NCBI RefSeq assembly: GCF_000196235.1
Contig: NC_008537.1
Location: forward strand, 62,001 to 126,000
Source of the DNA: Arthrobacter sp. FB24
GTDB lineage: Bacteria; Actinomycetota; Actinomycetes; Actinomycetales; Micrococcaceae
Direction of reading: 5' to 3'
Length of the DNA stretch: 64,000 bases
In this document: in pieces, positions 1 through 64,000 of the stretch
Layout: every line of letters starts with the position of its first letter
Position numbering within the stretch: position 1 is the stretch's first letter
Position numbers and translations under genes: made by a program
Notes under the pieces: model-generated
Databases searched by the model: none
What the model saw: the letters and a program-made list of their open reading frames with translations, nothing else
Told to the model about the DNA's origin: nothing

Positions 1-190
1 GGATCTAGGGCACAAGGCCGGCGACCCCCTAAACCGCAGCAACGCGGCCGGCAGGGGACTTCGCCAACTTGGTAATCTGTTCAGGCGTTCCTGTAACGTC
101 GCTGGAGGAGGTTAACGCTGCGTGTGCCTCCAGCTTTGCGCCCTGCCGCTTTCGGCGCGGTTGCATCAGCCCCGACTCTCCCAAGGATCC

Positions 191-655
191 ATGAAAACGA
201 TGACTTCAGCCGACGAGGAACGCCAGAACCCCCCGCACCCCGGACCCGGCACGGGCCCGGACGCAGGGATGCCGCTGGGCGCCCGGCGCCTGGTGCTCAT
301 TGGCGGGCTTTGCGTCCCGGTCGGACTGGTCGCCGGGCCCTACCTGCTTGGTCTTCAGCTGCTGGCTGTCGGCGGTGTCGTGGTCGTGGCCGTGGCATTG
401 TCATACGGCCCTGGCCGGGCATGGTTCTGGAGGTGGTCCTGGCTTACGGCGGCCGCGGGCGCTCTCTGGATGGCAGCCACCATCGCATACTGGGGGACCA
501 TCGTCGCCGCGGCAGATGCGTCCGCGCCACTGTCGGGCTGGTCCCCGGTGTTATTTAACATCGGTGCCGGAGGTCTTGTCATCATGGCCGCCGCCGCCGC
601 CGGTGGGGCGCTGGCGCGGTACCGTTCCCGCCGGGCGGCGGCCGCGGCGGCCTGA
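191..655 (+). CDS. small integral membrane protein, unknown function
   Basis: Encodes 154 residues from the ATG preceded by AAGGATCC. The first 35 or so residues are hydrophilic and Pro-rich. Three to four hydrophobic segments follow (about residues 37-80, 90-112 and 122-145), and the protein ends in a basic and Ala-rich tail. No family was recognised. It converges with the copC gene on the other strand, and a strong hairpin sits between them. The setting beside copper genes suggests an envelope role, but nothing in the protein proves it. An upstream start at 122 is possible; the extra residues look like non-membrane leader and lack a better ribosome site. Confidence 0.55.
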   Translation: MKTMTSADEERQNPPHPGPGTGPDAGMPLGARRLVLIGGLCVPVGLVAGPYLLGLQLLAVGGVVVVAVALSYGPGRAWFWRWSWLTAAAGALWMAATIAYWGTIVAAADASAPLSGWSPVLFNIGAGGLVIMAAAAAGGALARYRSRRAAAAAA

Positions 656-666
656 CGCCCGGGCCC

Positions 667-700
667 GACCCCGGTACCGGATAGTCCGGTCGCCGGGGTC
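667..700. terminator. bidirectional hairpin terminator between convergent genes
   Basis: GACCCCGG (667-674) pairs with CCGGGGTC (693-700). An inner stem ACCGGA/TCCGGT lies around a TAG loop. The hairpin lies exactly between the stop codons of the convergent genes at 655 and 726. There is no U-tract, as is common in actinobacteria. Confidence 0.65.
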
Positions 701-725
701 AGGCCGGGGAGTGCGTGCCGGGGCT

Positions 726-1340
726 TTAGGAGTTCCTGTTCCTGTCCCGCCTGCGGCGGCCCAGGAAGAGGATACCGGCCAGCGCGGCGATAACGGCGGC
801 CGCTATGCCCAGCGTCATCAGCGCATTGTCGTTGTTGGGTGGTGCGGCCCGTTCAAACTCCGTGGTGCCTGGCGCGGCGGATGCCGGAGTCGGTACCGGC
901 GAAGGTGCCGCCGATGCCGGCGAAGGTGCCGCCGATGCGGTTCGGGCAGGGTCCTGAACCGTGTAGGAGTAACTTCCGTCAATCGGGTGTCCGTCGGAGG
1001 AAACGGCCCGCCACAGCACTTTGTGAGGCCCGTTGGCCCCGGGGACGACCGTGGTGGAAATCGTTGCGCCGGCGACGGTCACTTTCCCGTCGCTGAGCGT
1101 TTTTCCCTCGCCGTCGGTAACGGTGATCACGCTGAGGTTCAAGCTTTTCGAATCGGTCGGCGGCTCCGAGAGGGTGAGCGAGACCGTCCCCGGCGCGGAG
1201 GTCACGGTAGCGTCCGCGGCCGGGGACGTGGACTGAAGGGCGTCGTGGGCCAGTGCCGGTCCTGCGGCAACCGCAGGGATAAGCAGCCCGGCGGCCAGTG
1301 CCAGGCCTAGACGGACGCGTTGTTTTTGGATCAGGTTCAT
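726..1340 (-). CDS. copC: copper resistance protein CopC (internal start)
   Basis: Starting at the ATG at 1340 gives a canonical 204-residue CopC. It has a signal peptide ending ALA just before HDAL, so the mature protein would begin with the Cu(II)-binding His, as in the family. A CopC beta-sandwich follows (about residues 34-130) with the SSDGHPIDGSY motif that supplies the Asp and His ligands. Next come an Ala/Pro/Ser-rich linker and a C-terminal anchor helix with an Arg-rich stop. Role: periplasm-side copper binding, usually partnering CopD, which is encoded at the head of the same strand. The family assignment is secure; whether translation starts here or at 2000 is open. The upstream GAAG is only a weak ribosome site. 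Confidence 0.8.
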   Translation of the reverse strand: MNLIQKQRVRLGLALAAGLLIPAVAAGPALAHDALQSTSPAADATVTSAPGTVSLTLSEPPTDSKSLNLSVITVTDGEGKTLSDGKVTVAGATISTTVVPGANGPHKVLWRAVSSDGHPIDGSYSYTVQDPARTASAAPSPASAAPSPVPTPASAAPGTTEFERAAPPNNDNALMTLGIAAAVIAALAGILFLGRRRRDRNRNS

Positions 1341-2000
1341 GGTGGGGTCTTCAATTCTGGATCGTCGGAGAATGGCTGGCAAGGCCGCATGGCGGCCGAC
1401 CTCCAGCGGCGGTCCCCGGGCCGGAACCTCCCCGAGTGCACTCCCCCGCCGCGCGGGCCGCCTGCCGCCGATGACGGCCAGGCGCAACACCGGCAGCATG
1501 CCCCCCGGAACCGGTGGCTCAATCAGGATCCGCAGCCACGCCGCCAATGCCCACAACGATGCCTCTGTCCGGGCGAGCACGAGAGCGGTGGCAAGCGTGG
1601 CCAGAACGTGCAGGCCAAGCATGGCAGCGGCGGGATCTGCGGCCGGCGTGACCTGAATGAAGGTCTCAGGTCCGGGCACGGGAAGGATCGGCCCGCCGTG
1701 CACGTGGGCCGCAGGCCGCGCGGCCGATACCGCCGGACCGGACAAGGCAGAGAAGACCTGGTGAACAGCGAACTGTCCCGCAAGGAGATACCCGGCAAGC
1801 GCCGGGGCGGTCATTTTGGCCCCGGTCAGCGGTGCTGCGGCCAAAGTCGCCAGCGCTGCCAGCGCTGCCAGCGCTGCGAGGACCTGCGGTGCCGGCAGTT
1901 CCCCGCCGGCGGAAACATGCGCAGCCGCCGCGAGGGAGAGAACCGTCCCGGCGACGGCAAGGGCCCGCGGGATCCGCAACGGGGCACGCGGAACATTCAC
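726..2000 (-). CDS. membrane domain fused in frame to CopC
   Basis: A single open frame of 424 residues from a GTG preceded by AAGGAAGGA. Residues 1-220 are a membrane part with about four hydrophobic segments, an Ala/Leu-rich stretch and an AHVHGG motif. They resemble the unnamed membrane proteins that often precede copC in Arthrobacter-type genomes, and end in Pro/Arg-rich sequence including ARGPP. The frame then runs without a stop into a complete CopC that keeps its own signal peptide. An internal signal peptide is odd in a true fusion. More likely two genes share one frame because the stop between them is missing, or translation restarts at 1340. Last gene of the minus-strand run that starts at 6258. 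Confidence 0.6.
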   Translation of the reverse strand: MNVPRAPLRIPRALAVAGTVLSLAAAAHVSAGGELPAPQVLAALAALAALATLAAAPLTGAKMTAPALAGYLLAGQFAVHQVFSALSGPAVSAARPAAHVHGGPILPVPGPETFIQVTPAADPAAAMLGLHVLATLATALVLARTEASLWALAAWLRILIEPPVPGGMLPVLRLAVIGGRRPARRGSALGEVPARGPPLEVGRHAALPAILRRSRIEDPTMNLIQKQRVRLGLALAAGLLIPAVAAGPALAHDALQSTSPAADATVTSAPGTVSLTLSEPPTDSKSLNLSVITVTDGEGKTLSDGKVTVAGATISTTVVPGANGPHKVLWRAVSSDGHPIDGSYSYTVQDPARTASAAPSPASAAPSPVPTPASAAPGTTEFERAAPPNNDNALMTLGIAAAVIAALAGILFLGRRRRDRNRNS

Positions 2001-2092
2001 TGTGCCGGGATCCTTCCTTGAACATCAGCTTTGCGTTGCCCAGGAAATTTGGGCCGAACGCGTCCGCCGACCGCCGTGCCCGGTCGGGGGAC

Positions 2093-2782
2093 CTATTTGG
2101 TGGCGTCGGTGAGTTTCTGGCGAAACTGTTCTTCGGTGTTAAGGACGAGTTTTTCGCCGTTGAGGAAGAACGTTGGCGTGCCGGTCACTCCCAGCGCTTT
2201 GCCGTCGGCGACGTCTTTACGGATCCGGTCAATGGTTTTTTCGTCCGCTACGGCGGCGTCGTACGTGGCCAGGTCCAGGCCCATTTCCTGCGCATAGGTC
2301 CTGAACAGGGGTGCCTGGGAGTCCTGCTTTTCGCCCCATTGCGGCTGGGTGTCGAACATTTTGGTGTACATCTGCTCGTATTTGCCCTGCTGCGCGGCGG
2401 CTTCCACGGCCAGGGCCGCGGTGCCGGAGTTCCGGTGCCCGGGAAGGGGGAAGTAGCGGTTGACGAAGGTGATCCGGTCGCCGAATTCCTTTTTCAGGTC
2501 TTCCACGAGCGGCTGCGCCGCGCGGCAGGATTCGCATTCGAAATCCAGGAACTCGACCAGCTGGGCTTTCTCTGTGGTGGGTGTGGTGACGCGGTGGCTG
2601 TCCTCGCGGACGAGTTGGGCTTCGGCTACCGGCTGCGGTGCTGGTGGTGCCTGCTTGGCGGCGGTGAAGACCGCGTACCAGATCACGCCGGCGGTGACGA
2701 TGACGCCCAGGAGGATCCAGAGGACCAGGCGGACCTTTTTCGCGGGGTCCGGCGGGGCGGGGGCTGTCGTGGTGTGTGTCAT
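2093..2782 (-). CDS. DsbA-family membrane-anchored thiol-disulfide oxidoreductase
   Basis: 229 residues. One membrane anchor lies at about residues 18-40, followed by a Pro-rich linker and a thioredoxin-fold domain. The catalytic pair is FECESC (C83 and C86), and the cis-Pro loop is GVTGTP near residue 205. This is the thioredoxin_4/DsbA architecture of actinobacterial extracytoplasmic oxidoreductases. It should oxidise or isomerise disulfides in secreted metal proteins. Its ATG shares one base with the TGA of the upstream cation effluxer (TGATG), so the two are probably translationally coupled in one cadmium/zinc operon with the CmtR-like regulator. Confidence 0.85.
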   Translation of the reverse strand: MTHTTTAPAPPDPAKKVRLVLWILLGVIVTAGVIWYAVFTAAKQAPPAPQPVAEAQLVREDSHRVTTPTTEKAQLVEFLDFECESCRAAQPLVEDLKKEFGDRITFVNRYFPLPGHRNSGTAALAVEAAAQQGKYEQMYTKMFDTQPQWGEKQDSQAPLFRTYAQEMGLDLATYDAAVADEKTIDRIRKDVADGKALGVTGTPTFFLNGEKLVLNTEEQFRQKLTDATK

Positions 2783-3699
2783 CAGTGGTGGATGCTTTCC
2801 TGGTCGCGGTGGGCGGCGGGTTCGATTTGAAAGGTGGAGTGTTCGACGCTGACGTCGAAGTGTTCGGCCACGCAGCTCTGCAGGTCCGCCAGGATGGTCG
2901 CGGCGTGCCCGTCCGTCATGCAGCCGTCCTCGACCGTGACGTGCGCCGACAAGACGGGTGTCCCGGAGGCGACGAGGGAGGCGTGCAGGTCGTGGACGTC
3001 GATCACGTGCGGCAGGGCCAGGATGTGCTCGCGGACCAGGGCCATGTCCAGGCCCTGCGGGGCGTTTTCCATCAGCACGTTAACGGTGTCCCGGAGCAGC
3101 TTGAGCGTACGGGGAATGATCAGGACACCGATCAGCAGGGACACGACGGCGTCGGCCTGGACCCAGCCGGTGACGGCAATGATGATCGCCGCGACAATCA
3201 CGGCCACCGACCCCAGCGCATCGTTGAGCACTTCCAGGAACGCGGCCTTCATGTTGAAGTTGTGGTTCCGGCCCGAGGCCAGAACAATGAGCCCCACGGC
3301 GTTGCCGGCAAGGCCGATGACGCCGAACCACAACATCGTTCCGCCTCCGATTTCGGGTGGCTCGATGAGGCGGCGGATGCCCTCAACGATGACAAACCCG
3401 CCGACGCCCAGCAGCAAGGCAGCCTGCCCGGCCGCGGCGATGATTTCTGCGCGCTTGTACCCCCAGGTCCGTTTGGCCGTGGCCGGCTTCAGTGCCAGCG
3501 AGGCGGCGATCAGGGCGATGAGCAGCCCGGTCGAGTCGGTGAACATGTGGCCCGCGTCGGCCAGGAGCGCCAGGCTGCCGGTGAGGACCGAGCCGATGAT
3601 CTCCGCGATCATCACGGTGAACGTGATGACGAAGACGAGAATGAGTTTGCTGCGGTTACCCGCGGCGGCCGCGCCATGGTCGTGATCGTGCCCGCTCAT
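2782..3699 (-). CDS. cation diffusion facilitator (CzcD/ZitB type)
   Basis: 305 residues with six membrane segments and a C-terminal cytoplasmic metal-binding domain. The N-terminus is His/Asp-rich (SGHDHDHG). TM2 has the metal site motif ADAGHMFTD. TM5 reads EVLNDALGS where ZitB/CzcD-type proteins usually have His at the first site position, so a Glu replaces a common zinc ligand and selectivity may differ. The proton-coupled export of Zn/Cd/Co is a family expectation. The start at 3699 is chosen because its ATG overlaps the regulator's stop by four bases and because the family begins with this His-rich tail; 20 more residues would be possible upstream. Confidence 0.85.
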   Translation of the reverse strand: MSGHDHDHGAAAAGNRSKLILVFVITFTVMIAEIIGSVLTGSLALLADAGHMFTDSTGLLIALIAASLALKPATAKRTWGYKRAEIIAAAGQAALLLGVGGFVIVEGIRRLIEPPEIGGGTMLWFGVIGLAGNAVGLIVLASGRNHNFNMKAAFLEVLNDALGSVAVIVAAIIIAVTGWVQADAVVSLLIGVLIIPRTLKLLRDTVNVLMENAPQGLDMALVREHILALPHVIDVHDLHASLVASGTPVLSAHVTVEDGCMTDGHAATILADLQSCVAEHFDVSVEHSTFQIEPAAHRDQESIHH

Positions 3700-4073
3700 G
3701 GGCCTACCTTCGTCATGCGTTCCTGGCCGGTCAGCGGGGACGGCTTGTCCTGGGGACAATCGGGCTCGGCACAGCTGCAGATCGGGTCGACGGTCAGGAT
3801 TGTGCCGAGCAGGTCATCCAGGGCGTGCACCAGTCGCGGGTCCGAGAGTCGGTATTGGACCCGTCGTCCTGCGGGGTCCCCGGCCACCAACCCGCAGTCG
3901 CGCAGACAGGCCAGGTGGTTGGAGAGGATCTGGCGGCTGACTCCGATCCGGTCGGCAAGTTCCGAGGGGCACGCCGGGCCGGATTTGAGTTCGAGCAGGA
4001 TGGCTGCCCGGGTCGGGTCGGCCAGTGCCTTGCCGAAGCGTGCCAGAACATCGGGCGTGGACAGTATGCGCAT
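3696..4073 (-). CDS. cmtR: CmtR-like ArsR-family Cd/Pb sensor
   Basis: 125 residues with a winged-helix ArsR fold. The recognition helix region carries SNHLACLRDCGLV, which matches the Cys57/Cys61 pair of Mycobacterium CmtR. The C-terminal tail has CSCAEPDC, which supplies the third thiolate expected near Cys102 and extra cysteines. By family, the apo form represses and Cd(II)/Pb(II) releases it. It is the first gene of a tight operon with the CDF effluxer (4-base overlap) and the DsbA-like protein. A second CmtR-like gene is at 37534 beside a P-type ATPase. Confidence 0.82.
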   Translation of the reverse strand: MRILSTPDVLARFGKALADPTRAAILLELKSGPACPSELADRIGVSRQILSNHLACLRDCGLVAGDPAGRRVQYRLSDPRLVHALDDLLGTILTVDPICSCAEPDCPQDKPSPLTGQERMTKVGP

Positions 4074-4164
4074 TTCCCGGATAATACAGTGATTTCTGGA
4101 TTCGGAGCATTTCGTGTTCTGTCCGGCTGGCAGTTGGGTGCCGGGGCGGAGGGGTCGCAGTGCG

Positions 4165-6258
4165 CTAGTTGGCCCGGTCATGGGTCCGGTCCGTTGCGGT
4201 GCTGCGTTCCTCGAGGCGGGCGAGCATGGCGTTGTAGGCGGTGAGGTCGGCGTCGTTGTTCCGGGCTGCGGCACGGTCGGTGCGCCGGGTTTCGCGGGCA
4301 TCGGACCGTGACCACATGACCGCCACGCCGAGGGCAATCAGCACGGTGGGGATCTCGCCGATACCCCAAGTGATCGCACCGGCCATCTGCTGATCCTCCA
4401 GCGCCGGCAGCCCCCAGTCCCGCCCCAGACCGGTGAACCAGTCCGACTGGATCAGGGTGGTTGAGCCCATCAGGGTCACGCCGAAGAAGGCGTGGAAAGC
4501 CATGGTGGCCAGTAGCAGCAGCAGCCGCAGCGGGTAGGGCGCACGGCGCGGAACAGGGTCGGTGCCGATCATGGATAGAACAAAGAGGTAGCCGGTGATA
4601 ACGAAATGGACCGTCATTAGTTCATGCCCGACGTGTTCACGGAGGGCGAAGCCGAACGCGTCGGAGTAGTAAAAGAGAACGATGGATCCGGCGAAGTTGG
4701 CGGCAACGAACAAAGGGTGGGTCACGATGGCGGCCACCCGTGAATGGACCAGAACCATGATCCATTCCCTGGGGCCGCGGGAACTGTCATGCCGTGGGGC
4801 CAGTGTTCGAAGCGCGAGGGTGACCGGGGACCCGAGGACGAGGAACACCGGGACGACCATGGTTAGAGCCATGTGGTCCAGCATGTGGGCGCTGAACAGG
4901 ACCCTGCCGTAGACAGACGGACCGCCTGAGGTGAAGAACACCAGTGCGGCCAGGCCGGTCAGCCACAGCAGCGACCGGGCCCAGGGCCAGGTGTCACCGC
5001 GGACCCGGAGGCGCCGCGCGGCCCGCAGATACAGATAAGCGCCGGTCACGGCCACGGCGATCCAGAGCCAGTCCGGCCGCCAGACGGTGAACCACCGCTC
5101 TGCAGTCAGCTCCGGGGGCAGCAGGTAGCCGGTGAGGATCTCTGCCGGCGTCAGGGCCGGCCGGATGTCCTCTCCCCCGGGCGGAGGCGTCCGGCTCAGG
5201 GCCGCGGCCAGGCCGCTGGCCGCGCCCATTATCAAAAGCTCCACGACGATGAAGCGCCACAGCAACCGGGTGTGCGTCCCGGGTCCGGGCTTCAGGGACA
5301 GCTGCGGGAGGATTCGTCGGCGGTGCAGTAAGCCGATGGCGCCCAAAACGAGGGCGGCAGCTGTCTTGCCCAGAAGGAGGACGCCGTAAGGCGAGGCCAG
5401 CCCCGCGGGGAGGTCGATGCGGATGGCGGCGTTGATGATGCCGGAGGCGACCACGAGGATGAAAGCGAAACCGGCCAGGGTAGAAAACCGTTCCAGGACC
5501 GCCGCGGTGTCCTTGCCAAAGGCAGTCCCTCCGACCGTCAGCGCAATCAGCCCACCCAGCCACAAGCACACCCCCACCAGATGAAGGCCCAGGGAGTTGA
5601 TGGCCTGCTCGTGGTCGCTGCCGCCGGCAGCGTGCCCGATGAGGATCATTGGAAGGAGCCCGGCCAGGGACAGCAACGCCGCAGCGGCGAGTCCGCCGCG
5701 GGACCGGAGACCGAACGTGAGCGTCGATACCGACGCGGAAATGATGACCACCCACAGCCACGCTGTCCCTGTCGGCAACTCGGTGATGTAGGAGGCCAGC
5801 TGGGAGGCGTATTCGCTGCTGCCGGAGATGGGGATGCCGGTGATGTCGGAGAAACTGAAGACCAGGACGGCCATGGCGGACAGCGTCCAGAGCACGCTGG
5901 CCGTGGACGCCAGCACCATGATGCGGGTGAACGCGGGGTGCTCCACCGCCGCAGAGACCGGTCCCCTTCGGCCGGGGTTCCCGCGCCCCGGACCCCGCAG
6001 CGCCGGCGGGATGATGCAGGCAGCGAAAACGAGGGCGCCGATGGTTGCGGCGGCGGCGGTGTTCTGGAGAGTCTGGGCGATCCCGTAGCCCCAGCGCACC
6101 AGAGCTCCCGGGTCCCGGGTTTCCGGAGGCAGGGCGGCGCTGCCGTATGCACTGGCCGCCAGGACCGCCACCACCGCAATGACACCGGCAACGGCGAGCC
6201 ACACCAACCGCGGCGAAACCGTCGGCGTGTTGGCAGAGGCGGGGGCTTTCAACGCCAC
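4165..6258 (-). CDS. CopD-CtaG fusion membrane protein
   Basis: 697 residues with about 14-15 membrane helices. Residues 1 to about 360 are a CopD-type copper-uptake domain (IGHAAGG and HLVGVCLWLGGL). Residues about 390-660 are a caa3-type CtaG domain with HMLDHMAL, GHELMTVHF and FHAFFGV. The fusion is standard in actinobacteria. CopD partners CopC in moving copper across the membrane; CtaG domains of this type are linked to cytochrome oxidase copper delivery. The GTG start at 6258 is preceded by GAGGA at good spacing. It heads the minus-strand series ending in copC, and is divergent from the ArsR gene at 6439. Confidence 0.88.
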   Translation of the reverse strand: MALKAPASANTPTVSPRLVWLAVAGVIAVVAVLAASAYGSAALPPETRDPGALVRWGYGIAQTLQNTAAAATIGALVFAACIIPPALRGPGRGNPGRRGPVSAAVEHPAFTRIMVLASTASVLWTLSAMAVLVFSFSDITGIPISGSSEYASQLASYITELPTGTAWLWVVIISASVSTLTFGLRSRGGLAAAALLSLAGLLPMILIGHAAGGSDHEQAINSLGLHLVGVCLWLGGLIALTVGGTAFGKDTAAVLERFSTLAGFAFILVVASGIINAAIRIDLPAGLASPYGVLLLGKTAAALVLGAIGLLHRRRILPQLSLKPGPGTHTRLLWRFIVVELLIMGAASGLAAALSRTPPPGGEDIRPALTPAEILTGYLLPPELTAERWFTVWRPDWLWIAVAVTGAYLYLRAARRLRVRGDTWPWARSLLWLTGLAALVFFTSGGPSVYGRVLFSAHMLDHMALTMVVPVFLVLGSPVTLALRTLAPRHDSSRGPREWIMVLVHSRVAAIVTHPLFVAANFAGSIVLFYYSDAFGFALREHVGHELMTVHFVITGYLFVLSMIGTDPVPRRAPYPLRLLLLLATMAFHAFFGVTLMGSTTLIQSDWFTGLGRDWGLPALEDQQMAGAITWGIGEIPTVLIALGVAVMWSRSDARETRRTDRAAARNNDADLTAYNAMLARLEERSTATDRTHDRAN

Positions 6259-6402
6259 AATGCATCCTCAAAGTCGTGGGTCCGGACTCGCTGCCGTGTA
6301 CAGCCGCAGGCGGTGCCGGCGCACTGCCGGTCTCAACCAGATTATCTGTAGAGTTGTTCACACGTTAAACGGACGCCCGGGGTAGTCCCCCGCCGCGGAG
6401 TA

Positions 6403-6415
6403 AATGCGAAGCATT
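6403..6415. promoter_or_regulatory. candidate ArsR operator
   Basis: AATGC-GAA-GCATT is a perfect small palindrome, with the GCATTAG unit repeated directly after it, 24 bases before the ArsR-family start at 6439 and between that gene and the divergent copD fusion. Position suggests autoregulation; the motif is short, so this is tentative. Confidence 0.35.
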
Positions 6416-6438
6416 AGCATTAGAGGTAATCTTGACAA

Positions 6439-6858
6439 ATGACCACAAGCTCACGGCCCCCGACACCTGCCGGCCAGGTCAGCGAATGCTCCCTCCGCCT
6501 GGTGGATGCCGACAAAGTCAAACAGGTCCGCTCCCGGATGCCCGCGGAGGCCGAGGTCGCGGACCTTGCCGTCATCTTCGGCTTGCTCTCGGATCCGGGA
6601 CGGGTCCGGATCCTCATCGCCCTGCTCGAAGGCGAAATGTGCGTCTGCGATCTGGCCGCCACCACGGGCCTGAGCGAATCCGGCGTCTCACATGCCCTGA
6701 GGCTGCTGCGCGGACCACGCGTGGTGACCGTCCGGCGCGCCGGCAGGATGGCCTATTACTCGCTGGCGGACGCCCACGTCCGCATGCTCCTGGACCTGGG
6801 CCTGACACATGTCGGGCACACCGGGCAGGACAGACTGAAAATGGTCGCCGGACGCTAA
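6439..6858 (+). CDS. SmtB/CadC-type ArsR metal sensor
   Basis: 139 residues, ArsR winged helix. It has both metal-site signatures of the SmtB/CadC group. An alpha-3N type site is suggested by EMCVCDL together with an N-terminal Cys (SECSLRL). An alpha-5 site is suggested by DAHVRMLLDLGLTHVGH, with Asp/His and two later His. Family knowledge: such proteins repress metal efflux genes and release DNA on binding Zn, Cd, Pb or Co. It is followed after 28 bases by the CtaG-like gene and is divergent from the CopD fusion, so it may control either. Confidence 0.8.
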   Translation: MTTSSRPPTPAGQVSECSLRLVDADKVKQVRSRMPAEAEVADLAVIFGLLSDPGRVRILIALLEGEMCVCDLAATTGLSESGVSHALRLLRGPRVVTVRRAGRMAYYSLADAHVRMLLDLGLTHVGHTGQDRLKMVAGR

Positions 6859-6886
6859 CGCACCCGGCACGCCGGATCCGGGTGCC

Positions 6887-7858
6887 GTGATGACGGAACC
6901 GGAAATCGACGGGCCCGTCTGGATCCCGACGCTGCCCCCTTCGCTGGCCGAATACTTGGCTCCCAACCTGCAGCCCATACCATTGATACCGGCTCTGGCC
7001 GCTCTCGGCGCGCTGCTGTATCTCGCCGGTGCCATAAGTCTCTGGCGGCAGGGTCGGCGCTGGTCGCCGGTCCGCACCGCATCCTTCCTAACCGGCTCCC
7101 TGGCCATCATCGTGGTCATGGGCGCCGGGATCGAAGGCTACGGGCTGCGGATGTTCTCAATCTTCATGTTCCAGCAGTTGACGCTGATGATGGCCGTGCC
7201 GCCGCTGCTGGTAATCGGCTCCCCCGGGACGCTGCTGTTGCGGGCTACACCTCACTTCGGGCCGGGCCGGGTGGTCCTGCGCGCCGCCATTTGGGGTCTC
7301 CGCTCCCGCTGGGGCCGGCTGGCGATCCACCCGGCCTTCATGGTGCCGCTGTTTCTGCTCAGCTTCTACGGCGTGTACTTCTCCGGTACTGCGGATCTCC
7401 TCCTGCCCAGCTGGTACGGGCACGTCGGACTCGAGTTGCTGTTCCTGGCCGCCGGTATATTGTTCACGGTTCCGCTGATCTCAGCGGACCCGCTGCCGAC
7501 GCGCCAAAGCCATTTCGGCCGGATGATCGATATGTTCGCCGAAATGCCCCTGCACGCGTTCTTCGGCGTCGTCCTCATGATGGCCACCGCGCCGATGATC
7601 GACTTCTTCTCCACACCTCCCCCGCAATGGAACGTCAACCCCATGACGGACCAGGGAGTCGCCGGCGGCCTGGCCTGGTCCTACGGGGAACTGCCCGGGG
7701 TCCTGATGCTCATGTTCATCCTGGTCCGCTGGCAGCGGGATGAGGCCAAAGGCTGGGTCCGCTCAGACCGGGCCGCCACGACGGAGGGCACTCCGGAGCT
7801 GGACGCGTATAACGACTACCTTCAGCAGCTGGCCCGCCGGCCGGAACGCCGCCGGTGA
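6887..7858 (+). CDS. CtaG-type cytochrome oxidase assembly membrane protein
   Basis: 323 residues with about seven membrane helices, matching the CtaG half of the CopD-CtaG fusion at 4165. Shared landmarks are the MMAVPPLLVIGSPGTLLLR loop, the SADPLPTR turn, HAFFGV near the sixth helix, and a YGELPG segment. This stand-alone copy lies directly after the SmtB/CadC-type regulator on the same strand, so metal-controlled expression is likely. The start may be the GTG at 6887 or the adjacent ATG at 6890; neither has a strong ribosome site. The role in copper handling for oxidase assembly is known for Bacillus-type CtaG and inferred here. Confidence 0.78.
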   Translation: MMTEPEIDGPVWIPTLPPSLAEYLAPNLQPIPLIPALAALGALLYLAGAISLWRQGRRWSPVRTASFLTGSLAIIVVMGAGIEGYGLRMFSIFMFQQLTLMMAVPPLLVIGSPGTLLLRATPHFGPGRVVLRAAIWGLRSRWGRLAIHPAFMVPLFLLSFYGVYFSGTADLLLPSWYGHVGLELLFLAAGILFTVPLISADPLPTRQSHFGRMIDMFAEMPLHAFFGVVLMMATAPMIDFFSTPPPQWNVNPMTDQGVAGGLAWSYGELPGVLMLMFILVRWQRDEAKGWVRSDRAATTEGTPELDAYNDYLQQLARRPERRR

Positions 7859-8005
7859 TCCTCACCGCCCCTGCCCCGGTCTTGCCGGTTGCTCCGGACG
7901 AGATGAGTGGTCTATGGGCTTCCCGTGCGACTTATCCGGCCGCGTCTCCAGCCTGCGCGCAGGAATTCACTCGCCGGGACGGGTAGGGCGCGGCGTTCTT
8001 CGTTC

Positions 8006-10561
8006 TTAGTCAGGACGCCGTGCCATCACCGGCTCTACGGGTGCGCCCGAGGGCCTGACGGATTCCTCCTCCGTTGCCGGTTCGCGGTAGGCGAGGAGGC
8101 GGAGGGCGTTGGCGACGACGAGCAGGGTGGATCCTTCGTGGATCAGGACGGCGAGGCCGATGCCGATGGTCCCGGTGATAGTTGCCGGGATCAGGACAGC
8201 AACGACCCCCAGGCTTGCCCAGAGGTTCTGGCGGATGATCCGGCTGGAGCGCCGGCTGAGGTTCACGGCGAAGGGGAGCCGCTCGAGGTCATCTCCCATG
8301 AGCGCGACGTCGGCGGTTTCCATGGCCACGTCCGAGCCGGCGGCGCCCATGGCGATCCCGACGGTGGCATTCGCCATCGCGGGTGCGTCGTTGACGCCGT
8401 CGCCGACCATGGCGACCTTGTGTTCCCTGGTGCGCAGCTCGATCACTGCCTTGACTTTGTCTTCAGGCATCAGGTCACCGCGGGCCTCGTCGAGTCCGAG
8501 TTGTCCGGCGACGGCGTCCGCTACGGTCTGGTTGTCTCCGGAGAGCATGATCATGTGACGGATGCCGGCCTGGCGCAGCCGGGAAACGACCTGTTGCGCG
8601 GAGGCGCGGGGGGTGTCCATGAGGCCGAGGACGCCGAGGTACCGGGTCCCCCGGCGGATGACCATGGTGGTCCGCCCGGATGCCTCGAGCCGGGCTGTCG
8701 ATTCCGTGATTTCCGCAGGTAACGGTGCGCCGCCGATCTCGCTGAAGAGCCGTTGCTTGCCGATATGGATCTCTTCACCGTCGATCAGGGCGCTGACGCC
8801 GCGGCCGGTAATGCTGGCGGCCGCACCGGCCTTGAGCAGCGGCGTCCCGTCGAGCCGGGCGCGCGCGGCCTGCACGATGGCGGCGGCCAGCGGGTGATCG
8901 CTCTGTGATTCGACGGCGAGGGCGACGCTGAGCAGTTCGGATTCCGTGACCCCGTCGACGGGTTCGACGTCGGTCATTTCCGGTTTGCCCTCGGTGAGGG
9001 TTCCGGTTTTGTCGAAGGCTATCGCGCGCAGGGTACCGAGGTTCTCCAGCGCGCCGCCGCCCTTGATGAGCAGGCCGCCGCGCGCGGCCCGGGCGAGCCC
9101 GCTCAGGACAGCACTCGGGGTCGAGATTGCCAGAGCGCAGGGACTGGCGGCGACGAGAACCGCCATGGCGCGGTACAGGGTGGCGGAGAACGGTTCGTCA
9201 ATGACGAGGCCGGCGAACAGCAGCACGACGACCAAGGTCAGGACCGCGGGTACGAACACCCGCTGGAACCGGTCGGTGAAGCGCTGGGTGGGTGAGGTCT
9301 GGGCCTGGGCTTCGCTGACCATCCGCACGACCCGGGCGAGCGTGGAATCCTTGGACAGCCGGGTGACCTCGATTTCCAGGACGCCGGGCCCGTTGACGGT
9401 GCCGGCGTAGATCCGGCTTTCCGCGGGGATGTCCTGGCCGCTGCGGGGCGTTCCCGGGTTGATCGGGGTCTTGTCCACCGGGATGCTCTCGCCGGTCACG
9501 GCGGCCTGATCGACGCTGCTGTGGCCGACAGTGACGAAACCGTCGGAGGGGATGCGGGTGTTCGGTTTGATGATGACCGTGTCGCCGAGCCGGAGCTGTC
9601 CGACCGGGATTTCCTGCTCAGTTCCGTCGCGCTTCACGACCGCGGTGGCGGGGGCGAGTTCGGCCAGTGCCTGGATCGCCCGCCGTGCCCGGCCCATGGC
9701 ATAGCTTTCCAGGGCGTGTCCGATGCTGAACAAGGCCAGCAGCAGGGCGCCCTCGGCCAGGTCCCCGAGCACGGCCGCGCCGGCGGCCGCGACCAGCATC
9801 AAAAAGTCGATTTCGAACCGTTTGGCCATCACCGTCTGGATGGCTTCCTTGAGCGTGTAGTAGCCGCCAAAGAAATACGCCGCGATGTACAGGGCCGTCG
9901 AGACGGCGTCCGGCACCGCAGGGCTCAGCCCGAGGAAGAAGCCCGTCGCGAGCGTCAGGGCGCACAGCACGGCGAAGATCAGTTCGCTGCGCTCCCCGAA
10001 GATCCCGCCGTGCTTATGGTCATGATCTTGATGCTTTTCATGCGCTTGGGCCTCCGGAACGGCAGCTGCGGCGCCGCCGGGCTCAGCGGCCTCAGGGCCT
10101 TCTGCGGCGCGGGGCCGGCTGGTGCGCGGTGGTGTCCCGAAGCGCTCCAGCAGGTCCACGATCGCCGGATCCGAGGTTTGGTCGGCGAAGTATTCGACCG
10201 CGACGGAACCTGTCGGAGAGACGTGGGCTTCGGCGATCCCGGCAGTGTTGCGCAGCCGCTGTTCCAGCAGCTGGGCCCGGGCGGGCCGTGACACGCCGTC
10301 CACGTCGAGGCTGAGGTGTCCGAAGTCGCTGTCGACCCGGGCACCCAGGGACAGGGCGAGTTCCCGGATGCGTTGCAGGCTGATGATGTCGGGTTCGAAA
10401 TGCACGCACAGCTGCGCCGCGGCTTCCCCTTCTTTGACGTGGGCGCTGATGACGCCCTCACGGGCCTGCAGGCCGACGGTGAGGCGCCGGACGCAGGCAT
10501 CCTTTTCGTCCAGCGCCTCGGGAAGCACTGTGTTCAGGTCAAGTTGTGTGTCGGTGGCCAT
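8006..10561 (-). CDS. P1B-4-type heavy-metal exporting ATPase
   Basis: 851 residues. Residues 1-150 form two divergent metal-binding-like regions without the usual CxxC. A His-rich linker (HEKHQDHDHKHGG) is at about 174-186. Core P-type motifs follow: TGES near 356, SPC at 473-475, phosphorylation site DKTGT at 517-521, and GDGVND. The last helices carry HEGST followed by NALRLL. SPC with HEGST is the signature of the P1B-4 (CoaT/CtpD) group, associated with Co, Fe, Zn or Cd export; a CPC zinc/cadmium type is ruled out by the Ser. It is the last of three minus-strand genes with a zinc-ribbon protein and an SmtB-type regulator upstream. Confidence 0.88.
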   Translation of the reverse strand: MATDTQLDLNTVLPEALDEKDACVRRLTVGLQAREGVISAHVKEGEAAAQLCVHFEPDIISLQRIRELALSLGARVDSDFGHLSLDVDGVSRPARAQLLEQRLRNTAGIAEAHVSPTGSVAVEYFADQTSDPAIVDLLERFGTPPRTSRPRAAEGPEAAEPGGAAAAVPEAQAHEKHQDHDHKHGGIFGERSELIFAVLCALTLATGFFLGLSPAVPDAVSTALYIAAYFFGGYYTLKEAIQTVMAKRFEIDFLMLVAAAGAAVLGDLAEGALLLALFSIGHALESYAMGRARRAIQALAELAPATAVVKRDGTEQEIPVGQLRLGDTVIIKPNTRIPSDGFVTVGHSSVDQAAVTGESIPVDKTPINPGTPRSGQDIPAESRIYAGTVNGPGVLEIEVTRLSKDSTLARVVRMVSEAQAQTSPTQRFTDRFQRVFVPAVLTLVVVLLFAGLVIDEPFSATLYRAMAVLVAASPCALAISTPSAVLSGLARAARGGLLIKGGGALENLGTLRAIAFDKTGTLTEGKPEMTDVEPVDGVTESELLSVALAVESQSDHPLAAAIVQAARARLDGTPLLKAGAAASITGRGVSALIDGEEIHIGKQRLFSEIGGAPLPAEITESTARLEASGRTTMVIRRGTRYLGVLGLMDTPRASAQQVVSRLRQAGIRHMIMLSGDNQTVADAVAGQLGLDEARGDLMPEDKVKAVIELRTREHKVAMVGDGVNDAPAMANATVGIAMGAAGSDVAMETADVALMGDDLERLPFAVNLSRRSSRIIRQNLWASLGVVAVLIPATITGTIGIGLAVLIHEGSTLLVVANALRLLAYREPATEEESVRPSGAPVEPVMARRPD

Positions 10562-10626
10562 GGGTGCCGTTCTTGGATTCGGGACACGAGGTCCGCTGCG
10601 GATGGAAAACCGGGGCGTGTCAGGTC

Positions 10627-10941
10627 TTACCCGAAGAGGTCCCCGAGGAATCCGCCGCGCTTGCGGCCATCGTGCCTGTCCCCGTGGCCGGAACCGCGGC
10701 CGTCGTGGCCACCGTGATGGCCCTCCCTGCGGTCAGAACCTTGCGGCTGGCCGAATCCCGGGCCGGGGGCCGGTGGTGCGTAGAAGGAGCTTTCGGCATC
10801 TATCAGGGACTCCAGTTCGCCGCGGTCCAGGAAAATGCCGCGGCACCCGGTGCATTGATCGATGACGATGCCGTTGCGTTCGTAGGGGCGCATTTCTGCC
10901 CCGCATTTGGGGCAGGTCAGAGCGGCGGGTAAAACGTTCAT
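10627..10941 (-). CDS. zinc-ribbon protein with Gly/His/Arg-rich tail
   Basis: 104 residues. The N-terminal half is a TFIIB-type zinc ribbon (CPKCGAEM and CTGCRGIFLDRGELE) typical of zf-TFIIB family proteins. The second half is disordered and rich in Gly, His, Asp and Arg (HHGGHDGRG), ending in a short hydrophobic tail (GGFLGDLFG). Its ATG overlaps the regulator's TGA by four bases, so it is co-translated with it. The His-rich tail may bind the metals handled by the downstream ATPase. Function beyond metal binding is not known. Confidence 0.75.
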   Translation of the reverse strand: MNVLPAALTCPKCGAEMRPYERNGIVIDQCTGCRGIFLDRGELESLIDAESSFYAPPAPGPGFGQPQGSDRREGHHGGHDGRGSGHGDRHDGRKRGGFLGDLFG

Positions 10942-11393
10942 GAGGGCTCCTGATGGATAGGGTGCATGGCTGGTTCGGAACCGGCCGGGACGGCTGAGCT
11001 GGTGGCCGGAGAGTGGCCGACGTGAGTGATGGCCAAATCAAGAAGCATCCTGACGTGGCTGTCATCGAGCCGGTAGAAAACGTGTCGGCCCGCGCGGCGG
11101 CCCGCAACGACGCGCTGCGCCCGCATGAGCCGAAGTGCCTGGCTCACCGAGGATTCACTGAGCCCGCTCACCGAAGCCAGATCATGGACACAGACCTCAC
11201 CTGCTTCAAGCAAAGCGGCCAGAATCCGGATACGGCCGGGGTCGGCCATCAGCCGGAACACCTCTGCGAGGCGCACCACGTCGGCCGCGGACGGCAAGGA
11301 ATTACGGAGGGCATCGACACTCGCTACTTCGCCGGCCAACCGGGGCCCGGACACCCCGTGGGGGCTTCGAAGAGGCCGAACATGAGTGTTCAT
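10938..11393 (-). CDS. SmtB/CzrA-type ArsR metal sensor
   Basis: 151 residues with the ArsR winged helix. The alpha-5 site DSHVRMLLDLAITHVGH has the Asp/His/His/His pattern of Zn- or Co/Ni-sensing SmtB/CzrA proteins. The alpha-3 segment is EVCVHDL, so only one Cys of the cadmium-type box remains. The C-terminal tail is His-containing. It heads an operon with the zinc-ribbon protein and the P1B-4 ATPase and is very probably their repressor. A 16-bp perfect palindrome covers its start codon. Confidence 0.84.
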   Translation of the reverse strand: MNTHVRPLRSPHGVSGPRLAGEVASVDALRNSLPSAADVVRLAEVFRLMADPGRIRILAALLEAGEVCVHDLASVSGLSESSVSQALRLMRAQRVVAGRRAGRHVFYRLDDSHVRMLLDLAITHVGHSPATSSAVPAGSEPAMHPIHQEPS

Positions 11394-11401
11394 ATGAACA
11401 C
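11386..11401. promoter_or_regulatory. palindromic operator over the SmtB-type gene start
   Basis: GTGTTCATATGAACAC is a perfect 16-bp palindrome that includes the ATG. A further half-site TGTTCA at 11411-11416 forms a second inverted pair with TGAACA at 11395-11400. TGAACA/TGTTCA half-sites are the classic recognition elements of SmtB/ArsR repressors. Confidence 0.7.
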
Positions 11402-11532
11402 ATTATCATTTGTTCAGATATTAGCCATGGGACAGGATCTATCAACGACCGGGTAAGAGTGGGGCGTGGCGGACCAGGCGGTTGAAGATCGCGTGGTCGG
11501 GGGATGCAGAGGTGCCCGGATCCCTAGGCAGC

Positions 11533-12267
11533 CTAGAGGCCGGCCATGACATAGATGGTGAGGAAGCCGAGGAAAAACATGGCGCCCAGGAAGGCGGTTT
11601 CGGCGTGCTCGTGGGCCTCAGTCAGTAGTTCCTCGACGACCAGGTACAGGAGTGCGGCGGCACCGAAGGCAAGTACCAGAGCCAGGGTTTGGTTGCTGGT
11701 ACCGCCGAGGGCAGCCGCTCCACCAACGGCTCCGACGCCCGTGAGCAGGCCCAGACTGCTGGTCGTGGCTACCGCCCGGGTCTGCGACAGGCCGTTCCGG
11801 GTCAGGTTGATCGTGACGGACAGGCCTATGAAGAGTATTTCGATGGTCAGAGCAATCGTCAGGATCAGGCCCTGTCGCGCACCGAGCGACGCCCCCAGGC
11901 CGACGAGGATGCCGTCCAGGAGCAGGTCGATTCCCACGGCCGCGAGCAAGCCCACCGGCAGCCCGGACCCGGGCGTTTCCTGCTTCTTCTCGAGCCGCCG
12001 GCCGAGCGCGCCAAGAGTCAGCATGACCGCCGTGCCAGCAACGAACCCGGTGATGGCCCAGGGCAGGCTTCCTTCGTTCCGCAGGTCTGGAAGCACCTCA
12101 CCGGCCAGTGCTGCCATCACGACCCCCGCGGCGAAATGCTGGACAGCGCTGGTGGTCTTCGGGCCCGGGGGACGCAGAACGGCGACGACGGAGCCGATGA
12201 TGGCCGCCGCCACGGGGAAGGCCACAAAAACTGCGGCATCGGCAACGGCCGCTGATGTTCCTGTCAT
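11533..12267 (-). CDS. ZIP-family metal transporter
   Basis: 244 residues with eight predicted membrane segments. Helix 4 has AAVGIDLLLDGILVGLGAS and helix 5 has EILFIGLS, in the positions of the ZIP metal pathway; the classic His pair is partly replaced by Asp and other residues. There is a short variable loop (RRLEKKQETPG). ZIP proteins import Zn, Fe or Mn, though some bacterial members act in efflux. The ATG at 12267 is chosen for its GGGAGA ribosome site at seven-base spacing; the upstream start at 12294 has none. A long, structured leader precedes it. Confidence 0.75.
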   Translation of the reverse strand: MTGTSAAVADAAVFVAFPVAAAIIGSVVAVLRPPGPKTTSAVQHFAAGVVMAALAGEVLPDLRNEGSLPWAITGFVAGTAVMLTLGALGRRLEKKQETPGSGLPVGLLAAVGIDLLLDGILVGLGASLGARQGLILTIALTIEILFIGLSVTINLTRNGLSQTRAVATTSSLGLLTGVGAVGGAAALGGTSNQTLALVLAFGAAALLYLVVEELLTEAHEHAETAFLGAMFFLGFLTIYVMAGL

Positions 12268-12317
12268 GATGTCATCTCCCGAAGCTTGTGCCATGTGACC
12301 GAGGCGTGGGTTTGATG

Positions 12318-12411
12318 ATGGAGCGGCTGGCCCGAGAGGGCCTCCATCCGAGGTACGGCGCGCACGGTGGCATCACCACCAGCGAGACCAGTCCACGATG
12401 GCAGGGTACCT
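12318..12411 (-). promoter_or_regulatory. structured 5' leader of the ZIP gene, riboswitch candidate
   Basis: Read on the minus strand, AGGTAC (12411-12406) pairs with GTACCT (12356-12351), enclosing a GGTGG/CCACC hairpin (12366-12380). It is followed by a second hairpin with arms ATGGAG...CTCCAT and GGCCC/GGGCC (12318-12347). The 5' side carries AAAGGGGAAGG, which recalls the GGGGAGTAG box of manganese (yybP-ykoY) riboswitches but does not match it. The position, just upstream of a metal transporter, is suggestive. Tentative. Confidence 0.35.
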
Positions 12412-12529
12412 TCCCCTTTCGCCGGCAGGGGCCCATTCCGCGGTCTTTTGAGCAATATCGGACAATCATGATTTGGCTCGCCCCTCAGAGGGGTCGTCCA
12501 GGCTTCGGCTGCTGCGGTGATTGGCGCTT

Positions 12530-13088
12530 TCAGGGTGCTTTCGACGAAATGCCCAGAATTCGGGCGATGACCTGACCCTGCTTGTCCAAAACGCGGGTCG
12601 CAGGGACAGCCCGCGGGAGGACGAACCGGGTCATCGACGGCAGGATGCCGCCAACATTGTCATCAAAGCTGAGGGAAGCCCGCGGAGAAGGTCCGTTCGA
12701 AGGCCACTGCGGTCGGGCGTCGTCGCGGGCATTGACCCCGTAGAACTGAACGCCCTCGTCTTTGGAATCCTTATGGATGCGGACAGGTCCGGCGGCTCGG
12801 CACGGCCGGGACTGCAGGCTACATGCCGGACGTTCAGCAAAACGACCTTGCCGGCCCGGGCCTCGGGGAGATTGCTTCCCGCTGAATAGCCGGCAGCCGA
12901 GGGAAATGTTGGCGCCCCTGGATTCCTGCGGGTATTCGCTGACGGAGCCGACTCCGGCGATGTACTTCTTGTTGTGACCCCGCCCGCGCCCGATCGGGAA
13001 GGTCATCCTGTGCTCCGCAGCCTGCCAGTGCGATTGCGGCTGTCCCGGCCCGGGGCCGGCCCTGCGGTGAGCAATTTGACCGGGTCAA
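12530..13088 (-). pseudogene. decayed TlpA-like thioredoxin lipoprotein
   Basis: Pieces of a TlpA homologue lie in different frames. One frame has a lipobox-like start (ALAGCGAQDD). Another has HNKKYIAGVGSVSEY, equivalent to DNKNYIAGDGSVQEY in the intact tlpA at 35469. The 3' part has GVQFYGVNARDD and TRFVLPRAVPATRVLDKQG, equivalent to GVKFLGINVRDE and SRFVPPQAVPTTLVLDKEG. The middle, which should hold the WCxxC-type active site, is out of frame and shortened. So it is a frameshifted relic. The limits are approximate. An operator-like palindrome shared with the intact tlpA lies 33 bases upstream. Confidence 0.8.
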
Positions 13089-13120
13089 CTGATCGTATGA
13101 AGATATTCACAGTCCTTTAA

Positions 13121-13137
13121 TTCTACCGGCCGTAGAA
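13121..13137. promoter_or_regulatory. TTCTAC-N5-GTAGAA inverted repeat
   Basis: A perfect 6-bp inverted repeat with a CGGCC centre lies directly upstream of the tlpA relic. The same repeat, in the same orientation relative to tlpA and followed by the same TTA, lies upstream of the intact tlpA/resB pair at 35297. The conserved spacing of five marks it as a regulator binding site. Confidence 0.6.
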
Positions 13138-13174
13138 CAACTCGCACCAGCCCGGGTACTCACGGGGCCAGATT

Positions 13175-13211
13175 GTCACAGAATTGTAACGGAAGGCCTT
13201 TGGTTGTAACG
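13175..13211 (+). promoter_or_regulatory. MtrA-type box upstream of the M23 peptidase
   Basis: GTCACA (13175-13180), GTAACG (13186-13191) and GTAACG (13206-13211) are direct half-sites, the first pair spaced 11 bases start to start. This matches the direct-repeat motif bound by the actinobacterial response regulator MtrA, which is known to control cell-wall peptidase genes. It lies 150-190 bases before the peptidase start. Confidence 0.5.
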
Positions 13212-13362
13212 TTGATTCAGAATTTCCTGTACTAAAACTTCCGATACCGCTTCCCGGGCGGGCCGCCTGCCACGGGTCACGCATGAGCGTGCGCGATTCG
13301 CCGGGCCCGGGGCAGCTTTACTTGCCGCGGCCGTCGATCGCAGGCGACCCGAAAGGATCCCC

Positions 13363-14127
13363 GTGCCAGTTCCTTCCCGCCGCGGACGCCGCATGGCGAC
13401 ACCGAACGACCGCCGGCGCCACCGGGCCGCCCCTGCCGCGGCAGGACGCCACTTCACACGCGGCGCCGAAGCCAGGCCCGTTGTCCGCGGGTGGATCCCC
13501 GGCGCGTCAGCGATGGCGGCAGCGGTGCTGCTCGCTGCCGGCCTCCCTGCCGCCCACGCCCAGCTCGGACATGAAATATCCGGACCGGCAGCTGCGCAGG
13601 AGGCACCCGAGACAGCAGGCCCTGGCGTCGAAGCATCCGCTGCGGCCACCCTCACCTTCCCCAGGACAGACGTCACCACCATCGCCGCGCCCGCCCAAGT
13701 AGCGGCAGTTGTTTCCTCGGCCCCGGCTTCCAAGGGCCTGGGCGCTCCCTTGGCCGCCATGTCGGTCACCTCTCCCTTCGGGCTCCGCACCAGCCCCATC
13801 ACAGGCGGACCCGGGGAATTGCACACCGGCCTGGACCTGCAGGCAGCCTGCCGGACGGCCGTCTTCGCCGCCGGAGCGGGCACTGTCGTGGAGGCCGGCT
13901 GGTCCCCCAACGGCGGCGGCAACCGGATCGTAGTAGATCATGGCAACGGCATGAAAAGCACCTATAACCACCTCTCCTCCATCGAGACAACCATCGGGGC
14001 TGACGTGGCCCGGGGTCAGAGGCTCGCCGGAGCCGGAACGACAGGCAACTCCACCGGCTGCCACCTCCACTTCGAAGTCGTGCGCAACGGGCTCACCGTC
14101 GACCCCCGAGGCTGGATACAACCATGA
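13363..14127 (+). CDS. secreted M23-family metallopeptidase
   Basis: 254 residues from a GTG with AAAGGA upstream. There is a long basic N-terminus, then a signal-like hydrophobic stretch ending AAHAQ (about residues 48-67) and an Ala/Pro-rich linker. The LytM/M23 domain fills the C-terminal half. Zinc ligands are complete: the His and Asp of ELHTGLDL, and the second His of CHLHFEV. It should cleave peptidoglycan cross-bridges outside the cell. It overlaps the next gene by four bases. On a mobile element it may remodel the wall for conjugation or for envelope copper proteins; that is inference. Confidence 0.85.
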   Translation: MPVPSRRGRRMATPNDRRRHRAAPAAAGRHFTRGAEARPVVRGWIPGASAMAAAVLLAAGLPAAHAQLGHEISGPAAAQEAPETAGPGVEASAAATLTFPRTDVTTIAAPAQVAAVVSSAPASKGLGAPLAAMSVTSPFGLRTSPITGGPGELHTGLDLQAACRTAVFAAGAGTVVEAGWSPNGGGNRIVVDHGNGMKSTYNHLSSIETTIGADVARGQRLAGAGTTGNSTGCHLHFEVVRNGLTVDPRGWIQP

Positions 14128-14813
14128 CCGACAATTGGTCCGAACCACGCGCCGGGACGCCGCGAAGACACCCGGCAGGAACATCGGAGCGTCTCCACCA
14201 ACGCCTCTGGATCATCTTCGTGGCCGTCACGCTCCTCACCGCCGCAGCCTTCTTCGCCATCGGCCGGCTGTCCGCCGGACCCAAGGCCGTGCCGGACACC
14301 GGTGCGGACGCCGGGTTTGCCCGCGACATGCAGGCACACCACGCCCAGGCGGTGGAGATGGCGCTGTTGATCCGGGACAAATCGGGCAACGAGGAAATCC
14401 GGGCAATCGCCTACGATATCGCCACCACGCAGCAGCACCAGAACGGCCAAATGTTTGCCTGGCTCCAGGACTGGGGTCTATCCCCGTCAGGACCGACGCC
14501 GCCGATGGCGTGGATGCGGGCAGGAGGCGGCACCCATCAGGGTGCCACGCACACCGGGCAGGGTACCGCCGAAGGAACCATGGAAGGGATGGCCACGCCC
14601 GACCAGATGCAGGCACTGCGCAACGCGGCCGGGCCCGAGGCCGACCGGCTCTTCGCGGACCTGATGATCCGGCACCATCAGGGCGGGGTCGCCATGGCCG
14701 GAGCCGCCGTCGGACTTGCCGAGACCGCCCGGGTCAGGGACTTCGCCGCCCGGATCCTGGAAGCCCAGACCACGGAAATCACTGCCCTTCAAGAGCTGCG
14801 CGCCACACTGTAA
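14124..14813 (+). CDS. DUF305 membrane-anchored protein
   Basis: 229 residues. One N-terminal membrane segment (about residues 28-50) is followed by a DUF305 ferritin-like helical domain. Two DUF305 repeats are visible, each with the family's metal-type His motif: FARDMQAHHAQAVEM, and FADLMIRHHQGGVAMA. DUF305 proteins are frequent in copper and mercury regions and are thought to bind metal outside the membrane; the exact role is not established. This copy uses a transmembrane anchor, whereas the two copies at 21767 and 48315 are lipoproteins. The ATG overlaps the M23 stop (ATGA). Confidence 0.85.
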   Translation: MTDNWSEPRAGTPRRHPAGTSERLHQRLWIIFVAVTLLTAAAFFAIGRLSAGPKAVPDTGADAGFARDMQAHHAQAVEMALLIRDKSGNEEIRAIAYDIATTQQHQNGQMFAWLQDWGLSPSGPTPPMAWMRAGGGTHQGATHTGQGTAEGTMEGMATPDQMQALRNAAGPEADRLFADLMIRHHQGGVAMAGAAVGLAETARVRDFAARILEAQTTEITALQELRATL

Positions 14814-14844
14814 CCACTGACTCCGAAGAAAGCGAGAAAGCCCC

Positions 14845-15480
14845 ATGGCTGCACCGAGGAAGGCGTCCGAGGAACGCACGGCGATTCTCAAGGCGCTGCA
14901 GGCCAAGCAGCGCGCTGCCCGGAGACGGCGGGCCTGGCTGATCTACGGCACCGGCGCGGTGCTGGTCGGCTCCATCATCGCGGCGGTGACCTTCGTGGTC
15001 GTCGGCGAGGTCCGGCAGCGCGAAGAGACCAAGGCAGCGGATTCCCGTCCGGTGGAAGGCGAGCAGGACTACCCCGACCAGTCCAGGAACCACACCCGCG
15101 AACCCGTCAACTACCCGCGGACACCGGCCACGGGCGGGGACCACGCCCCGGTGTGGACGAACTGCGGCATCTATACGGCCCCTGTTAAGCAGACCCAGGC
15201 CGTGCACTCCCTCGAGCACGGCGCCGTGTGGCTCTCCTACCGGCCGGATCTGGCAAAAGACCAGATCGCAGAGCTAACCGACCTCGCCGGCACGCAGGAC
15301 TACCTCTTGCTCAGCCCGGTCACCGATCAGGCCTCCCCGGTGACCGCCACCGCATGGGGAAAACAGCTCTCCACAGACAACGCGGCAGACGAGCGCCTGG
15401 CGGCCTTCATCACGAAGTACCGGCAAGGCCCCCAAACCCCTGAGCCCGGCGCAGTTTGCACCGGCGGCGTCCAGGGCTGA
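14845..15480 (+). CDS. DUF3105 membrane protein
   Basis: 211 residues with a basic cytoplasmic start, one membrane helix (about residues 31-53) and an extracytoplasmic domain. The domain shows DUF3105 landmarks: a YPRTPATGGDHAPVW segment, NCGIYTAP, and AVHSLEHGAVWLSY. Function is unknown; the conserved His/Glu/Cys residues suggest a metal or redox role. It follows the DUF305 gene by 31 bases with AAGAAAGCGAG as the ribosome region, so it is likely in the same operon as the M23 peptidase. Confidence 0.82.
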   Translation: MAAPRKASEERTAILKALQAKQRAARRRRAWLIYGTGAVLVGSIIAAVTFVVVGEVRQREETKAADSRPVEGEQDYPDQSRNHTREPVNYPRTPATGGDHAPVWTNCGIYTAPVKQTQAVHSLEHGAVWLSYRPDLAKDQIAELTDLAGTQDYLLLSPVTDQASPVTATAWGKQLSTDNAADERLAAFITKYRQGPQTPEPGAVCTGGVQG

Positions 15481-15782
15481 CCCGAAACGCTCCACCCAGC
15501 TAACTGCGCCGTCGGGGCAAGCAGCCGCGACCAGAGCCATCGAAGGGCAGCGACCGCGCGCCGAGCGCCTACGACGGCGTAGTCAACGCCCTGGCAGACG
15601 AGATGGATACCCGGAACCTTATCGCGTCGTCGGCATGCTTATCGGCGCTGCAGCGCCAATCCATCGTCCTTGCCGATTCCGGATCTTTGACCCATCGGTG
15701 ATTGCGGAAACTTGGTTGACCGGGCTTCAATTGCCGTATTTAAATGCTCAGGTGTTGCGACGATGGTTCGAATGCACCCTTA
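15481..15782. other. intergenic stretch between convergent genes
   Basis: No convincing gene. A short plus-strand open stretch around 15565-15702 ends in ADSGSLTHR and could be a gene relic, but was not recognised. The part from about 15700 is notably AT-richer. No clear terminator hairpin was seen. Confidence 0.4.
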
Positions 15783-16742
15783 TCATCGCAATCGGTGGCG
15801 ATCGTTTCTGCCGTCCGGCGTATCCCGGCGCGGCTCGGGAGGGCGCCCGTCAGTGTGGGTTTCAACGGCGCCGACTTTGCCGGTTGTTCCGGGGATCGCT
15901 TCGGACCGTGGCCGGGATCTCAGGACCAGGAAGAGCCCGAGGCCGGCAAGAAAGAGCAGACCGGAAACCCAGGTGTTCACGCGCAGCCCCATGATCGTGT
16001 TGGCATAGTCAGAGCGCATCAGCTCGAAGGCAAAGCGGCCGGCTGTGTAGAAGACGATGTAGAGGGCGAACACCGATCCGGCGCCGAGCTTGTACCTGCG
16101 ATCCAGGAGCATCAGCAGCGACGCGGCGGCCACGCACCACAAGGACTCGTAGAGAAACGTCGGCTGGAAGTATCCAAGGACCTCCGGGGTGCCATCGGCA
16201 GCGGTCACCGCCTGGCCGGTGGCCGGGTTCATTGCGTGGATCTGGAGTTTCCACGGCAGAGCCGTCGGCTCCCCGTAAAGCTCATTGTTGAACCAGTTAC
16301 CCCAGCGGCCCAGTCCCTGTGCCAGGAGCAGCCCCGGGGCGGCAGCGTCCGCGAATGTTGCCAAGCGGACGCCGGCCCGTCGTGCCCCGATGGCGGCGCC
16401 GACAAGGCCGAAGGCGACGGCGCCCCAGATTCCGAGCCCGCCTTCCCAGATTCGGAAAGCCCCCCACGGATCCTTCCCCGGCCCGAAATACAGCTGGTTA
16501 TCTGTAATGACGTGATAGATCCTGCCACCGATGATGCCGAACGGAACGGCCCACACGATGATGTCCAGGGCCTGCGCAGTTGTACCGCCCCGGGCCCGGA
16601 GACGGCGGGCACTGAGCCAGGTCCCCAGAACGATGCCTCCCAGGATGCAGAGCGCGTAGAAGCGTATGGTCAGCGGCCCGAGTTCGAAAGCGCTGACCGT
16701 CGGCGACGGTATGAAGAAGTCCGGCAGTGCTGAAGCTCGCAA
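15783..16742 (-). CDS. lgt: prolipoprotein diacylglyceryl transferase (copy 1)
   Basis: 319 residues with about seven membrane helices. The Lgt signature is present: GRWGNWFNNELYGEPT, preceded by WEGGLGIWGA and an R-rich first loop. A hydrophilic tail follows residue 275. Lgt attaches diacylglycerol to the lipobox Cys of prelipoproteins. A close second copy lies at 31494 inside the Tn3-bounded segment; this one sits 174 bases outside its left end. The start is a TTG, supported by alignment with the second copy. Chromosomes normally encode their own Lgt, so this is an extra copy linked to the many metal-region lipoproteins here. Confidence 0.9.
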   Translation of the reverse strand: MRASALPDFFIPSPTVSAFELGPLTIRFYALCILGGIVLGTWLSARRLRARGGTTAQALDIIVWAVPFGIIGGRIYHVITDNQLYFGPGKDPWGAFRIWEGGLGIWGAVAFGLVGAAIGARRAGVRLATFADAAAPGLLLAQGLGRWGNWFNNELYGEPTALPWKLQIHAMNPATGQAVTAADGTPEVLGYFQPTFLYESLWCVAAASLLMLLDRRYKLGAGSVFALYIVFYTAGRFAFELMRSDYANTIMGLRVNTWVSGLLFLAGLGLFLVLRSRPRSEAIPGTTGKVGAVETHTDGRPPEPRRDTPDGRNDRHRLR

Positions 16743-16915
16743 GGAACCCGTCCCTTAGATAGGAGAAGCGGGCCATGATGCCCTTCTAGATGGTATGCGC
16801 TACCACATTGGATGAATGGTCGCCAGGCATGGATCCGTCAGTCCACCGCGAGTGCCCCCCGCCAGCCTGTCTGCGTCCCGCCTCGGCCCTCACACTTCGC
16901 GCTGAGGACCTTTCA

Positions 16916-16953
16916 GGGGTGGCTTGTGAAAAAGTGAAATATCCGACGTTAAG
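16916..16953 (+). repeat. Tn3-family terminal inverted repeat, left
   Basis: Begins GGGGTGGCTTGTG and includes AAAAAGTGAAATATCCGACG. It overlaps the last bases of tnpA, as is usual for Tn3-type ends. Confidence 0.85.
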
Positions 16954-19915
16954 GTTTTGCCGGGCGGCGTAGTGGCCTGTATTTGCCGGGTTTGATCTGG
17001 TTGGCGCGGGGCCAGGTGTAGTCGCCGGTGAGGTTGATGTGTTCCCAGCCCAGGGGTGAGAGGAACCGCAGCAGGTCAGGGTCCGTGGCGTTCCCGTCCT
17101 TATTGAGGGTGGTGATGGTGCGGTCGAGGTAGACGGTGTTCCAGAGAATAATGGCCGCGGTGAGAAGGTTCAGTCCGCTGGCGCGGTAGCGTTGCTGTTC
17201 GAAGGAGCGGTCGCGGATTTCGCCGAGGCGGTTGAAGAAGACGGCCCGGGCGAGGGTGTTCCGGGCCTCGCCCTTGTTCAGGCCGGCCGTGACTTTGCGG
17301 CGCAGGCCGGGGTTCTGGAGCCAGTCCAGCAGGAAGAGGGTCCGCTCCAGTCTGCCCAGCTCCCGCAGCGCGAGTGCGAGCCCGTTCTGGCGCGGGTAGG
17401 CGCCGAGTTTTCGCATCATCAGGGACGCGGTCACGGTGCCGGTCTTGATGGACGCGGCGAGGCGGAGGATTTCATCCCAATGCAGGGCAATCATTTTCGT
17501 GTTGATGGTCCCGCCGATCAGCGGCGCCAACGTGGCAAGTCCCGGATCGGTGGTAGGTGTGTAGAGACGGGTGTCGCCGATGTTGCGGATCCGTGGGGCG
17601 AACCGGTACCCGAGCAGGTGCATAAGAGCGAAGAGGTGATCGGTGAATCCGGCCGTATCCGTGTAGTGCTCCTGGATCGCCAGGTCGGACTCGTGGTAGA
17701 GCAGCCCGTCCAGGACGTAGGTCGCGTCGCGGTCGCCGACGTTGACGAGCTTGCTGTGGAAGGGCGAGTACTGGTCCGAGATGTGTGTGTAGATCAGCCG
17801 GCCGGGCTCGGCACCGTACTTGGGGTTCACATGCCCGGTGGATTCGGCTTTGCTGCTGGCACGGAACCGCTGCCCGTCCGATGAGGAGGTGGTCCCGTCG
17901 CCCCACTGTGCGGCGAAGGGGTGTCCGTGCTGGGTGTTCACCAGTTCCGCCAGAGCGGCGCTGTAGGTTTCGTCCCGGATGTAGGAGGCCTGGTGGCGGT
18001 CCAGCTGGGCGTAGCTGACGCCGGTGCATGACTCGGCCATCTTCGTCAGGCCCAGGTTGATTCCGTCCGCGAGGATGGCGGTGAGAAGAAGTTGCTTGTC
18101 TTTGGAGGGCTGGCCGGATTTCAGGCTGGTGAAATGGCGGGTGAACCCGGTCCAGCCATCAACTTCCATCAACAGATCGGTGATCCGGATCCGCGGAAAC
18201 ATTGCGCTTGCCTGATCGATCAGTGGCTGCGCGTGTTTTGGCACGATTGTCTCCAGCGGGGTGATTTTCACGCCCTTGTCCGTGACCATCACCCCGGGCA
18301 GTTCATCGCGGGAGGCGAGGTCGTTGACATGGTGCAGCCGTTCGTTGAGCAGGGCCAGCCGGTTCTGGAGATAGCTTTCGCCGCCGTCGGTCGTGACCAG
18401 AGGCAGCTTCCCGGTGGTTTTCATAACCGTGTAGTCAGGACCGGCAAGAAGGTAGTCATCGAAGTCACGGAATTGACGGGATCCGGTGACCCACAAGTCT
18501 CCGGAACGAAGCGCATTCTTTAGTTCCGCGAGGGCACAGAACTCGTAGAAGCCCCGGTCTATGCCGTTTTCCGTGAAGACCAGCGGCTTCCACCGGGGCC
18601 GGACGAACGAGGTGGGCGCATCGTCGGGGATTTTTCGGGCTCCGGCGGTGTTCAGGGTGCGGACGAGGTTGATTGCTGCCAGCAGGTCCTGTGCCGCCGG
18701 GGCCGCGTTGAGGTCAAGGACGGCAAGAAATGCCGGGGTGTAGCGGCGCAGGGTGGTGAAGTGGGCGCTGACGAGGGCGAGGGGGTCCTCGAGGGCCGGG
18801 CGGGTCAGTTCCTTGGCGTGGGCGATGCTTTCGGCCAGGGATTCCCAGCCGATGGCCGTTTCGATGGCGGCGAAGGGATCTTCGCCGTTTTCCTTGGCCT
18901 CAAAGAGGGCATCACCGAGCCTGGAATGGATGCGCATCATGGCGGCGACGGTGGAGCGGGATGCCAGGGTGGCCTGGTTTTGCTTGTTCTGTGCGGTCCG
19001 GATGAGCCGGCCGATGATCCGGTCGTGCAGATCGATGATTTCGTCGGTGACGGTGGCCATGCTTTCGGTGGCCATGGCGAAGAGGGTCGCGTACCGGCGT
19101 GCCGGTTCAAATCTGGCCAGATCCGCCGCGGTCATCGAGGCACCCTCCCGGGCAAGCTTCAGCAACCTGTTCCGATGAACCAGCCGTCCCGCAGCCCAGG
19201 GCAGCTCCAGCGCACGCCAGGTGGTGAGCCGGTCGATGTGCTCATTCATCGCCCGCGCGTTGGGTCGCAGCGGCGCCTGCCGCAGCCAACCGATTTCCGT
19301 CAGAGAACTATCGCGGCGGCGGCGCAGCAGCCCGTCGAGGCGTTGCCGGTGACCCACGGTCAGCTGCTCACCCAAAGTGAGGTAAATCCGCCTATTGGCC
19401 CTGGTCAGCGCCTGCGCACAGGCCTTTTCAATGACCCCGATCCCGGGCAACGCGACCTTCCTTGCCTGCAGGAAATCCCTCGCGCTTTCGACCAGGACCA
19501 GGCCCTTGTCCGTGTGCGCAGCCACAACACCCACATGCTCCACGAGCCAGCGGTAGTCCGCGATGCCGAACGCTGACATGCCCAGATACCCGCGGATCTC
19601 CCGTCCATGCTCCTGCCGCGTTTCCTCACGTGTTCCATACTCGTCCCAGGCATCAATGGAAACGCCCAGGCTGGAGGCCAGCCAGGCAATGAGTTCCGGC
19701 GGCACGTCGGTGTCGTCGGCCAGCCCGATGCCCGGGTGGCGCAGCAGACACAGCTGGACCGCAAAGCCCAGCCTGTTCGCGTCCCCGCGGCGTTGCCGGA
19801 TCAACGACATATCCGCATCACTGAGCGTGTAGTGGGCTGCAAGGTCCTCTGTTTCAGCGGGCATTGCCAGGATTTGGCCGCGCTCGGCAGCCGTGAGCAA
19901 AGAACGCAGAGCCAA
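16949..19915 (-). CDS. tnpA: Tn3-family transposase TnpA
   Basis: 988 residues, full length for the family. The N-terminal DNA-binding region (DUF4158) opens with [11 protein letters not shown] and contains [20 protein letters not shown]. The catalytic DDE_Tnp_Tn3 domain is in the C-terminal half, with [29 protein letters not shown] and a later [15 protein letters not shown]. The end reads [19 protein letters not shown]. It carries out replicative transposition from the 38-bp ends. The TTG start is supported by AAGGAG seven bases upstream and by the family N-terminus. It is 75 bases downstream of tnpR on the same strand. Confidence 0.93.
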
Positions 19916-19990
19916 CTCATGTCTCCTTTGCCGCTACGTTGCCGCCCCACGGGGTCAGCATCTGTACCTGCAGCAGCGGACGGCCACCGC

Positions 19991-20563
19991 TCATGGCTTC
20001 GCCAAGTGCCGGTAGATGGTGGGCCGGGTGACGCCGAATTCCTGGGCGATGTGCTCGACGGTGTGGGCCCGTTTCCCGTCGGCGTTTTTCTCCTCGTACA
20101 TTTCCCGGGCAAGCCTGACCTGGCGGGGGCCGAGTTTTGGTTTCTGTCCGCCGGTCCTGCCCCGCGCACGTGCGGCGGCCAGCCCGTCCCGGGTTCGTTC
20201 GGACATGAGGGCGTGTTCGAACTCGGCGATCGATCCGAGGATCTGGAAGAACATCCGGCCGATGGCGGTGGATGTGTCGATGCCCTGGTCCAGGACGATC
20301 AGGTCCACACCGCGTTCCTGCAGCGTCTTGGACAGGTCGATGAGGTGCTCCAGGGACCGCCCGAGCCGGTCGAGTTTGGTGACGACGAGCTGGTCGCCTT
20401 CCCTGTTTGCGGAGAGCAGGGCCTTGTCGAGTTCGGGTCTGCGGGAGAGCTTTCCGGAGGCTGTGTCGATGTAGACCTGATCGCAGCCGGCCGCTGTCAG
20501 GGCGTCGTGTTGGGCTTCGGGGTGCTGGTCACGGGTGGAGACCCGACCGTATCCGATTCGCAT
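19991..20563 (-). CDS. tnpR: Tn3-type serine resolvase/recombinase TnpR
   Basis: 190 residues. The resolvase catalytic domain (1-135) has the nucleophile Ser in MRIGYGRVSTRDQ, the VTKLDRLGRS motif, and GSIAEFEHALMSERT. The C-terminal helix-turn-helix ends GVTRPTIYRHL. It should resolve cointegrates at a res site next to its own promoter. The ATG at 20563 is used rather than the TTG two codons upstream, as it matches the family start. Confidence 0.92.
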   Translation of the reverse strand: MRIGYGRVSTRDQHPEAQHDALTAAGCDQVYIDTASGKLSRRPELDKALLSANREGDQLVVTKLDRLGRSLEHLIDLSKTLQERGVDLIVLDQGIDTSTAIGRMFFQILGSIAEFEHALMSERTRDGLAAARARGRTGGQKPKLGPRQVRLAREMYEEKNADGKRAHTVEHIAQEFGVTRPTIYRHLAKP

Positions 20564-21138
20564 GACCAAAACGTATCACTAACCCTGCTGTACGTTACAC
20601 AGCCGCGTACACGGCAAGCGTTACAAAGCTGACCGCGTGGTTCCGCGGTTCCGAAAAACCGGTCCGAAGTGTCTTGTGAACGATCGTTACCGGACATGGT
20701 GGCGCCGGGCGGATATGGACGAATTCACAAGCCGCCCGAGCTGTGACTGTTAACCGCAAATGGCCGCCTTTTTTCACAGCTGGGTTCGCGGTTTTCGCAC
20801 AGATGGCCTCGAATGAGCTGCGGTGCGTGAGGCGGTCACCTCTGCCGGGTACACGTTTAGCGGCAACTAACTCTTCGACGCGGTACACAGCCTCTGCCAG
20901 GGAAAGCGGCCGTCCCCGCCGACGGCGAGGCCGCGCGCATCACTCAGGCCAGGCACAAGGGCCCGCGTAACCCGATACCTTACTCCTGACTCCGGTCAAG
21001 GACAGTCGTAGAGCACCGGCACCGGATGGTGAAACTGAACCCCTCCCTGGCACGTTGAAACCTATGGTCGTGACCTGCGAGGAAACCCCCGGCCGGTACC
21101 CTTGGATTATCGAACCGGCACGGAAGGAAGGAAACGTT
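20564..21138. other. tnpR upstream region with putative res site
   Basis: No gene is seen in these 575 bases. The first 150 contain dyad-like elements such as CTGTACGTTACACAG and CGTACACGGC, and repeats of GTTACA, in the place where Tn3-type res subsites lie. Further on, the stretch 20730-20800 is AT-richer. The res assignment rests on position and partial repeats only. Confidence 0.4.
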
Positions 21139-21618
21139 GTGACCGCAGTATCGCGCGGCCCCGTCACCGCTTTCCTCCTCCGTGCAGGATTTCTGACCGC
21201 GGCCCTGGCCATCATCGCCGGAATCTTCGGCATGCACATCATGACCGATGCGCAGAACATGACCGCGGAGCATGGCATCTCCGTGACAGCTGCGGCCCCG
21301 GCCATGGCGCAGATGGAAGGCATGCCGACCGGTGCCAACGCCGGCCACGGGCCAGGGTTGTCACCGGCTGCGGCACCAGTGGTCGGTGCGGCTACCGGGT
21401 TGTCGTCTTCCTGTTCCGCTGCAGGGTCGTGCCCCGAGATGTCCGCCACGGGCAATGCCTGCGTGCTGTCACAGGGAAACACGCCTCAGACAGCTCCCAT
21501 GCCGGGAACGGCACCGTCCGCGCTGCCGGATTTCGCTGGCGCGGCCGTCGTCGGCACCAACTATTCCTACTCACCGGGCAGCCCTTCCCCGGGCGAGCTC
21601 TGTATCAGCCGGACGTAA
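21139..21618 (+). CDS. DUF6153-like small membrane/secreted protein (copy 1)
   Basis: 159 residues from a GTG with GGAAGGAAGG upstream. One N-terminal helix (about residues 8-30) ends with the signature FGMHIM; the rest is Met/Ala/His-rich with several cysteines and ends PGELCISRT. A relative at 47704 shares GMHIM and the terminal DLCISRT. The residues between are poorly conserved. The C-terminal Cys and Met-rich centre suggest copper binding, but no activity is known. It precedes a DUF305 lipoprotein and a beta-propeller lipoprotein in both copies of this gene set. Confidence 0.72.
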   Translation: MTAVSRGPVTAFLLRAGFLTAALAIIAGIFGMHIMTDAQNMTAEHGISVTAAAPAMAQMEGMPTGANAGHGPGLSPAAAPVVGAATGLSSSCSAAGSCPEMSATGNACVLSQGNTPQTAPMPGTAPSALPDFAGAAVVGTNYSYSPGSPSPGELCISRT

Positions 21619-21766
21619 GCCGGCACGCTTGCGCCGTGTCCTTCCCCGGCGCATAGTCCAGCCACCAGCACGCGTGAAACAGTCCGGTCTCCGGCCGGGC
21701 CGGCCACTGCGCGCAATGTCCAAGGCGCCCTGAGCGCCGCTGATACTTTTGAGGACCCTGATTTTC

Positions 21767-22408
21767 ATGAAGAAGACCCTGACCCTTTCCGCTGCCGCCA
21801 TCGCCGCAGCAATCGCCCTCGCCGGCTGCTCCGCCGGTTCGGGGACCGGCAGTCCGGAGGCAAGCACCACGTCCGGCATGAACCACGGCAGCTCCGGCAC
21901 GGCTTCAAGCTCAGCCCCGGCAGCTTCGGCAGCAGCTTCGGCGGAGTTCAACGACGCGGACACCATGTTCGCGCAGATGATGATCCCGCACCACACCCAG
22001 GCCGTGGCCATGAGCGACATCATGCTCAAGAAAGAAGGCATTCCCGCCGCGGTGACAGACCTTGCCACCAAGATCAAAGCGGCCCAAGGCCCCGAGATCG
22101 AGAAAATGACCGGCTGGCTGGAAAGCTGGGGCCAGCCCACAATGATGCCCACGAACATGCCTTCGACCCACAGCATGTCCGGGATGATGGGCCAGGACGA
22201 CATGGCCAAACTCGAGGCCGCGCAGGGCACCGAGGCCGCCAGGCTGTTCCTGACCCAGATGATCGCCCACCATGAGGGCGCCGTCATGATGGCCAAGACC
22301 GAAACCACCGACGGCAAGAACGCCGACGCCGTCCAGCTCAGCAAGGAGATCGTGAGCTCCCAGGAAGCCGAAATCCAGGAAATGAAAGACCTCCTGGCCA
22401 CCCTGTAG
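21767..22408 (+). CDS. DUF305 lipoprotein (copy in Tn3 segment)
   Basis: 213 residues. The signal peptide ends with lipobox IALAGC (Cys near residue 20), followed by a Ser/Gly/Met linker. The DUF305 domain has two family motifs: FAQMMIPHHTQAVAMSD and FLTQMIAHHEGAVMMA. Lipid-anchored, outside the membrane; expected to bind copper or a similar ion through the paired His/Met motifs, although the family role is unproven. GAGGA lies 11 bases before the ATG. A strong hairpin follows the stop. Confidence 0.87.
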   Translation: MKKTLTLSAAAIAAAIALAGCSAGSGTGSPEASTTSGMNHGSSGTASSSAPAASAAASAEFNDADTMFAQMMIPHHTQAVAMSDIMLKKEGIPAAVTDLATKIKAAQGPEIEKMTGWLESWGQPTMMPTNMPSTHSMSGMMGQDDMAKLEAAQGTEAARLFLTQMIAHHEGAVMMAKTETTDGKNADAVQLSKEIVSSQEAEIQEMKDLLATL

Positions 22409-22421
22409 CCAGCCCACATCC

Positions 22422-22452
22422 GGCACCGGCCCCCTTCCCGGGGGCCGGTGCC
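22422..22452 (+). terminator. hairpin after the DUF305 lipoprotein gene
   Basis: GGCACCGGCCCCC (22422-22434) and its perfect complement (22440-22452) enclose a five-base loop. It lies 13 bases after the stop codon. No U-tract. Confidence 0.8.
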
Positions 22453-22490
22453 CTCCCACAGACATTCCCGTTGAGCCTTTGGAGTTCCCC

Positions 22491-23381
22491 GTGCCCCTGC
22501 ACTCTTTGACCCGTCCCCGTCCAGCGGCTGCCCTCGCCGCAGCCGCCGCCCTCCTGCTGACCCTGACCGCCTGCACCCCCGGCTCCACCACCGATACGCC
22601 GGAGGCCGGCACCGCACCGACCACTGCGGCCCCGGGCCTTCCCAGCTCCCACGTCCATGGACTCACCGTGAACGGCACAACCGGCCAGGTGCTGCTGGCC
22701 ACCCACGACGGCCTCTTCGACGTCACCAAGTCCCCGGCCACCAAAATCGGTGACACCAACGACCTGATGGGCTTCACCACAGCCGGTGACAAGGGCCCGT
22801 TTTACGCCTCCGGCCACCCTGGGCCCGGATCGGACCTGCCCAACCCGATGGGTTTGCTGAAGTCCACTGATGGCGGCAAAACCTGGGAACAGCTCTCCCG
22901 GCAGGGCGAATCCGACTTCCACGCCATGACCACCACCAAATCCGGCATCATTGCCTCCGATGGGACGCTGCGCACCAGCCCCGACGGGAAGACCTGGAAA
23001 ACCGTGTCAGCCGGGTTTACCCCGGCAGTCCTGGCCGGGCATCCCGGCAGTGACACCGTTCTGGCCACCACCCAGGAAGGAATCCAGCGCTCCACCGACG
23101 CCGGCACCACATGGAAGCCGCTGGAAGGCGGCCCCGTGATCCAGTTCGCCGCCTTCGCGAACCCGACCGAGGCCGTAGGTGCTGAACCCAACGGTACCGT
23201 GCACTACTCCGCTGACACCGGACAGACCTGGACGAAGAAGGGCCGCATCGAGGCCCAGGTGCTGGCCATCGCCGCAGTCAAGGGCGACGACGGCAGTCCA
23301 CGGATCTGGGCTGCCACCCCGGACGGGATCGTTGCCTCCACGGACGGAGGAATGACGTTCCAGCCAGCCGGCGCCGAATAG
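22491..23381 (+). CDS. F510_1955-type beta-propeller lipoprotein (copy 1)
   Basis: 296 residues from a GTG with GGAG eight bases upstream. The lipobox is LTLTAC. After a Thr/Pro linker comes the motif HVHGLTVN, then repeated BNR/sialidase-like blades (STDGGKTWEQL, RTSPDGKTW, STDAGTTWK, STDGGMTFQ). This is the family annotated as F510_1955 glycosylhydrolase, but no glycosidase residues are evident and a metal-related extracellular role is more likely from context. It is paired with DUF305 here and at 49079; the two copies are about 60% alike by eye. Confidence 0.82.
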   Translation: MPLHSLTRPRPAAALAAAAALLLTLTACTPGSTTDTPEAGTAPTTAAPGLPSSHVHGLTVNGTTGQVLLATHDGLFDVTKSPATKIGDTNDLMGFTTAGDKGPFYASGHPGPGSDLPNPMGLLKSTDGGKTWEQLSRQGESDFHAMTTTKSGIIASDGTLRTSPDGKTWKTVSAGFTPAVLAGHPGSDTVLATTQEGIQRSTDAGTTWKPLEGGPVIQFAAFANPTEAVGAEPNGTVHYSADTGQTWTKKGRIEAQVLAIAAVKGDDGSPRIWAATPDGIVASTDGGMTFQPAGAE

Positions 23382-23496
23382 CCCCGTGATTCCGGGTTGT
23401 CCCTGACCTGTCGGGCGTACCGCCGGCGGGTCTAGGGTGAGGGGGACGGCCGGGAACGGCCCGGCCGCCCCCTCGCCCAGCGACAGGAGCCACCCC

Positions 23497-23904
23497 ATGA
23501 GCCACCACGTCAGCGCCATGCTCAACGCCCACCCCCAGGCAGACCCTGCCATGAGCCGGGACAGCCTGGCCGGATGTATTGCCGCCTGCTTCGAGTGCGC
23601 CCAGACATGCACGGCCTGCGCGGACGCGTGTCTGGGCGAGGACATGGTCGCCGAGCTCACCACCTGTATCCGGACAGATTTGGACTGCGCCGATGTCTGC
23701 GCGGCCACAGGGAACCTCCTGTCCCGGCAGACCGGAGGGCAGAGTCCCATCACGCTTGCGGCGTTGGAGGCCTGCCGGGCAGCGTGCGCCGCCTGCGCCG
23801 AAGAGTGCCAAAAGCACGCGGGGATGCACGAGCACTGCCGGATCTGTGCCGAAGCCTGCCGCCGCTGCGAAGCCGCGTGCGGTGTCCTGCTGGCCGCAGG
23901 CTAG
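23497..23904 (+). CDS. Cys-rich four-helix copper-storage protein (Csp/DUF326)
   Basis: 135 residues with 18 cysteines. Most are spaced along helices as CxxxC or CxxC (CIAACFECAQTC, CRAACAACAEEC, CRICAEACRRCEAAC), plus His residues near the ends. This is the Csp four-helix bundle, which fills its core with Cu(I). It has no signal peptide, so it is the cytosolic Csp3-like kind. AGGAG precedes the ATG at 23497; starts further upstream would add unrelated residues. It would buffer copper that escapes efflux. Confidence 0.88.
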   Translation: MSHHVSAMLNAHPQADPAMSRDSLAGCIAACFECAQTCTACADACLGEDMVAELTTCIRTDLDCADVCAATGNLLSRQTGGQSPITLAALEACRAACAACAEECQKHAGMHEHCRICAEACRRCEAACGVLLAAG

Positions 23905-24372
23905 GACCTTTCGGTAGCTGCGCGTTCTTAGGGCACGGGGGCCGGGGCCGGGCACAAGGCGTTCAGGACGACGACGTTAACCAGCCGGAGTACACCGTCA
24001 AGAACACGCCCGTGGTCTGCACCCCGTTCAATGAGCCCTACCAGGAAGCCTGGAGGTTGTGCCGGCGCGGCCGCACGGGTGCAGCCGTGACCTCGACGGC
24101 TGCGCAGACGAAAAATTCGTGCGGACGACTTCTGAACTGACAGCGACGTTCCAGAACAAGTGCAGACGAGTGTGAAATTCCGTGCAGATGGCTCCTGAGA
24201 ATGTCAATCTGATTCGGTCCCACTTTGAGCGGAAATCGCAGTTTGAGGGGGCCCACTGGGGGGGCGTGATGCGGCCGGGCCGCTTGCACTTTCGTCGCAA
24301 TTCCAACACGAAAGTGACAGCCTGGTACTCGTTGTCTTTGAGTGCGGGTAGCCTCGGCGGGACGGTGACGGG
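23905..24372. other. intergenic region, possible insertion-sequence end remnant
   Basis: No gene. Around 24222-24250 there is an imperfect direct repeat CACTTTGAG / CAGTTTGAG, 20 bases apart, next to a G-rich run. This kind of repeat is seen at ends of some actinobacterial insertion sequences. A hairpin lies at 24287-24316. Confidence 0.35.
24287..24316 (-). terminator. hairpin downstream of merR
   Basis: CACTTTCGT (24287-24295) and ACGAAAGTG (24308-24316) are a perfect inverted repeat with a 12-base loop, about 57 bases beyond the merR stop. It may be a terminator or part of an insertion-sequence end. Confidence 0.4.
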
Positions 24373-24765
24373 TCAGAGGTAGCGGCAGATCTCGTCTGGG
24401 GGGCAGGCCTCGGGTTGTTTGGGTTCGGCTGCCTGGGCGTAAAGCTGGGAGATCGTTTCCCTAAGGGCCAGGAGCTCAGTGGTCTGGGCATCAAGCTCTG
24501 TCAAGCGCTGCCCGAGCAATTCCCGGACGTGCGAGCACGGCGTCTGGCCTCGGTCGCGGATGTTCAGGATCTGCCTGATCTGGGCGAGGGTGAGCCCTGC
24601 GGCCTGGCCGCGGTGGATGAAACCGATCCGGCCCACGACGTCTTCTGAGTAATCGCGGTAGCCGGAGGCGGTGCGTTCGGCGGGAGGAAGCAGCCCTTCT
24701 GCTTCGTAGAACCGCAGGGTCTTGGTCGTGGTCCCGGTTGTTTCTGCGACCTGCCCGATCTTCAT
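24373..24765 (-). CDS. merR: MerR-family heavy-metal regulator
   Basis: 130 residues. The helix-turn-helix starts MKIGQVAETTGTTTKTLRFYE, with GYRDYSEDVV in the wing. A long coiled dimer helix follows. Metal ligands are C77 (TPCSHV), C121 and C127 (ACPPDEIC), close to the three-Cys plan of mercury-sensing MerR. It is divergent from merA and probably activates it from the dyad at 24801-24822. The operator resembles CueR-type sites more than classical mer operators, so the sensed metal is not certain. Confidence 0.85.
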   Translation of the reverse strand: MKIGQVAETTGTTTKTLRFYEAEGLLPPAERTASGYRDYSEDVVGRIGFIHRGQAAGLTLAQIRQILNIRDRGQTPCSHVRELLGQRLTELDAQTTELLALRETISQLYAQAAEPKQPEACPPDEICRYL

Positions 24766-24797
24766 CTTCGCCGCTCTCCCTCATGCAATGCATCGAC

Positions 24798-24829
24798 TTG
24801 ACCTTCCACTGTACTGGAAGGTTGATGAT
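24798..24829 (+). promoter_or_regulatory. MerR-type promoter/operator of merA
   Basis: TTGACC (24798-24803) is the -35. The -10 is GATGAT or the overlapping TGATGA, with a 19-20 base spacer as MerR-family activators require. The spacer holds the dyad ACCTTCC-N8-GGAAGGT (24801-24822), which fits CueR/HmrR-like operators. Confidence 0.75.
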
Positions 24830-24870
24830 GGTTCCAAAGGGCTTTTTGATGCATTGGGAAGGACAGCGGT

Positions 24871-26301
24871 ATGGGAAACGAACGGTTCGATCTGGCGATC
24901 ATCGGTTCCGGTGGCGCGGCGTTTGCGGCCGCGATCCGGGCCAGGGGGCTGGGCAAGCGGGTAGTGATGATTGAGCGTGGCACCTTGGGCGGGACATGCG
25001 TGAACACCGGGTGCGTGCCGTCGAAGGCGCTCCTGGCTGCCGCGGACGCCCGGCACGTGGCGTTGGACTCGGCCCGCTTCCCCGGCGTGATGGCCTCGGC
25101 CGGGGCCGTGGACATTTCGGCCCTCATCGAGGGCAAGGCTGCACTTGTTGAAAGCATGCGGACAGAGAAGTACGTCGACCTTGCCGCGGACTATGGCTGG
25201 GCCATGCTCCAGGGAGACGCGGTATTCACCGGGACCCAGGACACACCTCTGCTCCAGGTCACCTCACCGGGCGGTGCCGTTGAGACGATCGAGGCCGCAC
25301 ACTACCTTGTGGCCACCGGCTCCACACCATGGGCGCCGCCCGTTCCCGGACTGGCCGAGACCGGCTACCTGACCTCGACCACGGCGATGGAACTGGACGA
25401 AGTGCCCGAATCGTTGCTGGTCCTTGGCGGCGGCTATGTCGCCCTAGAGCAGGCGCAGCTGTTCTCCCGGCTCGGCTCCCGCGTGACTATGCTCGTCCGC
25501 TCCAGGCTCACCTCGCACGAGGAGCCGGAAGTATCCAAGGCGCTGGCCGGGGTCTTCGCGGATGAGGGGATCCGGGTGGTCCGGCGGGCCACCGTGGACT
25601 CAGTGAGCCTCGATGAGGCCACCGGCGGGGTCAGCGCCACCGCTTCGGTGGCCGGTGGACAGGAAGTGTTCCGGGCCTCCCGGCTGCTCGTGGCCCTGGG
25701 GCGCCGGCCCGTCACCGAGGGGCTGAACCTCGACGCCGTCGGGGTGAAGACCGGCACGTCCGGTGAGATCGTGGTCGATTCCCGTCTGGCCAGCTCGAAC
25801 CCCAGGATCTGGGCTGCAGGGGATGTCACCGGCCACCGTGAGTTCGTCTACGTCGCCGCGGCCCACGGCGCCCTTGCCGTGGAGAACGCGTTTACCGACG
25901 CCGTGGATGAGGTCGACTACCGGCATCTGCCGCGGGTGACCTTCACCAGCCCGGCTGTGGGTGCCGTCGGGATGACTGAGCAGGACGCGGTCGCTGCCGG
26001 TATCCGCTGCGACTGCCGGGTGCTGCCCCTGAACTACGTCCCCAGGGCCCTGGTCAACCGCGATACCCGGGGATTCATCAAAGTCGTTGCCGACCGTGAC
26101 ACCGGCCGGATCGTGGGCCTCACCGCCGTGGCCAAGGACGCGGGCGAGCTGGCCGCCGCGGGCGTCTACCTGCTCGAGGCGGGGATGACCACCGGGCAGG
26201 TCGCCGGCATGTGGAGCCCCTACCTGACCATGGCCGAGGGCATCAGGATCGCCTGCAAGGCCTTCACCACAGACGTCTCCAAACTCTCCTGCTGCGCCTA
26301 A
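24871..26301 (+). CDS. merA: mercuric reductase MerA (short form)
   Basis: 476 residues. The N-terminal FAD site is GSGGAAFAAAIRARG. The redox pair is GTCVNTGCVPSK (C43, C48). The NADPH site is LGGGYVALEQ. The mercury-specific features are present: YVPRALVNRDTRG, and the C-terminal vicinal pair SCC (474-475) that receives Hg(II). There is no N-terminal MerP-like metal-binding domain. It reduces Hg(II) to volatile Hg(0) with NADPH in the cytoplasm. No merP, merT or merB was found, so mercury must enter by another route. Confidence 0.93.
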   Translation: MGNERFDLAIIGSGGAAFAAAIRARGLGKRVVMIERGTLGGTCVNTGCVPSKALLAAADARHVALDSARFPGVMASAGAVDISALIEGKAALVESMRTEKYVDLAADYGWAMLQGDAVFTGTQDTPLLQVTSPGGAVETIEAAHYLVATGSTPWAPPVPGLAETGYLTSTTAMELDEVPESLLVLGGGYVALEQAQLFSRLGSRVTMLVRSRLTSHEEPEVSKALAGVFADEGIRVVRRATVDSVSLDEATGGVSATASVAGGQEVFRASRLLVALGRRPVTEGLNLDAVGVKTGTSGEIVVDSRLASSNPRIWAAGDVTGHREFVYVAAAHGALAVENAFTDAVDEVDYRHLPRVTFTSPAVGAVGMTEQDAVAAGIRCDCRVLPLNYVPRALVNRDTRGFIKVVADRDTGRIVGLTAVAKDAGELAAAGVYLLEAGMTTGQVAGMWSPYLTMAEGIRIACKAFTTDVSKLSCCA

Positions 26302-26420
26302 AACGCGGCCCCCTCCGCCTGAAGAAAGGAAACGCCATACCACCACGTGAGAATTGGTGAAGATATCCGGCCTTCGGCGGTGATTCGTGTCGCACCGTTG
26401 ATCTTGTTCTCAGAATCGAT

Positions 26421-26442
26421 GTTCACCTCCCGGCTACCGGCC
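26421..26442 (+). promoter_or_regulatory. candidate PHO box upstream of the alkaline phosphatase
   Basis: GTTCACCTCCC followed directly by GGCTACCGGCC resembles the two 11-base direct-repeat units bound by PhoP in actinobacteria (GTTCACC core). It lies 106 bases before the phosphatase ATG. Only the first unit is a good match. Confidence 0.35.
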
Positions 26443-26547
26443 GGACACAGGGAAGTCCGGACATGTGAAGGTTTCGCTCTTAGGGTTTCAACCCGGGCAC
26501 CAACCCCTTCATTCACTCGTTCGCAGTTTTTCCTTGGGAGATCCCTG

Positions 26548-28047
26548 ATGCGCCGCACCCTATCCATGCTTACTTCAACGGCGGCGGTTGCCGCCGTGCT
26601 AACAGCCGTCGCTGTCAGCGCCCCCGCCACCGCCGCCCCGGAGGGGAACAACGGCCGGACCAAGAACGTCATTTACCTGCTCGGCGACGGCATGGGCCGT
26701 ACCCACGTCACCGCCGGCCGTGAACGCTTCTACGGAGCCGCAGGCAAACTGGCCATGGAAACCCTTCCGGCCCAGGGCTACGTCAGCACTTACGCCGTGG
26801 AAAAGAACTCCGGCCAGCCCGGTCAGACTGACTTCAAACCGAACCTCGTCACCGATTCCGCCTCCGCCGCCACCGCCTGGGCCTCCGGGGTGAAGACCTA
26901 CAACGCCGCCCTCGGCGTGGACGCCAAGGGCGCAGTGGTCCCGACAATGATGGAACTGGCCAAGAAGGCCGGCTACCGCACAGGCAACGTCTCCACCGCC
27001 GAGATTACGGACGCTACCCCGGCCTCGCAGATGAGCCACTCCCTCGCCCGCGGCTGCCAGGGTCCTGTCTACTCAGCCGCCGCGTGCCAGGACACCAGCA
27101 TCACCGGCACCCCGCTGCCGACCAGTGACGTCCGCGTCACCCCGATTGCGGACCAGATCGCCCGCAACGGCACAGCAGACGTCATCTTTGGTGGCGGCTT
27201 AAGCCGTTTCGACGCCACGGACGAAACCGCGTTGAAGGAGCAGGGCTATTCGGTCCTGGGCTCGGTCTCGAGCCAGATCCCCGCCACCCGCGCGGACCTG
27301 AACGGGGCCGCCGGTGAGAAGGTCTTCGGCTTGTTCAACAAGGGCAACCTGACCGTCGAGAAAGCCAAGCAGGACAACCCCGCCGCGCCTCAGGCGCAGG
27401 AGCCCTCCCTGCCGGAGATGACCAAGAAGGCCATCGAACTGCTCGATAAGAAAAAGGAAAAAGACTCCAAGGGCGACGGGTTCTACCTGCAGATTGAGGG
27501 GGCTTTGATTGACAAGCGCTCCCACGCCAACGACGCGGCCCAGGCCCTTGAGGAAATCAAGGCCTTCGACGACTCGGTCGCCGCTGCCCTGGATTTCGCC
27601 AAGAAGGACGGCAACACCTTGGTCATCGTGACTGCAGACCATGAAACAGGCGGCTTCAGCGTCATCGAAAAGGGCTCCTTCACCAACGCCGAAGCAGCCG
27701 GGCCCCCGGCCAACGTCGATTCCGGCAACACCGCCAATAGCTCCACCCCGACCCGGCCTGGCGGAAACGTCAAGGACCCGACCCGCTCGAGCGGCATCAT
27801 CAACGGCGCCGGCGCTGCAGACCCGAAGAACTTCGGCCCGGCCACCTTCCGGACCCCGAATGACCCAGCCGAGGTCAAGGACGGCTCCAAGGAGGCCAGT
27901 CTCTGGCTGAACTACCTTTCGGGCAACCACACCGGTGCCGACGTGCCTGTTTACGCTTACGGCTCAGGATCAGAACAGTTGCAGGGCAGCGTGGACAACA
28001 CCGATCTGTTCGACATCGTGGGCAACGCCTTGCGCGTCCTGCGCTGA
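26548..28047 (+). CDS. phoA: secreted alkaline phosphatase (PhoA type)
   Basis: 499 residues. The signal peptide ends ATAAP near residue 33. Catalytic Ser lies in LVTDSASAATAWASGVKT. Metal ligands: LLGDGMG, IDKRSHAND (Asp/His of zinc site 1) and TADHETGG. A Pro/Ala/Ser-rich insert lies at about residues 385-435. It hydrolyses phosphate esters outside the cell using Zn/Mg. A GGGAG ribosome site lies just before the ATG. Its place in a metal-resistance element is unusual; phosphate release could precipitate metals such as uranium, cadmium or lead, which is inference. The gene is followed by a strong terminator. Confidence 0.9.
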   Translation: MRRTLSMLTSTAAVAAVLTAVAVSAPATAAPEGNNGRTKNVIYLLGDGMGRTHVTAGRERFYGAAGKLAMETLPAQGYVSTYAVEKNSGQPGQTDFKPNLVTDSASAATAWASGVKTYNAALGVDAKGAVVPTMMELAKKAGYRTGNVSTAEITDATPASQMSHSLARGCQGPVYSAAACQDTSITGTPLPTSDVRVTPIADQIARNGTADVIFGGGLSRFDATDETALKEQGYSVLGSVSSQIPATRADLNGAAGEKVFGLFNKGNLTVEKAKQDNPAAPQAQEPSLPEMTKKAIELLDKKKEKDSKGDGFYLQIEGALIDKRSHANDAAQALEEIKAFDDSVAAALDFAKKDGNTLVIVTADHETGGFSVIEKGSFTNAEAAGPPANVDSGNTANSSTPTRPGGNVKDPTRSSGIINGAGAADPKNFGPATFRTPNDPAEVKDGSKEASLWLNYLSGNHTGADVPVYAYGSGSEQLQGSVDNTDLFDIVGNALRVLR

Positions 28048-28077
28048 CCTTCGCGGAGAACTAAAACTGCAAGACTG

Positions 28078-28118
28078 GCCGTGGCCCGGGGGGACAAGAA
28101 CGAACCCCGGGCCACGGC
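28078..28118 (+). terminator. strong hairpin after the alkaline phosphatase gene
   Basis: GCCGTGGCCCGGGG (28078-28091) is perfectly complementary to 28105-28118, a 14-bp stem with a 13-base loop. It lies 31 bases after the stop codon. Confidence 0.85.
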
Positions 28119-28135
28119 ACATCCAAAGGAACACC

Positions 28136-28669
28136 ATGAACCGCAAATCCCGGATTCTCCTGATGGCAACCCTCGTTGCTGCATCCCTCGCAGTACTTGC
28201 ATTCGTCGTACTGGGCAGACAGGGCTCTACCTCTCCGGCCGGCGACAAGGTCCCGCTGGCCGCCGCGAAAACATCTTTCCCTGGCCTTGCCGCTGCCGAG
28301 GGTGAACCGGACCTGCCCGGACTCCAGACGACCCGGCCGGCCCCCGGCCAGGTCCTCCATGTCCGGGGCCCCTTTGATGACAGGCTGGTCTTTGAAGGCC
28401 TGACCTTCGACGGTCAGGCAGCCACAGGAGCGGTCAGGATCACCGGTGATGTCAGCAAACTGCTCGATCTCCAGATACTCGCCGGGTTCTACGATGACCG
28501 GGGCACCATGGTCGGAACCGCCCGTTTCGTCCACCACCTCGGCAGCCAAGGACACAGCCACTCCGGAGCGCCGGAAGAACGTGAAGAGTTCAGCATTCCC
28601 GTACCGGCCGAGATTAAGGCCAAAGCCGTTTCAACGGCAGTAGGCGTACCCGTCCTCGTCAATGAATAA
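28136..28669 (+). CDS. membrane-anchored extracytoplasmic protein, unknown
   Basis: 177 residues from the ATG with AAAGGA upstream. One N-terminal helix (about residues 7-27), then an extracytoplasmic domain that looks like a beta-sandwich of alternating hydrophobic residues (LHVRGPFDDRLVFEGLTFDG, GAVRITGDVSKLLDL). A FVHHLGSQGHSHSG segment supplies several His. No family was recognised. The 18-base gap after the terminator and the His-rich loop suggest an envelope metal or phosphate-linked role, unproven. Confidence 0.6.
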   Translation: MNRKSRILLMATLVAASLAVLAFVVLGRQGSTSPAGDKVPLAAAKTSFPGLAAAEGEPDLPGLQTTRPAPGQVLHVRGPFDDRLVFEGLTFDGQAATGAVRITGDVSKLLDLQILAGFYDDRGTMVGTARFVHHLGSQGHSHSGAPEEREEFSIPVPAEIKAKAVSTAVGVPVLVNE

Positions 28670-28801
28670 TTTGTCCCGAAGACCCAGGGACCAGCTGTCT
28701 TGCCCGCGGATGCCACCACCCGGCTGAACGAGCCTGCCGCCTTCGCTCAGCTGCTGCAGGGTTCCTCGCCACCGGGAGACGCAGGAAGCGCATCATCTAG
28801 C

Positions 28802-29797
28802 ATGGGTACGGTGAAAACCCGCAATCTCCCCGCGTGGGTGGAGCGTCATCAGATCGGCCTGTACCTTGCGGCCATCGCTGTCGGCGTTGCCCTCGGCTTT
28901 CTTGCTCCCGGCTCGGTGGGGGCGCTGGAGCGCTCGATTTACCCGGCCCTCGGACTGCTGCTCTATGCGACTTTTCTCGGGGTTCCCTTTGCCTCCATCG
29001 GCGCGGCAGTCAGGGATCTGCGGTTCCTGGCGACAGTGCTGGTCCTGAACTTCGTCGTCGTTCCCGCTGTGGTGTTTGGTCTGACTCGGTTTGTCGCCGG
29101 AGATCCGGCGCTGGTGGTCGGCGTCATGCTCGTACTCCTGACGCCGTGCATCGACTACGTCATTGTCTTCACCGGTTTGGCCGGAGGGGCCAGTGACCGG
29201 CTCCTGGCCGCCGCTCCGGTATTGATGTTCGTGCAGATGCTCCTGCTACCGGTGTTCCTGTGGGTTTTCATCGGCCCCGACGTGGCTGGGGCTATTGACC
29301 CGGCACCGTTTGTCGAGGCCCTGATCGTTCTGATCATCATTCCCCTGGCCGCAGCGGCCCTGACCCAGGCGCTGGCCCGCCGGACAAACCTGGGCCGGAC
29401 CGTCATGGCGGCCATGCAGGCTTCGATGGTTCCCCTCATGATGGTCACGCTGACCGTGGTAGTCGGTTCACAGATCACAGGAGTGAGCAGGGAACTTGGC
29501 TCGCTGCTTGTGGTGGTTCCGGTCTATGTGGCTTTCCTGCTGGTGATGGTTCCGCTGGGACTGTTGGCGGCCAAAGGCGCCCGCCTCGATCCTGCGTCCA
29601 CCCGTGCCGTTGTCTTCAGTGGCGCTACCCGAAATTCGCTGGTTGTGCTGCCGCTGGCGCTGGCGCTTCCCGGGCCGCTGGCCTTGGCCGCGCTGGTCGT
29701 CGTCACCCAAACTCTCGTCGAACTGATCGGCATGGTCCTCTACGTCCAGTTCCTTCCCCTGATCGTGCCCAAGGAACCCAACCGGCAGCCCGCCTAA
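28802..29797 (+). CDS. ACR3/SBF-superfamily transporter, arsenic-resistance type
   Basis: 331 residues with ten membrane helices. It is of the bile acid:sodium symporter/ACR3 superfamily: the LLTPCIDYVIVFTGLAGGA segment in helix 4 holds the Cys expected for an arsenite exporter pathway, and SGATRNSLVVLPLAL in helix 9 matches the conserved helix break. Related actinobacterial proteins are named arsenic resistance protein. No arsR or arsC lies beside it, so the substrate is not certain. The ATG at 28802 is chosen; the upstream TTG at 28700 would add hydrophilic residues. Confidence 0.7.
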   Translation: MGTVKTRNLPAWVERHQIGLYLAAIAVGVALGFLAPGSVGALERSIYPALGLLLYATFLGVPFASIGAAVRDLRFLATVLVLNFVVVPAVVFGLTRFVAGDPALVVGVMLVLLTPCIDYVIVFTGLAGGASDRLLAAAPVLMFVQMLLLPVFLWVFIGPDVAGAIDPAPFVEALIVLIIIPLAAAALTQALARRTNLGRTVMAAMQASMVPLMMVTLTVVVGSQITGVSRELGSLLVVVPVYVAFLLVMVPLGLLAAKGARLDPASTRAVVFSGATRNSLVVLPLALALPGPLALAALVVVTQTLVELIGMVLYVQFLPLIVPKEPNRQPA

Positions 29798-29864
29798 GCA
29801 CAGGCGCGCCGTCCCGGGCTCCGCTTCAATCAACCACCTTGAACGCCCAGCCAGGAAGCGCCGG

Positions 29865-31232
29865 TCAGCCGTGGGCGTGCAGGGGCTTGCCGGCCAGGGC
29901 GAGGGCCGCTTCGCCGATGGCGTCGTTCTGGGTGGGGTGGGCGTGGAGGAGGCTGGCGACGTCCTCGGGATAGGCTTCCCAGTTGACCATGAGCTGGCCT
30001 TCGCCGATGAGCTCGCTGACCCGGGCGCCGAGCATGTGGACGCCGATGATCGGGCCCTCCTTTTGGCGGATGAGTTTGATGAAGCCCGCGGTCTGCAGCA
30101 TCTGGCTTTTGGCGTTCCCGCCGAGGTTGTACTCGACCGTCTCGATGCCGTCGGCACTGAACTGTTCCTTCGCCTGGGCCTCGGTGAGGCCGACAGAGCC
30201 GGCCTGGGGCTCGGAGTAGGTCACGCGCGGGATGCCGGATTCGATGATGGGTGCCGGGCTCAGACCGGCGATTTCTTCGGCGACGAAGATGCCTTGCTGG
30301 AAGCCGCGGTGGGCCAGCTGAAGGCCGGGCACGATGTCCCCGATGGCGTAGACGTTGCCGACACCGGTGTGCAGCCGGTCGTTGGTGGGCACGAAGCCGC
30401 GTTCCATGGGGATGCCGGCGTCCTCGTAGCCTAGCTTCGCTGTCACGGGGCCGCGGCCCACGGCCACGAGCAGTACTTCGGCCTCCAGGGTTTTGTCGTC
30501 CTGGGTGGTGACGGTGACGCCGTCATCGTTCTGGGAGACACCGGCGAACATGGTGTTGGTGAGGAACTTAATGCCGCGTTTCGTGAAGGCCCGCTGGAGG
30601 CCTTTGGACAGGGATTCGTCCTCGTTGGCGATGAGGCGCGGAAGGGCTTCGATGATGGTTACTTCGGTACCGAAGGAAGCCCAGACCGAGGCGAATTCCA
30701 CACCGATCACGCCGCCGCCGAGGATGAGTGCGCTCTTGGGGACGAAATCCATTTCGAGTGCCTGTTCGGAGGTGATCACCCGTCCGCTGATGTCCAGGCC
30801 GGGCAGGGATTTCGAATAGGACCCGGTGGCCAGCACAATGTTTTTGCCCCGGTAGCTGGTGCCGTCGACTTCTACCGTGTCTGCGGCGGCCAGCGTACCC
30901 CAGCCCTGGATCAGGTCGACGCTGCGGGAAGAAACGAGGCCTTGGAGTCCTTTATAGAGGCGGTCAACGACGCTCGCCTTGAACTTTGTCACCCCGGCCA
31001 TGTCGACGCGGCCGAAGGCGCTCTCCACGCCAAATGCTTCGCTCTCCCGGATGGTGTCGGCCACTTCTGCTGAATGCAACAGCGCCTTGGTCGGGATGCA
31101 TCCACGGTGCAGGCAGGTCCCGCCAAGCTTGTCGCCCTCAATCAGGGCCACCGTCATGCCCAGCTGCGCCCCGCGCAGCGCGGCGGCGTAGCCGGCGCTG
31201 CCGCCGCCGAGGATTACGAGGTCATAGGTCAT
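29865..31232 (-). CDS. lpdA: dihydrolipoyl dehydrogenase-like flavoprotein
   Basis: 455 residues. The FAD motif is GGGSAGYAAALRGAQLG. The redox disulfide is GGTCLHRGCIPTK (C40, C45). The NAD motif is LGGGVIGVEFASVW. The C-terminal catalytic dyad is in LLHAHPTQNDAIGEA. All fit dihydrolipoyl dehydrogenase, which reoxidises lipoamide with NAD. GGAGG precedes the ATG at 31232. No E1/E2 oxo-acid dehydrogenase genes lie nearby, so here it may reduce thiols or metals. It lacks the CC tail of MerA. Confidence 0.88.
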   Translation of the reverse strand: MTYDLVILGGGSAGYAAALRGAQLGMTVALIEGDKLGGTCLHRGCIPTKALLHSAEVADTIRESEAFGVESAFGRVDMAGVTKFKASVVDRLYKGLQGLVSSRSVDLIQGWGTLAAADTVEVDGTSYRGKNIVLATGSYSKSLPGLDISGRVITSEQALEMDFVPKSALILGGGVIGVEFASVWASFGTEVTIIEALPRLIANEDESLSKGLQRAFTKRGIKFLTNTMFAGVSQNDDGVTVTTQDDKTLEAEVLLVAVGRGPVTAKLGYEDAGIPMERGFVPTNDRLHTGVGNVYAIGDIVPGLQLAHRGFQQGIFVAEEIAGLSPAPIIESGIPRVTYSEPQAGSVGLTEAQAKEQFSADGIETVEYNLGGNAKSQMLQTAGFIKLIRQKEGPIIGVHMLGARVSELIGEGQLMVNWEAYPEDVASLLHAHPTQNDAIGEAALALAGKPLHAHG

Positions 31233-31493
31233 GGTTTTCCTCCCGATGGAGCGAATTGAGGGGCGAGTCCGTGATTGAGGGAGCGGCGTTGCCCGCACCT
31301 AGGGGGAGCACAGGAGCCCCGAAGGTCGCCGTGGTGGCCAGTGTGCCTTGCCCATGAAGCCCCCGCATCTACACGGCTCCCGGATGTGAGTCCTGTCCCG
31401 ATATTATGCCTGATACGGATCCTCAGGGGTCTTTCCCAGACGGGTGGTTGTTCCGTTGGCATGATGTGCGGAGCGATTGCGGCCTCCGGGTCT

Positions 31494-32375
31494 TTAGCGG
31501 GCCGGGTCCGGCAGCGTGCCGTTCGTTTCCACCTTTGACCGGGTACGGGATCTGAGCTGTTGGAAGAAGGCCAGCCCGGCGATGAAGACAACTCCGGCGA
31601 CCCAGGTGTTGACGCGCGCACCCAGAATCGTGTTCGCTTCATCGGAGCGCATCAGTTCGAAGGCAAACCGGCCGGCCGTGTAGAAAACAATGTAGAGGGA
31701 GAAGACCGCTCCGGCTCCGAGCGTATATTTGCGGTCCAGGAATATCAGCAGTGCCGCCGCGGCCAGGCACCAGAGGGACTCGTAGAGGAAGGTCGGCTGG
31801 AAGTACCCGATGACCTCAGGGGTCCCTTCTGGAGTGGTCACTGCCTGTCCTGTGGTTGGGTCCATGGTGTGGATTTGCAGTTTCCATGGCAGGTCCGTGG
31901 GTGCGCCGTAGATTTCGTTGTTGAACCAGTTTCCCCACCTGCCCAGGGCCTGCGCCAGGAGCAGTCCGGGAGCGGCGGCGTCAGCGAACGCGGCGAAGGG
32001 GACTCCGGCGCGGCGGGCACCGATAGCTGCCCCGACCAGCCCGAGGGCAACCGCACCCCAGATGCCAAGGCCGCCTTCCCAGATCCGCAGGGCACCCCAG
32101 GGGTCCTTACCGGGCCCGAAGTAGAGCTGGTTGTCGGTGATCACATGGTAGAGCCGGCCGCCGACGATGCCGAAGGGGACGGCCCACATCACAATGTCCA
32201 GTGCCTGTGACGAGGTCCCGCCCCTGGCCTTGAGACGGCGGACGGTCAGCCAGGTGCCGACAGCGATGCCCGCGAGGATGCAGAGCGCGTAGAAGCGGAT
32301 CGTCAGGGGGCCGAGCGCGACGGCGCTCAGCGTTGGTGAAGGCAGGAAGATCTCCTGCGTGGAGAACGATTGCAT
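31494..32375 (-). CDS. lgt: prolipoprotein diacylglyceryl transferase (copy 2)
   Basis: 293 residues, seven membrane helices, with GRWGNWFNNEIYGAPT and WEGGLGIWGA as in copy 1 at 15783. The two are about 75-80% identical by eye, except for the tails. It transfers diacylglycerol to lipobox cysteines. It lies downstream of the resB-ccsB pair on the same strand, 116 bases away. With lspA at 39854 it gives the Tn3-bounded segment a complete basic lipoprotein pathway for its TlpA, DUF305 and beta-propeller lipoproteins. Confidence 0.92.
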   Translation of the reverse strand: MQSFSTQEIFLPSPTLSAVALGPLTIRFYALCILAGIAVGTWLTVRRLKARGGTSSQALDIVMWAVPFGIVGGRLYHVITDNQLYFGPGKDPWGALRIWEGGLGIWGAVALGLVGAAIGARRAGVPFAAFADAAAPGLLLAQALGRWGNWFNNEIYGAPTDLPWKLQIHTMDPTTGQAVTTPEGTPEVIGYFQPTFLYESLWCLAAAALLIFLDRKYTLGAGAVFSLYIVFYTAGRFAFELMRSDEANTILGARVNTWVAGVVFIAGLAFFQQLRSRTRSKVETNGTLPDPAR

Positions 32376-32491
32376 GGTTCGAGCTCACTGAAAGTAGGTG
32401 TCAGGAAGCGGCCACAGGACGGCGGCCGCCGAAAGCAGCATGCCCTGGTCCCGCCGCGGCAGGTTGGTACGCCCGGGCAGCTGTGAGGACG

Positions 32492-33592
32492 TCACAGGCC
32501 GGAGTAGGAGTGCAGGCCGTTGAAGAACTGGTTCACGATGGTGAAGTTGAACACCACGCACAGGTAGCCGACGATGGACAGCCAGGCGGCGCGGGTGCCG
32601 GTCCAGCCGCGCGTGGCGCGGGCATGGAGGTAGCCGGCGTAGACCACCCAGATGACGAAGGTCCAGACTTCCTTGGTGTCCCAGCCCCAGAAGCGGCCCC
32701 AGGCCTTTTCGGCCCAGATGGCCCCGAACATCAGGGTGAAGGTCCAGCCGATGAACCCGAGCGCGTTGATGCGGTAGGAGAGGTTCTCCAGGCTGAGCGC
32801 CGAGGGAACCAGACGCATGAACCCGAGCCTGTCCGCGCCTCCGGCAGCTACGGTTTTCTGGCGGTGGGACTGGACCAGCTGCAGGGCGGACATCGCGAAG
32901 GTCAGGGTGAACAGTGCCGAGGACAGTACGGCGATGGAGACATGGATGATCAGCCAGTAGCTCTGCAGCGCCGGAACGAGGTGCCCCACGGGCGTCCAGT
33001 AGGCGATCGAGGCGGCCACCTGCATGATGATGGCCAGACCGATCACGAAGGTGCCCAGGAAGCGCAGGTCGCGCCGGGTCAGCGCGAGCAGGAATACCGC
33101 CACGGCCACGAAGGCGCCGGTGGTAAGGAACTCGTACATGTTGCCCCATGGCACCCGGCCCGCGCCGAACGCACGGGTGACCACACCGGCGCCGTGGATC
33201 AGGGCGCCGAGTATCGTGAGGGCCACCGCCACCCGGGCCGGGACGCGCCGCCCGGGGGCGTAGCGCATGCCGGGTTCGGCAGTTTGGCCTGCGCCGGCCG
33301 CATCCGTTCCCGCTCGGCGGGCGGTTGAGCTCGGGCGTTCGGCTATGCCGGCCGGGCCGCCGACGTGGGAGGCCAGACGGTCACCGGAAGCGGCGGCGCT
33401 GATTCCGGCGCTGACCGGAACGCCGGCACGTGCAGGGGCCGCCTCTGCGGCTTTGAGGTCCACCGCGCGCAGGACCTTGCTGCTGCGGGCCAGGTCCCAG
33501 GCGAAGGCGATGAACGCCACGGTGTAGGTGCCTGCGGCCAGGAGCATGAACAGCTCGCTGTATTGGCCCATGGTTTCGTTGATGTCCGGCAT
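32492..33592 (-). CDS. ccsB: cytochrome c maturation protein, CcsA/ResC type
   Basis: 366 residues. An N-terminal helix, a long Ala/Pro/Arg-rich cytoplasmic insert (about residues 45-115) and then about seven helices. The tryptophan-rich heme-handling motif WGRFWGWDTKEVW is present, with His residues in flanking helices (HGAGVV, LIIHVS). With ResB it forms the System II synthetase that exports heme and attaches it to CXXCH apocytochromes. It is called CcsB in many actinobacterial annotations and CcsA/ResC elsewhere. The ATG shares a base with the TAA of resB (TAATG). Confidence 0.9.
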   Translation of the reverse strand: MPDINETMGQYSELFMLLAAGTYTVAFIAFAWDLARSSKVLRAVDLKAAEAAPARAGVPVSAGISAAASGDRLASHVGGPAGIAERPSSTARRAGTDAAGAGQTAEPGMRYAPGRRVPARVAVALTILGALIHGAGVVTRAFGAGRVPWGNMYEFLTTGAFVAVAVFLLALTRRDLRFLGTFVIGLAIIMQVAASIAYWTPVGHLVPALQSYWLIIHVSIAVLSSALFTLTFAMSALQLVQSHRQKTVAAGGADRLGFMRLVPSALSLENLSYRINALGFIGWTFTLMFGAIWAEKAWGRFWGWDTKEVWTFVIWVVYAGYLHARATRGWTGTRAAWLSIVGYLCVVFNFTIVNQFFNGLHSYSGL

Positions 33593-35244
33593 TAGTGCTC
33601 CTTCGGTGAGCGGGCAGGGACGTTGGCGGCGTCGGTCGCGTGGGGCTCGGCGAGGTTCCAGCGGGCCATGAGCCGGGCGCGGATGGCCGCGGCCTCGGGT
33701 GCGAGCCGGTGGTCTTCGCCGCGGGCCAGCAGCCCGTATTCGATCATGGTGCGGCCGTCCTCGTGGGAGCCGGCGCGGAGCCAGACGCGGCGGCGGTTCA
33801 CGTACAGGGACACGATCAGCCCGGCGACGGCAATCAGGGAGAAGATCAGGACCCCGTCCTGGCCCGGGACTGTGCGGATGTCCACCCCGATGTAGCGTTT
33901 GAGCCCGTCAAAGCTGATCGAGCCTTTGCCCTCCGGGAGGGTGTAGCTCTGCCCGGCGTCCAGGACAATCCCGCCGGCCGGCAGATCCCGGCCGTTGAGC
34001 TGGGTCAAGGTCTTTACGTCCAGGTTGTAGACGTTCTGGGGTTTGCCTGTATCGAGCCCGAGATCACCGTAGTAGGAGTTCAGGTTCAGTTGCGGGTTCA
34101 GCGGGTCCGGGTCGAAGCTGTAGGACACACCATCCTGGTTCTTGATGGCCGAGGGCAGGAAGAACCCGACGAAACCCAGCTGGGAGGGCGAGGCGTCCGG
34201 GACCTTGAGGACAATGGTGGAGGTGTACACGGCGTCGTTGGGGACGGATACGACAGGGCCGCTGAACGCGGTGTTCCCGTCCCCGTCTTTGACGGTGACG
34301 ATGGGTGCGTAACCGTTGCCGACGAGGAAGATGCCGGTTCCGCCGAAGTAGACCGGTTCGTTGACTTTCAGGACCTGCTGCTGCGGGGCCGCGTCCGGGC
34401 TGTTCCGGGTCGTCAGGGAGGCTTTGAAATCGATGGGCTGGCCGAACTGCCGGGTGGATTCGCGGTCGAAACGGACGTCGAACTTGTCCAGGGTGACGGC
34501 GAAGGGATCCAGCCAGGAGGTCTGGAAGTTGGTGCCGGGGGTGAAGTTGTCGTAGCCGACGAGGGTGTTGACGAACGTGTCGCCTTCGATGATGATTTTT
34601 TGGCCCCGGTAGCCGAACAACCCGCCGACCGCGACGCTGACCAGCACGCCGATCAGGGCGGTGTGGAAGAGGAGGTTGCCGACTTCCCGCAGCAGCCCCC
34701 GTTCGGCTCCGAGGGAGGGCATCGCGCCGTCGGCGTCGCGGATGTCGACGCGGTAGCCGCGTTTCTTCAGTACTGCGGCTGCGTCCCGGACGGCGTCGCC
34801 CGGGCCGACAGCGGCGTCTGCCGGCAGCACGAGCGTGCCGTATTCGGGCAGACGCGACAGCCGCCGGGGGGTCCGCGGCGGGGCTGAACGCAGGGCCTTC
34901 CAGTGTGCCCGGGCCCGGGGTATCACGCAGCCGATCAGGGAGATGAACAACAGGATGTAAATCGCGGAGAACCACGCCGAGGAATAGACATCGAAGAGCT
35001 GAAGGGAGTCAAGGATTTTCCCGTACTCCGGACGGTCCTTGATGTACTGGGTCACCACGGCAGGGTTAGCCGGGCGCTGCGGGAACAACGAGCCCGGCAC
35101 CGCGACCACGGCCAGCAAAAGCAGCAGAAAAAGTGCCGTCCGCATGCTCGTCAGCTGGGTCCACGCCCAGCGCAGCGTCCCGGCGGGGCCCAGCGGCGGG
35201 AGGACCGGCGCTGCCTTAGCATCCGGGGCGTCAGGTAGGGACAT
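33592..35244 (-). CDS. resB: ResB/Ccs1 cytochrome c biogenesis protein
   Basis: 550 residues. Four membrane helices (three in the first 220 residues, one near 470) and a large extracytoplasmic domain between. ResB-family landmarks: LAVVAVPGSLFPQ in helix 1, LLFHTALIGVLVSVAVGGLFGYRGQ near residue 200, and DPFAVTLDKFDVRFD. Partner of the downstream CcsB in heme delivery. It is divergent from tlpA, with a shared upstream region holding the TTCTAC-N5-GTAGAA repeat 53 bases away. Confidence 0.9.
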   Translation of the reverse strand: MSLPDAPDAKAAPVLPPLGPAGTLRWAWTQLTSMRTALFLLLLLAVVAVPGSLFPQRPANPAVVTQYIKDRPEYGKILDSLQLFDVYSSAWFSAIYILLFISLIGCVIPRARAHWKALRSAPPRTPRRLSRLPEYGTLVLPADAAVGPGDAVRDAAAVLKKRGYRVDIRDADGAMPSLGAERGLLREVGNLLFHTALIGVLVSVAVGGLFGYRGQKIIIEGDTFVNTLVGYDNFTPGTNFQTSWLDPFAVTLDKFDVRFDRESTRQFGQPIDFKASLTTRNSPDAAPQQQVLKVNEPVYFGGTGIFLVGNGYAPIVTVKDGDGNTAFSGPVVSVPNDAVYTSTIVLKVPDASPSQLGFVGFFLPSAIKNQDGVSYSFDPDPLNPQLNLNSYYGDLGLDTGKPQNVYNLDVKTLTQLNGRDLPAGGIVLDAGQSYTLPEGKGSISFDGLKRYIGVDIRTVPGQDGVLIFSLIAVAGLIVSLYVNRRRVWLRAGSHEDGRTMIEYGLLARGEDHRLAPEAAAIRARLMARWNLAEPHATDAANVPARSPKEH

Positions 35245-35296
35245 CGCTGCCTTCCAGTCGGGGTGTCAAGGGCGGGTGAGGTCTGCAACCCCGCAG

Positions 35297-35313
35297 TTCT
35301 ACCTTACGTAGAA
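35297..35313. promoter_or_regulatory. TTCTAC-N5-GTAGAA inverted repeat between resB and tlpA
   Basis: A perfect inverted repeat with a CTTAC centre, followed by TTA as in the copy at 13121. It overlaps a possible -10 (TAGAAT) and lies in the divergent region of the thiol/cytochrome maturation genes. The cognate regulator is not identified in this window. Confidence 0.65.
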
Positions 35314-35468
35314 TTAGTACAAGTGGGTGGCCGGCGCTTCGCCACGCCCCTTCCTGATAATATCGTCTGAAGACGATTGAACCGATTCCGGTTGAAACCT
35401 GAGCCTGGGCGTGGCGTGAAAACGGCACGTCCAGGACCACCATCCACGTCATAGGAGGAAGCCATTTG

Positions 35469-36080
35469 ATGAACACTCCATCCGGCGGCGGCAGCCTGAC
35501 CCGGCGCAGCATCTTTACGGGCCTGGCGGCTGTGGCCTCCCTTGGCTTGGCCGCCTGCGCCGGACCCGATCCGCTCGTCCAGCAGGCGGCGGCGGGGGAT
35601 AACAAGAACTACATTGCCGGTGACGGATCGGTGCAGGAATACGCCGAGGGGTCCCGCGGCGCTCCGGTGGCCTTGAACGCGAACCTTTATGACGGCACGC
35701 CCGTCAGTTCCGGTGACTGGGCGGGCGCGGTCACAGTGCTCAATTTCTGGTACGCAGCCTGCGCCCCGTGCCGTGTCGAGGCCCCGCACCTGGAATCGCT
35801 GTACCAGGAGTTCTCCCCGCAGGGAGTGAAGTTCCTCGGGATTAACGTCCGGGATGAGAAGCCGACGGCGGAAGCCTTTGAGCGGACCTTCGGCGTGACG
35901 TATCCGAGCGTGCAGGACAAGGACGGGAAGGTACTGCTCGCCATGAGCCGCTTCGTCCCGCCCCAGGCGGTCCCGACCACCCTCGTCCTGGACAAGGAAG
36001 GGCGAGTTGCGGCGAGAATCCTGGGTGGACTGGACAAGAGCACCCTCAAAGCCCTGATCACTTCCGCACTCGAGGCCTAG
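35469..36080 (+). CDS. TlpA/ResA-type thioredoxin lipoprotein
   Basis: 203 residues. A twin-arginine-like start (TRRSIFTGL) leads to lipobox LAAC (C30). The redoxin domain has FWYAACAPCR (C98, C101) and cis-Pro loop QAVPTTLVLD. It keeps apocytochrome or metalloprotein cysteines reduced outside the membrane, fed by CcdA (gene at 40360). AGGAGG lies 10 bases before the ATG; a TTG one codon earlier is also possible. A decayed homologue is at 12530. Confidence 0.9.
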   Translation: MNTPSGGGSLTRRSIFTGLAAVASLGLAACAGPDPLVQQAAAGDNKNYIAGDGSVQEYAEGSRGAPVALNANLYDGTPVSSGDWAGAVTVLNFWYAACAPCRVEAPHLESLYQEFSPQGVKFLGINVRDEKPTAEAFERTFGVTYPSVQDKDGKVLLAMSRFVPPQAVPTTLVLDKEGRVAARILGGLDKSTLKALITSALEA

Positions 36081-36178
36081 GAAAAGCCGGGACGCGGGGG
36101 TTCCCGGACGCTCCGGCCGCATGCGAACACCCGGAATTCCGGCCATGCCGGAGCGGAACGAGAGAAGGCTGGTCCGTC

Positions 36179-37415
36179 ATGACAGTGCAGTTGCCTGAGG
36201 GTTCCTTGGCTCTTCTGCGTGAGGGGTACACGTTCATATCGAGCCGGTGTGACCGGTTCGGCACCGATGCGTTCCGCACCCGGCTGATGCTGCGCCCGGT
36301 GATCTGCCTTCGCGGGGCGGAGGCGGCCGAGTTCTTCTACGGCGGTGGCCGGTTCGGCCGCAAGGGCCATGCCCCGCTCTGCCCAGCACCTGCTGCAGGA
36401 CGCCGGCAGCGTGCAGTCCCTCGAAGGGCCCGCCCACCGGCACCGGAAACAGCTGTTTCGTGACCTGATGACCAAGGAATCGGTGGACCGTCTCGGCCAG
36501 GCTTTCGACACCGAATGGCGCTCCGCGGCGGAGCGGTGGCGTGGCGCGGGCGCGGTGGTACTCCATGACGAGCTGCGCCGGATCCTCACCGCAGCCGCCT
36601 GCGAATGGGCCGGAGTGCCGGCAGACCAGGCTACAGTGGGCCGCCGCGCCCGGGAACTGAGCCTGATGATCGAAAAGGCCGGCGCGGTCGGGCCGGCGAA
36701 CTGGTATGCGCGGTGGCGCCGCCGCGGAACCGAAAAATGGGCCGCCGACTGCCTCGACACCATCCGCCGGTCCGGCCCGGACGCGGCCAGGGACACGCCG
36801 GCCGCGTCGATCGCCTTTCACACCGACGAACACGGCAACGCACTCCCGGTTGACACCGCGGCGGTGGAACTTCTCAACCTGCTCCGGCCCATCGAGGCCG
36901 TCAGCCGCTTCATGGTCTTCGCAGCCGTCGCCCTGCAGCAGCACCCCGAATGGAAAGACATCCTGAACGCAGGCCAGGACGCAGACCTGGACTGCTTCGC
37001 ACAGGAAGTCCGCCGGTATTACCCGTTCTTCCCCTTCGTCGGCGGCACGGCCCGCCAACCACTGCAATGGAAGGGCCAGACATTCAAAGAGGGTCAATGG
37101 GTGCTGCTGGATCTGTACGGCACGAACCACGACGGCCGGATCTGGAAGGATCCGGAGAGCTTCGACCCTGCCCGGTTCCGCGCCTGGCGGCCGGACCCCC
37201 ACACCCTGGTTCCCCAGGGCGCCGGCGACCCTGCCGCGGGGCATCGCTGCCCCGGTGAGGACATCACCGTTGACCTGATGCGGCGGGCCGTCCGGGCACT
37301 GGCCGCGGAGACCGGCATGAGCGTACCCGCCCAGGACCTGAGCATCGACCTTACCCGGATGCCCGCGCTGCCTCGAAGCGGTTTCATCCTCTCAGGACGC
37401 CCCGGACCGCACTGA
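36179..37415 (+). pseudogene. CYP152-type cytochrome P450, split by a frameshift
   Basis: The N-terminal part is read from the ATG at 36179 to about 36365 (LPEGSLALLREGYTFISSRC to GGRFGRKG). The rest is read one frame over from about 36365 to 37415 (AMPRSAQHLLQDAG to the end). The heme-binding loop PQGAGDPAAGHRCPGE matches the CYP152 peroxygenase pattern with Cys thiolate, and SLEGPAHRHRKQLF matches its helix C. One missing G in AAGGGCC would restore RKG-AMP exactly, so this is a single-base deletion in a G run: a recent mutation or a sequence error. CYP152 enzymes use H2O2 to hydroxylate fatty acids. Confidence 0.82.
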
Positions 37416-37508
37416 CACGGCTCCGCACATACCCCTGCCGCGGCGCCATAAGCGCGCTGGCCCCGGACCTGCACGCGGAACGCCATGAAGGTTGCGGCTG
37501 GCACATAT

Positions 37509-37532
37509 CACCGACTTTGGATATCATCGGTG
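37509..37532. promoter_or_regulatory. candidate CmtR-type operator
   Basis: CACCGA (37509-37514) and TCGGTG (37527-37532) form an inverted repeat with a 12-base spacer that ends one base before the regulator's ATG. Position suggests autoregulation of the regulator-ATPase pair. Confidence 0.45.
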
Positions 37533-37533
37533 T

Positions 37534-37908
37534 ATGACGATTGATACGAGAAGTGGCACCCGGCTGGAACCGGCCGCCGCGTTGTTCCATTCCCTGGCCG
37601 ACCCCGCCCGGCTTGCCATCGTAAAGCGTATCGCCCGGGGCGAGGCCCGTGTCGGTGACCTGACCCAGGTACTGGGTCTGGCGCAGTCCACTGTCTCCGC
37701 GCACGTGGCCTGCCTGCGGGACTGCGGCCTGGTCACGGGCCGGACGGAAGGCCGGAAGGTGTTCTATTCCCTGACCCGTCCGGAACTGATCGATGTCCTG
37801 GCCCAGGCCGAGATCCTTTTGGCCGCCACCGGCAACGCAGTGAGCCTGTGCCCGACCTACGGCGACGCATCCCGCGACGCCGAAACCACCAAAGAGGAGC
37901 AACTGTGA
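37534..37908 (+). CDS. cmtR: CmtR-like ArsR-family Cd/Pb sensor (second copy)
   Basis: 124 residues. ArsR fold with SAHVACLRDCGLV, equal to the Cys57/Cys61 region of CmtR, and a C-terminal Cys in VSLCPTYG as third ligand. In mycobacteria CmtR controls the ATPase CtpG; here the next gene is a CtpG-like ATPase, overlapped by GTGA, so the regulator-pump pairing is conserved. The ATG at 37534 is used since upstream codons carry the putative operator. Confidence 0.85.
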   Translation: MTIDTRSGTRLEPAAALFHSLADPARLAIVKRIARGEARVGDLTQVLGLAQSTVSAHVACLRDCGLVTGRTEGRKVFYSLTRPELIDVLAQAEILLAATGNAVSLCPTYGDASRDAETTKEEQL

Positions 37909-39857
37909 GCGACGCGTGCGGATGCGGCGATGATAAGCCGGAAACAGAAGAAGGCCAGGAAGAAGCCGAGGGCTTCTGGCAGGTGACCGAGGTCCGCGCG
38001 GCCGCGGTCTCCGGAGTCCTGCTGCTGGTGGCGTGGATTGCTTCGCTGCTCGACGCATCCGAGTGGGTCACCCTGCCGCTGGAGGCCGCGGCGCTGCTGG
38101 TCGCAGCGTGGACGTTCGTTCCCTCCACCCTGCGCCGGCTGGTCAAGGGCAAGATCGGTGTCGGCACGCTGATGACGATCGCGGCCGTGGGCGCCGTCAT
38201 CCTGGGCCAGATCGAGGAAGCGGCGATGCTGGCCTTCCTCTATGCCATCTCCGAGGGCCTGGAAGAATACTCGGTGGCACGCACCCGGCGCGGGCTGCGG
38301 GCGCTGCTGGACCTGGTCCCGTCCGAGGCCAGGGTGCTGCGCAACGGAACCGAAGTTACCGTCTCCCCGTCCGAGCTGGTGCTGGGTGAGACCATGGTCG
38401 TTCGCCCGGGCGAGCGTCTTGCCACCGACGGACGCGTCCTGACCGGGCGCACCTCCCTGGACACCTCAGCCCTGACCGGCGAATCAGTCCCTGTCGAGGC
38501 CGGACCCGGCAGCGAAGTCTACGCGGGGTCGATCAACGGCACCGGTCCGCTCGAGGTCCAGGTCACCAGCACCGCGGAGAACAACTCCCTGGCCCGGATC
38601 GTGCACATAGTTGAGGCCGAGCAGTCCCGCAAGGGCCCCGGCCAGCGCCTGGCCGACTCCATCGCCAAAAAGCTTGTCCCCGGGATCCTGATCGCCGCCG
38701 CGCTCATTGCCGTCTTCGGTTTCATCGTGGGCGAACCGGTCCTGTGGATCGAACGCGCCCTCGTTGTCCTGGTGGCAGCCTCGCCGTGTGCCCTTGCCAT
38801 CTCCGTGCCCGTGACCGTGGTCGCCGCCGTCGGCGCGGCCAGCCGGATGGGCGTCCTGATCAAGGGCGGCGGCGCGCTGGAAACCCTGGGCAAAATCCGC
38901 ACCATCGCCCTGGACAAGACGGGGACCCTGACCCGGAACAAACCCGCCGTGATCGAGGTCGCGGCCACCGCCTCCTCCACCCGGGAACGGGTGCTGGCCG
39001 TCGCCGCCGGCCTGGAAGAACGCAGCGAACACCCGCTCGCCCGGGCCATCCTCGCCGCCACCACGGACCGGGTCACCGTCACCGACCTGAACACGGTTCC
39101 CGGTGCGGGGCTCGAAGGGACCATTGACGGGCACAGTGCCCGGCTCGGCAGGCCCGGATGGATCGCCCCCGGGGAGCTGAAGGAAGCCGTCCGGCGGATG
39201 CAGGCCGGCGGCGCGACAGCGGTCCTGGTCGAGGAGCAATCTGTCCTCATCGGTGCCGTCGCCGTACGGGACGAACTCCGCCCCGAAGCCAGGGCCGTCA
39301 TTGAACGCCTGAACCGCGCCGGCTACACCACCGCCATGCTCACCGGGGATAACCGGCTCACCGCAGAGGCCCTGGGCAAGGCAGCGGGCATCACCGAAGT
39401 CCACGCCGACCTGCGCCCCGAAGACAAGGCGGACATCATCCGCACCCTGAAGGAGCGGCAGCCGACCGCCATGGTCGGGGACGGCGTGAACGACGCCCCG
39501 GCCCTGGCGACCGCCGACACCGGCATCGCGATGGGCGCGATGGGCACCGACGTGGCCATCGAAACCGCCGACATCGCCCTGATGGGCGAGGACCTGCACC
39601 ACCTGCCCCAGGTACTGGAGCACGCCCGCCGTACCCGCCGGATCATGTTCCAGAACGTGGGCCTGTCCCTGGCCCTGATCGCGGTGCTGATCCCGCTGGC
39701 CCTGTTCGGCATCCTGGGGCTGGCAGCCGTGGTCCTGATTCATGAATTGGCCGAAATCGTTGTCATCGCCAACGGCGTTCGCGCCGGCAAGGTCAGCAAG
39801 TACGCCACCATCCCGGTTTCCCGGGACGCCGTCCCCAACCTGGAACCGGCCCGGTGA
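37905..39857 (+). CDS. ctpG: CtpG-like P1B ATPase, cadmium type
   Basis: 650 residues from a GTG with GAGGAG upstream. A short N-terminus with CGCG replaces a full metal-binding domain. Core motifs: TGES at 191-194, SPC at 293-295, DKTGT at 337-341, GDGVND, and HELAEIVVIANGVRAGK in the last helix. SPC with HELAE marks the CtpG branch rather than the HEGST branch at 8006. Regulated by the overlapping CmtR-like gene. Likely exports Cd or a related thiophilic ion. Its stop overlaps the start of lspA (GTGA). Confidence 0.88.
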   Translation: MSDACGCGDDKPETEEGQEEAEGFWQVTEVRAAAVSGVLLLVAWIASLLDASEWVTLPLEAAALLVAAWTFVPSTLRRLVKGKIGVGTLMTIAAVGAVILGQIEEAAMLAFLYAISEGLEEYSVARTRRGLRALLDLVPSEARVLRNGTEVTVSPSELVLGETMVVRPGERLATDGRVLTGRTSLDTSALTGESVPVEAGPGSEVYAGSINGTGPLEVQVTSTAENNSLARIVHIVEAEQSRKGPGQRLADSIAKKLVPGILIAAALIAVFGFIVGEPVLWIERALVVLVAASPCALAISVPVTVVAAVGAASRMGVLIKGGGALETLGKIRTIALDKTGTLTRNKPAVIEVAATASSTRERVLAVAAGLEERSEHPLARAILAATTDRVTVTDLNTVPGAGLEGTIDGHSARLGRPGWIAPGELKEAVRRMQAGGATAVLVEEQSVLIGAVAVRDELRPEARAVIERLNRAGYTTAMLTGDNRLTAEALGKAAGITEVHADLRPEDKADIIRTLKERQPTAMVGDGVNDAPALATADTGIAMGAMGTDVAIETADIALMGEDLHHLPQVLEHARRTRRIMFQNVGLSLALIAVLIPLALFGILGLAAVVLIHELAEIVVIANGVRAGKVSKYATIPVSRDAVPNLEPAR

Positions 39858-40363
39858 GCCAAGCGGCACCGGTCCGGGACAGTGCCCCGTCCCGGCCGTG
39901 GATACGGCGGGGCGGGCTGCTGCTCGGCGCGCTACTGCTCGCCGGAGCCGACTTGCTGATCAAGGCCCAGGCCGAGGCAGGCCTCTCCCGGGGAGAGGTA
40001 ATCGAAACCCCGCTGCTGACAATCAAGCTCCTGTACAACACCGGGGTTGCCTTCAGCCTCGGCGCGACCCTGCCCACCGGTTTTGTCGTGGCCGGTACCG
40101 GGGTCATCATCGCCGCGCTGCTGTCCTGGCTGACGGTCAGCGCCCCGAAGATGTCCAGGACCTCCTTTGCGGGTGGAATCCTTGTTGCCGGCGGCGCCGT
40201 CGGGAACTTCATCGACCGGCTTGACGGGCGCGGGGTCGTGGATTATCTGCACAGCGGATGGTTCCCGACGTTCAACCTCGCCGACGTCTTCGTCACGCTC
40301 GGCGTCGCCGTCCTGGTGCTGGGCATGTTGCGGCCCGGTAAGGACCCGGAGAACGGGACGTGA
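39854..40363 (+). CDS. lspA: lipoprotein signal peptidase LspA
   Basis: 169 residues with four membrane helices. LspA signatures: YNTGVAFSLG, GGAVGNFIDRL and FNLADVFV, which give the two catalytic Asp residues. It cleaves lipoprotein signal peptides after Lgt has modified the Cys. It is co-translated (4-base overlaps) with the ATPase upstream and ccdA downstream. Confidence 0.93.
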   Translation: MSQAAPVRDSAPSRPWIRRGGLLLGALLLAGADLLIKAQAEAGLSRGEVIETPLLTIKLLYNTGVAFSLGATLPTGFVVAGTGVIIAALLSWLTVSAPKMSRTSFAGGILVAGGAVGNFIDRLDGRGVVDYLHSGWFPTFNLADVFVTLGVAVLVLGMLRPGKDPENGT

Positions 40364-41109
40364 GTCTGGGCGGGTTCTTCGCCGAGGGTGTGCAGTCAGG
40401 AGCCCTGCTCCTGGCGGTGCCACTGGCGGTCATCGCCGGTCTCGTCTCGTTCATCTCGCCCTGTGTCCTACCCCTGCTCCCGGGCTATCTGGGCTACGTC
40501 TCCGGTCTGGCCGGAACGGATGAGAAGGCCGCACGCCGGCGGACCACCGCCGGCGTCGGGCTGTTCATCCTCGGTTTCGCCGCGGTTTTCACCCTGTATG
40601 GTGCGGCATTCGGGACCATCGGGCTCTGGCTGGTGAGCTGGAGCGATGTGATCACCCGTGTCCTGGGTGTGGTCGTCATCGTCATGGGTGTGGCCCTGTC
40701 CGGGAAGATCCCGTTCCTGCAGAGCACGGCGAAACTGTCCTGGAAACCGAACACCGGCCTGGCCGGGGCCCCGTTGCTGGGCATCGGATTCGGGCTCGGC
40801 TGGACCCCCTGCATCGGCCCGACCCTCAGTGCCGTCCTGGCGCTGAGCACCACCACCGGCTCGGCCTGGCGCGGGGCGCTGCTCGGTTTCGCCTACTGCA
40901 TCGGCCTGGGCATCCCCTTCCTCCTCGTCGCCCGGGGCTTTGGCTGGGTCACCGGCACCCTGGGCTTCGTCCGCCGGAACATCAGGACCTTCAATCTCGC
41001 AGGAGCCGCGACCCTGATCCTGGTCGGGATCCTGATGGTCTCCGGTGTCTGGACCACCTGGATCCTGAGCCTGCAGAACCTGATCGGAACCTTCACTACT
41101 CCCATCTGA
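40360..41109 (+). CDS. ccdA: CcdA-type thiol transport protein
   Basis: 249 residues, six membrane helices. The redox Cys pair is in SFISPCVLPLLPGYLGY (helix 1) and GWTPCIGPTL (helix 4). CcdA passes electrons from cytoplasmic thioredoxin to extracytoplasmic proteins such as TlpA/ResA. It overlaps lspA by four bases and is in the same operon as the metal ATPase. With TlpA, ResB and CcsB it forms a complete System II reductive branch inside the Tn3-bounded segment. Confidence 0.92.
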   Translation: MSLGGFFAEGVQSGALLLAVPLAVIAGLVSFISPCVLPLLPGYLGYVSGLAGTDEKAARRRTTAGVGLFILGFAAVFTLYGAAFGTIGLWLVSWSDVITRVLGVVVIVMGVALSGKIPFLQSTAKLSWKPNTGLAGAPLLGIGFGLGWTPCIGPTLSAVLALSTTTGSAWRGALLGFAYCIGLGIPFLLVARGFGWVTGTLGFVRRNIRTFNLAGAATLILVGILMVSGVWTTWILSLQNLIGTFTTPI

Positions 41110-41164
41110 CCCACCCTGCGGGTATGCAACCCGCGGCCGGACACACTGAGAGGTACACGGGCCC

Positions 41165-41764
41165 ATGCTTGGCATCATCGCAGCCGCGGCAGCCATGTTC
41201 GCCGCCACGAATATCGACGACATCGTCGTTTTGACCGTCCTGTTCCTGGCCTCCGCTAAAGGCCGGCCCCGGCCCTGGGAGATCGTCGGCGGGCAATACC
41301 TGGGATTCATCACCCTGGTCGGCATCAGCGTCCTGGCCGCCCTTGGGCTGACGCTTGTCCCGGACGAATGGGTCGGCTGGCTCGGCATGGTCCCGCTGGC
41401 CATCGGGGTTATCGGCCTGATCCGTTTCCTGCGCAAACGCGGGGAAGAGGACGAAGAAGGTGCCATCAGTGCGATCGGCCTGCTCAGCGTCGCCGGCATC
41501 ACCATCGCCAACGGCGCGGACAACATCGCCATCTACACCCCGATCTTCCGCACCATGGCGCCTCAGGACACCGTGGTCACCATCGTTGTATTCCTCATCC
41601 TGGTCGCCGTCTGGTGCGCGCTGGGACGTGTTGTAGGCACCCACCCGAAAGTCACCGAGACCCTGGAAAAGATCGAACACTGGCTGGTCCCTGCGGTGTT
41701 CATCGGGCTGGGCCTGTTCATCCTCATCAGCTCCGGGGTCGTGCCCCGGCTGTTCGGCGCCTGA
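41165..41764 (+). CDS. cadD: CadD-family cadmium resistance transporter
   Basis: 199 residues with five to six membrane helices. The family start LGIIAAAAAMFAATNIDDIVV with NIDD, and ANGADNIAIYTPIF in helix 4, are CadD landmarks. It gives cadmium resistance in Gram-positive plasmids, probably by efflux. GAGAGG precedes the ATG; it follows ccdA by 55 bases on the same strand, so it may share the CmtR-controlled operon. Confidence 0.88.
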   Translation: MLGIIAAAAAMFAATNIDDIVVLTVLFLASAKGRPRPWEIVGGQYLGFITLVGISVLAALGLTLVPDEWVGWLGMVPLAIGVIGLIRFLRKRGEEDEEGAISAIGLLSVAGITIANGADNIAIYTPIFRTMAPQDTVVTIVVFLILVAVWCALGRVVGTHPKVTETLEKIEHWLVPAVFIGLGLFILISSGVVPRLFGA

Positions 41765-41812
41765 CCGTCATAAATCTTTTGGGACGAACACAGACCAGGG
41801 TCAGGAGGAATC

Positions 41813-43177
41813 ATGAGGGAAACACCGTTCCGGTTGTTGCTCGATGCCCGCGCCTGCCGGAAAAAGGGCAGCGCTGCGATCCTGCAGCGCCAACGCGAGC
41901 GGCTGGTGGAGATGGTGACATACGCACGGACGTGCTCCCCGTACTACCGCCAGCTCTATCAGGGCCTGCCGGCACGGATCACGGACCCGCGTCTGCTGCC
42001 CGTGACGACAAAGGCCGCACTGATGGCACATTTCGATGACTGGGTCACAGACCCTGCGGTGACCCTGGAGGGAACGCAGTCGTTCGTCGCGGACCCGTCG
42101 CTGCTCGGTGAGAAGTTCCTCAACCGCTACACGGCCGCTACGACATCCGGGACGACCGGCACCCGCGGACTGTTCCTGCTCGACACCCGAACCCTGGCCG
42201 TATCCAAGGCCCTGACGTTCCGCATGCTCAGTTCCTGGCTCACCCCGGCAGACCTCATGGGGATCATCCGCGGGCGCGGGCGGATAGCCATGGTCGTCGC
42301 CACCGGCGGCCACTTCGCCTCAGCAGCAGCCGCAGCCGCGCTACGAAAGGGACCAGCCCGGCACAGCGTGCGCGTGTTCCCGGTCCAGACGCCGATACCG
42401 GACCTCGTCGCTCAGCTGAACAGCTTCCGCCCGGCCCTCCTCGCCCCCTACGCCTCCACTGGCCGGTTGCTGGCATCCGAGCAGGAAGCAGGACGTCTGA
42501 CCATCCAGCCCGTTGCTGTTATTCTCTCGGCCGAGGGACTGCCTGCGGGAGAGTACGCCAGGATCAGCGGAGCGTTTGGGGCGAAGGTCCGGCAGGGCTA
42601 CGCAGCGACTGAATGCCCCTTCCTGAGCTACAGCTGCCAGGAAGGCTGGCTGCACGTCAACAGCGACTGGGCCATCCTGGAACCGGTGGATGCAAACCAT
42701 GAACCCGTCCCGCCCGGGCAGCCCTCGCACACCGTGCTGCTGAGCAACCTGGCCAACCGCATCCAACCCATCCTGCGCTACGACCTCGGCGACAGCGTCA
42801 CCGCAAGGACTGACCCCTGCCGGTGCGGGGACCCGACGCCGGCCATCCACGTGCAGGGACGGAACGCCGAGCTGCTGACCCTCCAAGGCAACCGGCTCGC
42901 CGTCGCAGTGACACCCCTTACGCTGAGTACCGCCCTCGACAGGGTGCAGGGCCTGAGTAAGGGCCAGATCATCCAGACAGGACCCCAGAGCCTCAGCCTC
43001 CGGCTGCAGCCCGCCGCCGGTGCGGATCCTGAGAACGTATGGGAATCCGCCCGGTCCGAAATCACCCGCGCGTTGACCAGTCATGGGCTGGGCAACGTCA
43101 CCATCACCAGGGACGCCGGGCCACCGCTACTCACTCCAGGCGGCAAGCACCGCACAGTCGTCCCGCTGCCCCCGTAA
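41813..43177 (+). CDS. PaaK-like AMP-forming adenylating enzyme
   Basis: 454 residues. It fits the phenylacetate-CoA ligase/coenzyme F390 synthetase-like group: an N-terminal YARTCSPYYRQLY segment, phosphate loop TTSGTTGTRG (near residue 110), GYAATECPFLSYSC as the A5-type motif, YDLGD as A8, and PCRCGDPTP as a CxC element. Such enzymes adenylate a carboxylic acid and usually form a CoA thioester. No CoA-dependent pathway genes lie nearby, so the substrate is unknown. AGGAGG precedes the ATG. It is the last intact gene before the right Tn3 end. Confidence 0.75.
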   Translation: MRETPFRLLLDARACRKKGSAAILQRQRERLVEMVTYARTCSPYYRQLYQGLPARITDPRLLPVTTKAALMAHFDDWVTDPAVTLEGTQSFVADPSLLGEKFLNRYTAATTSGTTGTRGLFLLDTRTLAVSKALTFRMLSSWLTPADLMGIIRGRGRIAMVVATGGHFASAAAAAALRKGPARHSVRVFPVQTPIPDLVAQLNSFRPALLAPYASTGRLLASEQEAGRLTIQPVAVILSAEGLPAGEYARISGAFGAKVRQGYAATECPFLSYSCQEGWLHVNSDWAILEPVDANHEPVPPGQPSHTVLLSNLANRIQPILRYDLGDSVTARTDPCRCGDPTPAIHVQGRNAELLTLQGNRLAVAVTPLTLSTALDRVQGLSKGQIIQTGPQSLSLRLQPAAGADPENVWESARSEITRALTSHGLGNVTITRDAGPPLLTPGGKHRTVVPLPP

Positions 43178-43185
43178 GAGCCATC

Positions 43186-43292
43186 CCATCTTGTCGGCGA
43201 ATACATTGGTGATGCCGACGGCCACTAGAGCATCCAGTCGCCGGGCCCAGGTCCGGCTTGGCCGTTGAGACCCGCGCATATCCAATATCCAT
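43186..43292 (-). pseudogene. resolvase N-terminal fragment
   Basis: Starts ATG, then DIGYARVSTAKPDLG, the catalytic Ser region of a serine recombinase. It then continues one frame over as RRLDALVAVGITNVFADK before being lost. So it is a truncated and frameshifted resolvase start. Confidence 0.7.
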
Positions 43293-43318
43293 CCCCGCAC
43301 CGTACCGGAATTTGCCCC

Positions 43319-43474
43319 GTGACGCTCGGAAATGAGTTCGCGTTCAAACTCGGCCAGGAGCCCGAAGACAAGCTTCCCGGAGGCCCTAGTGGTATCGGAT
43401 GGCGGCGCCCTTCCGATGAGGACCTTCAGACCGATCCCACGCCCGGTCAGGTCATGGACGATGTTGACCAGGTT
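43319..43474 (-). pseudogene. resolvase central fragment
   Basis: One open minus-strand stretch encodes NLVNIVHDLTGRGIGLKVL and then ASGKLVFGLLAEFERELISE, the mid part of a Tn3-type resolvase catalytic domain. It lies before, not after, the N-terminal fragment at 43186, so the two come from different copies or a rearrangement. Confidence 0.7.
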
Positions 43475-43495
43475 GGGCTACACCGCGGCACACCG

Positions 43496-43594
43496 ATGGG
43501 CTGGGAACAGCTCACCGGCGACTACACGTGGCCCCGCCCCAACCAGATCAAACCCGGCAAATACGGGCCACTACCCCGCCCGGCCATACCCTAG
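43496..43594 (+). pseudogene. Tn3 tnpA 3'-terminal fragment
   Basis: Encodes [20 protein letters not shown] to the stop. This closely matches the last residues of the tnpA at 16949 ([17 protein letters not shown]) with several substitutions and a short deletion. It is in the opposite orientation to that gene, next to the right inverted repeat. Confidence 0.85.
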
Positions 43595-43627
43595 CGTCGG
43601 ATATTTCACTTTTTCACACGTCACCCC
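43590..43627 (-). repeat. Tn3-family terminal inverted repeat, right
   Basis: Read inward on the minus strand it begins GGGGTGACGTGTG and continues AAAAAGTGAAATATCCGACG, differing from the left end at only a few positions. No target duplication adjoins it. Confidence 0.85.
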
Positions 43628-43856
43628 TCATTGACGATGTCAGTTTTTGAATTCCAGCGCCCTAGTTAAACGGCTTTAGGATCCCGCCTAGTCAGGTCGT
43701 GAGCAGATCACGTCCGTCGCGGGCGGAACCTATTCAACTCGCGAATTGTTGGCGTCTCGTCGAAATTCTGAGTTGACAGCGCGACGGCTTTGCCGTGGGC
43801 TGAAAGTCACGAACCTTCGGATATTTTGTCGCTCCGTCGTGCCACAATCTCGGAGG

Positions 43857-43871
43857 ACGTGAAGTTCACGT
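43857..43871. promoter_or_regulatory. palindrome upstream of the repeat-peptide gene
   Basis: ACGTGAA-G-TTCACGT is a perfect 15-bp palindrome, 20 bases before the GTG of the peptide gene and just ahead of its AAGGAGG ribosome site. It could be an operator. A TTGACA at about 43773 is a possible -35 upstream, without a clear -10. Confidence 0.45.
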
Positions 43872-43891
43872 TCTCTACATAAGGAGGCACC

Positions 43892-44038
43892 GTGGCAGGC
43901 AAGCCAGAAAATCCGGAACACCCCCAGCACCCGGAACACCCCGAACACCCCCAGCACCCGGAACACCCCGAACACCCGGATACCCCGCAAGGTCCTCCTA
44001 ACCCGCCGGTTCCCCCGGGTCCCCGCCCGGTCGGGTGA
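43892..44038 (+). CDS. 48-residue Pro/Glu/His repeat peptide ending in Gly
   Basis: A GTG start with a perfect AAGGAGG five bases upstream opens a 48-codon frame. Residues 8-28 are seven P-[E/Q]-H triplets. The C-terminal part is Pro/Gly-rich and ends GPRPVG with a terminal Gly. It has no hydrophobic core and cannot be a normal ubiquitin fold. It lies four bases before a gene with E2 and E1 domains, which suggests it is the conjugated modifier or substrate: a C-terminal Gly is what E1 enzymes adenylate. The His/Glu triplets could also bind metal. Short and low in complexity, so gene callers are likely to miss it. Confidence 0.7.
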   Translation: MAGKPENPEHPQHPEHPEHPQHPEHPEHPDTPQGPPNPPVPPGPRPVG

Positions 44039-44042
44039 GCTA

Positions 44043-45821
44043 ATGCCTTTCCTGCCCTGGTGGGAACGCTATGCCGGGCTCCTGCAGTCAGAAATTTCTT
44101 GGCTGCAGGACCTCGGCATTGCCTGCCGAATCGACGAAACCAAGCGTGACGATCACCAGACCTTGACCATGGAGTTGTCCGTACCGGAAACAGTGACCGG
44201 AACAGCCCCTCTGGAGCTGACGGCTGTCTTCCCGGATTTCTATCCGCTCGTTCCGCCGAAAGTCTTCGCCGTGGACCTAGGGATGCCTCATCACTGGAAC
44301 CCGTTCAGCAACGAAGTGTGCCTGTTGGGAACCCCATCGGAAGAATGGGGAACGAATGGGTCACTGGCTCAGCTGCTGAAGGACCAGTTACCTGCAGCGC
44401 TTAAGGCAGGCATGTCCGGCGACGAGCATGCCGACTGGAATGAGAAGCCTCAAGCCGAACCGTTCGGGGCCTACTACAACAGCTACGCAAACTCGGCGAT
44501 GGTCTTTGTCGACGGTTCGTGGACCCTACCTCGGGAAGCTGTTCAAGGGCCGATTGAAGTTCGGCTTGACGGCCCATTTCCTGGGCCTGAGCTGACGCAG
44601 CGGATGCTGGGCGGGGTCCTACGAGTAGGGTCTGATACCGGCCAGGCGCACGCGACGTTGGAAAACCAGATTCAGGAACTTCTGGGCGGCCAGTTGATAC
44701 ATGGCCGTTGGTCCAGGCTGTCGACGCCTGTTGCCGTTGACGATGCCCGAGCCATCTGGGAGGCTGCCGAAAAAGCCGACAGTAGCAGCACGCCCGACCA
44801 GCCCTACGGCCGGCGCAAGATCCAAATACGGGGAGTGGTTTTCCCGGAAGAGTCCGGACCAAGACAAGTCTCCGAGGGGTGGCTATTCGTGCTGAGGGTC
44901 CGCGGCGAGCAACGACAGAACTATAGTAAGAAGCCTCGTTCCGGCCGTTCCCGACCCTTGATGGTTTCTGGGGGCGCAGATGAGTACCACCTGCTCCGCG
45001 CAGGCCGTGTTGGCCGTTCCGACATCAGAGCACGTGTTCCAGACCTTGGCCCGTTGGCAACGAAGAAAGTCGCGCTTGTCGGTGCAGGTGCCATTGGAAG
45101 CGCTGTTGCAGTGCATCTGGGCCGGGCTGGTGTAGGACACCTGAGCCTCATTGATGCTGACGTTCTCGAACCCGGGAACTTGGTCAGGCACACAGCCACC
45201 CTCGAAGGCGTAGGTTTTCTCAAGGCTGTCGCCGTGGCCAGACTGGTCCGGATGGCAGCGCCGTACACCGAGGTCATGTACAACCCTGCCTATGTCGGAG
45301 GTTCACGCCCGCATGGAGAGCCGGACCCGCTACGCCAAATCAGCCAGGATCTGGAATCTTATGACCTGTTGATTGATGCCAGTGCTGATCGTGGTACACA
45401 ACGAATCTTGGCCTTGGTCGCTCGTGAGGTTGACGTGCCCTACCTATCGCTCGAGGCCACGAACGGTGCCTGGGGAGGCTTGGTGGCTTACATCGGGCGG
45501 GACTCTCCATGGTGCCAGTCGTGCCTGGAGTGGTTCCGCTACGATCAGACCATCCCGGACCCGGCACATTCCCCTTCCCCCTACACGCAACCGATCGGAT
45601 GTGCGCAACCGACATTCACCGGCGCCGCGTTCGACTTGGAAGAAGTGAGCCTTCAAGCTGCTCGAACTGCCTCGGCCCGACTAACTTCCGACGACCAAGG
45701 CGCAAAATCAGGTTTCGATGTCGCCGTCTTGAAACTCCGAGACGAAGCAGGTGAACGGACCTTGCCAACATGGACCGGATACAACCTTGGCCGGCACCCG
45801 CGATGCGCGGGCCACAGTTGA
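44043..45821 (+). CDS. E2-E1 fusion, ubiquitin-type conjugation protein
   Basis: 592 residues. Residues 1-125 look like an E2 (UBC) domain: the FPDFYPLVPPKVF beta-sheet/PxxxP segment and HHWNPFSNEVCLLG with C93 as candidate catalytic Cys. A linker domain (about 150-300) is unassigned. Residues 335-590 are a ThiF/E1 domain: nucleotide loop VGAGAIGSAVAVHLGRAG, LIDADVLEPGNLVRH with the Asp/Asn/Arg set, CQSC (491, 494) as probable zinc ligands, and GCAQPTFTGAAFD with C520. The order E2-linker-E1 equals that of CBASS Cap2. GC content is lower than in the neighbours, suggesting separate transfer. Confidence 0.85.
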   Translation: MPFLPWWERYAGLLQSEISWLQDLGIACRIDETKRDDHQTLTMELSVPETVTGTAPLELTAVFPDFYPLVPPKVFAVDLGMPHHWNPFSNEVCLLGTPSEEWGTNGSLAQLLKDQLPAALKAGMSGDEHADWNEKPQAEPFGAYYNSYANSAMVFVDGSWTLPREAVQGPIEVRLDGPFPGPELTQRMLGGVLRVGSDTGQAHATLENQIQELLGGQLIHGRWSRLSTPVAVDDARAIWEAAEKADSSSTPDQPYGRRKIQIRGVVFPEESGPRQVSEGWLFVLRVRGEQRQNYSKKPRSGRSRPLMVSGGADEYHLLRAGRVGRSDIRARVPDLGPLATKKVALVGAGAIGSAVAVHLGRAGVGHLSLIDADVLEPGNLVRHTATLEGVGFLKAVAVARLVRMAAPYTEVMYNPAYVGGSRPHGEPDPLRQISQDLESYDLLIDASADRGTQRILALVAREVDVPYLSLEATNGAWGGLVAYIGRDSPWCQSCLEWFRYDQTIPDPAHSPSPYTQPIGCAQPTFTGAAFDLEEVSLQAARTASARLTSDDQGAKSGFDVAVLKLRDEAGERTLPTWTGYNLGRHPRCAGHS

Positions 45822-46309
45822 CCGAATACATCTGGTTTCCAGTGCCGGTGCTATCGGATCTGGTAGAACAAGCCCGGCTGTATGCTCCTGCGGAGACCGG
45901 AGGGATCCTTGTGGGCCACTACACCGTAACTAAGCCCAATGGACAGCGCGATGCGGTCGTAACTGACGTCATAGGACCGGGGCCAGCAGCCACAAGGTCC
46001 CGAATTGCATTTGAACCGGACACGGAGTGGCAAACAGCCGAACTCTCCAGAGTGTATGCCTTACGGGACCGCCGCGTTTCCTATCTGGGAGACTGGCACA
46101 CACACCCGACCGGGCAACCTGTACCGAGTCTTCGAGACCTGAAAACCCTCGAAACGATAGCCGCTCACACTGCGGCGCGGTGCCCCGAACCCTTCATGGC
46201 CATCCTCGGGAAAGAAGGGATGGAGCAGGATTGGAATATCGCTGTGTGCCAGCACGAGGCTTTGGGGCGGATACGGAACATCATCCCAAGGACTATCCGC
46301 GGGTTTTAG
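45770..46309 (+). CDS. JAB/JAMM-family metalloprotease (deconjugase-like)
   Basis: 179 residues. The JAMM zinc set is complete: E42 in AETGGILVG, then H110, H112, S120 and D123 in GDWHTHPTGQPVPSLRD. This is the Mov34/MPN fold that removes ubiquitin-like modifiers (as Cap3 does in CBASS). It overlaps the E2-E1 gene by 52 bases; a start at 45803 would shorten the overlap to 19 and keep the whole domain. It likely trims or cleaves the conjugates made by the E2-E1 protein. Confidence 0.88.
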   Translation: MDRIQPWPAPAMRGPQLTEYIWFPVPVLSDLVEQARLYAPAETGGILVGHYTVTKPNGQRDAVVTDVIGPGPAATRSRIAFEPDTEWQTAELSRVYALRDRRVSYLGDWHTHPTGQPVPSLRDLKTLETIAAHTAARCPEPFMAILGKEGMEQDWNIAVCQHEALGRIRNIIPRTIRGF

Positions 46310-46805
46310 AGGGCCCTGCCGATCCCGGACTTGTGAGAAGGAAGGGCTGCGTCCTCAATGGCTGCTGGAGCGCATGCCCGGACCGAGGAAATATCTAGTT
46401 GCAAGGTCGTCACTGTGTTCGGCCGGACGTAACGATCGGATGTGCTAGTGGTCGACCCAGACCCGGAACAATCATTGGCTGCCAGTGCATAACCCACACT
46501 GAGCTCCCGTTCGTGTTCGACTCCAGCTTTACGAAAGGTCCATTATCGGTGGCCTAGATAAGAACGCCTTCAGCTCCCCCTTGAGCCGCCGTCGCTTTGC
46601 AAGTGGTGGAACACGGCGATCAAGCGTCCGTAGCCCGGCGGGGCCTCACACCCTGCGCGAGTTGATGCCTTAAGGATTCCTCAATTATCGGGCACACTCT
46701 CTTTCTGGTGGCGTTCGTGCTTCGCTCTCGGGTCAGAAGAGGGGTCAAGCAGCTCTGGCGTTCTGGCACTCCAGTCCTCAGAATTCCTAGAAGGAGGGCC
46801 GAATC
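46310..46805. other. intergenic region after the conjugation cassette
   Basis: No gene is seen in these 496 bases. Base composition is lower in GC than the flanks, with many scattered stops in all frames. A partly symmetric stretch GGTCCATTATCGGTGGCC near 46530 has no known match. This may be the junction where the cassette at 43.9 kb was inserted. Confidence 0.4.
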
Positions 46806-47060
46806 ATGATGAATGGCTGGTATGGAAACGGGTGGGGTCTCGGCGGCTGGATCGTCATGGCCGTGCTGATGCTGATTTTCTGGGGCGGGGTGGTCACGGT
46901 GGTGGTGCTCCTTCTGCGCCGGCCTCACCCCGGTCACGGGTTCTCCGAGCGCCCCGCCCATGATGAGGCCGAGCGGATCCTTAGCGAGCGCTTTGCCCGC
47001 GGGGAGATCGACGAGCAGGAACTAACCGCACGGCGGGCGGCCCTCAGGCGTCGGGAGTGA
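46806..47060 (+). CDS. small membrane protein with SHOCT domain
   Basis: 84 residues. One membrane helix (about residues 14-37) after a Trp/Gly start (NGWYGNGWGLGGW), then a SHOCT motif in the last 30 residues (AERILSERFARGEIDEQEL). SHOCT proteins are often found in copper-resistance operons; role unknown. AGGAGG precedes the tandem ATGs. It overlaps the next gene by four bases. Confidence 0.82.
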   Translation: MMNGWYGNGWGLGGWIVMAVLMLIFWGGVVTVVVLLLRRPHPGHGFSERPAHDEAERILSERFARGEIDEQELTARRAALRRRE

Positions 47061-47626
47061 GCGGACTCTCACGGCGGGGCCAGAACCTCGTGGCTGCCGC
47101 CGCCGTCGTCCTCCTGACTGTGCTGTCCCTGCTGGCCGTCGGGCTCCTGGGCAATCCCGCCGGTCCGGGCGGCGGCGGGCGGCTCGTGGCCGGGTGCACC
47201 GTCCCCCGCCTGGCCGGAACCGAGGTCAACGTCACCCTGACCAACATGGGCGGACCGGTCATGCGCCCCCGGAACGGCATGATGGGCGGGGCGATGCGTC
47301 TAACGGCCGACCGCGGCGCGGTCGCGCGCGGCACCGTCTCCTTCCTGGTGACCAACGCCGGGAGCATCAGCCACGAGATGGTGATCCTGCCCTTGCCCGA
47401 AAACCAGGTTCCCGGCACCCGTCCTGTCGGGCCGGATGGCACCATCGACGAAAGCGGCAGCCTCGGGGAGGCCTCCGGGACCTGCACGGAAGGCTCCGGC
47501 GAGGGGATCCTGCCGGGCACCTCGGGCTGGGTGACTCTCACGTTGCCGCCGGGCCGGTACGAGCTGGCCTGCAACCTCCCCGGTCACTATGCGGCCGGTA
47601 TGTACACCCAGCTCACCGTGACCTGA
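47057..47626 (+). CDS. cupredoxin-like blue copper protein
   Basis: 189 residues. One N-terminal helix (about 12-33), then a cupredoxin beta-barrel. Type-1 copper ligands can be placed: His in SISHEMVILP, and Cys, His and Met in YELACNLPGHYAAGMY. A loop rich in Met/Gly (MRPRNGMMGGAM) lies before the first ligand. It probably carries electrons or copper on the outer face of the membrane, perhaps to the multicopper oxidase at 50372. Starts with GTG overlapping the SHOCT stop. Confidence 0.85.
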   Translation: MSGLSRRGQNLVAAAAVVLLTVLSLLAVGLLGNPAGPGGGGRLVAGCTVPRLAGTEVNVTLTNMGGPVMRPRNGMMGGAMRLTADRGAVARGTVSFLVTNAGSISHEMVILPLPENQVPGTRPVGPDGTIDESGSLGEASGTCTEGSGEGILPGTSGWVTLTLPPGRYELACNLPGHYAAGMYTQLTVT

Positions 47627-47703
47627 GGCTCCTCCGGCACGGCGCGCCTCCGGAGGAAAAGGTAGCCTTGTAACAGCTGTTTCCACCAGGAGGGATGATC
47701 GAC

Positions 47704-48186
47704 GTGACCGGACAGGCCGCCAGCATGATGGTTGCCCTGCGCCTCGTGCGCCTGGTTCTGCTGTCTCTGGCCCTGATGGCCGGCATCCTCGGAATGCACA
47801 TCATGTCTCTCGTACCCATGGACAGCCAGGGCGCGCCAACGGCTGCCGGCGACCACGGCGCAGTGCACATCCTGGCGCCCGCGGAGGACCCCGGACAGGT
47901 GGGCCACCCTGGGTCCAGCGCGGCCTCCGACCATGACCACACCGGATCCCAGCAGCACGGCCCTCAGCTCGACGAAACCTGCAGCGGAGACCACGGGTGC
48001 GCCGGTATGCACACCATGGACGCGTCCTGCACCCCTGCCGCGAAGTCGGCATCACTCGAAGCGCCGCTCCCCGGCATCGGATTCAGCGTGGTTAATCCCC
48101 CGACCGGTGAGCCGCTTCAGACGGCGGCCCTGTCCCGCCGCCCGGTAGGTCCCTCCCCCGGGGATCTCTGCATCAGCCGGACGTAG
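47704..48186 (+). CDS. DUF6153-like small membrane/secreted protein (copy 2)
   Basis: 160 residues from a GTG with AGGAGGG at proper spacing; the ATG at 47695 is too close to that site. N-terminal helix ending GILGMHIM, a His/Asp/Ser-rich centre (SDHDHTG), several Cys, and the C-terminal PGDLCISRT that matches copy 1 at 21139. Likely a metal-binding protein outside the membrane; activity unknown. Confidence 0.72.
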   Translation: MTGQAASMMVALRLVRLVLLSLALMAGILGMHIMSLVPMDSQGAPTAAGDHGAVHILAPAEDPGQVGHPGSSAASDHDHTGSQQHGPQLDETCSGDHGCAGMHTMDASCTPAAKSASLEAPLPGIGFSVVNPPTGEPLQTAALSRRPVGPSPGDLCISRT

Positions 48187-48314
48187 AGAAGAGGCCGCGC
48201 CGTGATACCTCCGGCGCACGCTCCGCTGCCCTTCCGCCTGTGGATGGGCAGCGCGCCATTGACGGCTGCCTCTTTCCCGGGCCTCTCTGCGCCCGGGACA
48301 TTCCGAAGGACCCC

Positions 48315-48944
48315 ATGAAAACCCAGAAGTACCTTGCCCTGTCTGCCACCGCCGTCGCCGCGGCCATTGCCCTCGGCGGCTGCGCATCCGTCTCCAACGG
48401 GACCTCCGCCCCGGTGAATTCCATGAACGGCATGGACCACGGGAGCGCGTCCGGCAGTGCACCCGCCAGTAGCACCCCTCCCGCCGCCGCGGACCACAAC
48501 GCCGCGGACACAATGTTCACCCAGGGCATGATCCCGCACCACCAGCAGGCTGTGGAGATGAGCGACCTGATGCTGGGCAAGAAAGACGTCCCCGCGCCGG
48601 TGAAGGACCTCGCCACCAGGATCAAGGCAACCCAGGGCCCGGAGATCGCCACCATGACCGGCTGGCTCAAGACTTGGAACGAATCCGCGACCATGGCCCC
48701 CGGCCACACCATGGAGGGCATGATGGGCGACGACGACCTCACCCGCCTGAAGGCCGCCCAGGGCACGGAGGCGGCGAAGCTGTTCCTGACCCAGATGATC
48801 GCCCACCACCAGGGTGCTGTCACGATGGCCAAGACCGAGATTGCTGATGGTAAGAACGCCGACGCGGTGGCGCTGGCCAAGAGCATCGTCACGGCCCAGG
48901 AATCCGAGATCAAGGACATGCAGGCCCTGCTGCCGACCCTCTAG
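48315..48944 (+). CDS. DUF305 lipoprotein (copy outside Tn3 segment)
   Basis: 209 residues with lipobox IALGGC, a Met/Ser/Gly linker (MNGMDHGS) and the DUF305 motifs FTQGMIPHHQQAVEMSD and FLTQMIAHHQGAVTMA. Closely related to the copy at 21767 over the whole domain. Ribosome site GAAGGA. A 14-bp stem hairpin follows, as it does after the other copy. Confidence 0.87.
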   Translation: MKTQKYLALSATAVAAAIALGGCASVSNGTSAPVNSMNGMDHGSASGSAPASSTPPAAADHNAADTMFTQGMIPHHQQAVEMSDLMLGKKDVPAPVKDLATRIKATQGPEIATMTGWLKTWNESATMAPGHTMEGMMGDDDLTRLKAAQGTEAAKLFLTQMIAHHQGAVTMAKTEIADGKNADAVALAKSIVTAQESEIKDMQALLPTL

Positions 48945-48959
48945 GCGGCCCATCCCGGC

Positions 48960-49002
48960 CGGGCGTGCCGCCGGTCCCGCACCGGAATCGGCGGCACGCC
49001 CG
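48960..49002 (+). terminator. hairpin after the DUF305 lipoprotein gene (copy 2)
   Basis: CGGGCGTGCCGCCG (48960-48973) and its perfect complement (48989-49002) flank a 15-base loop, 15 bases after the stop. Confidence 0.8.
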
Positions 49003-49078
49003 AGCTGGCCCCACGTCCGCGCCCACCGGGTGCGTCTTCCCGCAATTTCTCATTACATCCCGCTTTCAGGAGCCTCGA

Positions 49079-49990
49079 ATGTCTGTGCTTCGCAAACCCC
49101 GGAAACGCCCGACAGCAATGGTCTCGGCGGCCGTCGCCATAACCTTCCTGCTTCCAGCCTGCAGCCCCGCTCTGCCGTCCCCGCCCATCGCGGGCTCCCC
49201 GCTGAACAATGCACTTCCCGACGCCCACGTCCATGGGCTCAGCGCTGATCCCGCCTCCGGGCAACTGCTCCTGGCTACCCATGAGGGCCTGTTCGACGTC
49301 ACCAGCAGGCCGGCCGTGAAGATCGGACCAACAAATGACCTGATGGGCTACGCCACGGCCGGTGAACCGGAAGTTCTCTTTGCCTCCGGCCATCCCGGTC
49401 CCGGCACCGCGGCACCCGATCCCCTCGGCCTCATCAAGAGCACCGACGGCGGGAAGACGTGGCAACCCCTCTCACGTCAGGGTGAGTCAGACTTCCACGC
49501 ACTCACCGTGACGGGATCCGGGCTCGTAGCCTTCGACGGCACCCTGCGGACCAGCACGGACGGCACCTCGTGGAAAGCCGTCGGGGTGGATTTCCACCCC
49601 GCAGCGCTGGCTGGCCACCCCGGCAGCGCGACAGTCCTCGCCACCGCCCAGGACGGGCTGCGGCGTTCAACCGATGGCGGCGCCACCTGGACGAAGGTCC
49701 CCGGCGCCCCCGTCATCCAGTTCGCCGCCTTTGCCAGCGTCCAGACCGCCGTCGGCGTCGCCCCGGACGGCACCGTCTACCGCTCGGACAACGGCGGAGC
49801 GACCTGGAAGGCCGCAGGCAAGCCGACAGGCCCTGTCCAGGCGGTCGCCGCAAACCAGAGCAGCGACGGAAAGCTCCGCATCTGGGTGGCCACAGCGCAA
49901 GGGTTGGAGACCTCGGCAGACGGCGGCCAGACTTTTTCCGCCTACGATCCCGCCGGTGCGGGCCCAGGCTCGACGGCGGTGACCCGGTGA
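49079..49990 (+). CDS. F510_1955-type beta-propeller lipoprotein (copy 2)
   Basis: 303 residues. The signal ends FLLPAC (lipobox-like). Then DAHVHGLSAD and repeated blades (STDGGKTWQPL, STDGTSWK, STDGGATWTK, SDNGGATWK). Same family and same order of conserved segments as the gene at 22491 (ATHEGLFDVT, PTNDLMGY, SGHPGPG, SRQGESDFHA). CAGGAG precedes the ATG. The stop overlaps the next GTG. Confidence 0.82.
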   Translation: MSVLRKPRKRPTAMVSAAVAITFLLPACSPALPSPPIAGSPLNNALPDAHVHGLSADPASGQLLLATHEGLFDVTSRPAVKIGPTNDLMGYATAGEPEVLFASGHPGPGTAAPDPLGLIKSTDGGKTWQPLSRQGESDFHALTVTGSGLVAFDGTLRTSTDGTSWKAVGVDFHPAALAGHPGSATVLATAQDGLRRSTDGGATWTKVPGAPVIQFAAFASVQTAVGVAPDGTVYRSDNGGATWKAAGKPTGPVQAVAANQSSDGKLRIWVATAQGLETSADGGQTFSAYDPAGAGPGSTAVTR

Positions 49991-50289
49991 CGGGCATCCC
50001 GGAAACCGGCCGGCAGGCGGCAAACGTCCTGCTCGACGCCGTATCGCTCTGGGACGAGAAGCCGGACCCGGAGCTCATCAACCGGGCCCTGGCCAGGCTG
50101 GGCATCATCGGCGCCGTCCAGGCCCGGGGGCCTGCGGCCGCTGACCTGCAAGGCATCGACATCGACGTGACACACCTCGTGGGAGGCGCCACCGTGGCGA
50201 TCAAATGGCTGGTCGCCCAGCTCGCGGCGGCCCGCGGCGTCGAGGAATCGTCCATCATCTCCGAGCTTCGGCACCACTTCGATACCTGA
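49987..50289 (+). CDS. small helical protein, unknown
   Basis: 100 residues from a GTG that overlaps the beta-propeller gene's TGA (GTGA). Helical, soluble, without Cys or membrane segments; DIDVTHLVGGATVAIKWLVAQ is the most hydrophobic stretch. No family recognised. The tight coupling to the propeller gene and the normal codon bias support it being real. Confidence 0.6.
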   Translation: MTGIPETGRQAANVLLDAVSLWDEKPDPELINRALARLGIIGAVQARGPAAADLQGIDIDVTHLVGGATVAIKWLVAQLAAARGVEESSIISELRHHFDT

Positions 50290-50371
50290 CGCCGTGACAG
50301 CTGTCCCCCGGCACACCGGCGCCAGCCCCGGCAAGCCCGACAACCCCGACTCCTCTGAAAGATACGAAATT

Positions 50372-51949
50372 ATGCCCACCCCAATGAATCCCCGTCTCAA
50401 CCGGCGCAGTTTCCTCGGCCTCTCGGTATCGGCGGCTGCGGCCGCGGCGCTGGCTGCCTGCAGCAGCACGCCTCCCTCCGCGGACGGCCCGCGGAGGATC
50501 ATGCCCGGCGATCCGGCCATTGCCGAGCTGGAGGCCGGCCGGGCCTTCACCGGCACCACCGTCAGCCAGAACCTCACCGCGGCACCGATATCGGCCTCGG
50601 TCGCCGGCAAGACCGTGTCCACCTGGGGGTACAACAACGGTCTGGTCGCGCCCACCATCCGGGCGAAGGCCGGCGACAGGCTCCGCGTGGCGCTCAAGAA
50701 CAACCTTCCGGACCCCACCAGCATCCACTGGCACGGTCTGGCGCTGCGGAACGACCAGGACGGCGTACCCCACGTCACCCAGGATGCCGTCGCCTCGAAC
50801 GCCGACTATTCCTACGATTTCCGGATCGCCCACCCGGGCACCTACTGGTATCACTCGCATGTCGAAATGCAGCGCGAACGCGGGCTCTACGGCGCCCTCA
50901 TCGTCGACGACCCGGCCGAGAAACTGGTCTACGACCGGGATTGGGTCATTGTCCTTGACGACTGGCTGGACGGCGTCACGGGCACCCCCGACGAGGTCCT
51001 CAAGGAGGTCTCCGGCGGCATGGGTATGGGCGGCGGCTCCATGCCCGGAATGGATCATGGTTCGATGGGCGGATCCATGGGTTCAACGCCCTCTCCGTCG
51101 CCCGGGTCCGGAACGCACATGTTGATGGGTTCACGCAGTGACTTCCTGGGCGGCGACGCCGGCGACGTCCGTTACCCGTACCACCTGTTCAACGGCAAGG
51201 CTCCCGATCAGGCAGAGGAATTCACGGCCAAGGCCGGCGAGATTATCCGGCTGAGGATCATCAACGCGGCCGGGGACACTGCTTACCGGGTCGGCATCCC
51301 CGGCCGGAAGCTCACCCTCACCCACACGGACGGCTTCCCTGTAGTGCACAAGGACGTCGACGCCGTGGTCCTCGGCATGGGCGAACGCATTGATGCCCTG
51401 GTCACGGTGGGCGACGGCTACAGCCCGGTCCTGGCCTTGCCCGAGGGCAAAACCGGCCAGTCGGTCGGTTTCATCAGCACGGGAACGGGCAAGCGGCCGG
51501 TGCCGGCGACGCTCCCCATCGCACTCGACGGCGATGTGGTGGACGGCGGCCAACTGAAGGCGGACCCGTCGGTCGCCCTGCCGTCAAAGACCCCGGACAG
51601 GACCCACGTTCTCAAGCTCACGGGCGGGATGATGAAGTACGACTGGGGCATCAACGGCCGGCGGTTCGACATGAACGACCCCCTCCGCGACGCGTTCGAT
51701 ATTAGGCGCGGCGAGCGGGTTGAAGTGCAGTTCGTCAACGAGACCACCATGTGGCACCCCATGCACCTCCACGGCCACACCTTCCAGGTGGGGCGCGACG
51801 GTGCCCGCAAGGACACGGTAATCGTCAGGGCGGGTCAGACCGTTACGGTGGTTTTTGATGCGGACAACCCGGGCCAGTGGCTGACGCACTGCCACAACGC
51901 CTACCACGCCGAGCGCGGCATGATGGGTGTGATCTCCTACGTGGCCTGA
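50372..51949 (+). CDS. multicopper oxidase, Tat lipoprotein type
   Basis: 525 residues. Tat motif NRRSFLGLS followed by lipobox LAAC. Three cupredoxin domains with all four copper-binding motifs: HWHG, WYHSH, HPMHLHGH and HCHNAYHAERGMM. A Met/His-rich insert (GMGMGGGSMPGMDHGSMGG, about residues 220-240) resembles that of CueO/CopA. It likely oxidises Cu(I) to Cu(II) outside the membrane. The ATG at 50372 has only a weak GAAAG; no better start is seen in frame. Confidence 0.9.
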   Translation: MPTPMNPRLNRRSFLGLSVSAAAAAALAACSSTPPSADGPRRIMPGDPAIAELEAGRAFTGTTVSQNLTAAPISASVAGKTVSTWGYNNGLVAPTIRAKAGDRLRVALKNNLPDPTSIHWHGLALRNDQDGVPHVTQDAVASNADYSYDFRIAHPGTYWYHSHVEMQRERGLYGALIVDDPAEKLVYDRDWVIVLDDWLDGVTGTPDEVLKEVSGGMGMGGGSMPGMDHGSMGGSMGSTPSPSPGSGTHMLMGSRSDFLGGDAGDVRYPYHLFNGKAPDQAEEFTAKAGEIIRLRIINAAGDTAYRVGIPGRKLTLTHTDGFPVVHKDVDAVVLGMGERIDALVTVGDGYSPVLALPEGKTGQSVGFISTGTGKRPVPATLPIALDGDVVDGGQLKADPSVALPSKTPDRTHVLKLTGGMMKYDWGINGRRFDMNDPLRDAFDIRRGERVEVQFVNETTMWHPMHLHGHTFQVGRDGARKDTVIVRAGQTVTVVFDADNPGQWLTHCHNAYHAERGMMGVISYVA

Positions 51950-52015
51950 GAACGGCAGCGGAACCCGGCGCGCTGGTCAGCGGCCGGAAGCGGGTGAAGG
52001 GAAGGGTGATTGTCG

Positions 52016-52360
52016 ATGTACTGGGGAATCCTGAGCATGCTGGGGCTGGTCCTGGCAGGAGTAGGAGGCTTGTATGCCTTCGCCAAACTCACCGCCGTCG
52101 CGCGCAATCCGCTGATCAGCCGCCCGTTCCTCAGCGGCTGGATCCCCGACCAGCACGCGCTCTCCCGCTATCACGCCCGCTACTACCCCGTGACTCTGGT
52201 GTTTCTGGCCTTCGATGTCGAAATGCTCTTCATGTACCCGTGGGCGGCAGTGGTGGGCCGACTTGGAGCGGGGGCCGTGATCGAGATGTTTGTCTTCCTC
52301 GGAGTGCTGATGGCCGGCGTGGTCTGGGCCTGGCGGGAAGGGGCGTTCAAGTGGGTCTAA
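52016..52360 (+). CDS. nuoA: NuoA-like complex I membrane subunit
   Basis: 114 residues, three helices. NuoA landmarks: NPLISRPFLSGW in the first loop, then ARYYPVTLVFLAFDVEMLFMYPWA, the conserved segment with Asp and Glu in helix 2. The ATG at 52016 is used. First gene of an eight-gene run in which stops and starts overlap. The partner NuoB, C and D genes are missing at this place. Confidence 0.85.
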   Translation: MYWGILSMLGLVLAGVGGLYAFAKLTAVARNPLISRPFLSGWIPDQHALSRYHARYYPVTLVFLAFDVEMLFMYPWAAVVGRLGAGAVIEMFVFLGVLMAGVVWAWREGAFKWV

Positions 52361-53445
52361 AGAATATTTTGGGCAGGCTGGCGACCACGCGCTGTCACGT
52401 TCTTATCGTCGAGACACCTGGTCATGCCTCAGTCCGGATGGCAGTGGAGCAGGACCTGGTGGAGCGGGGCTGGGTGCCCGCGCTCTCCCCAGCGGACGCG
52501 GACATCCTCTGTCTCTGCGGGGAACCCGCAGCCGACCTCGCCGGGGTCCTGGACCGGATCTGGGATGAGCTTCCCTCGCCCCGGGCCAGAACAACTGTCG
52601 TGGCAGCCGCGGACATTGACGGGGCACTGACCGCGTGCGCCCGGGAACTCGCCGACCCCGAGCGGCAGGCCTCCCAGGCCGGGGCGCGGAACAATGACGC
52701 CGGCTCACCGGACTCCGGGGACCACGGCCAGATGGACGACGGCGACATGGACCACGGAAGCATGGATCATGGCGGCATGGACATGCCGATGCCGGACGGG
52801 ATCGCCCTCGCCGGGCAGGGCTCGGACCGGGACGGCTTGGACCTGGACGAGCTTCAGGTACCCCTGGGGCCCGTGCTCCCCGCCTGGCCCGCCGGACTGG
52901 TGCTGCGCTGCACGCTACAGGGCGACGTCGTAATGTCCGCGCAGGCCGAATGGCTGTCGACCGGCCCCGGAGCCGAGGCAACCGTGGCCGACTCCCGGGC
53001 GGTAGTGGTTCACCAGACCGATCTGGCCTCCCGGCTCCTGCGGCTCGCGGGGAGTACCGACGCAGCCGGACGGATGGAGCGGATCCGGAACCAGGCGCTG
53101 GCGAGCGGCTCCGCGGCGGCCAGCCACGGACCTCTCACTGCCGAACTGTCGCGACTGAAGCGTTCGTTCCTGCTGCGCCGGTCCCTGCGGGGCGTGGGCC
53201 GGGTCGGGACGGATGCGCCCCGTCCGGAGGCGGGCACCGATGTCTGGGATCGCCTGCTCGGCATGGTCGAAGCAGCAGTCTCCGCTGCCGCGGGGGTTTA
53301 TCAGCCGCCGTCCCGGCTCAGCCGACAAGTGGACGCCGCGCTGCTGGCGGACTTGGCGGCCGGGCTGGAACTCGGGACGGTCCGGCTCATCGTCGCCAGC
53401 TTTGATCTGTCCCCGGTCGCGGCCTTGACGGCGGCAGCCCGGTGA
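52351..53445 (+). CDS. degenerate NuoB/NuoD-like fusion with Met/His-rich insert
   Basis: 364 residues from a GTG that overlaps nuoA by 10 bases. Residues 1-95 recall NuoB: ADILCLCGEPAADLAGVLDR and WDELPSPRARTTVVA lie where NuoB has its DLMIVAGRVSQKMAPV and MPEPKWVIS segments, but the four Fe-S cysteines are absent. A Met/His/Asp-rich insert follows (GQMDDGDMDHGSMDHGGMDM, near 125-145). Residues about 165-364 recall NuoD: LGPVLPAWPAGLVLRCTLQG resembles the NuoD start GPQHPAAHGVLRLVLELDG, again without key His residues. The comparison is from memory, so the homology is a proposal. The insert suggests copper binding. Confidence 0.6.
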   Translation: MGLKNILGRLATTRCHVLIVETPGHASVRMAVEQDLVERGWVPALSPADADILCLCGEPAADLAGVLDRIWDELPSPRARTTVVAAADIDGALTACARELADPERQASQAGARNNDAGSPDSGDHGQMDDGDMDHGSMDHGGMDMPMPDGIALAGQGSDRDGLDLDELQVPLGPVLPAWPAGLVLRCTLQGDVVMSAQAEWLSTGPGAEATVADSRAVVVHQTDLASRLLRLAGSTDAAGRMERIRNQALASGSAAASHGPLTAELSRLKRSFLLRRSLRGVGRVGTDAPRPEAGTDVWDRLLGMVEAAVSAAAGVYQPPSRLSRQVDAALLADLAAGLELGTVRLIVASFDLSPVAALTAAAR

Positions 53446-54371
53446 GCGGCGTCGTACAGGTGGCCCCGGTCTGGGCCGTGGCGGCGGTGCTCCTGACTGT
53501 GCTGGCGGGCGTTGCCGGGGCGGTCTTCGAGGCCGTGGTGCAGGCGCGCTCGGACGGCCGCTGGGGCGGGCTGCTGGCGCCTGTCGCGGAAACGGCGCGG
53601 CTCCTTCGGCAACCGCGCCGGTCCTTGGTCTCGGCCGATGTCCTGTTGTGGCGGATCGGGACGGCAGGTCTGCCGGTCATCGCCGTGCTGATGGCCGCGG
53701 TCCTGCCGTTCGGGTCCTGGGTTATCGCGGACCTACCGGTCGGGCTGGTCTGGTTCAACGCCATGGACGTCATGGTGTGGGCTGCGGTCTGGCTGGCAGG
53801 GTGGGGGCCCAACTCCGCCCACGCGATGATCGGCGGCTACCGCTTCCTCGGGTTGGCCCTCGGGTACGAGCTGCCGCTGATGTTCGCCCTGACCGCGCCG
53901 GCGGTCGCGGCAGGAAGCCTGCGCATGGCGGACATCGTCGCGGGCCAGGAAACGCTCTGGTACGTGGCCTGGATGCCCGTCGCGTTCGTGGTTTTCTGCG
54001 CCGCGGTGCTGGCCTTTTCGCTGCACCGGCCGTTCGACGCACCGGCCGGGTCGGACATCGCCGGAGGGGTGCTGGCCGAGGCCGCCGGCGTGGACCGTCT
54101 TCTGCTGCTCGCCGGCCGGCACATGCTGCTGGCTGTCGGTTCGGGCTTCGCCGTCGCCCTGTTCCTGGGCGGCGGCGCGGGACCGTTCCTCCCCGGCTGG
54201 GCCTGGTTCCTAACGAAAACGCTGGTGCTGCTGGGCGTGCTCCTGGTCGTCCGCCGGCGCCTGGCTCCGCTCAGGCCCGACCAGCTGATGGCCCCGGCCT
54301 GGCTCGTGGCGCTGCCGGCCGTGCTCCTCCAGCTTGCCATCGTCGCCGTCGTCGCTGTTGCGAGAGGTTGA
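53442..54371 (+). CDS. nuoH: NuoH-like complex I membrane subunit
   Basis: 309 residues, about eight helices. The NuoH fold is visible: GGYRFLGLALGYELPLMFAL corresponds to the conserved helix with Arg/Glu, and HRPFDAPAG to the quinone-site loop. But where true NuoH has PEAE followed by Glu-rich sequence, here it is PAGSDIAGG, and a later Glu position is Arg. The quinone/coupling residues are thus largely lost. It overlaps the fusion gene by four bases. Confidence 0.78.
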   Translation: MSGVVQVAPVWAVAAVLLTVLAGVAGAVFEAVVQARSDGRWGGLLAPVAETARLLRQPRRSLVSADVLLWRIGTAGLPVIAVLMAAVLPFGSWVIADLPVGLVWFNAMDVMVWAAVWLAGWGPNSAHAMIGGYRFLGLALGYELPLMFALTAPAVAAGSLRMADIVAGQETLWYVAWMPVAFVVFCAAVLAFSLHRPFDAPAGSDIAGGVLAEAAGVDRLLLLAGRHMLLAVGSGFAVALFLGGGAGPFLPGWAWFLTKTLVLLGVLLVVRRRLAPLRPDQLMAPAWLVALPAVLLQLAIVAVVAVARG

Positions 54372-54375
54372 AAAC

Positions 54376-54990
54376 ATGCTGACTACCGTTATTTTTGCCG
54401 CACTTGCCCTGATCGCCGTAGCCGCCGGCATCGCCGTGTTCCGCACGGATTCCATGGCGCGGGCCACCTACGCGCTGGCCGTGTCCTTCGTCGCCGTGGG
54501 CGCCATGATGCTGCAGTTCGGCCTGGACTACATCGGTGTGGTGACGATCCTGATGATGGTGATGGAGATGGCCATCATGGCCATTTTCATGGTCATGTTC
54601 ATGGGGATGAATCCGGCCCTGATGCCCATGGACATGGTGCACAACAAACGGGGTTCCCTCCTGATCTCCAGCGGCGTCTTCGCGGTGCTCGCCGCCGGGG
54701 CCCTCCTGGTTCCCTGGCCGGCCCGCCGCGGCGCCCCTGCCGTGGACCTCACCGCCTCGCTGGGCGAGGCGATCATGGGCAATAAGATGCTCGTGATGCT
54801 GACGGTGAGCCCGGTGCTGTTCGCCACCCTCGTCTCCGCCGTGGTCCTCGCCAATCCCCGCGGCCGTTACCGGCAGTATCCCCCGCCCCTGGCTGCCCCC
54901 GGGGATGCCGACGGCGGCGCGGAGAACGGCAGCGCGGAGAACGGCGGCGCCGGACCTCAGGGCCATGGACACCATGGAGGTGGGCACTGA
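54376..54990 (+). CDS. nuoJ: NuoJ-like complex I membrane subunit
   Basis: 204 residues, five helices. RTDSMARATYALAVSFVAVGAM and FGLDYIGVVTILMMVMEMAI match the NuoJ helix 2-3 region, with an unusually Met-rich segment (IFMVMFMGMNPALMPMDMV). The C-terminus has a Gly/His tail (GHGHHGGGH) that is not usual in NuoJ and could bind metal. AGAGG precedes the ATG. One-base overlap with nuoK. Confidence 0.82.
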   Translation: MLTTVIFAALALIAVAAGIAVFRTDSMARATYALAVSFVAVGAMMLQFGLDYIGVVTILMMVMEMAIMAIFMVMFMGMNPALMPMDMVHNKRGSLLISSGVFAVLAAGALLVPWPARRGAPAVDLTASLGEAIMGNKMLVMLTVSPVLFATLVSAVVLANPRGRYRQYPPPLAAPGDADGGAENGSAENGGAGPQGHGHHGGGH

Positions 54991-55292
54991 TGAGTCTGCC
55001 CCTTGTCCTGGTGGCTGCCGCCGCGCTCTTCAGCGTGGGACTTTACGGCGCACTGTCCCAGCAGGTGGTCGTCATGGTCATGATGGGACTGGAACTGATG
55101 ATCAACGGCGTCATCCTGGCCGCCGCCGGCTTCTGGTGGTTCCTCGCCCCCGCTCCGGACGGCCAGGTGCTCCTGCTGGTCGTGATCGCGGCGATGACGG
55201 TCGAAATGGCGTTGGGATTTGCCGTGGCGACACTGTTGCACCGGTCCCAGCAGACGGACATGACGGACATGGCCAAGGAGCTCTCCGAATGA
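54990..55292 (+). CDS. nuoK: NuoK-like complex I membrane subunit
   Basis: 100 residues, three helices, the usual NuoK size. The two membrane Glu residues of the family are present (GLELMING and TVEMALGFA). Ends with a hydrophilic tail. Its ATG shares a base with the nuoJ stop. Confidence 0.87.
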   Translation: MSLPLVLVAAAALFSVGLYGALSQQVVVMVMMGLELMINGVILAAAGFWWFLAPAPDGQVLLLVVIAAMTVEMALGFAVATLLHRSQQTDMTDMAKELSE

Positions 55293-57124
55293 GCGTCCTG
55301 CTGATTCTCGCGATTCTCCTTCCGGCGGCCGCCGGCACCGGGCTCTGCGTCTCCGGCCACCGGGCCGACCGCATCGCCCCGGCCGCCGCCATCGGGGTCT
55401 CCCTCCTGGTGCTCGCCGCGACCGCCGCGCTGGCCGCCGCCCGGCCTTCCTGGAGCGCGCCGTTCATGGCAGGAACCAGCTTCGGGCTCACCGTCGACGG
55501 CCTGACGGCCCTCATCCTTCCGGTCGTGGCCGCGGTGACGCTGCTGGTGCTGGTCTTCGCCGCCGCCGAGGGAACGTCCGGCGCCGCCCGCTTCCACGGA
55601 CTCATGCTCCTCTTCTCCGCCGCGGTCCTGGTGACGTTGACGGCGACCACGTTAGCGGCGCTCCTTTTCGCCTGGGAACTGATGGGGGCAGCCTCTTTCG
55701 CGCTGATCGGCTTCAACTGGCGCGAAAGCCACCGCGTCGGCTCCGGCCTGAGCGCCTTTATCACCACTCGAAGCGCCGACCTGGGGTTGTATCTTGCGGC
55801 GGGAGCGGCCTTCGCCGGCGGCGGGACGCTGGACCTGGGCTCCCTCACGGACCTGCCCCCGGGATGGCGGGACGCTGCTACGGCCGGCATCCTGGCCGCT
55901 GCCCTCGGCAAGGCCGCCCAGCTGCCGTTCAGCTTCTGGCTTTCCCGTGCAATGGAGGGCCCCAGCACGGTCAGCGCGCTGCTGCACTCCGCCGCGATGG
56001 TCGCCATGGGCGGCTACCTGCTGCTGCGGACACAACCTCTGCTGGCCTCAACGGCATGGGGCTCGACGACGGCCGCCTGGGTCGGCGCCGCCACGGCCGT
56101 CCTGCTGGGGATCGTCGCGCTCGCGCAGCAGGATCTGAAGCAGTTGCTCGCCGCGTCCACGGCCGCGCAGCTCGGGTTCGTCGTGATGGGGGCCGGGGTC
56201 GGCGACGTGGCAGGCGGCGCCGCGCACCTGATGGCCCACGCGGCGACGAAGGCCGCGTTGTTCCTCTCCGCCGGGGCCTGGCTTGCCGCCCTGGGCACCA
56301 AGCAGCTTCCCGCGCTCCGGGGCGCCGCACGCCGCTGGCCGATCCTGGGGGCCGCCTTTACCGTCGGGGCGCTGAGCCTGGCCGGGATGCCGCCTCTGTC
56401 CCTCTGGGCCACCAAGGACAATGTGCTCGCCGCCGCCCTTGAGGTATCCCCGGCCCTGTATGCCGCAGGCCTCGCCGGTGCCGCATTGTCCGCAGCTTAC
56501 GCCGGCAAGGCCCTGGCCTTGGTGTGGCGGCCGCTGCCAGCCGACGCAGCCGCCGCCTACGACACGGAAGAGAAGGGCACGCGCCGGGTGGAGCCCGGGC
56601 AGATTCTTCCGGTCGCTGCCCTGGCCGCCGCGGCCGCCGTCGGTGGCCTGCTGGTCTCGGGCCCGGTCGGCAGAGCCGTCAGCGCCGCCGTGGGTGGCGG
56701 TGCGGAGCCGGGCGTTGCCGAATTGATCACCTCTGCGGCCTTGGCGGTCGCGGTCCTGGTCTTCGGCCTGTGGCGTCCCGTCTCCGTCCGGGCCGGGCAC
56801 GCGGCGGACTGGTTTGGACTGGAGCGGGCCGCGGCCGCCGTCGTGGTCCGCCCGGTTGAGCGGGCCGCGCACGCCCTGGCGCTGTTCGATGACCGGGTGG
56901 TGGACCGCGGCGTCATGGCGACGGCCCGGACGATCGTCAAGGCCGCCGGTCCCGCGTCCCGGGCCGATGCCGCGGTAGACCGTGGCGTCGAAGCCGTGGC
57001 CCACGGCTTCCGCAGCGCGGGCCGGCAGGCCAAGCGGCCGCAGACCGGCTTGATCCACCAGTATTACGCCCAGGCGGTGCTGCTCCTCGTGGGCGCCGCG
57101 GTTCTCCTGATTTTCGTGAGGTAA
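55289..57124 (+). CDS. nuoL: NuoL-like antiporter-type subunit
   Basis: 611 residues. Antiporter core with the key Glu in LLFAWELMGAASFALIGF, Lys in GKAAQLPFSFWLSRAMEGP, and HSAAMVAMGGYLLLR. The C-terminal extension, which forms the lateral helix in true NuoL, is present in reduced form, ending in one last membrane helix (AVLLLVGAAVLLIFVR). It should carry protons (or Na+) across the membrane. ATGA overlap with nuoK. Confidence 0.86.
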   Translation: MSVLLILAILLPAAAGTGLCVSGHRADRIAPAAAIGVSLLVLAATAALAAARPSWSAPFMAGTSFGLTVDGLTALILPVVAAVTLLVLVFAAAEGTSGAARFHGLMLLFSAAVLVTLTATTLAALLFAWELMGAASFALIGFNWRESHRVGSGLSAFITTRSADLGLYLAAGAAFAGGGTLDLGSLTDLPPGWRDAATAGILAAALGKAAQLPFSFWLSRAMEGPSTVSALLHSAAMVAMGGYLLLRTQPLLASTAWGSTTAAWVGAATAVLLGIVALAQQDLKQLLAASTAAQLGFVVMGAGVGDVAGGAAHLMAHAATKAALFLSAGAWLAALGTKQLPALRGAARRWPILGAAFTVGALSLAGMPPLSLWATKDNVLAAALEVSPALYAAGLAGAALSAAYAGKALALVWRPLPADAAAAYDTEEKGTRRVEPGQILPVAALAAAAAVGGLLVSGPVGRAVSAAVGGGAEPGVAELITSAALAVAVLVFGLWRPVSVRAGHAADWFGLERAAAAVVVRPVERAAHALALFDDRVVDRGVMATARTIVKAAGPASRADAAVDRGVEAVAHGFRSAGRQAKRPQTGLIHQYYAQAVLLLVGAAVLLIFVR

Positions 57125-57126
57125 GT

Positions 57127-58614
57127 GTGCTTAGCCTGATTATTGTGTTGCCACTGGCTGCAGCGGCGGTGCTGGCCGGACTGCCCCGGCTGAAGGACTC
57201 CGCAGCACGGACGGTGTTCGCCGCGACGGCGGGCGTCGAGACCGCCCTGGCCGTCGGCCTCTGGGCCGGCTACCGCGACCCCGGGCCGGGCGGCCTGGCC
57301 TACGAGGAACGACTGCGGTGGATACCCAATGTCGGCAGCAGCTACCACCTGGGCGTGGACGGCTTGTCGCTGCCGCTGCTGGTGCTGACAACGGTCATCT
57401 TCCTGGCCTGTGCCGTCTACGACTGGAAGTCCCGGGACCGGGTCAGGGCCCGGTCGGCCCTCTTCCTGTTCCTGGAAACAACCTGCCTCGGCCTGTTCGC
57501 GGCGCAGGACCTGATCCTGTTCTTCCTCTTCTTCGACCTCTCGATCGTGGCGATGTACTTCGTCATCGCCGGATGGGGCCACGGAGACCGCGCCCGCTCC
57601 GCCATGAAATTCTTCCTCTACACCTTCCTCGGCTCCCTCGCCCTGCTGGTTGGCTTCATCGGCCTGTACCTGGGCGCCGATCCCCACACCTTCGACATCC
57701 CCGAACTCGCCGCGGCGAACGCTTTCCGCGGCAACCCCGCCGGCGGCTTCGTCCTCGCCGCGATTCTCCTGGGCCTTGCGGTCAAGACACCCACCGTGCC
57801 CTTCCACACCTGGCTGCCACCGGCCCACACCGACGCCCCGGCCACAGGTTCCGCGGTGCTGGCCGGAATCCTGCTGAAGATGGGCACCTACGGGTTCGTC
57901 CGAATAGCCATGCCTCTCCTGCCGGACGCCTGGCGGGCTTGGTCCCCGGCCATCCTCACCGTCGGGATCCTCTCGGTCCTGTACGGTGCCCTGGTCGCAC
58001 TGGCCCAGAGCGATCTAAAGCGGATGATCGCGTACACCTCGGTCAACCACATGGGCTACATCCTGATTGCCCTCGGAGCGGCCGGAGCCGCCACGGGCGC
58101 CGGGTCAACGATCCGCGCCACAGCCGTCACCGGCGCCGTCACCCAAATGGTCAGCCACGGCCTGATCACCGGTGCGCTGTTCCTGCTGGCCGGGGTCCTG
58201 CAGGACCGGGCCAAGACCTACGACATGGGTGCCTTCGGCGGGCTGGCGACGCCGGCCCCGAAGTTTGCCGGGTTCTTCGCCGTCGCGGCGTTCGCATCCC
58301 TCGGGCTCCCTGCCTTCAGCGGCTTCATCGCCGAGTTCCAGATCTTCGCCGGAAGCATCGGTGCCGTTCCGCTCACCGCCATTGCGCTGCCAGGAATCGT
58401 GATCACCGCCGCGCTGTTCCTCAGAGCCCTCCAGAGGATCTTTACCGGCCCGGTCAAGGGCAGGGCCGAGGGGTTCACGGACCTCCGCCCGGCGGAAATG
58501 CTCTCCGCGGGGTCCCTGCTGGTGCTCTCAGCGGTCGTCGGCGTGTTCCCTGCACCCTTGCTGGCGGCCATCACCCCGGCCGCCGACGCCATTGTTTCCC
58601 TGGTTCGGCGGTAG
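57127..58614 (+). CDS. nuoM: NuoM-like antiporter-type subunit
   Basis: 495 residues, fourteen helices. Conserved Lys segment KTPTVPFHTWLPPAHTDAP and ILLKMGTYGFVR; SVNHMGYILIALG. The helix-5 site reads FFDLSIVAMYFVIAG where most NuoM proteins have Glu, so an Asp takes the proton-site position. GTG start two bases after the nuoL stop. Confidence 0.87.
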   Translation: MLSLIIVLPLAAAAVLAGLPRLKDSAARTVFAATAGVETALAVGLWAGYRDPGPGGLAYEERLRWIPNVGSSYHLGVDGLSLPLLVLTTVIFLACAVYDWKSRDRVRARSALFLFLETTCLGLFAAQDLILFFLFFDLSIVAMYFVIAGWGHGDRARSAMKFFLYTFLGSLALLVGFIGLYLGADPHTFDIPELAAANAFRGNPAGGFVLAAILLGLAVKTPTVPFHTWLPPAHTDAPATGSAVLAGILLKMGTYGFVRIAMPLLPDAWRAWSPAILTVGILSVLYGALVALAQSDLKRMIAYTSVNHMGYILIALGAAGAATGAGSTIRATAVTGAVTQMVSHGLITGALFLLAGVLQDRAKTYDMGAFGGLATPAPKFAGFFAVAAFASLGLPAFSGFIAEFQIFAGSIGAVPLTAIALPGIVITAALFLRALQRIFTGPVKGRAEGFTDLRPAEMLSAGSLLVLSAVVGVFPAPLLAAITPAADAIVSLVRR

Positions 58615-58617
58615 CCG

Positions 58618-60066
58618 GTGGCACTTCAACTCTTGACCGAAGTTGCGCACTCGGGCCCGGACCCGCTGGCCCTGCTGCCCGAAATCTTCCTGCTGGCCGG
58701 CGCCATCACCGCCCTGCTCACCGGATCCTTCCTGGCCCGCCAGCGGCAGTGGATCACCCGGGTCATCGCCGTCGTGGCGCTCGTGGCCTCGGCTGCCGCA
58801 GCCGCTGCCGCCCTCGGCGCGCCGGAGGCCAGCGTGTACGAAGGCAGCTACACCGTCGACGCCGCCACCGGTGGGGCCCGGCTGATCGTCGCTGTCTCCG
58901 CGTTGCTGGTCATCCTCCTCGGCCGCGATGAGCTCAAGGGAACTGACCGGGAAAGCGAACACCACGTCCTGGTCCTGCTCGCGTCACTTGGCGCCGTGGT
59001 ACTGGCCGGCACCAGCGACCTGCTGGTCCTCGGCGTCGCGTTCCTGCTGGCCAGCGTGCCACTGTATGCCCTGATCGGCATGAACCGGACCCGGGGCGGC
59101 GCGGAAGCTGCCCTCAAGACCTACCTCCTGGGAGCGCTGCTCGGCATTGCGCTGCTCCTCGGAGTGACCATCACCTACGGGCTCGCCGGGACCACCGACT
59201 ACGCGGGCCTCGCGTCCGGCATGGCCACCGCGCCCGGTGCCGCGGTCGCCGTCGGTCTTCTCGGCATCATCGCCGGGCTGATGTTCAAGGCGGGCGCCGT
59301 GCCGGGCCACTTCTGGGTTCCCGACGCCGCCCAGGGGGCGGGGACTGCCAGCGCGGCCTTCGCCACCACGGTGCCAAAAGTTGGCGGATTCATCGCCGCC
59401 TACCGCCTGTTGGACGCGGTCCACGGGACGGTGAACTGGCCCCTGCTGATCGCCGTGCTGGCCGCCCTGACCATGACGCTGGGCAATCTTGCGGCCTATA
59501 CGCAGGACGATCCGCGACGGCTGCTGGGCTGGTCAACCGTGAGCCAGGCAGGCTACCTGCTCATGCCCGTCGCCGTCGCCGGAAGCGTGCCCCTGGCGCT
59601 GCCGGCGCTGCTGGTTTACCTCGCCGGCTATGCCGTGTCCAACCTGGCCGCCTTCGCTGTCACGGCCGCTTACCCTGACCGGCGCACTCTCGCCGGGTTC
59701 CAGGGGCTGGGCAGTGCCCGGCCATGGCACGCCGGGGCACTGGTCGTCTCCCTCCTCAGCCTGGTGGGGACCCCGCCCACCGCCGTGTTCCTCGGCAAAC
59801 TGACGGTTTTCACGGCGGCCTGGGACGGAGGGTTCTGGTGGCTGACAGTCATCGCCGCCCTAAACACCACCGTCAGCCTGTTCTATTACCTGCGCTGGAT
59901 AGCCCCCGTCTTCCGAGCAGCCGGCCCAGACACGCCGGGCGCCGGCGACTTCTCACCCCGGCCATGGGCGGCCCGAACCGCCGTCGGCGCGGCATTCCTG
60001 ATCCTGGTCATCGGCCTCGCCGCCGGCCTCGCCTGGGCCGCACTCGCAGGGGCGCCTCACAGCTGA
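58618..60066 (+). CDS. nuoN: NuoN-like antiporter-type subunit
   Basis: 482 residues, about fourteen helices. LLPEIFLLAGA at the start and MFKAGAVPGHFWVPDAAQGA (Lys kept) are NuoN features, as is GWSTVSQAGYLLMPVAV. In helix 5 the segment VAFLLASVPLYALIG lacks the Glu found in the usual GIELLSLPLYAL, so the proton path may be altered. GTG start three bases after nuoM. Last gene of the run. Confidence 0.84.
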   Translation: MALQLLTEVAHSGPDPLALLPEIFLLAGAITALLTGSFLARQRQWITRVIAVVALVASAAAAAAALGAPEASVYEGSYTVDAATGGARLIVAVSALLVILLGRDELKGTDRESEHHVLVLLASLGAVVLAGTSDLLVLGVAFLLASVPLYALIGMNRTRGGAEAALKTYLLGALLGIALLLGVTITYGLAGTTDYAGLASGMATAPGAAVAVGLLGIIAGLMFKAGAVPGHFWVPDAAQGAGTASAAFATTVPKVGGFIAAYRLLDAVHGTVNWPLLIAVLAALTMTLGNLAAYTQDDPRRLLGWSTVSQAGYLLMPVAVAGSVPLALPALLVYLAGYAVSNLAAFAVTAAYPDRRTLAGFQGLGSARPWHAGALVVSLLSLVGTPPTAVFLGKLTVFTAAWDGGFWWLTVIAALNTTVSLFYYLRWIAPVFRAAGPDTPGAGDFSPRPWAARTAVGAAFLILVIGLAAGLAWAALAGAPHS

Positions 60067-60109
60067 AATGTCTTTTGTGATCATCAAAGATTGCCAAGGC
60101 GGGACGAGC

Positions 60110-60124
60110 CGGACAGCTTGTCCG
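60110..60124. terminator. small hairpin between convergent genes
   Basis: CGGACA-GCT-TGTCCG is a perfect 15-bp palindrome between nuoN and the convergent conjugation genes. Six-pair stem; weak as a terminator, but in the right place. Confidence 0.35.
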
Positions 60125-60129
60125 TTCCA

Positions 60130-60558
60130 CTATCGGAATTCGCGGACGTCCGGAAACCAGCCGGATGGGGCCTTTTTGGGTTCAAGATGATCGGGGTCGC
60201 GGTGCTTCTGCATGTCACATTTGTAGAACGGGCCCCGGGGGTCCAGGAGCACGCTCATGTGGTGGTCGGCATGGTCTTTGAACCACACGCTGATTCCCGT
60301 CGCTCCGTCCAGCCTGAGGTGCTCCCAGGCCCGCCACAGCGCTTCGACGCGCGAGACAGCTTCCGGGTGGAAGTACCACTCGAGACACCATTTTGCGGCG
60401 CGGCCGTCGACGTCGCGGACATATGTCGGGAGCAGCTGCTCGTGAAGGAATTCCTCAGCTGAGCCGTAAACCAGCTCTGGTGCCCTCTGGTCTTCTGCCG
60501 GAGCATCTGGGGGTGTTTCAGCGTCTATTGAGCCGAATCGGCCGATCTTGGTAGCCAT
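60130..60558 (-). CDS. DUF4913 family conjugation-associated protein
   Basis: 142 residues. Core: FLHEQLLPTYVRDVDGRAAK and WEHLRLDGATGISVWFKDHAD, then LLDPRGPFYKC. This is the DUF4913 pattern common beside TraG/VirD4 genes on actinobacterial plasmids. Function unknown; location implies a role in transfer. It follows the coupling protein gene by 11 bases. Confidence 0.82.
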   Translation of the reverse strand: MATKIGRFGSIDAETPPDAPAEDQRAPELVYGSAEEFLHEQLLPTYVRDVDGRAAKWCLEWYFHPEAVSRVEALWRAWEHLRLDGATGISVWFKDHADHHMSVLLDPRGPFYKCDMQKHRDPDHLEPKKAPSGWFPDVREFR

Positions 60559-60569
60559 CCCAGCGTCTC

Positions 60570-62339
60570 CTAGCCTGTGACCCAGGGGTTGGAGCCCGGC
60601 ACGGCAGCGACCGGCACAGCTTCCTCTTCGGGGCGCGGGCTGTACTGCTTGATCGACGCTTCCACAGCGTCCTTGTGTGTGCCGGTGTACCAGGGCATGG
60701 TGCGGACGAGTGTGGCGGGGGCGCCGGATGCGAGGATGACGGCGCGGCCGCGGTCCAGCTCGGCGAGGTTGGATACGTCGAAGATGCGTTCCTTCCCTTC
60801 CTGGCGGGAGCGGCTGGACCCGGTTTTGCCGGAACTGATGGAGACGTTGGTGTAGCTGTAGTCCCCGATGAGGTCTGAGAGGGCGCGGAGGAATCCTTCT
60901 TCGGCGACGCCGCCGCCGTATACCTTGACGTTCGCGGCGGACCAGATCTTGCGCATGTTCGCCTCTCCCCAGAGTTCGACGCCCTGGGACCAGGACTGCA
61001 GGATGCCCATGACGATCAGGCCTTTGGAGCCGTAATGGCTGAACTGGTCCGGCAGGCCGGCCCAGCGGACGACGTTGGCCAGCTCGTCCAGAGCAAACAG
61101 GGCCGGCTTGGGGAGGCGTCCGCCTCTGCGTTCTGCCCGTTCTTCCATGGCTTCTGCGATGGCCACTGTCAGGGCTGTGGTGAGCGGGGCGGCGGAGCCG
61201 GCACCTTCTTTGGAAAGGATGTAGATCGTTTCCTGGGATGCGGCGAAGGCGTGGGGGTTGAATTGCCGCCGGGAGTCCGTGGTGACCGTGGCTCCTCCGG
61301 TGGGGGCGACCCAGCGGAGGGTGTTGCGGCTCTTGAGGCACTGGATCATCTTCTCGGCGGTGCCGAAGATTCCGTCGCGCTGCTTGTCCGCGAGCTTGAG
61401 CGTGGATTCCAGGCCCCGGTATTGAAGCTCGTAGTCGTGCTCTTTCAGGATCTCGATTGGTTCCTGGCTCACCTGTTCGGTGACCCAGAAGTAGACCTGC
61501 GTGATGGGCAGGTCCCCGAGGGCTGCGGCGAGGAAGTAGGAGGAGAGTATGTCTTCGGCCTTGGGGTCGAAGTAAGCGTCCGGCTTGGACCCCGGGACGC
61601 GGGAGCCGACGGAGAAGTGCTGTGTGAGCTTGTAGGCCTTCTCTTCGTCGGTGACGTAGGAGAGCGGGTTCCACCACCAGTCGGGCTCTTCCTGAGCGAT
61701 TTTCTGCGGGTCAAAGACCCAGACAGGGGCGGTGGCGGCGCGGACGCCACGGGTGCCGTCAACGACGTCCCGCTTGTTCGAGGTAGAGACGACAGCGCCG
61801 GGCGCGTCCAGGATCGCCGGCATGACCCGTGAGGTGGACTTACCGGTCCGGGGTCCCCATATATCGAGGCTGAGGTCTTCCCAGGACTGGATGAACGTTT
61901 GCCCGGTGGAGACGACCTTGCCCACGACGATGCCCGGGTTGCCGGTGACGCCCAGTCGGTCTGCGGTGGCTTGGGCGCCCTTTCCGGAGAACGCGGTGAG
62001 GTTCTTGCCGCGGCCGAGGTACCGGGCGGCTTTGTCGACCCGGGCACGCTTGGAGGCACCCTTCCGCCAAGCCCAGAACACGAGGATCGCCAGGGCGAGG
62101 ACCAGGCCGGCCATGACGGCCACGACGACGGTGGCCTGGGCCGGCCAGATGACTTTGCCCTTCACGAGGCCGGCGATCAGGTCGATGGGGTGGCCCGGAG
62201 GGCTCGGCAGGCCGGCCATCCATGAGCCGATGTGCACGGCGGCGTACGCGCCGCCGCCGACGATGACGATGAAGCCGATGGCCAGCCAGATCAGGATGGC
62301 GTCCCCCAGGCCCATGCCTTTGCGGTTCGGTGCGCTCAC
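60570..62339 (-). CDS. VirD4/TraG-type conjugative coupling protein
   Basis: 589 residues. Two N-terminal membrane helices (about 12-38 and 68-92), then an ATPase domain. Walker A variant WGPRTGKST near residue 187; Walker B ALFALDELANVV. The TraG/TraD C-terminal region is present (ILQSWSQGVELWGEANMRKIW). It couples the DNA-relaxase complex to the mating channel. It is the best evidence that the whole window lies on a conjugative element. Confidence 0.88.
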   Translation of the reverse strand: MSAPNRKGMGLGDAILIWLAIGFIVIVGGGAYAAVHIGSWMAGLPSPPGHPIDLIAGLVKGKVIWPAQATVVVAVMAGLVLALAILVFWAWRKGASKRARVDKAARYLGRGKNLTAFSGKGAQATADRLGVTGNPGIVVGKVVSTGQTFIQSWEDLSLDIWGPRTGKSTSRVMPAILDAPGAVVSTSNKRDVVDGTRGVRAATAPVWVFDPQKIAQEEPDWWWNPLSYVTDEEKAYKLTQHFSVGSRVPGSKPDAYFDPKAEDILSSYFLAAALGDLPITQVYFWVTEQVSQEPIEILKEHDYELQYRGLESTLKLADKQRDGIFGTAEKMIQCLKSRNTLRWVAPTGGATVTTDSRRQFNPHAFAASQETIYILSKEGAGSAAPLTTALTVAIAEAMEERAERRGGRLPKPALFALDELANVVRWAGLPDQFSHYGSKGLIVMGILQSWSQGVELWGEANMRKIWSAANVKVYGGGVAEEGFLRALSDLIGDYSYTNVSISSGKTGSSRSRQEGKERIFDVSNLAELDRGRAVILASGAPATLVRTMPWYTGTHKDAVEASIKQYSPRPEEEAVPVAAVPGSNPWVTG

Positions 62340-62866
62340 TTTTTGCCACCTCTCGCTTTACCGCCATTCTGGAGGAGATCCCTGTTCCCGACCGTGGCCT
62401 TCCTGTTCGCTGCTTCAAGTTTCAGCTTCACGATTTCCAGTCGGAGGGCCTTGATCTCAGCCTTGTCTTTGGTTTCGGCTTTCCAGATCGGTTCGAGCAG
62501 GGCAAGCGACAGGAATATGAAGATCCAGCCGATCAATGTGCTCCACAGCGGAACCGCATCCAATGGTGTTTTCCATGACGGAGGAAAATTGAAGGCTATG
62601 GCAGAGGCAAACACGCTGAGGATCGTAAGGCCATTTCTGGTCCACGTGATTTTGTGGTTTGGAGTTCTCTTGACGCGGTGGATGTAGATCCCTAGGGCGC
62701 CCGATGCCACCGCCAAAATCAACCAAAGCCAGAGCCAGGACACCAGACCCTGAGAATGAGATGGGTCAGCAATCATGTTCACCAAGACGCTAAAAGCCAC
62801 TGCAGCGCAGAAGAACACGGCCTCAACGCAGCGGTACCACAATTCGGTGAAAGTCGGTCTTCTCAT
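62336..62866 (-). CDS. membrane protein of the conjugation cluster, unknown
   Basis: 176 residues with four membrane helices and a charged coiled-coil tail (KDKAEIKALRLEIVKLKLEA). ATGA overlaps with both neighbours in the conjugation operon. Base composition is less GC-rich than that of the flanking genes. No family recognised. Confidence 0.72.
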   Translation of the reverse strand: MRRPTFTELWYRCVEAVFFCAAVAFSVLVNMIADPSHSQGLVSWLWLWLILAVASGALGIYIHRVKRTPNHKITWTRNGLTILSVFASAIAFNFPPSWKTPLDAVPLWSTLIGWIFIFLSLALLEPIWKAETKDKAEIKALRLEIVKLKLEAANRKATVGNRDLLQNGGKARGGKK

Positions 62867-64000
62867 GAGCTGGCTCCTGTCGTCGGCAGCTCAGTGGTCG
62901 CAGGATCAAGCAACGGAGCCGCGGGTTCGTGCCAAAGGGTGTTGGTGTCGTTCAGGCCCTCGGCCCGTTCGATGGAGGTCAAGCCGATCTGGACCGGGAT
63001 TCCCGGGCGGCCGCCAACCTTGATGAGGAACTTTCCGCGGCCCGGGGGTTCGACGTCGGCGCCGCGTGAGTCCCAGGCGGGCGGGTCCTGCCACCCGATG
63101 AGCTTCTGCTGTTCCTGCCGCGAGAGCGGGATTGCCTGGGTCAGCAGCGGCATCTCGGAGGCGGGGAGACCGCCGCAGATGACCATGCCGGAGCGTTCAA
63201 CGAACCCGCGGGCTTTCATCCGGTCTTCTTCTGCCGGCAGTGCGAGCAGGTCGGACATGGTGTGGGAGATCATGATCTGCCCGACACCCACGGAACGGTT
63301 CAACCGGGTCAGGGCATCGACCCGGTCGACCATGCCCTTGCCCGAGCGCAAGGCCCGCCACAGCTCGTCCAGGACGACGAAGTAGTTCCGCCGCGGCTCC
63401 AGCCCGGCGTCGGCGAGGGCGTTGGCGACGTTGACCGTGCCGAAGCCGTAGGACCAGCAGGCCAGCAGCACGGCGGCCTGCAGGTCTGTTTCGGTCTCGT
63501 CAATGGTGGAGACGTCGAAAACGACGGCGCGGTCCCGGCTCATGGGGTTGGTGGTCTGGCGGGAGAAGATTTCGCCGAGCTTCCCGCCGCCGGTCAGGCC
63601 GAGCAGCGTTGCCTCCAGCGCCCGGGTTTCCTTCAGATAGACGTTGATGTCGCCGCGGTCCAGCGCGACCTGGCGCAGCTCGTCGGGTGCGGAGACAATG
63701 ACGTCGAGCAGGTCCTTGAGGACCGGAACCCCGTCGAACCGGTCATCGAGCACCCGCAGAGCACGGTCCAAGATGGTCTGTTCCTGGTCGGTGGGCGGAT
63801 TGTTCCGGCTGATCGTGACCAGGGAGACGACCATGTTCAGCCGTCGGCCGTGAGCATCGGCGCGGACGCGGGTGGCGGCCTCGTGGTGACCGGCCTCTTC
63901 GAGGCGCTGGGCGACTTCGACAGCCTGGCCCGGGTCCAGGATGTTCAGGTACCCGACGCCGCGGCCGAGCTTGATGACCTGCCCGCCCAAGGCCTGCACG
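62863..64000 (-). CDS. VirB4/TraC-type conjugation ATPase, cut by window edge
   Basis: The C-terminal 378 residues are visible; the gene continues beyond position 64000, where Walker A must lie. Visible: Walker B NYFVVLDELWRAL, ISHTMSDLLALP as a motif after it, and VERSGMVICGG. This is the conserved C-terminal part of the AAA+ energising ATPase of type IV secretion channels in actinobacteria. It is co-translated with the membrane protein downstream. Confidence 0.85.
   Translation of the reverse strand, partial: VQALGGQVIKLGRGVGYLNILDPGQAVEVAQRLEEAGHHEAATRVRADAHGRRLNMVVSLVTISRNNPPTDQEQTILDRALRVLDDRFDGVPVLKDLLDVIVSAPDELRQVALDRGDINVYLKETRALEATLLGLTGGGKLGEIFSRQTTNPMSRDRAVVFDVSTIDETETDLQAAVLLACWSYGFGTVNVANALADAGLEPRRNYFVVLDELWRALRSGKGMVDRVDALTRLNRSVGVGQIMISHTMSDLLALPAEEDRMKARGFVERSGMVICGGLPASEMPLLTQAIPLSRQEQQKLIGWQDPPAWDSRGADVEPPGRGKFLIKVGGRPGIPVQIGLTSIERAEGLNDTNTLWHEPAAPLLDPATTELPTTGASS

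What the first reader, a model, noticed from the sequence alone, without database searches (positions are those of the whole stretch)
43892..46309. Ubiquitin-type conjugation cassette with a repeat peptide instead of a ubiquitin fold
Three tightly linked genes encode a 48-residue peptide ending in Gly, an E2-E1 fusion (C93 E2-like Cys; ThiF loop; CQSC; C520) and a JAMM protease with a complete E/H/H/S/D set. In known bacterial systems the modified partner is a CD-NTase (type II CBASS) or a ubiquitin-like protein (Bil and related operons). Neither is present here: the first gene is a low-complexity P-[E/Q]-H repeat. The cassette sits just outside a Tn3 end in lower-GC DNA, like a defence island insert. 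Seen: the domains and gene order. Known: E2-E1 and JAB pairs act together on C-terminal Gly. Inferred: the peptide is the modifier, and the role may be antiphage defence.
Basis: partly seen in the sequence, partly recalled or inferred. Interest (0 to 1): 0.95.

Follow-up and report, generated by a model that had tools for sequence, protein, structure and literature searches.

The report
Proline-rich peptide modifier with ubiquitin enzymes
Bacteria of at least five phyla carry a gene trio in which a short proline-rich peptide with a Val-Gly tail sits directly before a ubiquitin-type E2-E1 fusion enzyme and a JAMM-family protease; the peptide is predicted to be attached to other proteins by that glycine, which would make it a ubiquitin-like tag without the ubiquitin fold, likely used against phages.

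Summary
Window 43892-46309 encodes a 48-aa peptide (…PVPPGPRPVG), a Prok-E2_B/ThiF fusion and a Prok-JAB protease. In 27 of 28 loci with a readable E2-E1 start, a Pro-rich ORF ending in VG (plus 0-3 residues) abuts the E2-E1 gene; in the 28th the tail is there but the frame runs on. Control genes: 1 of 557; distant E2-E1 genes: 0 of 8. Tail codons change mostly silently (113 to 16). Consensus tail: P-[K/R]-P-P-x-x-R-x-V-G. E2 Cys93 and E1 Cys520 hold in all complete close relatives. The closest enzymes are Cap2/Cap3 of type II CBASS, where a nucleotidyltransferase fills the peptide's slot; SMODS nucleotidyltransferases are absent from the window's genome and from 17 of 18 carrier genomes or plasmids. 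In 8 of 26 loci a divergent WYL-domain gene lies beside the cassette; the one compared is CapW/BrxR-like. Conjugation, targets and defence are inferred. I found no description in the library held; key papers and preprints are not in it.

The parts
43881..43887 (+). Shine-Dalgarno-like AAGGAGG before the peptide gene
   Evidence: sequence
43892..44038 (+). Pro-rich peptide gene, 48 aa (GTG start), predicted modifier
   Evidence: same slot and tail in 27 of 28 loci; silent-change excess
44006..44035 (+). conserved tail P-V-P-P-G-P-R-P-V-G of the peptide, ending in the Gly predicted to be activated
44043..45821 (+). E2-E1 fusion enzyme, 592 aa (Prok-E2_B + middle region + ThiF/E1), starts 4 nt after the peptide's stop
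   Evidence: (model pLDDT 92)
44100..44504 (+). E2 domain (Prok-E2_B, residues 20-154)
44319..44321 (+). E2 catalytic Cys93 (predicted)
45054..45524 (+). E1 adenylation domain core (ThiF, residues 338-494) with G-x-G-x-x-G, D371, R382, K394, D445 conserved
45513..45524 (+). C491-x-x-C494, predicted zinc site with C588
   Evidence: zinc role by analogy to MoeB/ThiF, recalled
45600..45602 (+). E1 catalytic Cys520 (predicted), aligned with residue 548 of E. cloacae Cap2, which is Ala in 7to3
45770..46309 (+). JAB/JAMM protease, 179 aa, start overlaps the end of the E2-E1 gene
45893..46138 (+). span of JAMM active-site residues E42, H110, H112, S120, D123

Best explanation
This is a three-gene cassette, found in at least five bacterial phyla, in which a short Pro-rich peptide with a conserved R-x-V-G tail is predicted to be the modifier of a ubiquitin-type conjugation system: the E1 half of the fusion enzyme would adenylate the terminal Gly and pass it to E1 Cys520 and then E2 Cys93, which would likely attach it to amines of target proteins, and the JAMM protease would remove it again. 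Shown: the genes, their order, the cross-phylum conservation of peptide, tail and catalytic residues, selection on the peptide, and kinship of the enzymes to Cap2/Cap3 of type II CBASS. Inferred: the chemistry, the trimming by the JAMM protease of forms that carry GR, A or QQ after the Gly, and the use. The most likely use is a mobile phage-defence or DNA-damage-responsive cassette: its nearest kin are CBASS enzymes, eight loci carry a divergent WYL-domain gene, and the one of these compared with the PDB resembles CapW/BrxR. By its place in the tree the cassette probably arose from a CBASS-like operon in which the nucleotidyltransferase, which Cap2 conjugates by its own C-terminal tail, was replaced by a free-standing tail-like peptide.
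For: Peptide in the same place (gap -8 to +6 nt) in 27 of 28 loci, 1 of 557 control ORFs; six further plasmid loci show it, four at the annotated start and two, by eye, upstream of a mis-set or broken start; 0 of 8 distant E2-E1 genes have it, and 7 of those 8 operons hold a nucleotidyltransferase. 113 silent against 16 replacing codon changes in the tail over 14 pairs (not independent; 3 pairs identical); the other frames give 4/118 and 0/120. Tail P-[K/R]-P-P-x-x-R-x-V-G, 22 of 25 peptides end exactly at Gly. Over 76 aligned relatives, E2 H84/C93 are missing only in P0054 (no E2 part) and E1 C520 only in the fragment P0007 and the distant P0055; the JAMM set is invariant in 16 rows. Model at pLDDT 92 with Cap2-CdnD (7to3) as best Foldseek match. 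Cap2 leads the C-terminal tail of a non-ubiquitin substrate into the E1 site (PMC12355090, passages) and the CBASS cyclase ends in Gly or Ala (PMC10097602, passages), so this enzyme kind accepts substrates without a beta-grasp fold. No SMODS nucleotidyltransferase in the window's genome and in 17 of 18 carrier genomes or plasmids. WYL-domain gene in 8 of 26 loci (6 scanned, 6 match Pfam WYL); the one compared with the PDB matches CapW 2.9e-32 and BrxR 9.5e-21.
Against: No biochemistry. One locus (L023) has a peptide frame that does not stop after the Gly. P0054, a relative without the E2 part, has lost C491, C494 and C588; whether it has a peptide could not be read. The WYL-domain gene was not found in 18 of 26 loci, the window included. 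Neighbourhoods are mixed: metal-resistance genes beside the window, L012 and L016; I placed a restriction or methylase gene within 5 kb of only two loci (L021, L035; the tallies show 25 families only). No effector or target gene recurs, so the outcome of conjugation is unknown. One carrier genome (L022) does hold a SMODS protein. E1-like enzymes can also act on peptides without E2 transfer (MccB-MccA is among the fold matches). The criterion was set after looking at the loci.
Confidence: 0.74

Rival explanations
1. Microcin C-like peptide pathway: the E1-like domain adenylates the C-terminus of the peptide to make a small active compound, and conjugation to proteins plays no part.
Against: An E2 domain with conserved His84/Cys93 and a downstream ORF with the H-[T/S]-H-P motif of JAMM proteases in 27 of 30 loci (not in L017, L037, L041, which are broken or truncated) are not needed for that; no exporter, peptidase or immunity gene recurs within about 5 kb of 26 loci; MccB rows align to the E1 half.
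Confidence: 0.1
2. The ORF is a regulatory leader: ribosome stalling on its proline runs controls translation of the E2-E1 gene, and the peptide itself does nothing.
For: It lies 5' of and close to the E2-E1 start (gap -8 to +6 nt); 12 of 25 peptides contain PPP.
Against: 13 of 25 have no PPP, the window's included; the constant part is the last ten residues and the Gly, not a stall motif; lengths run from 39 to 88 aa; the same slot in CBASS holds the protein that Cap2 conjugates.
Confidence: 0.05
3. The peptide is a conjugated modifier, but the system serves metal handling: His/Pro-rich repeats bind metal and the cassette belongs to metal-resistance islands.
For: The window, Hymenobacter and Sphingobium loci sit beside copper/cadmium or metal-efflux genes; five Burkholderiaceae peptides hold 10-23 His.
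Against: Four peptides have one His only (L013, L015, L017, L026); the annotated flanks of L013, L014, L015 and L017 show no gene named for metals (several genes there are only hypothetical proteins); the genome loci were not examined gene by gene for this.
Confidence: 0.1
4. The cassette is a degenerate CBASS: the peptide is a relic and the true partner is a CD-NTase or ubiquitin-like protein encoded elsewhere.
For: The E2-E1 clade nests among Cap2 proteins of CBASS operons; one carrier genome (L022) holds a SMODS protein.
Against: No SMODS protein in the window's genome or in 17 of 18 carrier genomes or plasmid records (for six of these only the plasmid was searched); strong selection on the peptide over several phyla does not fit a relic.
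Confidence: 0.03

Closest known systems
Type II CBASS (CD-NTase, Cap2 E2-E1, Cap3 JAB)
   Same: E2-E1 fusion of the same order, adjacent JAB protease, partner encoded directly upstream with a C-terminal Gly/Ala tail; best Foldseek match is Cap2-CdnD
   Different: no CD-NTase in the cassette and no recurring effector; a 39-88 aa Pro-rich peptide stands in the CD-NTase slot; E1 has a C-x-x-C/C588 set where the Cap2 chain aligned has none at C491/C494
6A-MBL system (NCBIfam NF058523, E2-E1-JAB with metallo-beta-lactamase)
   Same: E2-E1-JAB kinship (1e-25 on the fusion, 4.9e-20 on the JAB)
   Different: below the family's cut-off (90.4 of 320 bits), JAB on a separate gene, no metallo-beta-lactamase family recurring nearby; one MBL-fold gene is annotated about 3 kb downstream in L016
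Bil and Bub operons (bacterial ubiquitin-like systems)
   Same: modifier with C-terminal Gly plus E1, E2 and JAB (recalled); CapW also accompanies Bub operons (PMC13373217, passages)
   Different: their modifiers are beta-grasp proteins (recalled; for related operons Iyer 2006, section 14); Bub E1 structures rank below Cap2 and align with high rmsd (9eav rank 14, E 5e-14, rmsd 18.8)
Pup / pupylation of Actinobacteria
   Same: short, disordered protein used as a modifier, in part processed at its C-terminus (recalled)
   Different: Pup is ligated by PafA and removed by Dop (PMC8599861, abstract in listing), not by E1/E2 and JAMM
MccB-MccA (microcin C)
   Same: E1-like enzyme acting on the C-terminus of a short peptide (fold matches; activity recalled)
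   Different: no E2, no JAMM; product is a modified peptide (recalled)

Membership tests
Type II CBASS | CD-NTase gene in the operon | tested here: not met
   no such family recurring near 26 loci; no SMODS match in the window's genome and in 17 of 18 carrier genomes or plasmids; controls rang in both
Type II CBASS | Cap2-type E2-E1 fusion with both catalytic cysteines | tested here: met
Type II CBASS | Cap3-type JAB protease | tested here: met
   Prok-JAB 2.2e-18, invariant JAMM residues; but the NCBIfam Cap3 model gives only 46.8 of 200 bits
Type II CBASS | cyclic-nucleotide-dependent effector (SAVED, patatin and the like) | tested here: inconclusive
   no effector family recurs in 26 loci and none is annotated beside L012-L017; a SAVED search of the window's genome gave none but its control was silent; seven of eight control operons have one
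Bil / Bub / polyUbl operons | beta-grasp ubiquitin-like protein as modifier | tested here: not met
   the gene in the modifier slot encodes a 39-88 aa Pro-rich peptide, no Cys in 25 of 25, no aromatic in 23 of 25; no Pfam match for the window's and three other peptides. A ubiquitin-like protein elsewhere in the genome was not excluded (control silent)
Ubiquitin-type conjugation (mechanism) | modifier activated at a C-terminal Gly by E1 and passed to E2 Cys | not testable with these tools
   residues present and conserved; chemistry not tested
Pupylation | PafA-type ligase | not tested
   no further ligase gene recurs beside the cassette; not searched genome-wide
6A-MBL | metallo-beta-lactamase gene next to a fused E2-E1-JAB protein | tested here: not met
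   JAB is a separate ORF; no recurring MBL gene

The most novel reading that the evidence does not exclude
A new class of ubiquitin-type modifier: a free-standing, fold-less Pro-rich peptide with a P-P-x-x-R-x-V-G tail, used by a dedicated E2-E1 fusion and JAMM protease. It would be to CBASS conjugation what Pup is to ubiquitin: the tail alone, cut loose from any folded domain, became the tag. It is spread over Actinomycetota, Pseudomonadota, Bacteroidota, Acidobacteriota and Planctomycetota, with a run-on form in Chloroflexota, and gene callers mostly passed it by because the gene is so short and repetitive.
Probability: 0.7. Interest if true: 0.95.

Novelty: new variant of a known kind. Interest (0 to 1): 0.88.

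Why it matters
The well-studied E1-E2 modifiers are beta-grasp proteins, and the CBASS exception is a folded enzyme of about 400 residues (PMC12355090, passages). An E1-E2-JAMM cassette whose modifier is a disordered 39-88 residue peptide would show how little of ubiquitin is needed for ubiquitin-type chemistry, would give a minimal genetically encoded tagging system of three small genes, and would add a likely defence cassette whose modifier no Pfam, NCBIfam or PADLOC model that I scanned recognises. Its tail motif makes it directly searchable and testable.

Tried and rejected
Viral contigs: two scans with alignments of the E2-E1 gave no relative; phage records none; similarity of the window's DNA to plasmid records none. 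So no sign that phages carry it. A first genome-contig scan with the single protein found no relative; the alignment query found 28 loci. Seven of these (L037, L041-L046) hold truncated E2-E1 pieces and were left out before counting.

A metal-binding role for the His-rich repeats was considered and set aside as not general. A stall-leader role was set aside because 13 of 25 peptides lack PPP. Docking of peptide to enzyme could not be run: the structure tool takes one chain and the two genes of the window are out of frame. Defence-island tally: 74 neighbouring ORFs of at least 170 aa from 15 of the 21 genome loci were scanned (79 were listed; the five WYL genes among them were taken out; L020, L025, L030, L034, L036 and L040 were not scanned). 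The tallies show the first 25 families only; I then placed type ISP restriction near L021, a cytosine methylase near L035 and a CHAT protein near L024 (10 ORFs scanned, three without a match). No strong island signal. A SAVED search of the window's genome and a Multi_ubiq search gave none, both with silent controls, and show nothing.

Literature: ten searches listed no paper that I recognised as describing such a peptide; I judged by titles, abstract starts and the passages below. Seen: section 14 and passages of PMC1779556, passages of PMC10097602, PMC11354881, PMC11153139, PMC13373217, PMC12355090, PMC10910872. Not held or not seen: Gong et al. 2025, Ye et al. 2026, later papers by Burroughs, Iyer and Aravind, and all preprints; the peptide may be mentioned there.
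Full report
What is there. The window lies in a 159,538-base contig of a four-contig, 5.07-Mb genome. A genome of the same genus, G003, carries a related cassette on a 50,888-base contig that shares its sequence with locus L034, titled Pseudarthrobacter enclensis, so the host is a Pseudarthrobacter/Arthrobacter-type actinobacterium. The window encodes three genes on the plus strand: a 48-residue peptide at 43892-44038 with an AAGGAGG four bases before its GTG start, a 592-residue E2-E1 fusion at 44043-45821, and a 179-residue JAMM protease at 45770-46309. Pfam finds Prok-E2_B (4e-39), ThiF (6.8e-19) and Prok-JAB (2.2e-18), and nothing in the peptide. PADLOC finds its E1-E2 and JAB models on the enzymes and nothing on the peptide.

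The family. A protein search gave 30 other proteins at 0.001 or better, 25 of which I aligned as the family; a second search with a 32-row alignment added 22. Loci with DNA context came from plasmids, one genome for each GTDB species and whole-genome searches. The system is rare: of 149 relatives of the window's genome 8 match at 1e-20, only the window's own and G003 over most of the length; of 396 genomes drawn from its phylum 3 match at 1e-40. Of those three, one is the window's own, one (G311) is the locus also found as L026, and one (G156) has, read by eye, a CD-NTase-like protein upstream and so looks like CBASS.

The peptide is conserved. Seven relatives looked at first (L005 and six plasmid loci) all had an ORF rich in proline directly before the E2-E1, with P-V-G, K-V-G or Q-V-G at or two residues before its end. 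After a look at the genome loci I wrote a criterion (ORF of at least 20 codons on the same strand, stop within 60 nt of the E2-E1 start, at least 20% Pro in the last 30 residues, V-G within three residues of the end) and applied it to the window, six plasmid loci and the 21 genome loci with a readable E2-E1 start: 27 of 28 meet it, at gaps from -8 to +6 nt. The 28th, L023 from a Chloroflexota metagenome genome, has the tail P-P-K-P-P-K-D-R-E-V-G but its frame runs on into the E2-E1 gene. Among 557 other ORFs of at least 120 aa in the same sequences, one meets the criterion. Some of the 28 are close kin (L021/L025 and L032/L040 most of all). Since the criterion came after the first looks, I fetched six more plasmid members: four meet it at the annotated start; in the other two (L053, L054) the peptide lies upstream of a start set too far in, or of a broken E2-E1. 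Most of these six are close kin of the earlier plasmids. The phyla with a peptide that meets the criterion are Actinomycetota, Pseudomonadota, Bacteroidota (L012), Acidobacteriota (L022, L031) and Planctomycetota (L039, whose E2-E1 is split over two frames).

Control operons. Eight more distant E2-E1 genes from plasmids (L056-L063) have no such peptide (0 of 8); seven of the eight operons carry an annotated nucleotidyltransferase together with a SAVED or patatin gene, that is, type II CBASS; the eighth (L062) is another E1/JAB operon. A search with Prok-E2_B itself in 396 genomes hit 3; the two that are not the window have, read by eye, CD-NTase-like proteins ending in RSG and RSA directly upstream. 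So the peptide occupies the slot that CBASS gives to the conjugated nucleotidyltransferase. That enzyme is not simply elsewhere: SMODS finds nothing in the window's genome, and in 12 carrier genomes and 6 carrier plasmids searched whole it finds one protein, in the genome of L022; the control genomes rang both times.

Selection. In the last 22 codons up to the Gly, 14 pairs of loci (some loci used twice, three pairs identical) differ by 113 silent and 16 replacing codons; read in the other two frames the same differences are 4 silent/118 replacing and 0/120; random single changes would be silent in 29%. The frame behaves as a translated one whose protein sequence is under strong selection.

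Anatomy of the peptide. In 25 peptides (one for each of the 28 loci except L023, L025 and L040; start codons chosen by me) length is 39-88 aa, Pro 14-48%, no Cys in any, no Phe/Trp/Tyr in 23. The N-terminal part varies in repeats: H-P-E in the window and several other Actinomycetota, K-D-P-K-E-P in L026, poly-His in Burkholderiaceae, P/G in Iamia and Hymenobacter. The last ten residues follow P-[K/R]-P-P-x-x-R-x-V-G: K or R at the second place in 18 of 25, the P-P pair complete in 23, Arg at -3 in 23, V-G in all 25 (this last by the criterion). 22 of 25 end at the Gly; Hymenobacter adds QQ, two Acidobacteriota add GR and A. Such tails recall ubiquitin-like precursors that are trimmed; trimming by the JAMM protein is an inference.

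Neighbours. Clustering 321 ORFs from 26 loci leaves only three families in three or more loci: the E2-E1, the JAB, and in eight loci (all Pseudomonadota) a divergent gene just upstream; six of the eight were scanned and all six match Pfam WYL. One of them (L028) matches solved WYL proteins: 7qfz 5.6e-46, CapW 2.9e-32, BrxR 9.5e-21. According to PMC13373217 (passages) CapW/BrxR repress neighbouring immune operons until single-stranded DNA appears. Some rhizobial and the Sphingobium plasmid copies sit beside a RES/Xre toxin-antitoxin pair instead. The window, Hymenobacter and Sphingobium copies lie in metal-resistance surroundings.

Reading. The simplest account is a conjugation cassette in which the peptide is the tag. 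It works like a ubiquitin system and like CBASS conjugation, but it is not CBASS (no nucleotidyltransferase in the cassette) and not Bil/Bub (no beta-grasp protein in the modifier slot). Not shown: activation, transfer, targets, removal, and any effect on phages. The peptides are not covered by the libraries scanned: the window's has no Pfam or PADLOC match and one NCBIfam match at 0.087 far below its cut-off; three relatives have no Pfam match and five no NCBIfam match at 0.1. In the 12 plasmid records of the family the gene table, which PLSDB gives incompletely, lists the peptide only for Hymenobacter.

Limits. The library held lacks preprints and several key papers, so 'not described' means not found in ten searches. 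Counts of loci include close relatives; there are 24 distinct tails (last 22 residues) among the 31 loci listed.

Noticed in passing
window 37848-50000: Metal-resistance stretch around the cassette: P-type ATPase 37848-39857, signal peptidase II 39854-40363, DsbD/CcdA-like 40360-41109, cadmium transporter 41165-41764, sulfocyanin-like 47057-47626, DUF305 48240-48944.
   Followed up: partly
L027, L028, L029, L030, L032, L035, L036, L038, about 3.5-4.7 kb (L027 462-1325), minus strand: Divergent gene just upstream of the peptide in eight Pseudomonadota loci; six scanned, all WYL-domain; the one compared (L028) is CapW/BrxR-like.
   Followed up: yes
L012-L017, L050-L055: The peptide gene is listed in 1 of 12 plasmid records (Hymenobacter; PLSDB's table is incomplete); in L016 the E2-E1 start is set inside the peptide gene.
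   Followed up: yes
L021 and L025: Upstream ORF with the peptide and JAB ORF read the same in contigs titled Blastococcus aggregatus and Klenkia terrae: recent transfer, mislabelling or mixed assembly; the 11.8-kb loci are not identical.
   Followed up: partly
L037, L041-L046: Truncated E2-E1 pieces (mostly the E1 C-terminal part) in several genomes, one of them (L046) in the same assembly title as the intact L026.
   Followed up: no
L021 9078-11815, L035 10503-11719, L024 8990-11788: Type ISP restriction enzyme, cytosine methylase and CHAT-domain protein within 5 kb of cassettes.
   Followed up: partly
   Followed up: partly
L014, L016, L054, L055: RES-domain toxin and Xre-type antitoxin genes divergent from the cassette on rhizobial and Sphingobium plasmids.
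   Followed up: no
genome of L022 (G537:C89:63934-64431): The one carrier genome with a SMODS nucleotidyltransferase (3.2e-19); its operon was not read.
   Followed up: no
window 41813-43177: Adenylate-forming enzyme related to F390 synthetase / phenylacetate-CoA ligase, below the family cut-offs.
   Followed up: no
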